A DNA stretch of 27,728 nucleotides. Origin: a virus. The notes below the pieces were generated by a model. That model searched no databases and was not told the DNA's origin. It was given only the letters and a program-made list of their open reading frames with translations. A program made the translations under genes and the position numbers. Where the stretch lies: the IMG/VR virus record IMGVR_UViG_3300021425_000142, positions 1 to 27,728 of that record; one strand, given 5' to 3'. Within the stretch, counting starts at the first letter, position 1; every line of letters begins with the position of its first letter. Of this stretch, positions 1-27,728 are shown piece by piece.

Positions 1-143
1 GTTGCAGGTCTTGGATCACATATATTGCACTCCGAGAAAAAAATGGAACGCAAAAAGAGCATATGGATATTGCTAAAGAATGTAAAAAAATCTTTGCCGA
101 GCAATTTCCTATCTGTACAGAAGCACTGGAGTGGACTATGTGA
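1..143 (+). CDS. thyX: Flavin-dependent thymidylate synthase ThyX, C-terminal end (5' truncated by window)
   Basis: Only the last 46 codons are visible, read in the frame whose first full codon is at 3-5; the stop is TGA at 141-143. The tail carries the ThyX C-terminal signature: an RSW..(Y/F)I.LR segment, then a helix with K/H residues (GTQKEHMDIAKECKKIF) and a terminal FPICTEALEW. In ThyX proteins the RS..(H/Y)F..LR region forms part of the dUMP/flavin pocket, and the enzyme makes dTMP with methylenetetrahydrofolate and FAD. This assignment rests on motif recognition of a fragment. A second frame (frame 1) is also open to position 183, but it shows no family resemblance. The gene is followed by a palindrome and a homing endonuclease gene, so it lies next to a mobile insertion. 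Confidence 0.8.
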   Translation, partial: CRSWITYIALREKNGTQKEHMDIAKECKKIFAEQFPICTEALEWTM

Positions 144-150
144 AAACTAT

Positions 151-174
151 CCTGTTATAAATATTTATAGCAGG
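151..174. promoter_or_regulatory. 24-bp near-perfect palindrome with a T4-type late promoter element on both strands
   Basis: Positions 151-174 form a perfect dyad except for one T.G wobble pair (155/170), with CCTG and CAGG at the ends. TATAAATA, the exact T4 late -10 octamer, lies on the + strand at 156-163. Because of the symmetry, the - strand also reads TATAAATA across the other half (162-169). The element sits 7 nt after the thyX stop and 9 nt before the HNH start. It could be a late promoter for the endonuclease, a bidirectional promoter, or a hairpin protecting the thyX mRNA 3' end. There is no following T-run, so a classical terminator is unlikely. Confidence 0.6.
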
Positions 175-183
175 ATAAAATGA

Positions 184-693
184 ATGAAACACAAACATCA
201 CATAATACCAAGATATGAAGGTGGAACTAATCTCCAAGAAAATCTTGTAGAATTATCCACAACTCAACATGCTATGTGGCATTATGCTGAATGGACTAGA
301 AAAAAGGATCAAAGAGATTATCTTGCCTGGAAATGCCTTTCTGGACAAATAGGAAAAGAAGAAATTCAAAGTATAAAATCTAAAATTGGTTATGCCAAAA
401 TGAAAGAACTTACAAAAGACGATCCGCATCCAGGAACTAAATTAAAAGGCAGGAAACAAACTGAAGAACATAAAAGAAATAGAAGTAAATCTCTTAAAGG
501 AAGAGTATGTTGTAGTCCAGAAGCAACACTAAGAATGAGAGAAACTAAAAGAAAACTAACGGAAGAACAAGTTAGAGAAATTAGAGCAAGTGAAGAAAAG
601 GGTATTATACTCGCCAATAAATATAACGTAACCCCATCATTGATTTCTCAAATTAGAAATAATAAAGCATCAGGTTATATGCACATAATTTAG
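184..693 (+). CDS. Free-standing HNH homing endonuclease with NUMOD3-like and helix-turn-helix DNA-binding parts
   Basis: This 169-aa protein begins with an HNH-type core: HHIIPR at residues 5-10, GGTN...N20LVELS, and a conserved His at 29 (TQHA). Such enzymes cut a specific DNA site to spread their own gene. A G(R)KQTEEHKRNRSKSLKGR block (about 88-107) resembles a NUMOD3 DNA-binding repeat. A C-terminal helix-turn-helix (about 125-161, LTEEQVREIRA...KYNVTPSLISQIRNNK) resembles the NUMOD/IENR DNA-recognition segments of homing endonucleases. The ATG at 184 is preceded by AGGA at 172-175. An alternative ATG at 180 opens only a 12-codon frame. The stop codon TAG (691-693) contributes to the Shine-Dalgarno of the next gene, so the insertion is seamless. 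No intron ends are visible; it looks intergenic, between thyX and an FmdB-like gene. Confidence 0.8.
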   Translation: MKHKHHIIPRYEGGTNLQENLVELSTTQHAMWHYAEWTRKKDQRDYLAWKCLSGQIGKEEIQSIKSKIGYAKMKELTKDDPHPGTKLKGRKQTEEHKRNRSKSLKGRVCCSPEATLRMRETKRKLTEEQVREIRASEEKGIILANKYNVTPSLISQIRNNKASGYMHII

Positions 694-705
694 GAGGTGA
701 AAATT

Positions 706-954
706 TTGGCTACATACCCAATTATTAATAAAAATACTGGTGAGCAAAAGGAAGTTAAGTTGAGTGTCCACGAATGGGATCAGTGGAAAGAAGACAATCC
801 CGATTGGACACGCGACTGGTCTGACCCATCTACTTGCCCTTCTCCTGGAGAAGTTGGTGAGTGGCGGGATAAACTAGTCAATAAAAATCCTGGATGGAAT
901 GAAGTTCTTGATAGAGCATCTAAGGCACCTGGTTCTAAAGTAAAAAAACTTTAA
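706..954 (+). CDS. Small FmdB-like cyanophage protein (TTG start)
   Basis: This 82-aa protein starts MATYPIINKNTGE and ends KAPGSKVKKL. The N-terminal TYPIINK..TGE..E pattern is that of small FmdB-type zinc-ribbon proteins found next to phoH in T4-like cyanophages, but only one Cys (TCPSPGE) is present, so no zinc ribbon is expected here. The start is judged to be TTG at 706, because a strong AGGAGG at 692-697 lies 8 nt upstream. The GTG at 697 overlaps that Shine-Dalgarno and is too close to be used. The protein is charged and Trp-rich (WDQWKEDNPDWTRDW), with no membrane segment. Its function is unknown; the family placement is tentative. Confidence 0.65.
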   Translation: MATYPIINKNTGEQKEVKLSVHEWDQWKEDNPDWTRDWSDPSTCPSPGEVGEWRDKLVNKNPGWNEVLDRASKAPGSKVKKL

Positions 955-963
955 TTTAAATCT

Positions 964-1719
964 ATGGCAAGAAAGAAGAGAGGACAAGACCAACAGATTG
1001 GAGTTGGACTTACGGCTAGACAACTTAAAAAGAAAAAACTTTACTCAACTGACTACCTTACAAATATCGAACCGATGACTCCGAATCAGGAGCGAGTGTT
1101 CAATTCATATGCTGAAGGTAAACATATTGTTTCTTATGGTTGTGCTGGAACTGGAAAAACGTTTATAACTCTCTATAATGCCATCAAAGACGTATTAAGT
1201 GACTATACACCATACGAAAAAATTTACTTGGTTCGTTCTCTTGTAGCAACTAGAGAAATTGGTTTCCTTCCTGGTACACACGAAGATAAAGCAGACATTT
1301 ACCAGATTCCTTACAAGAATATGGTGAAGTATATGTTTGAGTTCCCAGATGATGCTGATTTTGAGATGCTTTATGGAAATCTTAAGTCACAGGAAATCAT
1401 TAAGTTCTGGAGCACATCATTCCTTCGTGGAACAACGCTTGATAATGCTATTATCATTGTTGATGAGTTTCAGAACCTCAACTTCCATGAGTTAGATTCT
1501 ATTATCACCCGTGTTGGCGAAGATAGTAAGATCTGTTTCTGTGGAGATATTATGCAGTCCGATCTTCGCAAGGCAGATGAAAAGAATGGTATTGTAGATT
1601 TTATGTCAGTGTTGCAAAAAATGCCGTCTTTTGATATAATTGAATTTGGACTAGGTGATATTGTTCGTTCTGGTCTTGTTAAAGAGTATCTAGTTGCAAA
1701 AATTGAAGCAGGTATTTGA
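964..1719 (+). CDS. phoH: PhoH-like P-loop ATPase
   Basis: This 251-aa protein has the PhoH ATPase core: Walker A GCAGTGKT at residues 59-66, Walker B IIIVDEFQN at 163-171, a sensor-like CFCGDIMQSD at 191-200, and the C-terminal GDIVRSGLVKEY motif at 231-242. A lysine-rich N-terminus (residues 1-26) precedes the core. PhoH-like genes are near-universal in marine T4-like phages. Host PhoH is part of the phosphate regulon, while the phage protein's role (RNA or nucleotide metabolism) is not settled. The ATG at 964 follows the upstream gene by 9 nt. The stop TGA (1717-1719) overlaps the next gene's ATG as TGATG, so translation is probably coupled. Confidence 0.93.
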   Translation: MARKKRGQDQQIGVGLTARQLKKKKLYSTDYLTNIEPMTPNQERVFNSYAEGKHIVSYGCAGTGKTFITLYNAIKDVLSDYTPYEKIYLVRSLVATREIGFLPGTHEDKADIYQIPYKNMVKYMFEFPDDADFEMLYGNLKSQEIIKFWSTSFLRGTTLDNAIIIVDEFQNLNFHELDSIITRVGEDSKICFCGDIMQSDLRKADEKNGIVDFMSVLQKMPSFDIIEFGLGDIVRSGLVKEYLVAKIEAGI

Positions 1720-2399
1720 TGTTTACACATGTTGATTTGATCCTCCCTCGTCTTTCGAGGGAAACTATAGATGGTGTTCGTTATTATTCTGTCCCTGACG
1801 AAGAAGAACTTCTCAAACTGGTCTCGATTACATCGGTGACCAGTCATTTTAATAAGGAAATTTTTGAGAAGTGGCGCAAAAAAGTTGGAGAAGAGAAAGC
1901 AAATAAGATTACCAAAGCTGCCACAGATCGTGGCACCGACATGCACACTCTTGTTGAGGATTACCTACATAATCGGATTTTATCCGATGTTCGACCCATA
2001 TCTGAGTTTTTGTTCAAGATTTGTAAAGGAGAATTAAATAATATAAATAACATACATGCTCTCGAAGGGTCTCTGTATAGCAAAGCATTGGGAATTGCAG
2101 GGACAGTCGATTGTATCGCTGAGTATAACGGCGAGTTAGCGATAATCGATTTTAAGACATCTAAGAAACCGAAACCGCGAGAGTGGATCGATCACTACTT
2201 CGTTCAGTGTGCTGCTTATGCTTGTATGCTGTTTGAACTGACTGATATTCCGGTCAAAAAATTTGTAATCATCATGGCATGTGAAAATGGAGAATGCGTC
2301 GTTTATGAAGAATATGACAAAGCAAAGTACATCAAACTTCTCACCAAATATATTGGAAAGTTTGTTAGAGATAAATTGGAACTCTATGGAACCAAATAA
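1719..2399 (+). CDS. RecB/Cas4-like PD-(D/E)XK exonuclease
   Basis: This 226-aa protein has a RecB-family nuclease core. It contains RGTDMHTLVE with the conserved His at about 76, then Glu116 (ALEG), Asp131 (AGTVDCI), the DFK motif at 144-146 (AIIDFKTSKKPK), and the RecB-type QxxxY motif at 163-167 (QCAAYA). These residues bind the metal and position the scissile strand in this family. The protein probably processes DNA ends during replication, recombination or host DNA breakdown. It is a widespread cyanomyovirus gene of uncertain exact role. The ATG at 1719 shares its A with the phoH stop; the overlapping TTG at 1716 is a less likely start. Confidence 0.82.
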   Translation: MFTHVDLILPRLSRETIDGVRYYSVPDEEELLKLVSITSVTSHFNKEIFEKWRKKVGEEKANKITKAATDRGTDMHTLVEDYLHNRILSDVRPISEFLFKICKGELNNINNIHALEGSLYSKALGIAGTVDCIAEYNGELAIIDFKTSKKPKPREWIDHYFVQCAAYACMLFELTDIPVKKFVIIMACENGECVVYEEYDKAKYIKLLTKYIGKFVRDKLELYGTK

Positions 2400-2646
2400 A
2401 GAGCTAGAAAAAGCAATAGAAAGTAAATTTCTAAGTTCAGCAAAATTCGCACTGGAGATCGAAAAGATCGTCATCGAAGAAAAGGTCAATTACATTGATG
2501 CAATTATTCATTATTGCGAAATCAATGAACTTGAGATAGAATCGATTACGAAACTTGTATCGAAACCTTTGAAGGAACGATTGAAGTGGGATGCTATTCG
2601 TCTCAACTTCATGAAGAAAACTTCAAGGGCAAAACTTCCCCTATGA
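2386..2646 (+). CDS. 33: Late promoter transcription accessory protein gp33
   Basis: This 86-aa protein starts at the ATG 14 nt before the exonuclease stop (MEPNKELEKAIESK). An upstream extension of the frame lies wholly within the exonuclease gene and is not needed. The central YIDAIIHYCEINELEIE...KLVSKPLKERLK segment followed by NFMKKTSRAKLPL is the pattern of short gp33 homologues in T4-like cyanophages. In T4, gp33 bridges host RNA polymerase (beta flap) and the gp45 sliding clamp, so that gp55-dependent late transcription is activated. The late promoter elements found elsewhere in this window are its expected targets. The stop overlaps the next start as ATGA. Recognition is by pattern only, as gp33 is poorly conserved outside cyanophages. 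Confidence 0.7.
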   Translation: MEPNKELEKAIESKFLSSAKFALEIEKIVIEEKVNYIDAIIHYCEINELEIESITKLVSKPLKERLKWDAIRLNFMKKTSRAKLPL

Positions 2647-2858
2647 ATTCAGTTTCCCGTGATGAATTGATGCATCAACGCCTTCAGGCGTGGTTGCGTG
2701 AGTATAAGTGTGATGACCTCAAGTATCTTGGTTTTCACGAAGATATCTATGGAGTTGCAAAGCATTGGTATTCCATTGCTGGCAATGAGGTTTCAGTTGA
2801 TTGTATTGAAGATTTTGACCCTGAAGATTTAGATCCTGATGAAAGTGACTCCCTTTGA
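2643..2858 (+). CDS. Hypothetical 71-aa acidic protein
   Basis: This small protein starts at the ATG that overlaps the gp33 stop (ATGA), which argues for coupled translation. It reads MNSVSRDELMHQRLQAWLREYKC..., with a helical N-terminal half and a very acidic C-terminus (EDFDPEDLDPDESDSL). I do not recognise the family. Its position between gp33 and gp59 suggests a replication or transcription accessory role, but this is only context. Its last 20 nt overlap the start of gp59. A longer in-frame extension upstream to 2586 lies inside gp33 and is unlikely to be translated. Confidence 0.6.
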   Translation: MNSVSRDELMHQRLQAWLREYKCDDLKYLGFHEDIYGVAKHWYSIAGNEVSVDCIEDFDPEDLDPDESDSL

Positions 2859-3438
2859 AACCTATCAACATTATTTGTCTCTCAAAAATCATTTTACAAA
2901 TCCCAAATACGACTTCTTCAAATACGGAGCCAAAACCAGGGCAAGTTTGGCGTCATTTAACAAACGACGCGATAAATATTGGTTCGAGAAAACTTCCCGT
3001 AAGTATTCCGATAAAGAAATCGTTCAGTTTTTGGTATCCAATTTTGCAGCATCAGACAACCCCCAAAACCTATGGATTGGAGAGATTATAAATTCTGGCG
3101 AAAGGAACTACGCCGACTGGATGAGACGACAGCAGAGTTTGAAGTATCACTTCAAAGAACAATCGAAGAAATTGCTATCCGAAAACAGCTTGGAGAATGT
3201 TTTCAAATGTACGAAGAAGCATCCAATCATCCTGAAAAAGTTTCTAGGTGGAGAAGTATCTCTAGATACGCTAGTAATTTACGAAAAAATCTTCCATTTT
3301 TCAAAAAACTACGATGAGAAACTAAAAGACGATCCTGTTTGGCCTCTTGTTAGTTTGAAGATTACAAAGTACAATCAATTTCTAAATATTAACATATTTG
3401 AGTTCAAACATATTTTAAGAGAAATAGTAAATGAATAA
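2839..3438 (+). CDS. 59: Helicase loader gp59
   Basis: This 199-aa protein (T4 gp59 is 217 aa) loads the replicative helicase gp41 onto gp32-coated forked DNA. The diagnostic N-terminal pattern is intact: YQHYLSLKNHFTNPKYDFFKYGAKTR, then KRRDKYWFEKTSRKY, then an (I/V)xFLVSNF..(Q/D)xxWIGEI segment. These match T4's KYDVIKYN, KRRDKYFFQKLSEKY and FISNL...WIGDI blocks. The C-terminal half is helical and basic, like the T4 C-terminal domain. The gene overlaps the upstream 71-aa gene by 20 nt, and its stop overlaps the next start by 8 nt. It is transcribed with phoH, the exonuclease and gp33. Confidence 0.9.
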   Translation: MKVTPFETYQHYLSLKNHFTNPKYDFFKYGAKTRASLASFNKRRDKYWFEKTSRKYSDKEIVQFLVSNFAASDNPQNLWIGEIINSGERNYADWMRRQQSLKYHFKEQSKKLLSENSLENVFKCTKKHPIILKKFLGGEVSLDTLVIYEKIFHFSKNYDEKLKDDPVWPLVSLKITKYNQFLNINIFEFKHILREIVNE

Positions 3439-3760
3439 TTTCTTCGACTCCGATATAGTTCAGCAGGAACTAGATGATATCAATCAACTCCAAGAAGATA
3501 TATGTGGAAGCATCATGTCTTTTGGTGCCATGGACATTGATACAAAACTGGAGCACGTAGAAAAACTGCAAGTCCTTCTTGAAAAGCAGCGAGTAATGTA
3601 TACTCGTTTATCCTTGTCTGATCACCCCAAAGCAGTTGAAATGAAGGAGAACCTTCAGAAATCTGTTGTCATGATGGGTTTCCCACCACACACAGATATT
3701 CAGGTTCTGTTTAACACTATGGAAGAAACCATTGTTGAACTAAAGAGATACCTTGACTGA
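3431..3760 (+). CDS. DUF1825-family protein shared with cyanobacteria
   Basis: This 109-aa, probably all-helical protein starts NNFFDSDIVQQEL. That opening, together with HVEKLQVLLEKQRVMYTRLSLSD in the middle and M.G(F)P....LF.TMEETIVELKRYL at the end, matches the layout of cyanobacterial DUF1825 proteins (FFDSDIVQ..., EQMEALMERYRVFMKRFELS..., EQMF..M..TLERMK). The function is unknown in both host and phage. Its presence is a good pointer to a cyanobacterial host. It is the last gene before the gp32 promoter and overlaps gp59 by 8 nt. Confidence 0.72.
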   Translation: MNNFFDSDIVQQELDDINQLQEDICGSIMSFGAMDIDTKLEHVEKLQVLLEKQRVMYTRLSLSDHPKAVEMKENLQKSVVMMGFPPHTDIQVLFNTMEETIVELKRYLD

Positions 3761-3770
3761 ACTCCAGGGC

Positions 3771-3799
3771 TTGACATCCCTTCGTAGGTCTCCTATGAT
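3771..3799 (+). promoter_or_regulatory. Sigma70-type early promoter for gp32
   Basis: A consensus -35 TTGACA (3771-3776) is separated by exactly 17 nt from TATGAT (3794-3799), one mismatch from TATAAT. The predicted transcript starts near 3806, leaving a leader of about 39 nt before the gp32 ATG. The leader has no Shine-Dalgarno (CCCCCGAAATCTA precedes the ATG) and only a small possible hairpin (GTCG 3806-3809 with CGAC 3816-3819). Its unstructured C/A-rich character would suit autoregulation by gp32 binding, as known in T4, but this is inference. Confidence 0.82.
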
Positions 3800-3844
3800 A
3801 AAGAGGTCGCACAACCGACATCCAACACAATCCCCCGAAATCTA

Positions 3845-4780
3845 ATGTCTTTCGCAGATCTTAAAAAGCAATCCAAACTCGGATCTCTGACCGCCAAACT
3901 GGTCAAAGAAGTCGAGAAAATGAATTCCACTGGACAAGGTGGCGACGAACGCCTCTGGAAACTGGAGTGTGATAAGAGCGGTAATGGTTATGCCGTTATT
4001 CGTTTTCTCCCTGCTCCTGAAGGTGAAGATCTTCCTTTCGTTAAACTGTACTCTCACGCCTTCCAGGGTCCTGGCGGTTGGTACATTGAGAACTCTCTGA
4101 CCACTATGGGTCATAAAGATCCTGTGTCTGAATACAACTCGATGCTGTGGAACAACGGCACCGATGCAGGTAAAGATCAGGCACGTAAGCAAAAGCGTAA
4201 ACTGACCTACATTGCAAATATCTATGTGGTCAAGGATCCCGCAAACCCTGAGAACGAAGGTCGCGTTTTCTTGTATAAGTTTGGCAAGAAAATCTTTGAC
4301 AAACTTACTGCAGCAATGCAACCCGAGTTCGAGGACGAGGAAGCAATCGATCCGTTCGACTTCTGGCAAGGTGCTAACTTCAAACTGAAGGCAAAGAACG
4401 TTGCTGGTTATCGTAACTACGACTCTTCCGAGTTTGCACGCACCTCTGCTCTCCTGGACGACGATGACGCCATGGAAGCAGTGTGGAAGCGTCAGTATCC
4501 TCTGGCAGAACTCGTTGCAGAGGATCAGTTCAAAACCTATGATGAACTGAAGACCCGTCTTGATTATGTTCTCGGTATCAAGGGAACTCCTAAGATGCAA
4601 GATCAAGAGAGCATTCAGGAAGAAGAAGAGTTTCGTCAGGCAAATCGTGGCACTGGAACTTCCAGCACTGGAGGATTCAATGATCCCGACATCACCCTCT
4701 CCAGTTCAACCAAAACTGATGACGATGATGAAATGTCAGATGAACTGAAGAACTTGTTCGCACGACTCTCTGACGAGTGA
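3845..4780 (+). CDS. 32: Single-stranded DNA-binding protein gp32
   Basis: This 311-aa protein (T4: 301 aa) coats ssDNA during replication and recombination. It has an N-terminal cooperativity segment resembling the LAST motif (LKKQSKLGSLTAKL, residues 6-19). The OB core aligns with T4: KRKLTYIANIYVVKDPANPENEGRV / YKFGKKIFDK / FWQGANFKLKAKNVAGYRNYDSS. It ends in a long acidic tail (DDDDEMSDELKNLFARLSDE) of the kind that recruits gp59, gp43 and other partners. The T4 zinc-ligand cysteines are missing: T4 CPVCQY corresponds to DPVSEY here, and the only Cys is residue 42. The gene uses more CTG, AAC, GGT and TTC codons than its AT-rich neighbours, as expected for an abundant protein. It has its own promoter upstream and a terminator downstream. 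Confidence 0.95.
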   Translation: MSFADLKKQSKLGSLTAKLVKEVEKMNSTGQGGDERLWKLECDKSGNGYAVIRFLPAPEGEDLPFVKLYSHAFQGPGGWYIENSLTTMGHKDPVSEYNSMLWNNGTDAGKDQARKQKRKLTYIANIYVVKDPANPENEGRVFLYKFGKKIFDKLTAAMQPEFEDEEAIDPFDFWQGANFKLKAKNVAGYRNYDSSEFARTSALLDDDDAMEAVWKRQYPLAELVAEDQFKTYDELKTRLDYVLGIKGTPKMQDQESIQEEEEFRQANRGTGTSSTGGFNDPDITLSSSTKTDDDDEMSDELKNLFARLSDE

Positions 4781-4786
4781 TACAAG

Positions 4787-4814
4787 AAAGGGAGGTCCAA
4801 GACCTCCCTTTTTT
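4787..4814 (+). terminator. Rho-independent terminator between gp32 and convergent gp53
   Basis: An 11-bp perfect stem (4787-4797 with 4801-4811) with a 3-nt loop (CAA) runs into six T residues (4809-4814). It starts 6 nt after the gp32 stop. The inverse orientation has A/T flanks but only a broken T-run (TTTCTTGT), so it may also act, more weakly, on the - strand gp53 transcript, whose stop codon begins at 4815. Confidence 0.92.
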
Positions 4815-5514
4815 ATTTGCCTATTACTCTAGTGTTTTCAGTTCGTATTAAGAACTGATCGATAAACTCAGATGATTCTGAGTATTCAAGTTCTCTACTC
4901 ATGTCCAGCAGTGCCTGTTGGACATATTGTGGTCTAAGTAAGTAAATGTTTCTCTTCTTTTCATTCTTACGATACTCATAATCGAAGTTTGTAACAGCGT
5001 TTGTTATTTGTGTTACATACACTTCGATATTAGGATCTAGTTCCCCTGGATCATCGTTAGTGTAAATTTGATTGCCGACTGAGTAATTCAATTTAAAATT
5101 TTCATCAACAACTTTCCCCGCAGGGAGAATCAATCTATCTTCAGAATCTCTTACTTCTACAGTTTCATAATGATGAATAGCATTGAGATTCTGATCTGAC
5201 CCGTATAAATCTAGGCAATAATTGTACAGTTCATAATCAGAAAGTGGCCATTGATCTCTATAGTTTGTTATTCCTGCACAGATCAAAACTAAGAAGTCAT
5301 ATCCTTCAAAACCATAAAATTCTTCTGCAACAGTATCTGGTCTTGCACCATCAGGGATCTGATATTTATTGAAGAGAGTTATGGCATTTTGAAGATCATC
5401 TCTCAGTTTCATTCTCTTGAATAGGTTTTTGACAACCAAATATTCAGATGATGATTTTGAATCTGAAAGAAATGATTGATATTCTATATTTGGAACTCTA
5501 GAAAAGTATGACAT
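4813..5514 (-). CDS. 53: Baseplate wedge protein gp53
   Basis: This 233-aa protein (T4 gp53 is 196 aa) connects baseplate wedges around the hub. Recognition rests on the gp53 core after residue 50: RPDTVAEEFYGFEGYDFLVLICAGITNYRDQWPLS, which matches T4's PEELANAIYGNPQLYWVLLMCN...W.(T/S) pattern. The N-terminus (YFSRVPNIEYQSF) also resembles the gp53 FDPIEY opening. The C-terminal third carries an extra basic stretch (YEYRKNEKKRNIYLLRPQYVQQAL). It is the last gene of a - strand operon (gp4, 209-aa unknown, gp48, gp53). Its ATG overlaps the gp48 stop (TGATG), and its own stop lies in the T-run of the terminator shared with gp32. Confidence 0.88.
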   Translation of the reverse strand: MSYFSRVPNIEYQSFLSDSKSSSEYLVVKNLFKRMKLRDDLQNAITLFNKYQIPDGARPDTVAEEFYGFEGYDFLVLICAGITNYRDQWPLSDYELYNYCLDLYGSDQNLNAIHHYETVEVRDSEDRLILPAGKVVDENFKLNYSVGNQIYTNDDPGELDPNIEVYVTQITNAVTNFDYEYRKNEKKRNIYLLRPQYVQQALLDMSRELEYSESSEFIDQFLIRTENTRVIGK

Positions 5515-6509
5515 CAGAATCCAACTCCTCTACCATTGTCTTCAAAGTATTCATCTTGATCTTCAGCAAAGATTGGTGATAGTTCTTGGAACTGAAGAGA
5601 TAATTTCATGTGAACTGGTGTACCATCTGCATAAGTTGAATGTTGTCCAGATCCAGTATAATCTACACTCATCTGTGTTAAAGCACATACTTTGAATTTG
5701 TGTAGAAATGGATGTTCTTGATTACCCATTCTATACTCTAGTTTGAATACATCAGGTGCTTGAACAAATAATCCTTCTCTTGTACCTGAGTCACGTCTTA
5801 CTGCACCTCTTGCTGCAGGTTGTGCAGAATTTTTTGGTGCCATATGATACTTAAATGTTCTGATAATCTGTTTAATCACATCTGATTCTTCTTTACTTCT
5901 TGGAGTTAAGTCAAATGTAAATTGAAATGCTGGTCTAATTTGTATTCCATTAAATAAGAATTCTGTATTTTGATTAAATACCTGACCAGTTGCTCTGGAA
6001 GTGACCTGATTGATTCCTGCTTGTCCAAATAGTGCGTTACTAATAAGACCTGCAGTTGCTCCGGCAACAGTCCCTTTATCTTTGTTGAATGCTCCTTCTA
6101 TATTGCTGAAAGATTCGCTAGCTCCCTTCATGGCACCTGAAAATAAATTTTCACTTTTTGCTGCTTCAAAACTAAGACCAGATACAATAGCTGCCAGAGG
6201 ATTCATATTTCCTGCAGTCCATTCTGCTCCATTATTATCCTGAATTTTATCTGGTATTGGGAGAATAATAGTTTGTATTTGTCGTAGCTTTCCGTCAGGT
6301 CCTTGTCTGTCAATGATATCTACAGCATTTCTTGCACTGTCGGCGGATCCAAATCCAAAAGTTGTGTTGCTAACTGTATCTAATCCTGGGGGTTCGTAAT
6401 TTACGACTCTAATATAGAGGTAATCATCTAATCTATCACCATCCTTTCCGTCCCCATAATATTTTAGGGGATACCTCAACATTGCTTTTGTATTTTTCTT
6501 CTTAGCCAT
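5514..6509 (-). CDS. 48: Baseplate tail-tube cap protein gp48
   Basis: This 331-aa protein (T4 gp48 is 364 aa) sits at the base of the tail tube and, with gp54, starts tube polymerisation. The C-terminal half has the tube-like fold pattern: FLFNGIQIRPAFQFTFDLTPRSKEESDVIKQIIRTFKYHMAPK, then a (D/E)FKLEYRMGNQEHPFLHKFKVCALTQMSVDYTGSG...DGTPVHMKLSLQFQE. This matches gp48-like proteins with their FxFxxxPRSxxE and LTxxSVxYTxxG blocks. The middle (about 100-170) is rich in Ala, Gly and Ser and is likely a flexible insertion. A late promoter element (CATAAATA, 6532-6539, - strand) lies 22 nt upstream of the start. The stop overlaps gp53. Confidence 0.85.
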   Translation of the reverse strand: MAKKKNTKAMLRYPLKYYGDGKDGDRLDDYLYIRVVNYEPPGLDTVSNTTFGFGSADSARNAVDIIDRQGPDGKLRQIQTIILPIPDKIQDNNGAEWTAGNMNPLAAIVSGLSFEAAKSENLFSGAMKGASESFSNIEGAFNKDKGTVAGATAGLISNALFGQAGINQVTSRATGQVFNQNTEFLFNGIQIRPAFQFTFDLTPRSKEESDVIKQIIRTFKYHMAPKNSAQPAARGAVRRDSGTREGLFVQAPDVFKLEYRMGNQEHPFLHKFKVCALTQMSVDYTGSGQHSTYADGTPVHMKLSLQFQELSPIFAEDQDEYFEDNGRGVGF

Positions 6510-6531
6510 GCACGGACTAACCTTTTAGAAG

Positions 6532-6539
6532 TATTTATG
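6532..6539 (-). promoter_or_regulatory. T4-type late promoter element upstream of gp48
   Basis: Read on the - strand this is CATAAATA followed by C, one base off the T4 late octamer TATAAATA. A start site about 6-7 nt downstream would leave a leader of roughly 15 nt before the gp48 ATG (6509-6507). It lies in the only intergenic gap of the - strand operon (6510-6541), which supports use. Confidence 0.65.
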
Positions 6540-6541
6540 AA

Positions 6542-7171
6542 CTAAAGATAAATTTTTCTTTCGTATGGTATTGATTTAAGAGTTTGTAACTCAAGATAAC
6601 TTATTTCATAAATTGGACTCTGAACTCTTTCACCAGGATATTCATTCTTATATTGCCTATTCATTGGCCAGTGATAGTTATATCCAACGAAACTATCCTC
6701 ATTGACTGCCACGCATGTAATCAATGGATGTCTATCGTATCTTATTCCTGGCGTTGCCGCATAATATATGTATGTATAATGTCTTCCTGGCAGAACTTGA
6801 TCAACTTCAGTTCCTTCTGCTAATGCAAGTATTTCATCCATCAACTCTTCAGGTTTCTCAGATCCTTCCAAACCTGCCCTGAGTTCAAAGAATCTATTTT
6901 CAACTGTATCAATATCATCTTCAATATCAAAAGGATCGTAGTCAGTATCACCGCTTCTTTGTAGATCTTTCCTTTGAGCATTCTTGTAGTCACGATCATT
7001 CCTGATCAAACTAATTAACTGGTGCTTCGTCAACCTGGTATAGTTTGCCGTACTACCTCTACCTTTGGCGGTCTTGTAGTAGAGAGTGTATTTTTTAGCA
7101 AGTTGAACTAATTCTTCTTTAGTATAATCGTTTAAAGAATTTCGTTCAAACCCAGTTAATTCTTCGTCCAT
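6542..7171 (-). CDS. Hypothetical late protein with SAP/Rho-N-like N-terminus
   Basis: I do not recognise this 209-aa protein with certainty. Residues about 13-60 (LNDYTKEELVQLAKKY...RLTKHQLISLIRNDRDYK) look like a small two-helix DNA- or RNA-binding domain of the SAP/LEM/Rho-N type. An acidic linker follows (DYDPFDIEDDIDTVENRF). The C-terminal domain holds LPGRHYTYIYYAATPGIRYDRHPLITC, then FVGYNYHW, a P(G)xxY..DRxPL pattern seen in uncharacterised structural proteins of T4-like phages. In T4, gp2 (DNA end protector) lies next to gp4, so this neighbour of gp4 could have a head-closure role, but no gp2 similarity is evident. The start codon lies one base after the gp4 stop. Confidence 0.75.
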   Translation of the reverse strand: MDEELTGFERNSLNDYTKEELVQLAKKYTLYYKTAKGRGSTANYTRLTKHQLISLIRNDRDYKNAQRKDLQRSGDTDYDPFDIEDDIDTVENRFFELRAGLEGSEKPEELMDEILALAEGTEVDQVLPGRHYTYIYYAATPGIRYDRHPLITCVAVNEDSFVGYNYHWPMNRQYKNEYPGERVQSPIYEISYLELQTLKSIPYERKIYL

Positions 7172-7172
7172 T

Positions 7173-7613
7173 TTAGTATCTGATGTTTAGATCTTCTTCA
7201 GTTAGTATTCTGAATTCATAACCACGATCAGCACACCACTCTTTTGCAACTGCCCACTTAGATTGATTCTTGGCATACTCCTTTGCCTCAAAAATATACC
7301 CCTTGGTTATATTATTTGGTTTCTTGGGAGCGCGGCACTGTCTCTTGGGTTTTATTTCAACGACATAGTTTATGATCTTTCCAGAACTGGTCTGTTCTTT
7401 GACCATGAAATCTGGGAAGTATTTGTGAATTCTTCCATCAATAGGTGATCTGTAAGGGATGAAGAATTCTTCACTGGACCATAGTAGAATATTTTCATTA
7501 GTATCTAAGTATTTCATGTACTTTCTTTCCCACAAAGATCTATAGATGATGTTTGATGGGTTTCCGCTATATTTGTTTGGATAAGAGGGTTTGTACTTTC
7601 CTTTGTAAGCCAT
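7173..7613 (-). CDS. 4: Head completion protein gp4
   Basis: This 146-aa protein (T4 gp4, also called gp50 or gp65, is 150 aa) completes the head after packaging so that the tail can join. It aligns closely with T4: MAYKGKYKPSYPNKYSG, then ITYRS-type IIYRSLWERKYMKYLDTN, a YFPDFMV..(D/E) strand, VVEIKPKRQCRAPKKP, WAVAKEWCADRGYEFRILTEEDL. The PDF...EIKPK arrangement is that of the TnsA/PD-(D/E)XK nuclease fold shared by this family. It is the first gene of the - strand late operon and is transcribed away from a symmetrical divergent promoter region whose element (7646-7653) lies 33 nt upstream. Confidence 0.93.
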   Translation of the reverse strand: MAYKGKYKPSYPNKYSGNPSNIIYRSLWERKYMKYLDTNENILLWSSEEFFIPYRSPIDGRIHKYFPDFMVKEQTSSGKIINYVVEIKPKRQCRAPKKPNNITKGYIFEAKEYAKNQSKWAVAKEWCADRGYEFRILTEEDLNIRY

Positions 7614-7653
7614 CTAAATACTTATACTAAAAGTGTTCAATATAGGTATTTAG
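7614..7653. promoter_or_regulatory. Divergent pair of late promoter elements in an inverted repeat
   Basis: CTAAATAC is present on the + strand at 7614-7621 and on the - strand at 7653-7646, as exact inverted copies at the two edges of the intergenic region. Each lies 33 nt from the start codon it would serve (+ strand gene at 7655, gp4 at 7613). Each also abuts the start codon of the opposite gene. The sequence resembles the T4 late -10 (TATAAATA) with the core TAAATA intact. No sigma70 -35 is seen, which fits late promoters. Confidence 0.7.
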
Positions 7654-7654
7654 T

Positions 7655-8455
7655 GTGGGAAGGATCAACATACCAAAACCAAAGAAAATCTTTGAGTTTA
7701 GGGATAAGATAACAAACCTTGCTCAAACTTCTTATTATTACGTTCAATTTGGAGGAATTCCTCAACTTGCTACTAATGCCAGATTAACTCAGTATTTGGC
7801 AGCAAGAGGAATAGATCAAAATTATATTAACGAAGTTGGACTTCTTTGTAGTAATGCTGTACTTCCTACAACGCAGTTGGCAACTGCTGAAGTTAATAGT
7901 AACTATATGGGAATTACCCAGACATTTGCACATAGAAGACAGTTCCAGGATGTTACCTTGGAGTTTTATGTAGATAAAACTTATAATTCTTTAAGGTTCT
8001 TTGAACACTGGATGGACTTCATTGCTGGAGGATCTCACAATGATCTTCTTATACAGAGATATGGTGAACTTGAAGCAGTTAATAAAGATCAGGCAGGAGA
8101 TTCTTATTTTATTAGAATGAATTATCCAGATGAGTACAAATCAAATGGAACATCAATTATTAAATTTGAAAGAGATCATGATTCCGTACATTCTATAGTA
8201 TACAATTTTTATGGAATGTATCCTTATAATATTGCATCTATTCCAGTGAGTTATGGTGCATCAGAACTGTTGAAGATGTCTGTGTCATTTAAGATTGATC
8301 GCTATACTGTTGGAAAAGCAGATAGTTATGCTTGGGTAAATGATGCATCCAATGATAGAAAACCATATATTTTGGGTGAGGATCCATACTTCAATCTTCC
8401 AGTATTCTTAAGAGATATTGGTAGATCAATCATTGATGGAATTAAGTCACTTTGA
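7655..8455 (+). CDS. 54: Baseplate tail-tube initiator, gp54-like
   Basis: This 266-aa protein starts at GTG 7655, with TAGG at 7642-7646 as a weak ribosome site. It has the features of T4 tube-like proteins: a central DVTLEFYVDKTYNSLRFFEHWMDFI strand-helix and a C-terminal VYNFYGMYPYNIASIPVSYGASELLKMSVSFKIDRYT. These correspond to T4 gp54's LVISFRMDSEACNYRAMQDWV and FTGCHPISVSAPELTYDGDNQ...VTFAYR. gp54 starts tail tube assembly on the baseplate, next to gp48. The related tube protein gp19 shares this fold and is the main alternative. The position opposite gp48 and before the hub genes favours gp54. A divergent late promoter serves it. Confidence 0.65.
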   Translation: MGRINIPKPKKIFEFRDKITNLAQTSYYYVQFGGIPQLATNARLTQYLAARGIDQNYINEVGLLCSNAVLPTTQLATAEVNSNYMGITQTFAHRRQFQDVTLEFYVDKTYNSLRFFEHWMDFIAGGSHNDLLIQRYGELEAVNKDQAGDSYFIRMNYPDEYKSNGTSIIKFERDHDSVHSIVYNFYGMYPYNIASIPVSYGASELLKMSVSFKIDRYTVGKADSYAWVNDASNDRKPYILGEDPYFNLPVFLRDIGRSIIDGIKSL

Positions 8456-8458
8456 CCT

Positions 8459-8466
8459 GATAAATA
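8459..8466 (+). promoter_or_regulatory. T4-type late promoter element upstream of gp26
   Basis: GATAAATA lies 4 nt after the upstream stop codon and 25 nt before the gp26 ATG (8492). It matches seven of the eight bases of TATAAATA. No -35 hexamer is present. Its location in the 36-nt gap between two late genes supports a promoter for the hub operon. Confidence 0.65.
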
Positions 8467-8491
8467 ATTTTATATGACTGAGTGAATAATC

Positions 8492-9217
8492 ATGCCATTA
8501 CCATCTATTTCTGTTCCTACATATTCTCTTGAGATTCCATCTACTAACAAGAAGATCAAGTATAGACCTTTTCTTGTAAGAGAAGAGAAACTTCTAATCA
8601 TTGCCAAAGAGAGTCAAGATCCTGAACAAGTCAATCAAGCAATTAAGGATGTCCTTCAGAATTGTATCTTGACTAAGGGAGTTGATATTGAGAAACTGAC
8701 TAGTTTTGATATTGAATACATTTTCCTAAATGTTCGTGGTAAATCTGTAGGAGAAGAAGTCGAAGTTTTGATTACTTGTCTTGATGATATGAAGACCCAG
8801 GTTCCTGTCGCTATCAATCTTGATGATATCAAAGTTGTGCGGGATGAAAGGCACACATGCGACATTGAACTTGATGATACATTCAAGTTGAGGATGAAGT
8901 ATCCATCACTCGAACAATTCGTCAAGCAAAATTACGATGTTGGACCTAAGCAGAGTGATCAGTTGCAATCTACATTTGCTATGATTGCTGATTGTATTGA
9001 GCAAGTATATAATGATGAAGAATCTTTCAGTGCTGCTGATGAAGATCCAAAACATATCAGAGAGTGGATTGAGATGTTATCTCCAAAGCATCTTGAAAAA
9101 GTTAATGATTTCTTTGAGACCATGCCAAAACTATCTCATACTGTAGAAATTATTAATCCAAACACTGGAGTTAGAAATGATATTGTCCTTGAGGGTCTGA
9201 ATAGTTTTTTAGCGTAG
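8492..9217 (+). CDS. 26: Baseplate hub subunit / assembly factor gp26 (zero-frame product)
   Basis: This 241-aa protein (T4 gp26 is 208 aa) belongs to the T4_baseplate family. The N-terminus reads SVPTYSLEIPSTNKKIKYRPFLVREEKLLIIAKESQDPEQVNQAIKDVLQNCI, matching the family pattern of a beta-strand opening then (Y/I)RPF.V.EEK.L.IA.ES.D. A GKSVGEEVEV and an LRMKYPSLEQF segment follow. Genes of this family lie just before tape-measure and hub genes and behave like tail-assembly chaperones. The last codons are AGT TTT TTA GCG TAG, forming an in-phase slippery heptamer at 9205-9211. A minor fraction of ribosomes is predicted to shift to the -1 frame and continue into the small ORF ending at 9393. 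A late promoter element lies at 8459-8466. Confidence 0.85.
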   Translation: MPLPSISVPTYSLEIPSTNKKIKYRPFLVREEKLLIIAKESQDPEQVNQAIKDVLQNCILTKGVDIEKLTSFDIEYIFLNVRGKSVGEEVEVLITCLDDMKTQVPVAINLDDIKVVRDERHTCDIELDDTFKLRMKYPSLEQFVKQNYDVGPKQSDQLQSTFAMIADCIEQVYNDEESFSAADEDPKHIREWIEMLSPKHLEKVNDFFETMPKLSHTVEIINPNTGVRNDIVLEGLNSFLA

Positions 9218-9393
9218 GTATGGCTCATGAAACTCTTGAGTCATACTACAAAACTAACTTTAGTTTGATAAACCATCATAAATATTCATTAACTGAGATT
9301 GAAAATATGATCCCTTGGGAAAGGGAAGTTTATATTGCATTATTGAACATTCATATTGAAGAGGAAAACAAGAAGAATCAGCAGAATGGCTAG
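8492..9393 (+). CDS. Predicted gp26 -1 frameshift fusion, 300 aa (tail-assembly-chaperone-like long form)
   Basis: This joins 240 residues of gp26 (8492-9211), by a -1 shift at T TTT TTA, to 60 residues read from 9211 (AGC GTA GGT ATG GCT...). The -1 frame has no stop between the heptamer and TAG at 9391-9393. The added part contains YSLTEIENMIPWEREVYIALL, an LxxI..M..WE...YI.LL pattern like the T portion of G/GT-type tail chaperones (known in lambda and many other tailed phages). Those long forms contact the tape-measure protein, and the next gene here is the tape-measure candidate. The frameshift is predicted from sequence only. Confidence 0.6.
9205..9246 (+). promoter_or_regulatory. Programmed -1 ribosomal frameshift signal
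   Basis: The slippery heptamer T TTT TTA (9205-9211) is in the X XXY YYZ phase of gp26. A 6-nt spacer (9212-9217, including the zero-frame stop TAG) follows. Then comes a 10-bp stem with one G.U pair: GTATGGCTCA (9218-9227) with TGAGTCATAC (9237-9246), closing a 9-nt loop. Heptamer, phase, spacer length and downstream stem all match textbook -1 frameshift signals. Confidence 0.72.
9220..9393 (+). CDS. Small ORF after gp26 (57 aa from its own ATG)
   Basis: This short gene starts with ATG at 9220 (MAHETLESYYKTNF) and ends at TAG 9391-9393; it could be translated alone or as the -1 extension of gp26. Its N-terminal part (ETLESYYKTNFSLINHHKYSLTEIENMIPWEREVYIALLNIHIEEEN) is predicted helical. The AGGT just before the ATG (9216-9219) is too close to act as a Shine-Dalgarno, which favours frameshift expression over independent initiation. 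In T4 a baseplate hub assembly factor, gp51, is encoded near the hub genes; equivalence is possible but not shown by this sequence. The stop overlaps the start region of the tape-measure candidate. Confidence 0.7.
   Translation: MAHETLESYYKTNFSLINHHKYSLTEIENMIPWEREVYIALLNIHIEEENKKNQQNG
9277..9284 (+). promoter_or_regulatory. Late promoter-like element inside the small ORF
   Basis: CATAAATA occurs 102 nt upstream of the tape-measure candidate's ATG (9386). It has the same octamer as the elements before gp48 and before the fibre gene at 18032. Because it is intragenic and the region is AT-rich, it may be a coincidence. Confidence 0.4.
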
Positions 9394-11011
9394 TTCAATG
9401 ATACCAGATCCTTGGGATACACCAAAACCTGGTAATCCAATTCCACAAAATAAAGGGATCCTAAGTCCTGAGATGAAGAAGTTGGTTACAAACCAACAAA
9501 GTGTCAATGTCTCTGCCATTAGGAGTGATTTACTTCGTGTAGAAAGAAAAAGAGATGCGGTAGACGGGCAAACAACCGCAGTAATTTCTCAGCAAAGTGG
9601 TGTTCTTGAAAACTTCAATAAGAATATTATTGCTCTTAGAGTCGATGTCAATAAACTAGGTAGAGGGTTGGATGGTATATCACGACTTATCTTCCAACAG
9701 AATCAGTTGGAAATTGATAGAATACGTAAAGAGCAGGAAGAATTAAGATTATCTGCGGAAAGAGCAACCAGAAGTGGAAGAGAGAACGCTATCGAGCAGC
9801 GTGTTAACAATGCTCTTCTTGTACCAGTACAGGCAATAACTCCAAAGTTAGCATCTTTATTTGATAGGATTAAGCAGGCACTTGCTATTTTATTTGGTGG
9901 TTGGTTAACTAATCAACTTATAGAATTACTTGAAGCAAACCAAGAAGATAATGTTGAGGGTGTTAAAAAGATAAGTGATAATATCCAAAAAACTATACTA
10001 AAATTAGTTGGTGGTCTAATTGCTGTTGGAGCAGGATTTAAAATTTTAAAGGGAGTAATAGGTAATACTGCAAGAGGATTAACAAGCCTTTTTATTTCAC
10101 GACCTATTGCTGCGGCAACAAGAGGATTAGGAAGAGCACTAAAAAATCCTAGATTGGCAAATACAAGAGCGCCAAAACCAAACTTTAGGCCAACAGGGTT
10201 GACTGGATTAAGTAAGGTTATGGCAGCATTAGATGTCTTTCTCAACCTTAGAAACAAAGAATTCACTGATGCTAGTATAGCTGCTCTTGCTGTAAAGGCA
10301 CCAAATAAAGTTGTAAGAACAATGGCAGGTGCTGGATTTATTGCCGATCAAATTGCTGAAATGTTTGGATTTAGTTTATTTGGTAAAAACCCTAACGAAG
10401 AAGTTGAGGGTAGACCAAATGAAACATTCCTGAAGAATATTGTAACAGAAACTCAGATACTTAAAGAAGAGGAACAAAAAGAGAATACACAAACTTCTTC
10501 AGAACCACAGGAACCACAACCTCAACCATCTACTGGAGCAGCAGTTGAACCTCAAGAAACAAAAGTAACAGAAATATCCTCCGCAGACATAGTTCAACCA
10601 CAAGAAACAATAACTGGACAACCTGTAAATCAACCAGAGCAACAGCGACAATCTCCTGCACCTGTGGCGCAACCTATGGAGACAATTACTGGACAACCTA
10701 CAGTATCTCCACAAGAAACAGAGCAGGTTGAAGTAGCAGAAGCTATGTCTCCTGGAAGTCCAGAACCTTCAATAGAATCTTCTGCGAAGGTTGAGATATC
10801 ACCTGTTGCTATGACTCCTCAAAGAGTTGGTGAAGTTCCTGCTGCAAGACCTGAGGTTGCACTGATAAGAACATCTTCTGCTGCTCAAGGATCACAGACA
10901 AGACCTCCAGTTAGTGAAGGTGAATTGAATCCAGTTCCTAAAATTGGTTCATCTAATCCTGATAATTTCCATAGATTATATTCTGAACTCGTTTATAACG
11001 TAGTAGTATAA
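9386..11011 (+). CDS. Tape-measure-like / tail hub structural protein (gp29 position)
   Basis: This 541-aa protein starts at ATG 9386 (MASSMIPDPWDTPKPG), which overlaps the upstream TAG; the longer reading from TTG 9356 lies inside the small ORF. Residues about 35-150 are long, heptad-rich helices with an Arg/Glu-rich part (IDRIRKEQEELRLSAERATRSGRENAIEQR). A hydrophobic stretch follows (LAILFGGWLTNQLIELL, near 165-185, and LVGGLIAVGAGFKIL). From about 368 to 445 it is a Pro/Gln/Thr-rich linker with repeated QETITGQP. The C-terminus is conserved-looking (DNFHRLYSELVYNVVV). Size, coiled coils, hydrophobic patches and position after the chaperone-like gene suggest the tape measure (T4 gp29, 590 aa). 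No direct gp29 identity is claimed. It shares its architecture with the next gene. Confidence 0.55.
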   Translation: MASSMIPDPWDTPKPGNPIPQNKGILSPEMKKLVTNQQSVNVSAIRSDLLRVERKRDAVDGQTTAVISQQSGVLENFNKNIIALRVDVNKLGRGLDGISRLIFQQNQLEIDRIRKEQEELRLSAERATRSGRENAIEQRVNNALLVPVQAITPKLASLFDRIKQALAILFGGWLTNQLIELLEANQEDNVEGVKKISDNIQKTILKLVGGLIAVGAGFKILKGVIGNTARGLTSLFISRPIAAATRGLGRALKNPRLANTRAPKPNFRPTGLTGLSKVMAALDVFLNLRNKEFTDASIAALAVKAPNKVVRTMAGAGFIADQIAEMFGFSLFGKNPNEEVEGRPNETFLKNIVTETQILKEEEQKENTQTSSEPQEPQPQPSTGAAVEPQETKVTEISSADIVQPQETITGQPVNQPEQQRQSPAPVAQPMETITGQPTVSPQETEQVEVAEAMSPGSPEPSIESSAKVEISPVAMTPQRVGEVPAARPEVALIRTSSAAQGSQTRPPVSEGELNPVPKIGSSNPDNFHRLYSELVYNVVV

Positions 11012-12903
11012 TGGCAATACAAACATCTCTTAGGAAATCATCAACTAGTATTGAAAAGATTGCTGCTTCTCTGAATCAAACCAGGGAAAGTATTCAAGGT
11101 GTTCAGGTTTCTGTTGACAGCCTTAGCAAGATGATAGAAACAAATACTAAGTTTAAATCTCAATTATATGCTAGATCAGAGATTTTATCTTACAGAATAA
11201 CTGAGGCAAGAAATAGAAAAGAAAGAGAAGATAAGTTAGAGGCAAACAAAGTAGGATCACCTAATCCAAATCTTGCATTGGGATTTGGGGCAAAATCTGC
11301 TGGTGGTATTTTTGGTAAATTAATAGCATTTGCATCTTACTTGACTGCTGGATGGATTATCAATAATTTTCAAGTATGGCAGCAGATTGGTGGTGAGTTT
11401 ATAAACAGATTGACGATTCTGAAAAATAATTTGGTGAACTTTGGACCTGCACTTTTAGATGTATTCTCTAAATTAAATTCAGCATTAACATCTTCATTAG
11501 TATCGATATTAACTTTAGATTTCTCTGCATTTACTGAAGGGCAAGTTAAAGAAGATTTTGATGCACTCAATGATGCAGTTAGATCCGTAACACAAAATAT
11601 TCAAGATTCTTATACTGCTCTTACCACACCACTGACTGAAGCAATAGAAGGTGGTGGTTCATCTGACGAAGGTGGTGGAGATACTTCTGGAGGATATGAT
11701 CAATCATCTGGATCTGGAGTAGGTACGGCAGAACAGCAGGCATTACTTTCTACGATTAGATATGCGGAAGGAACTGCTGGACCTACTGGATATAGTATGT
11801 TCTTTGGTGATAGAGATGGTGAAGCAAAGTATGGTGATCTTACAAATAAATCTGTTGCAGAAGTTGAAGAACTGGTAACCAAGTTCTTACAGGATCCTCA
11901 ATCTAAGTTTGGTAATGGTCAAAGATCTGCTGCTGTTGGTGCATATCAATTCATTGACATCACTGGATTGGCAAAATCTGTTGGTATGAGCACCGATAGA
12001 AATTTTGATAAGGAGTTTCAGGATGAGTTAGCACTTAGATTAGCAGCAAAGCAGGGAGTAAGTCCCGAAGTTCTTAGGAGAGAAGGACTTAGCGATTCTG
12101 TAATTAAAAAACTTTCTCCTAAGTGGGCATCATTTCCTGGGAATAATTATGGACAACCAACCAAAGCGATAACATCCCTTAGAGAAACTTATAATAGAGC
12201 AGTAGAAAGATCCAGAAATGCCACGACAAGTTCTAATATTTCCGGATATCGTGTTACTCGTAGTGGTCGGAACATACCATCACTAAGTGCATTGCCAGAT
12301 CATCATAGTAATACTAGAACTTCTGATGGACGTTTAGTTCAGGACTTTACACTGTTTAAAGGTGATAAGTTCTTGAATCTTCCTGTTCCTTCTCCAGTTT
12401 CGGGAACAGTTGCATGGGCAGGTAATGCTGGTAATGGTGGATTATGGGTTGAAATTCAATCTCCAGAGGGTAAAGTCGAGATGGGTCACTTCAACTCCCT
12501 TCGTGTTAAGAAGGGAGATAAGGTCGGTGTTGGATCTATTTTAGGTCTTCAAGGTCATAGTGGAAGGACAATGCCTTCTGGACCTGATGGAACTCATATT
12601 CATATTCAGGCACCAGATAGTGTCCTTGAGAGATATATTCAGATGATTAACTCTAATTCATTCTCTGAGACAAAAGTATCATCTGCAAATATTAACCCAT
12701 CCCCTTCAAGAAATGCTGAAACTAGTAATATTGCATCTAGTAAGGCGGCACAAGTTATAGCAATTGATGCATCGCAGATTCCTGCGGAGAATAATTATTC
12801 TCCAATGCCTGCGGCATCTCCTATGGTTGCATCTATTTCTGAAGGTCAACTGTTAAATAGATTAAATAAGAACAAACTATTAACTGATCTAGCATATACC
12901 TGA
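11011..12903 (+). CDS. Tail-associated peptidoglycan hydrolase: coiled coil + lysozyme-like + M23 peptidase
   Basis: This 630-aa protein has three parts. Residues 1-210 are coiled coil with a hydrophobic LIAFASYLTAGWIINNF (about 104-120), similar in layout to the preceding protein. A Gly/Ser/Asp linker (213-238) leads to a lysozyme-like domain (about 240-400) with LLSTIRYAEGTAGPTGYSMFFGD (Glu253 is the probable catalytic acid) and SAAVGAYQFI, the pattern of GH104-type phage transglycosylases. Residues about 430-535 are an M23/LytM zinc peptidase: candidate ligands His432 and Asp445 (VQDF), GTVAWAG, GHFNSL (His493), GDKVGVGSILGLQGHSG, and HIHI (His529, His531). It probably opens the cell wall during infection, replacing the lysozyme domain of T4 gp5. 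It overlaps both neighbours by one base. Confidence 0.82.
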   Translation: MAIQTSLRKSSTSIEKIAASLNQTRESIQGVQVSVDSLSKMIETNTKFKSQLYARSEILSYRITEARNRKEREDKLEANKVGSPNPNLALGFGAKSAGGIFGKLIAFASYLTAGWIINNFQVWQQIGGEFINRLTILKNNLVNFGPALLDVFSKLNSALTSSLVSILTLDFSAFTEGQVKEDFDALNDAVRSVTQNIQDSYTALTTPLTEAIEGGGSSDEGGGDTSGGYDQSSGSGVGTAEQQALLSTIRYAEGTAGPTGYSMFFGDRDGEAKYGDLTNKSVAEVEELVTKFLQDPQSKFGNGQRSAAVGAYQFIDITGLAKSVGMSTDRNFDKEFQDELALRLAAKQGVSPEVLRREGLSDSVIKKLSPKWASFPGNNYGQPTKAITSLRETYNRAVERSRNATTSSNISGYRVTRSGRNIPSLSALPDHHSNTRTSDGRLVQDFTLFKGDKFLNLPVPSPVSGTVAWAGNAGNGGLWVEIQSPEGKVEMGHFNSLRVKKGDKVGVGSILGLQGHSGRTMPSGPDGTHIHIQAPDSVLERYIQMINSNSFSETKVSSANINPSPSRNAETSNIASSKAAQVIAIDASQIPAENNYSPMPAASPMVASISEGQLLNRLNKNKLLTDLAYT

Positions 12904-14231
12904 TGTCAAAAGAAAAGTCACTATTTACGGAATTAACGATTCAATCTGCCGATGGAGAGAGAACGGCTAATCTTGCTAATGGTTTTGTTTTGTTTGAATA
13001 CTATGAGGATATTTTTTCTCCCATGGTTACGGCAAAACTTAGAATAGTTAACACTCAGAATACTATAAAAGTTGATGGTCGTGATGGTAGAGAATCCCTT
13101 TACAACGGTCTTCCTTTGAGAGGTGGTGAACGAGTATCATTGATTCTTGCTCCCAATAGTCCAACAAATCCGGGACTTGATTTCAGTAGAGTTGAAAAAT
13201 ATTTTTATGTTTCATCAGTATCTGATGTCATATCTGAAGGATCTAAAGAATCTTTTACACTACATCTTGTTCCTAGAGAGGCATTGACTAATGAACAAAG
13301 TAGAGTGATGGGAAAATATCCAACTTCTTTGAGTATTGCTGACTCAGTTAAGAAAATCATAAAAGATTATTTGACAATTACTGATTCCAGTACAAAGGTG
13401 AATACTGGAACAATAGATGAGACATCTAATAAGTATGGTTTCATGGGAAACATGAGGAAACCATTTACTGTATTGACATGGTTAGCATCTAAGTCAGTTC
13501 CAGAGAAAAGCGGTACGGCAGGATATGTATTTTATCAGACAGTAGAAGGGTTCCAGTTTAGATCTTTAGATCGTCTTGCGAAACAGAAACCAGTCGCCCG
13601 TTATATTTCATATGATGCAGTAGATGCGTATGATAGTAATTTAAGAAGAAATGATAATTCCAATAATATAATAGATTTCTTTATTGAAAAAAATTCAAAC
13701 TTAATTGAAAAACTTCGTGTTGGAACATATTCTAACGAATCTATTTTCTTTAATCCACTAACACTGAGTTTTGGGCAAAAAATCTATAAGCAAGAAGATT
13801 ATCAAAAGAAAGTTGATAATCTTGGAGGAAGATTTAAACTACCTCCACTAAATAGTCAAACAGAGGATACTCTTGGTGATGTACCCACCAGGAGAATGAG
13901 TTTCATATCAGATATAGGTACATTTGAAAAAGGTGTAAGTAGGGATGTCAATGCAGATCCTAATGAATATCAGAATCAAGTATTGATGAGATACAACACT
14001 CTATTTACTCAGACAGCAACCATGACAGTGACATCAAATACTAACTTGAAAGCTGGTGATGTAATTGACTGCAAGTTTCCTAGATTATCAGAATCTAAAG
14101 CAACTGAGTATGATCCTGAGACAAGTGGTCTATATATTATTAAGGAAGTATGCCACTCATTCAATACAACTAGTTCATATACCTCATTGAAATTAGTAAG
14201 AGATACGTTCGGATCACCTGTTAAGAAATAA
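12903..14231 (+). CDS. 27: Baseplate hub protein gp27
   Basis: This 442-aa protein (T4 gp27 is 391 aa) forms the trimeric hub ring that holds the gp5 spike. The opening (FTELTIQSADGERTANLANGFVLFEYYEDIFSPMVTAKLRIVNT) and LHLVPREALTNEQSRVMGKY are typical of hub proteins of T4-like cyanophages, with domain 1/3 tube-like beta barrels. The middle has PFTVLTWLASKSVP...GYVFYQTVEGFQFRSLD, the gp27/VgrG-type WLA...F(Y)...GF.FRS pattern. The C-terminus has the AGDVIDCKFPRL...SGLYIIKEVCHSF barrel strands. It lies directly upstream of the gp5-like OB protein, as hub and spike partners often do. The stop/start overlap on both sides is a single base. Confidence 0.82.
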   Translation: MSKEKSLFTELTIQSADGERTANLANGFVLFEYYEDIFSPMVTAKLRIVNTQNTIKVDGRDGRESLYNGLPLRGGERVSLILAPNSPTNPGLDFSRVEKYFYVSSVSDVISEGSKESFTLHLVPREALTNEQSRVMGKYPTSLSIADSVKKIIKDYLTITDSSTKVNTGTIDETSNKYGFMGNMRKPFTVLTWLASKSVPEKSGTAGYVFYQTVEGFQFRSLDRLAKQKPVARYISYDAVDAYDSNLRRNDNSNNIIDFFIEKNSNLIEKLRVGTYSNESIFFNPLTLSFGQKIYKQEDYQKKVDNLGGRFKLPPLNSQTEDTLGDVPTRRMSFISDIGTFEKGVSRDVNADPNEYQNQVLMRYNTLFTQTATMTVTSNTNLKAGDVIDCKFPRLSESKATEYDPETSGLYIIKEVCHSFNTTSSYTSLKLVRDTFGSPVKK

Positions 14232-16303
14232 TGCTAGATCAAGCAGCAATTCAGAATAATTTTGTAGGTAGAGATGGATTTAGATGGTGGATAGGACAGA
14301 TCCCACCTTACGAATCTATGGCGGAGCAGCTTGGAAATAAGGGATGGGGAAATAGATTCAAAGTTCGCATCATGGGATATCATCCCGCGAGTGAAGCAGA
14401 ATTATCTAATGAAGATTTGCCATGGGCACAAGTCCTACTGCCACCAACAGCAGGTAGTGGTGCTGCAAATGCAATGACAAGTGTCCAGATTCAACCTGGA
14501 GATATTGTATTTGGATTCTTCTTAGATGGAGATAATGCACAGATACCAATCATACAATCTGTTTTCGGAAGAACGGATCTTTCTTCTAGTGCTGAGTATT
14601 CAAGTCCATTTACACCATTCACTGGATTTTCTCAAGCAATACCTAAGAATAATAAACTTCCAGTAACCCAACCTGGTGATAATATCACCACAGAATCAAA
14701 CGAACCAAAGGTAACTAGTAACCCAACTCCACCATCAGTATCTCAAGATCAATCTGCTAAGATATCTGAGAAGACAGGAGTACAAACTCCTCCTGTTAAT
14801 GCTGCTATTGGAACTAAGATTCCATTAGCGAATACTACTAAAAATAGTATGATTGATAAGATTAGTTCAACCATTGAGAATCTTATCAATAAACTTAAGA
14901 GATTGAATGGTAACATAACTCAGATGAGATATGCTATATCAAATGCTATTGATGCAGTTACGATATCTGCAAATGGAATCATTGGTCAACTATTTGATAC
15001 TTTGATCAATGGAAACGATGGTGGATTTATTGGAATGATTGATCTGTTGAAGGAGGGATTAGATTTACTATACAAACTAGTATTTGCAAAAGTTCTTGCT
15101 GCTACGGGAAATCCTATTGTTGCTCACCTTGCAGGTGTTTCTGCCCAGCAGGTTATGGTTACACCAGTAAAACTACTTGAAGAAGCATTTCACTGTGTAG
15201 TTGGTCAAGTTGTTAGTGCTTCTACAAGTGTAATTGCAGATTTAGTTGATTCAACTCTTGGAAACGTAGAAAGATTTGTTACTTGTGCTGGAGAGCAGTT
15301 TGCTGGAAGTTTAATTAATTCTATTATCGGATTATGTGAAAACTTTTTAAATGGACCTTTGGGTGCTATTACAAAACTATTGCAATTCTTCGGTGACTTT
15401 AATGTTGGAAATATATTGAGAGATGCGATTGGACTATTATCTGAAGGTGCAATTGGATTCTCTTGTAATCAGAACTTTGATAGTTATAAAGGTTTGATTA
15501 ATGAGTGGGTTGTTGGTAGAGGACCATCTGGATCTCCATCGACTATAAATGAAAGTATGGCGGGAACATTTAGAGAAATTAGAAATATTGCAAACAAAGT
15601 AAATAACGCAGAAGAAGAACTTGGAGAATGCTTTAGCGGTCTCCGTGACTTTGCAAGTCCTCCTGTGATTAACATCTTTGGAGGTGGTGGTGGAAGAGGA
15701 GCATCTGCAGTTCCTGTATTCGGAAATCTTACGGAGGGTCCTGGAGGTCAAGTGACTGCCAGTGTTGTTGGTATTCAGTTGACTAATAGAGGATCTGGAT
15801 ATGTCTATCCTCCATTTATTGAGATTGTGGATGATCAGAATCAAGGATTTGGTGCTGTTGCAAGATGTACTGTAGATGAAAAAGGTCAGGTTGAAGGAGT
15901 TTACATGGTTTCTGTCGGAGAGTTTTACTCTGTTGGTGATGTTCTTGATTACAGTATTGTTGATGTTATAGTTGAAGATGGTGGATCTGGATATGATAAT
16001 TCCTTAATTATCACTGATGATCAGGGTAATCCTTACGATTATGTAATTGAAGGAGGTAGAATAACTCAGGTAACACCACTAAATAATACAGCAGATGGAC
16101 TTCCAGTTCTTTCTCTGAACGGAGGTAATGGCATTGGAGCAATACTAAGACCTATTTTAGGTTCAGTCAATAGCGATAACTTTGAAGAGGATAGAGATGG
16201 GAATCTCACTTACTTTGAAGAGGATAGAGATGAGAATCTCACTTCTAATCCTACTAATCTGTTTGCAGGAAAACCAATAGAATCTATAGATTGCCCAGAA
16301 TAA
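14231..16303 (+). CDS. 5: gp5-like baseplate hub OB-fold protein lacking lysozyme and needle
   Basis: Residues 13-115 of this 690-aa protein are the gp5 N-terminal OB fold: FRWWIGQIPPYESM...GNRFKVRIMGYHPASEAELSNEDLPWAQVLLPPTAGSGA, QIQPGDIVFGFFLDGDNAQIPIIQSVFGR. These match T4's WFVGVVEDRMDP...VRVRVVGLHP...LPWMSVIQPITSA...GTRVYGHF. No lysozyme motif follows. A Pro/Thr/Ser linker (about 130-200) leads to a helical and hydrophobic centre (about 205-430). The C-terminus (about 485-640) has two NRGSGYVYPPF / DGGSGYDN beta modules. It ends with an 11-residue tandem duplication (FEEDRDxNLT). The OB domain is the hub-to-spike adaptor in T4. The lysozyme and needle functions are in adjacent genes. Confidence 0.75.
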   Translation: MLDQAAIQNNFVGRDGFRWWIGQIPPYESMAEQLGNKGWGNRFKVRIMGYHPASEAELSNEDLPWAQVLLPPTAGSGAANAMTSVQIQPGDIVFGFFLDGDNAQIPIIQSVFGRTDLSSSAEYSSPFTPFTGFSQAIPKNNKLPVTQPGDNITTESNEPKVTSNPTPPSVSQDQSAKISEKTGVQTPPVNAAIGTKIPLANTTKNSMIDKISSTIENLINKLKRLNGNITQMRYAISNAIDAVTISANGIIGQLFDTLINGNDGGFIGMIDLLKEGLDLLYKLVFAKVLAATGNPIVAHLAGVSAQQVMVTPVKLLEEAFHCVVGQVVSASTSVIADLVDSTLGNVERFVTCAGEQFAGSLINSIIGLCENFLNGPLGAITKLLQFFGDFNVGNILRDAIGLLSEGAIGFSCNQNFDSYKGLINEWVVGRGPSGSPSTINESMAGTFREIRNIANKVNNAEEELGECFSGLRDFASPPVINIFGGGGGRGASAVPVFGNLTEGPGGQVTASVVGIQLTNRGSGYVYPPFIEIVDDQNQGFGAVARCTVDEKGQVEGVYMVSVGEFYSVGDVLDYSIVDVIVEDGGSGYDNSLIITDDQGNPYDYVIEGGRITQVTPLNNTADGLPVLSLNGGNGIGAILRPILGSVNSDNFEEDRDGNLTYFEEDRDENLTSNPTNLFAGKPIESIDCPE
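16181..16246 (+). repeat. 33-bp tandem duplication in the gp5-like gene
   Basis: Two 33-bp units (16181-16213 and 16214-16246) encode FEEDRDGNLTY and FEEDRDENLTS. They differ at only a few bases (G/A in the seventh codon and the last codon), so the duplication is recent and in frame. Confidence 0.9.
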
Positions 16304-16304
16304 G

Positions 16305-17042
16305 ATGGCAGAAAGACAGTTAAATTCTTGGAAAAGGACACTTGTTAGTTACAACCCTAACTTCAGGATTGACAGTGCCAACCCTCAAATGGGTCAAAGT
16401 GGAACTGATGTCTATAAAATCTATGGTGTAACTGATACTGGAGATTGTCAATCTTCTATCAGTTTAAGTAGCGGTGGCATGATGGATATCATGAATGACC
16501 GTTCCATTGTTATATCTGGAGGAACTGTCAATCCTGAAAATTCTGAGGACGTTGTAATTATTGGTCAGAATGGTAATATTTCTATTTCTGCTCCTAATGG
16601 AAAAGTACGTATCCTTGCAAAGGATATTATGGTCGATGCTGAGAGAGATTTGCACCTCAAGGCAGGTAGAAATATCAATCTCAAAGCAGTTGGTGGTAAG
16701 ATTACACAAGAATCTCAGAAGCAAGATATTATAGGAACATCTGGCAACCTGATTACTCAGTTAGGAATGGACTTTGCTACTCAAGTTTTTGAGGGTAGTT
16801 TTGTTGGTGGTGATTTCTTAGGCGGAGTTATTGGTCCTATTGCAGGTAATATCGTTAACAGTGTATTAGATACTGCTACTGGTGGTCTTGCGGGAGGAAT
16901 TGGTGGTGTTGTTGGTGGTGTACTCGGTGGTGGCGGTATTGCAGGAGTAGTTGGTAATGTTGCAGGAAACCTTGGTGACAGGATTGGCGGCGATGTTGCT
17001 GGTAATATTGCTAGAAAATATGCTACTAAACAATTTGGGTAA
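16305..17042 (+). CDS. Spike/needle protein with gp5C-like beta-helix and glycine-zipper tail
   Basis: Residues about 50-135 of this 245-aa protein are short alternating strands with polar turns: DIMNDRSIVISGG, DVVIIGQNGNISISAPNGKVRILAKDIMVDAERDLHLKAGRNINLKAVGGKI. This is the pattern of the triple-stranded beta-helix needle of T4 gp5C and VgrG-like spikes. The last third (167-236) is extremely Gly/Val/Ala-rich (GGVIGPIAGNIV, GGLAGGIGGVVGGVLGGGG) with GxxxG spacing, so a helical, possibly membrane-active segment is likely. It follows the gp5-like OB gene by one base and probably completes the puncturing device. Family assignment is by pattern only; a pure structural baseplate protein is the alternative. 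Confidence 0.68.
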   Translation: MAERQLNSWKRTLVSYNPNFRIDSANPQMGQSGTDVYKIYGVTDTGDCQSSISLSSGGMMDIMNDRSIVISGGTVNPENSEDVVIIGQNGNISISAPNGKVRILAKDIMVDAERDLHLKAGRNINLKAVGGKITQESQKQDIIGTSGNLITQLGMDFATQVFEGSFVGGDFLGGVIGPIAGNIVNSVLDTATGGLAGGIGGVVGGVLGGGGIAGVVGNVAGNLGDRIGGDVAGNIARKYATKQFG

Positions 17043-17049
17043 TTAGAAA

Positions 17050-17985
17050 ATGGCAGATAAGAATTGGGATATTAATAATTACAAACCTCCTGCTGAAGGA
17101 TCAGTTTTTTATGGAAAGGAGCAACATTTCAATGAGGATGTAATATTTTACAAGGGAATTAGAATTCACGGTGATCTTGAATTTGACTTCACTAAGTTTG
17201 AGAGATTTGTAGTTAATCAATTAGATGTTATTGGTCCAGATGAGAATAATTTCTTTGGTCCTGTAAATTTCAAAGATGATGTAGATATCAGTGCAACTCT
17301 TTATGTAGATGATCTAATTGTAAGAAATAAACTTGTAGTTCCTCAATTAGATGTTATTGGACCTGGTGAGAGTAATTTCTTTGGTCCTGTAAATTTCAAA
17401 GATGATGTAGATATCAGTGCAACTCTTTATGTAGATAATCTAACTGTAAGAAATAGATTCGAAGTTGGTGAGATTGGTGAAATAATTATTGCTGATAGTT
17501 CAGAAGAACATGTTGGAATTTTTACTTCTATTCCAGATAAAGATTTTCAGATAGGAGTAGGATCATCATCAATTACATATGTTTTCGAAAATGAAGGTCT
17601 TGTAGATAATGTTCTTGGTATAGGAACAACTAATCCTGGTGCTTTTCTAATTGATTCTGAAGATGGAATAACTCCAGGAATAAATCAAAACCTGAAACTT
17701 GATGTTGAAGGTAGTATAAGAATCAAAAATACTATCTTTGACTCTGCAGATGTTCCAGGTAAAAATGGATATTTCTTTGTCAGAGATCAGAGGGGTGTTA
17801 GATGGCTGCAGCAGATTGCTGATGATGATGGTGTGATGCCTTTGTCTGTTGTTCTTTGGGGAGGTAATGGAAATTTCCCTCCTCCAGGGTATGAACTATG
17901 TGATGGTACTAACGGAAAACCTAATCTAGCACCAGTTACAGATTTGAATGGAACTGTATTTCAATATATTATTAAAGTTGTTTAA
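17050..17985 (+). CDS. Tail-collar/short-fibre structural protein
   Basis: This 311-aa protein begins MADKNWDINNYKPPAEGSVF, then has two 42-residue tandem modules (about 57-140; QLDVIGPxExNFFGPVNFKDDVDISATLYVD). A GIGTTNPG...LKLDVEGSIRIKNT module (about 195-230) is also found in the large fibre downstream. The C-terminus (VMPLSVVLWGGNGNFPPPGYELCDGTNGKPNLAP) is a phage tail-collar motif, as in T4 gp12-type fibres (P.G...CDG..G..PDL). It is therefore a baseplate-attached fibre or collar component; attachment to the host is inferred. It starts 7 nt after the spike gene stop. Confidence 0.72.
   Translation: MADKNWDINNYKPPAEGSVFYGKEQHFNEDVIFYKGIRIHGDLEFDFTKFERFVVNQLDVIGPDENNFFGPVNFKDDVDISATLYVDDLIVRNKLVVPQLDVIGPGESNFFGPVNFKDDVDISATLYVDNLTVRNRFEVGEIGEIIIADSSEEHVGIFTSIPDKDFQIGVGSSSITYVFENEGLVDNVLGIGTTNPGAFLIDSEDGITPGINQNLKLDVEGSIRIKNTIFDSADVPGKNGYFFVRDQRGVRWLQQIADDDGVMPLSVVLWGGNGNFPPPGYELCDGTNGKPNLAPVTDLNGTVFQYIIKVV
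17218..17469 (+). repeat. Two 126-bp tandem repeats in the collar/fibre gene
   Basis: Units 17218-17343 and 17344-17469 encode 42-residue modules. A central stretch of over 60 bp (from TTTCTTTGGTCC to the codons for TLYVD) is identical between the units, while the flanks differ. This shows recent duplication or gene conversion within a beta-repeat fibre. Confidence 0.9.
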
Positions 17986-17992
17986 TTTTTAT

Positions 17993-18000
17993 CATAAATA
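17993..18000 (+). promoter_or_regulatory. T4-type late promoter element upstream of the fibre gene
   Basis: CATAAATA sits in the 46-nt gap after the collar gene, 31 nt before the ATG at 18032. It is identical to the element before gp48. An AGGA lies at 18025-18028 near the start codon. Confidence 0.65.
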
Positions 18001-18031
18001 TTTTCATAAAGGTCTCAAAGACAAAGGATAA

Positions 18032-20340
18032 ATGGCATCTAAATTCTATGTACAGGATAAGGGAGTATATATCCCTACAGATGGATTAGCACAATCCTTT
18101 TCGGTACTAAACTTTGAATCAGGAAACAGTTTAGGTGTAGGTACGGAAACTGTTACCCCTACTGTAAATGCAGATAATCCAAACTTTATCTCAAATATCT
18201 TACAGAAAGATCTTTGGGGTTATGATAGTGAGGAGAGTTTATATAGAGTCAGTTCTGTAGGTATTGGAACTACTCAAGTAATCGGGCAATTTAATGTTGG
18301 TGAAGAAGGTAATGATTTCGTTATTACTGATCTTGGAAATGTTGGTGTTGGAATAGAACAACCAACCTTTAAGTTAGATATATCAGGAAATCTTCATGCT
18401 ACAGAAGAAGTTGAATTTGATTCCACTTTAGATGTTACTGGTGCTACAACTTTAGATGATACTCTTGATGTTACATCTGCAACTACATTAAAGGATACTT
18501 TAGATGTTTTTGGAGACGTTACTGTTACCAGCACTACTGGATCGGTAGACAAAGATACAGGTTCTATCGTTACTGAAGGTGGTGTTGGTATTGAAGAGAA
18601 CTTAAATGTAGGAAATGATGCTAAAATTGGAGGAGTTCTTGAGTTAGAATCTTTCCTCAGAGATGTCAATGACTATACGGCAGATGATAAGAGAGATTGG
18701 AGATTATCTGCAGTAGGAACAGGTGTCTCTTGGAGACCATCTGGTGTTGAAACTCAGAATACTATCTGGGTTACTAAGGATGGAAATGATAATAATACTG
18801 GATTGCTGGAAGGTGATGCTAAGGCAACGATTGGTGCTGCTGCAGCCGCTGCACAGGAAGGAGATACGATCATCATCAAACCAGGCATCTACCTTGAGAA
18901 CAATCCTATCGGTCTTCGTACTGATGTTTCCGTTACTGGAGAAGACATTCGTCTGGTTACAGTAACACCTCAGAATGTTAATCTAGATGTTTTTCATGTA
19001 AGACGTGGATGTCTGATAGAAAACTTAAACTTTGCAGGAACTAGTGTTGCAGTAAATCACAGTGGATGTGGTGCAGTTGCTTTCCCTCCAATTGCATTAT
19101 CTGAAAGGGCAAACACTGGATATATTGCTGCTGGTCCTGCTTTAGAAGGTCCGAGTGGAAGATGGAGATCTCCATATATTCGTAACTGTACCAACTTCAT
19201 GACTGGAAGTATTGGTATGAGAATTAATGGTGACCATGCTTCTGTATCAGATCCAATCAATAACAATGGTAATAACCTGAAGTCAATGGTTTGTGACTCA
19301 TTCACTCAATATAATGAGAATGGTATTGGTGTTTCGATTACAAACAATGGTTATGCTCAGTTAGTTTCTATTTTCACAATTAATTGTGATAAAGCAATTT
19401 ATGTTGATACTGGTGGTCAGTGTGATCTGACAAACTCAAACTCATCATTTGGTAATTTTGGTTTATATGCAGTTGGATTAGGAGCAACACAATATACTGG
19501 ATCTGTATCTGGAAATATTATTCCTGATGGAGAAACTAATGATACTGTAACTGCTACAAATGTTCAAGACGGAAGTCAATATAGAAGACCTTTTGATGGT
19601 CAAGCAGCATACTTTAAAATTGATTTAGGAAATTATGCTGATGCAGATGGTTTGGGAAGAATAAACGCACCACTTCGAAGAGTTGCTAGAATTAATGTCA
19701 CCAATGGAGGTTCTGGATATACTGCAGCAACACCACCGACAGTGACCATAAGCGATGCTGATAGTACTGTAGTTCCAAAAGGTCCTCAAGGAATTGTTGC
19801 AGAGGTACTGGCAAATGTAAGTGCTGCTGGAACTATTACTTCAATTGATGTCATTGAATCTGGTAGAAATTATTACCCACTCAGAACCTTGTTGCAAATA
19901 TTAGTGGTAGTGGTGGTGCTACTGCAGAAGTTGTTACAGAACCGATTTATTATACAGTATCCGAAGCAACACTACCAGATGGTTCTGGTAATACCACAAT
20001 AACATTTAATGAATTTATTCCATATCAGTTATATGATGGTGATCCATTTACTCTTCAAAGAATTAGTCGTATCCTTACAAGTTCTCACTCCTTTGAATAC
20101 GTCGGAACGGGTACTGATATAAATACAGCGTTACCCTTCGAGGGTGCTCTTCCGATTAAAGAAAATGAAATTGTTGCTCTTGACGGAGCACAAATTCCCT
20201 TTACAAGTACAGACCAAAAAGGAAATTTTGATATTGGTGAAGGAATTCAGGTTGATCAAACAACATCAACAATTAGAGGAAGAGATTTTAGTAAAGCAAT
20301 ACAGGCAGAAGTTACACCACTCATACTCGCATTAAGGTAA
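18032..20340 (+). pseudogene. Beta-helix fibre/structural gene broken by a one-base frameshift
   Basis: The zero frame runs MASKFYVQDKGVYIPTDGLAQ and turns into nonsense after ESGRNYYP near 19876-19880 (LRTLLQILVVVVVLLQ..., ending at 20002). The -1 frame continues sensibly from there: QNLVANISGSGGATAEVVTEPIYYTV..., through ISRILTSSHSFEYVGTGTDINTA and STDQKGNFDIGEGIQVDQTTSTIRGRDF, to TAA at 20338-20340. One missing A (CCA-ACT-CAG) would restore a protein of about 769 aa. Features in order: LDVTGATTLDDTLDVTS repeats (about 130-165); a right-handed beta-helix like pectate-lyase-type fibres (about 245-480, TIWVTKDGNDNNTG..., GDTIIIKPGIYLENN); an NGGSGYTAATPPTVTI module; and a conserved C-terminal domain. 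No slippery heptamer is seen, so mutation or sequencing error is likelier than programmed shifting. Confidence 0.78.
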
Positions 20341-20346
20341 AAAATT

Positions 20347-21003
20347 ATGGCAGTTGCACCACTTAATAAATTTATTACAATAGCAGTTCCAGTAGCACCA
20401 GGTGAGCAAACTGTTTATACTGCACCAACTGGAAAAAACTCCATTGTTTTGTATGCCTCTGTATCTAATGTCGGTGTTAATACTTATCCGACAGTCACTT
20501 TTACTCATAGAAGAGAGAGTACGGCAAGTAATACTGCAGGAAATACAAGAAATATAAGAATTCTTAAAAATACTGAAATACCTCCAAGTGATGCATTAGT
20601 TATTATTGATGGAAGATTGGTTCTAGAGAGAACTGCATTTATAAAAGATTCAATCGTAATAGAAGGAACGCAAAGTGGTATAGTCAATATTAGTGGTGTT
20701 TTATATGATCAATTTACTGGAATTACAACTGTTACTACCTCTGGTGCTCACGGATTTAGTGCTTCTGATGAAATCACAATGAGTGGAATTGAATTTAGTT
20801 GTAGTGGATATGTTGGAGGAGCAACAACAACAATTTTCCCAGCACCTCAAAGATCCTTCATAGTTGATGCAGTAAATTCTTCTACAGAATTTGAGACCAA
20901 CGTCGGTATAGTGACTAATATTCCACATACTTATGTAAGTGGTGGTCAAGTTGCTCCATTAGAAATGGAGTTTATTATGAGTATTCTAGAAAACACAATA
21001 TAA
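20347..21003 (+). CDS. Hypothetical structural protein, fibre-associated (218 aa)
   Basis: The protein is beta-rich and Thr/Ser/Val-heavy: an N-terminal sandwich-like part (PGEQTVYTAPTGKNSIVLYASVSNVG, then TVTFTHRRES) and a LVIIDGRLVLERTAFIKDSIVIEG segment, with a C-terminal domain TTVTTSGAHGFSASDEITMSG...TYVSGGQVAPLEMEFIMSILENTI. HGFSxxDxITMSG modules recur in cyanophage virion proteins. I do not recognise a named family. Position between two fibre genes suggests a fibre connector or decoration protein. The ATG follows the previous stop by 6 nt. Confidence 0.72.
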   Translation: MAVAPLNKFITIAVPVAPGEQTVYTAPTGKNSIVLYASVSNVGVNTYPTVTFTHRRESTASNTAGNTRNIRILKNTEIPPSDALVIIDGRLVLERTAFIKDSIVIEGTQSGIVNISGVLYDQFTGITTVTTSGAHGFSASDEITMSGIEFSCSGYVGGATTTIFPAPQRSFIVDAVNSSTEFETNVGIVTNIPHTYVSGGQVAPLEMEFIMSILENTI

Positions 21004-21017
21004 TATAATAACAAAAA

Positions 21018-24000
21018 ATGCCAAAGTATATTTCTGGTCGTGTAAAGACCACTCCACAAACTGGATTAACTTCTGATAGATATCAATACTTATCAGTTTC
21101 TGATTCTGAACCAAATCTTGGAGATCCTTTAATTGGACCATCTTCAATTGGTGCAAAACCATTACAATCTGGATTTCCATATCAAATTGTCTCTGTAGAA
21201 GGTAGACCAGGAGAAAGATACTGGATTCCAAATCAAGGAGGAATTATTCCGGGATCAATAAGTGTATTTGAAGAAGGTACAATTGTTGGTGGAGTAAGTA
21301 GCACAACACAGTTAGATTTTCGTGGCACTGCAATTACTGCTGAGGGATTGGGTGGTATAAATCCAGGATATGCAGTAACCATCACCTTTGCACCTCCAGG
21401 AAATGAAAAAGAAATTATATTTAAGGAATCTAATGACTTTGCAACAGATGCAACATTTACATTTGATTCATCGATTAACTTACTTGCCGCTGGTGATAGA
21501 ATTACTGTAGGTGCTGGTGGTACAGTAATTACAACAACAGCATCTGGTTTTGTTGGTATCGGAACCACAAATCCAATAGGAGATTTGACGGCAACTTATG
21601 ATCCGAATTTACATGTAGAAGGAAATATAAGACTTACTGGTACAATTATTGATAGACTTGGTGATGCAGGAACCGCAGGATTTCTTTTAGTAAAAGAAGA
21701 GGATGTTTTTGGTGGACTTTCTTGGACTGATCCTGCAAACATAACATTCGGAGGTGCGGGAGATTATAGACAAGTACAATTCAAAGGTTCTACAGGTCTT
21801 TTAGAAGGTGCAGATCTCTTTTACTATGATGAAGTGAATAATTTTGTTGGTATTGGTAGCACACAACCAAATGTAAGATTAGATGTAGTAGGAACATCTA
21901 ATTTTGATGGTGATGTTACTATTGAACAAAATCTTACTGTAACTCAATTAGCAACATTCAATGGTAACATTGATGCTAATGGTGATTTGGATGTAGATGG
22001 TCAAACTGATTTAGATGTTCTTAATGTTTCTCAGTTAGCAACATTCTCCGGTAATATTGATGCTAATGGTGATTTGGATGTAGATGGTCAAACTGATTTA
22101 GATGTTCTTAATGTTTCTCAATTAGCAACATTTAGTGCAAACTTAGACATTAATGCATCTGTAGATATTCAAAATAATTTAGATGTTGGTGGAACTCTTG
22201 TTGTTGATGGAGCCACAACTCTTGCATCTCTTGGTGGTATTACCACAACTGGTGGTGATTTATATGTAGGAAATGATTTGTTCGTTGGTGGTACTTTTGA
22301 TCTTGATGATATATCAGCTAACACCGGAACATTTGCAATATCTTTAGATACTGTAAACTTTAATGCAACAGGAATTTCTACTTTAGGTAATGTTGAAATT
22401 AGTGGAAATACTGTTGATACTACAAGTGGTAATTTAATTTTACAAGCAGATGGGCAAAACAATGCCCAATCTATTGATGTAAGAAATAGAATTGTTCTTA
22501 ATAATACCACAGAGTCAACTTCAACAGATACAGGATCTTTTGAAACTACTGGTGGCGTTGGTATTGAAAAGAGATTAAATGTTGGTGGAGCAGTATCTCT
22601 TGCATCAAACGGAGGAATCACAACAACTGGTGGTGACTTATATGTTGGTGGTGATCTTTATGTTCAAGATGATCTATTTTTTGATGAACTTAATGCAGTA
22701 AAAGGAACATTTACAGAATCACTCGATGTACAAGGAATTACAACAACTGATACATTAAGAGTAGGAACGTCTCCGACATTAAGTATTGATTCAATACTTG
22801 ATGAAGATAATATGGCATCTAATAGTGATACTGCACTTGCAACTCAACAATCTATTAAAGCATATGTTGATACACAAATTGGTAATCAAGATATAGATTT
22901 AGATTTTTCTGGTGACAGTGGAACTGGTTCAGTTGGTCTTGGTACACAAGTATTTGATGTAAGTGGTGTTGCTGGTGACATAGTAACAAGTGCATCGGGA
23001 CAAGTCATAACAATTGCATCCGATGTAACTGGTGTTGTTGCAGGAACTTATGGTTCTTCTACACAAGTTGGAAGTATTACCGTAAATGATAAAGGAAAAA
23101 TCACCGCAGCATCTAATGTAAATATTAATTTTGGAGATGCTAATGTTTCGACAGCAGATTCTTTAACTAATGCTAGATTAATTGAAGCAACAGGTGATAT
23201 TGACTGGGGTGTAAGTTTTAAAGGACATGAAGATGTAAGTGGTATTGCAACTCTATCCAATACTGGAGTAACTTCAGCTACTTATGGTTCTTCTACAGAA
23301 ATTCCAGTTATTGCGGTAGATGCAAAAGGTAGAATTACTTCAGCAGGTACAGCAACTGTTTCAGGTGGTGGTGGAGGTGGAGGTGATGCCGATAGAGTAT
23401 CCACAGGAACTACAACTGGAACTGGAAATTATTTCTTAACTCTTGTTGATTCTAATAATTCACCGAGAGAACCAGAATATCTTTATACTGATGGACAAAT
23501 TATATACCAGGCTGGTACTAATACATTAAATCCATTAAATCTTACCGTAACACAAACTACATGTTTGAATGGTGATGTTACTCTTGGAGATGCTTCTGCA
23601 GATACACTTACAGTTAATGCCAATGTAGGAAGTGATGTTCTTCCATCTGCGACAGATACATATGATTTAGGATCTACTGGTAGTAAATGGTCTGAAGTTC
23701 ATGCTACAAATTTTTATGGTAATTTAGTTGGATCATTTACGGGATCAAGTACTGAAGTTTCTGTAGCATCAACAGACGGATCACAAGATCCATATTATCT
23801 AATTTTTGTACCTAATACAAGTGGAGCTCAACCCATATACACAGATGCTGGTCTTCTTTATTATGCATCAACAGATGAATTAGCACTTCAATCTAATTTA
23901 TTACTTTGTGACAATGCCTCACTTTGTGTTGGAAACAGTAATGAATTTTCTATGACTTACTGTGTCGGCGATTTTGCATATGATGATCAGGGTGACTTGG

Positions 24001-26093
24001 GGGGCGATTCTAACGGAAATGCAACTAATGCTCTTTGTAGGTATGATGTTTCTGGTAATTTAATTACTACTGTAGGTAAAGCAGCTCTCTTTGAAGAAAC
24101 TGGTTGTGGTCCAGTTATCTTTAGAGCACAAGGAAGTGGACAAGGTGCATTTCATTTCATGAGTATCAATTCGAATGATCCTGGATGCTCTGGAGGACTT
24201 GAACCAGAAGAATGGGTCGAAATGATGAAAATACACGCAGGCGCTAGGGGATTCAGATTATTTCAAAAAGATGGAAATCATGAAGTAGTTAATGTTACTG
24301 GAGCTGGTGTAACTATTGCTGGGGATGTATTACCATGGGTTGGTGAAAATCCTCAACCGCTTGACAGATTAGCTGGATCTGCATCTGCTACTTACAGCAG
24401 TGGAGATTTTAATTTAGGATCAGCAACCAACAAATGGGGAACTATCTTTGCAGATACTGTTTGTGCAAATATAACTGGAACTATTAGCGGATCTGCATCA
24501 CAAGTTGATACTCAGTGTATAAGTTCTGGATCAGATCATTATGTAACTTTTGTTGATTCTAACAATACTTCTCCCACTGGAGAAACTGTTTATACTGATG
24601 CTGCACTTTACTATAATCCCACAACAGAAATCCTGACAGTTGGATCAGCATCAGTTTCGATTGATGGTGCTAATAATAGCATTACTGTTGGCAGTGGAGT
24701 CGTAATTAATGAAACTACATCATGTTTTAATAATGTTTCCGTTCAATCCATAACACCAAAAACAGGAAGCACTTACGATTTAGGTGCTTCTGGCAATAAC
24801 TTTGGTACTATTTTTGCAGATAATGTTTGTGCCACTAATTTATATGGAACATTTAGTGGATCTGTTTCTTCTGCTTCTTCTGCCGATCAAGTTAAGACAC
24901 AATGCACAACTTCTAATGGTACTTATTATCTTACTTTTGTAAATAGTAATAATGCAAGTGCCACATCAGAAACAATATATACGAATGGAGTCACTTATAA
25001 TCCAAATAGTGGTGCATTTATAATTGATGGATATTTGAATACTGGATCTAATGTTTTAATTGGAGATAATACTACAGGAAATGCTTTAACTACTGGGAGT
25101 TCTAATGTTTTAGTTGGAGACGCAGCAGGTCGTTTTCTAACTAATGGTGGATCTAATACTTTTATTGGAGACGAAGCAGGACATGTTTCACATGAATCTT
25201 CATGTAGAAATACTTTCCTTGGAAAGGCGTCTGGATCTTACTCTGGGTGCCATTTAAGTTTTGGTGCACTTTATGGATATTCTAAATTTAATATTGCCAT
25301 TGGATATTATGCTGGAGAGAAATTAACCGGAGCATGTAATGTTGTAGCAGGAAGAGCATCTGCATGTAATGCATGTAGTATTGATAGTATTATAATAGGA
25401 TCAGATGCAGCTGTTAATAATTACCACCTACAAGATGTTATACTTGGTTGTGGAGCAGGTGGAGATGGAACAAAAACTGGAGGTGGAATAAGAAATATTG
25501 CTATAGGATGTGAATCTGGATATAATCTTACCGGAACTTTTAATGGAGGTGCTTGGACTGGTTCAAATAATAATACTTTTATTGGTCGTGGTGCTGGATT
25601 TGATGCAACCACAGGAATAAACAACATTGCAATCGGTCGTCAAGCAGGCAATAGTACCATGTTTGACTTTGGAACAATTGGTGCCACTTGCTCCGATCAA
25701 ATTATTATGGGTAATCAGTCTCATACTAAGGCATGTATTCAGATTGCTTGGTCAGTTGCATCAGATATTAGACATAAGTGTGTATGGGGTAGTGTTCCAC
25801 ATGGAAGAGAATTTTTAAGAGGAGTAAATCCGATTAAGTATTCTTTTAAAGATGAGGATACAAATGATATTATTGATGATACTGTAAGATATGGTTTTAG
25901 TGCTCAGGAAATTCTTACTCTCGAAGGTGAAAATCCAGTCATTGTATCGACAGATAATCCTGAAAGATATGGATTTACTTCAGATCATATGCTGCCAGTT
26001 CTAGTAAATGCAATTAAAGAACTGGACACTGAAAATACAGAATTAAAACAGAGATTGAGTGTGATTGAACAACAACTTGGGATAAGTAATTAA
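21018..26093 (+). CDS. Giant tail fibre with S74 (endosialidase-type) intramolecular chaperone
   Basis: This 1691-aa protein has, in order: an N-terminal attachment part (about 1-170); GIGTTNP/GIGSTQP modules (about 180-300); LDVDG beta-repeats with an exact 29-residue tandem duplication (about 311-368); two GGITTTGGDLYVG modules; a seven-glycine hinge (783-789); and four copies of a DxxxxxYYLTFVxSNN...(I/V)YTD module alternating with YDLGS...W..(I/V)xAxxxxG. From about 1347 to 1545 come YadA-head-like NNTFIG..AG repeats (SNVLVGDAAG, SNTFIGDEAG, NNTFIGRGAG, NNIAIGRQAG). It ends in a Peptidase_S74 chaperone (Ser1582-Asp1583, SDIRHK; then RFL-type GVNPIKYSF, RYGFSAQE). In the S74 family, the chaperone folds the trimer and cleaves itself at this Ser. 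The host receptor-binding role is inferred. Cysteines occur only after residue 848. Confidence 0.88.
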   Translation: MPKYISGRVKTTPQTGLTSDRYQYLSVSDSEPNLGDPLIGPSSIGAKPLQSGFPYQIVSVEGRPGERYWIPNQGGIIPGSISVFEEGTIVGGVSSTTQLDFRGTAITAEGLGGINPGYAVTITFAPPGNEKEIIFKESNDFATDATFTFDSSINLLAAGDRITVGAGGTVITTTASGFVGIGTTNPIGDLTATYDPNLHVEGNIRLTGTIIDRLGDAGTAGFLLVKEEDVFGGLSWTDPANITFGGAGDYRQVQFKGSTGLLEGADLFYYDEVNNFVGIGSTQPNVRLDVVGTSNFDGDVTIEQNLTVTQLATFNGNIDANGDLDVDGQTDLDVLNVSQLATFSGNIDANGDLDVDGQTDLDVLNVSQLATFSANLDINASVDIQNNLDVGGTLVVDGATTLASLGGITTTGGDLYVGNDLFVGGTFDLDDISANTGTFAISLDTVNFNATGISTLGNVEISGNTVDTTSGNLILQADGQNNAQSIDVRNRIVLNNTTESTSTDTGSFETTGGVGIEKRLNVGGAVSLASNGGITTTGGDLYVGGDLYVQDDLFFDELNAVKGTFTESLDVQGITTTDTLRVGTSPTLSIDSILDEDNMASNSDTALATQQSIKAYVDTQIGNQDIDLDFSGDSGTGSVGLGTQVFDVSGVAGDIVTSASGQVITIASDVTGVVAGTYGSSTQVGSITVNDKGKITAASNVNINFGDANVSTADSLTNARLIEATGDIDWGVSFKGHEDVSGIATLSNTGVTSATYGSSTEIPVIAVDAKGRITSAGTATVSGGGGGGGDADRVSTGTTTGTGNYFLTLVDSNNSPREPEYLYTDGQIIYQAGTNTLNPLNLTVTQTTCLNGDVTLGDASADTLTVNANVGSDVLPSATDTYDLGSTGSKWSEVHATNFYGNLVGSFTGSSTEVSVASTDGSQDPYYLIFVPNTSGAQPIYTDAGLLYYASTDELALQSNLLLCDNASLCVGNSNEFSMTYCVGDFAYDDQGDLGGDSNGNATNALCRYDVSGNLITTVGKAALFEETGCGPVIFRAQGSGQGAFHFMSINSNDPGCSGGLEPEEWVEMMKIHAGARGFRLFQKDGNHEVVNVTGAGVTIAGDVLPWVGENPQPLDRLAGSASATYSSGDFNLGSATNKWGTIFADTVCANITGTISGSASQVDTQCISSGSDHYVTFVDSNNTSPTGETVYTDAALYYNPTTEILTVGSASVSIDGANNSITVGSGVVINETTSCFNNVSVQSITPKTGSTYDLGASGNNFGTIFADNVCATNLYGTFSGSVSSASSADQVKTQCTTSNGTYYLTFVNSNNASATSETIYTNGVTYNPNSGAFIIDGYLNTGSNVLIGDNTTGNALTTGSSNVLVGDAAGRFLTNGGSNTFIGDEAGHVSHESSCRNTFLGKASGSYSGCHLSFGALYGYSKFNIAIGYYAGEKLTGACNVVAGRASACNACSIDSIIIGSDAAVNNYHLQDVILGCGAGGDGTKTGGGIRNIAIGCESGYNLTGTFNGGAWTGSNNNTFIGRGAGFDATTGINNIAIGRQAGNSTMFDFGTIGATCSDQIIMGNQSHTKACIQIAWSVASDIRHKCVWGSVPHGREFLRGVNPIKYSFKDEDTNDIIDDTVRYGFSAQEILTLEGENPVIVSTDNPERYGFTSDHMLPVLVNAIKELDTENTELKQRLSVIEQQLGISN
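21948..22121 (+). repeat. Two 87-bp tandem repeats in the giant fibre gene
   Basis: Units 21948-22034 and 22035-22121 encode a 29-residue module (LATFxGNIDANGDLDVDGQT DLDVLNVSQ) and are nearly identical at the DNA level. A third, partial copy begins at 22122 (LATFSANLDIN). Confidence 0.9.
25761..26090 (+). other. S74 intramolecular chaperone domain
   Basis: These last 110 codons of the fibre encode SDIRHK, then a 30-residue part including GVNPIKYSFKDEDT, VRYGFSAQEILTLEGENPVIVSTD, and a closing long helix (LPVLVNAIKELDTENTELKQRLSVIEQQLG). The Ser-Asp pair is the self-cleavage site of this family, so the mature fibre would end at about residue 1581. Confidence 0.85.
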
Positions 26094-26110
26094 AGGTGCT
26101 ATAATAAATA
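26077..26110 (+). promoter_or_regulatory. Sigma70-like promoter overlapping a late element, upstream of the sulfotransferase
   Basis: TTGGGA (26077-26082) is spaced 17 nt from a perfect TATAAT (26100-26105). Overlapping it is AATAAATA (26103-26110), similar to the late octamer. Around the -10, GTGCT (26096-26100) and AGCAC (26112-26116) can pair, enclosing the element in a small hairpin or dyad. The ATG of the sulfotransferase is at 26134. The -35 lies within the last fibre codons. Both early and late use are possible. Confidence 0.6.
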
Positions 26111-26133
26111 AAAGCACGTTATCATAATATGAA

Positions 26134-26976
26134 ATGAAGAAAAAGTATTATTTTTTGGCAGGACTGCCCAGATCTGGATCTACAGTATTAAGTGCAATTT
26201 TTAATCAAAATCCAAAATTTTATTCTGGACCATCAAGTGCAGTCCTCCAATCAATGTATGCCCTTAATAATTCTTTAATTAATGACCAATTTTTTGCTGC
26301 TTACCCAAAAGAAAAAGGAGCAAAAATGATGATTTCTTCCTTAATTGATTCATACTATATTGATAGAAAAGAACCTATAATTTTTGATAAAAACAAAGCA
26401 TGGACTGCAAAAATTGATTATATTCAAACATATATTACCGATAATGTAAAAATTATTTGCCCTGTAAGAGATCCTGATGAAATTTTAGCATCATTTATCG
26501 GTATGATAAAAAGAAATCCGTATCAAGAAGGACAATCAAAAATTAATTTTGTGGATGAGCAGTTAGTAAAAAATAATTTGCCAATTAATGATGTAAATAG
26601 ATGCGATTATATTGCTAGTGCAAAAGGAATTTTAGGAGAATCATCCCAAGCAATCAGTCAAGCAATCCGAGAAGGGCACAGTGACAAAATTCATTTTGTG
26701 GAGTATCAAAATCTAGTGAGTGATCCAATAAATACTATGAAAGAAATTTATAATTTCTTGGGTGAAGATTATTATGAGCACACTTTTGATAATTTAAGTA
26801 ATGAAACTAGAGAAAGAGACCTTGAAGTATATGGTCTTGAAGATATGCATGAAATTAGACCATTACTAGAGGACACTTCGGAAAATCCTAAAAATATTCT
26901 TCCAGAAGAAATTATTGAAAAATGTAAAGGATCTGATTTTTGGAGAAGAAGTAATTTATTCAATCAGCCACAATGA
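26134..26976 (+). CDS. Sulfotransferase (PAPS-dependent)
   Basis: This 280-aa protein has the 5'-phosphosulfate-binding loop AGLPRSGSTVLSAIFNQNP (PRSGST at 12-17) right at the N-terminus. The 3'-phosphate-binding part is ICPVRDPDEILASFIGMIKRNPY, with Arg112 and Ser120 at the expected 8-residue spacing. DKNKAW (85-90) and a late LVSDPINTMKEIYNFLGEDYYEH segment fit the Sulfotransfer family fold. It would move sulfate from PAPS to an unknown acceptor such as a glycan, protein or small molecule. It sits directly after the giant fibre and before an apparent glycosyltransferase, suggesting surface or fibre modification, though this is inference. The ATG at 26134 is the first useful start; an earlier ATG at 26129 stops after two codons. 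The stop overlaps the next ATG (ATGA). Confidence 0.9.
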   Translation: MKKKYYFLAGLPRSGSTVLSAIFNQNPKFYSGPSSAVLQSMYALNNSLINDQFFAAYPKEKGAKMMISSLIDSYYIDRKEPIIFDKNKAWTAKIDYIQTYITDNVKIICPVRDPDEILASFIGMIKRNPYQEGQSKINFVDEQLVKNNLPINDVNRCDYIASAKGILGESSQAISQAIREGHSDKIHFVEYQNLVSDPINTMKEIYNFLGEDYYEHTFDNLSNETRERDLEVYGLEDMHEIRPLLEDTSENPKNILPEEIIEKCKGSDFWRRSNLFNQPQ

Positions 26977-27308
26977 ACATAACACACACTTGGATTATTA
27001 AGAAACTGAAGCAAGTCAATGATGGAACAGGTCTTGTGACATCAGTAGGATTTAAAGTTGTTTCTAGAGATACTGAAACATCCACTGCAGTTTCTGTTTA
27101 TGAAACTGTCAACTTGGATATTGAAGGCATTGACATGGATAGTATTACACCTTATAGTAATCTTACAGAAGATCAAGTCATTCAATTTGTAAAAGATAAA
27201 CTTGGATCTGAAGCACAATCATTGGAAAATGATAATGCTAAATTAATAACAGAAAGAATTGCCCCATCAACTCCACCAGTAATTGTAGAAAATCTTCCTT
27301 GGTCATAA
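26973..27308 (+). CDS. Hypothetical 111-aa protein, cyanophage virion-associated type
   Basis: The protein reads MNITHTWIIKKLKQVNDGTGLVTSVGFKVVSRDTETSTAVSVYETVNLD, a beta-rich start with an alternating V(V/T)xVxF pattern. LTEDQVIQFVKDKLG (a helix) and a Pro-rich tail ending LPW(S) follow. Small proteins with a TWxI..L......G.V..V.(F/W).......T.T.Y.TV.L and LTE..VI.WV...LG outline are common in T4-like marine phages (family DUF7936, I believe), with no known function. Translation is coupled to the sulfotransferase through an ATGA overlap. Confidence 0.65.
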   Translation: MNITHTWIIKKLKQVNDGTGLVTSVGFKVVSRDTETSTAVSVYETVNLDIEGIDMDSITPYSNLTEDQVIQFVKDKLGSEAQSLENDNAKLITERIAPSTPPVIVENLPWS

Positions 27309-27311
27309 TTT

Positions 27312-27728
27312 ATGAAACGTCGTTATAGTATTTTCCACGTTCAAGGTGGATTGGGAAAACATATTGCCGCCACGGCAGTTGCGAAATGTATTAAAAATAA
27401 CTATCCAGATAGAGATCTGATTGTTGTATGCCCTTTCATAGATATATTCATCAATTTAAAATATGTTGATAGAGTTTATCCTTTGGGACAAACTCAATAC
27501 TTTTATCAGAACTATATTGAAAATAAAGATTCTATTATTTTTCATCAAGAACCTTATTTCACGACAGATCATATTCACAAAAAAATGCCATTGATTCAAA
27601 ATTGGTGCAAAATGCATCAGTTGAAATACAATGGAGAAAAACCAGAAGTGGTTTTTAATAAATTACAGATTAATGGATCCAAATCATTCTGGCAGAAGGA
27701 CAACAAGCCAACAATGGTTATTCATACA
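27312..27728 (+). CDS. Probable GT-B-type glycosyltransferase, N-terminal part (3' truncated by window)
   Basis: 139 codons are visible, and the frame is open to the window end. The start (MKRRYSIFHVQGGLGKHIAATAVAKCIKNNYPDRDLIVVCPFIDIFINLKYVDRVYPLG) has the Gly-rich first loop after a beta strand, GGLGKHIAAT, and a strand-helix-strand arrangement. This resembles the N-terminal Rossmann domain of GT-B glycosyltransferases (heptosyltransferase-like). LDRV-type (YVDRVYPLG) endings are typical of that group. No catalytic or nucleotide-sugar motif is visible yet, as it would be in the missing C-terminal domain. ATG 27312 lies 3 nt after the upstream stop. With the sulfotransferase it forms a likely sugar or surface modification pair. 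Confidence 0.55.
   Translation, partial: MKRRYSIFHVQGGLGKHIAATAVAKCIKNNYPDRDLIVVCPFIDIFINLKYVDRVYPLGQTQYFYQNYIENKDSIIFHQEPYFTTDHIHKKMPLIQNWCKMHQLKYNGEKPEVVFNKLQINGSKSFWQKDNKPTMVIHT

Follow-up and report, generated by a model that had tools for sequence, protein, structure and literature searches.

A palindromic late promoter as a probable expression switch of an HNH homing endonuclease gene in a cyanophage-type virus

Late promoters of the T4 (gp55) type have no −35 element. In the viral genome studied here, an octamer of this type lies inside a palindrome, on both strands, directly upstream of an HNH homing endonuclease gene, which raises the question of what the palindrome is for. We analysed the 27,728-nt stretch of DNA that contains it (positions 1 to 27,728 of IMG/VR record IMGVR_UViG_3300021425_000142; hereafter the window), and computed the dyad, its fold and the burial of the ribosome site, as well as how the structure is distributed between relatives with the HNH gene and loci that lack it. 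We conclude, with a probability of roughly 0.87, that the palindrome is an expression switch of the endonuclease gene, in which RNA read through from the upstream gene is locked and late RNA is unlocked.

A dyad with late octamers before the HNH gene

The window opens with the 3′ end of thyX (3..143, plus strand; the rest lies outside the window), which matches PHROG 10644, thymidylate synthase, with an E value of 6e-16 and scores 23.5 bits against Pfam Thy1, slightly below the cut-off of 24.8. The HNH homing endonuclease gene (184..693, plus strand, 169 aa) is assigned by PHROG 655, homing endonuclease (E 1.4e-12), its Pfam HNH match being below cut-off (E 0.0035, 17.9 bits against 21.4); the best Pfam match, YscO, was also below cut-off and was judged spurious. 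The next gene (706..954, plus strand), whose TTG start at 706 is inferred by comparison with relatives, had been called fmdB in a preliminary description of the locus. That name was not confirmed, as the gene has no Pfam family at E 0.001; it matches PHROG 385, ‘transcriptional regulator’. The genes 3′ of the HNH gene in the window are phrog_385, phoH, an exonuclease gene and gp32, which we take to be part of an early replication region.

Between thyX and the HNH gene, where the preliminary description had located it, lies a 24-bp dyad (151–174, CCTGTTATAAATATTTATAGCAGG) with one T.G (U.G) pair. Our analysis recovers this dyad and extends it to 30 bp (148–177, TATCCTGTTATAAATATTTATAGCAGGATA), an inverted repeat whose plus-strand RNA is predicted to form a hairpin with 13 stem pairs and a loop of 4 nt. 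No other 30-bp dyad in the window reaches 14 of 15 matched pairs, and 300 dinucleotide shuffles of the window yielded none of this quality. A 20-base exact piece of the hairpin had no match in viral contigs, and an Rfam search over positions 1–3000 returned two matches only, both under gathering scores and unrelated.

The late octamer TATAAATA, described earlier as exact on both strands, is indeed found at 156–163 on the plus strand, where it is a putative promoter, and at 162–169 on the minus strand. Its frequency is unremarkable, with four occurrences in the window against 2.8 expected, a number reached by 30 of 100 shuffles. As for placement, five of the 13 ATAAATA sites of the window (the hairpin site included) lie 20–50 nt before one of the 27 listed gene starts used in the test, compared with 0.27 expected, and none of 5000 random placements matched this, which makes it plausible that the phage uses late boxes. 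Late promoters of the form NATAAATA are reported in cyanophages (PMC2984593). Furthermore, the T4 late box begins at −13, roughly a helical turn ahead of the transcription start (PMC2988020), and the late transcription start is therefore predicted near position 169 of the plus strand.

The sense-strand RNA of 148–177 folds with a predicted energy of −15.4 kcal/mol (z −7.6), and the HNH start region has the most stable fold among the 27 start regions folded in the window. Specifically, the 5′ arm TATCCTG (148..154, plus strand) pairs with the 3′ arm CAGGATA (171..177, plus strand), which contains AGGA at 172–175. Because it is positioned 8 nt before the ATG at 184, this AGGA is likely to serve the HNH gene as its Shine-Dalgarno site, while TATAAATA at 156–163 occupies the upper 5′ arm and the loop. 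In RNA read through from thyX, AGGA has a predicted probability of being unpaired of 0.001; in RNA beginning at 169, the value is 0.89, and no stable fold is predicted for RNA 169–215.

Elsewhere in the window, the gap at 7614–7654 between divergent genes starting at 7613 (minus strand) and 7655 (plus strand) folds strongly on both sides, the flanking start regions (−13.2 and −10.9 kcal/mol) ranking second to the HNH start. The minus-strand gene (7173–7613), near tail genes, matches the TnsA-like endonuclease N-terminal domain (Pfam E 1.5e-21).

The hairpin in loci with and without the HNH gene

Searching IMG/VR with the HNH protein yielded 190 relatives, and the best 80 entered the analysis. 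Twenty of these (L001–L020) are near-full-length, with 59–91% identity, and together with the window make up 21 copies, which are related to one another and reduce to 18 distinct rows. All 20 near-full-length relatives have the octamer and the same kind of stem directly before the ATG. This recurrence bears on the view that the structure is a terminator, an RNA-stability stem or a chance palindrome with no role in endonuclease expression, to which its position as a stem-loop between two genes lends some colour. We hold that view to be very improbable: no terminator-like site was found in 1–1000, no T run follows the stem on the plus strand, the shuffles yielded no such dyad, and octamer and stem return in all 20 near-full-length relatives.

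Within the 21 copies, the forward octamer is invariant, as is TATCCT of the 5′ arm, whereas the reverse octamer is kept in only four, so true palindromy is not the conserved trait. The preliminary description had considered a bidirectional late promoter, which would also send antisense RNA into thyX; the exact octamer on both strands of the window speaks for it, but the absence of the reverse octamer from 17 of 21 copies makes it highly unlikely. We judge the reverse-strand octamer to be a by-product of the dyad and no second promoter.

What the copies share is pairing. In the 18 distinct rows, 95.5% of the stem cells are paired, as against 31–56% when the partner is slid by 1–3 columns. Covariation is weak, because the single compensatory change (L020, G-C to A-U) was equalled in 73 of 500 shuffles; five of 11 stem pairs show no variation at all. 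In addition, U.G pairs occur at three stem positions across the copies and the spacer between the arms ranges from 16 to 22 nt, which together favour RNA over a rigid DNA operator.

Such an operator would be an inverted repeat bound by a dimeric protein, or by the endonuclease itself, to repress the late promoter. I-TevI does bind an operator over its own late promoter (PMC2988022), and the 5′ half of the dyad resembles codons 4–9 of the next gene. However, a rigid two-site operator should tolerate neither the variable spacer nor the U.G pairs, which are mismatches in DNA, and it leaves the constant position of the Shine-Dalgarno site in the 3′ arm unexplained. As a replacement for the hairpin, the operator thus appears quite unlikely; an operator role may exist in addition to it.

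The predicted release of the Shine-Dalgarno site recurs as well. In 17 of the 21 copies (the window included), its probability of being unpaired does not exceed 0.011 in read-through RNA and is 0.515 or higher in RNA beginning at the predicted late start. The site is less well buried in the read-through RNA of the other four copies (L011 and L017–L019; 0.25–0.26). In L011, where one base of the site differs, the value goes from 0.26 to 0.74; L017–L019 have TGGA at the site, and no release is predicted (0.25 to 0.26–0.29).

Farther out, a stem of this type is found in none of the 60 more distant HNH relatives (the rest of the best 80 of 190), which means that the switch does not extend to the wider HNH family as a whole; TATAAATA lies between −50 and +9 in 19 of these 60. 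In two of them, L079 and L080, another kind of hairpin is present, with its end next to AGGAG. The named-phage collection contains distant HNH relatives only (at best 46% identity over 80 residues or 51% over 61), and among eight chosen out of 49 records, seven have an ATAAATA box at most 75 nt from the start. The related HNH gene of phage S-SKS1 (L186), located elsewhere, has at about 945–1003 a hairpin of −26.7 kcal/mol with GATAAATA inside, directly before the ATG; that region has no clear Shine-Dalgarno site.

The surroundings of the occupied loci vary on the upstream side. phoH is downstream in all 20, and the thyX type of the window is recognised upstream in 15. In L004, L011 and L012 the upstream protein is another one, ThyX-like, alike among the three and about 25% identical to some of the others; the grouping by upstream gene leaves out L005 and L009. 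In L012, the stop codon of the upstream gene is followed by what resembles the last part of the other thyX, which would fit replacement of one thyX by the other.

Loci without the HNH gene were collected through the downstream gene, not through thyX. A scan with that gene gave at least 597 relatives, the best 80 of which were taken as loci. Two of these have the HNH gene upstream of phrog_385, both on contigs already among L001–L020, and 78 do not; the hairpin is present in both occupied loci and in none of the 78. Three phage records (S-SKS1, S-BM3 and AG-345-L05) likewise have no HNH gene upstream of the downstream gene. The intact palindrome is thus found in none of 81 HNH-free loci, where the best dyad reaches 10 of 15 pairs and the start regions fold with a mean of −4.4 kcal/mol (lowest −10.0), compared with −14.7 at the 21 HNH starts. 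Within 60 nt, four of the 81 loci have TATAAATA and 33 have another NATAAATA.

Conversely, a scan for the full hairpin pattern returned 15 contigs, every one with this HNH start adjoining; 12 of the 15 were already among L001–L020, L165 was read on the opposite strand, and L172 is cut by the contig end. The earlier proposal that the promoter was brought with the endonuclease gains support from its presence in 20 of 20 relatives and absence from the HNH-free loci.

The insert may also have affected the next gene. In all 21 occupied loci the downstream gene seems to begin with TTG, as against ATG at that codon in 77 of the 81 HNH-free ones, and in the window AGGAGG at 692–697 overlaps the HNH stop codon. 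From these sequences, the HNH insert may bring a new ribosome site and alter the downstream start codon. Four HNH-free loci (L098, L101, L103 and L107) have TTG and, immediately ahead of the start of phrog_385, AGGAGGTGA, which is similar to the HNH insert at its 3′ end; they may be scars left by an insert since lost, or a distinct native allele.

Likeness of the 5′ half to the downstream gene

High scores of 140–183 against empty junctions led to a likeness that lies within codons 4–9 of the downstream gene. In a shuffle test of 140–183 on 12 loci picked from the 78, p was below 0.1 in L089, L094 and L153 and at least 0.25 in nine, and this result is not used as evidence. TATCCTGTTATAAATA (148–163), read in frame, encodes Y-P-V-I-N, which is common at codons 4–8 of the downstream gene, being present in 14 of 48 distinct starts. 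Its identity to codons 4–9 averages 12.4 of 16 over the 78 HNH-free loci, a post hoc observation on loci that are related. Within the window, 148–163 agrees with 715–730 at 12 of 16 positions, and the figure reaches 15 of 16 in HNH-free loci.

The likeness is placed at one point. Across 452 kb, taken on both strands, 18 matches reached 14 or 15 positions, and every one fell at codons 4–9; none of 1000 shuffled 16-mers did as well as 148–163, and on 20 loci only two of 3959 16-mers of the window did so, namely 148–163 itself and one in the downstream gene of the window. Against a synonymous-codon null, the identity was 12.44 versus 12.77, and the null was not exceeded; occupied loci, at 12.1 of 16, are no less alike to 148–163 than empty ones. 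Moreover, the exact 16-mer occurs in 54 stretches of viral contigs, of which 19 are at HNH genes, 33 are in unrelated places, two further ones (L172 and L228) are HNH starts cut by the sequence end, and none is a phrog_385 start. Because it occurs exactly in 33 unrelated places, the 16-mer alone is not specific. The likeness of the 5′ half to the beginning of the downstream gene does not establish the palindrome as the remains of the endonuclease's target site.

A tentative and, on balance, unlikely proposal is that 148–163 has three roles, as anti-Shine-Dalgarno strand, as late promoter and as a near copy of a putative endonuclease recognition site at codons 4–9. The operator of I-TevI resembles its own homing site at 15 of 20 positions (PMC2988022). 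If the triple role held, the enzyme would repress its own synthesis by binding to its promoter, in the manner of I-TevI, and a copy of the target may have given rise to the entire switch; one short sequence would then join target recognition, transcription control and translation control.

The proposed late switch and its counterparts

In the switch that we favour, the hairpin at 148–177 would bury the Shine-Dalgarno site in long RNA entering from thyX, and the endonuclease would not be made. Late in infection, a gp55-type RNA polymerase would start near 169 from TATAAATA inside the hairpin. The resulting RNA would lack the 5′ arm, leaving the Shine-Dalgarno site free, and the endonuclease would be made. 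The steps that we infer are read-through early in infection, use of the promoter, where late RNA starts and when the endonuclease is translated.

Several known systems are arranged in this manner. As described in PMC2988022, a hairpin covers the ribosome-binding site of I-TevI and an internal late promoter yields RNA without the 5′ arm, and similar arrangements are described for I-TevII, I-TevIII, segB and Aeh1 mobE. For T4 gene e, PMC3014915 describes late boxes inside an inhibitory hairpin over the ribosome-binding site. Folded in the same way as the window, the T4 leaders gave −17.3 kcal/mol for I-TevI, with AATAAATA in the 5′ part, −31.5 kcal/mol for a longer stretch of segB and −14.9 kcal/mol for gene e, all three with an ATAAATA box in the hairpin; the leader of T4's own mobE had no such box.

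The counterparts differ from the window in instructive ways. I-TevI shares the ribosome-site hairpin with an internal late promoter, but it is a GIY-YIG enzyme encoded inside the td intron, whereas the HNH gene is free-standing; its box overlaps the base of the 5′ arm, whereas that of the window lies past the anti-Shine-Dalgarno strand, in the upper part of the arm and the loop. An operator bound by the enzyme is shown for I-TevI and would be a candidate feature in the window. T4 segB and Aeh1 mobE are free-standing homing endonuclease genes, like the HNH gene of the window, and are said in PMC2988022 to be similarly arranged in promoter and hairpin; segB is of the GIY-YIG type and lies among tRNA genes, unlike the window, while mobE is HNH. 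Gene e has the same layout, with TATAAATA in the hairpin, but is a phage lysis gene and not a mobile endonuclease gene. Outside these systems, the psbA leader of cyanophage S-PM2d has a 36-bp inverted repeat, a probable RNA hairpin and an upstream Gp55-type site, and thus resembles the window; unlike the window, it precedes a photosynthesis gene, and PMC5931967 discusses it in connection with light regulation.

Among the papers listed by full-text literature searches, none dealt with a hairpin of the endonuclease gene between thyX and phoH. By analogy, the hairpin of the HNH gene would be a new example of the control scheme known from T4 for I-TevI, segB, mobE and lysozyme. The ‘silent until late’ hairpin of T4 would then have a counterpart in uncultivated cyanophage-type viruses, in a family of HNH endonucleases in which the switch accompanies the gene, occurring in all 20 near-full-length relatives and in none of the 81 loci without it. 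For testing the rule, nature offers 18 distinct variants, among which four should, by prediction, work poorly or not at all. The case would also show how a late promoter can appear palindromic, because the dyad would be an RNA hairpin that covers the Shine-Dalgarno site.
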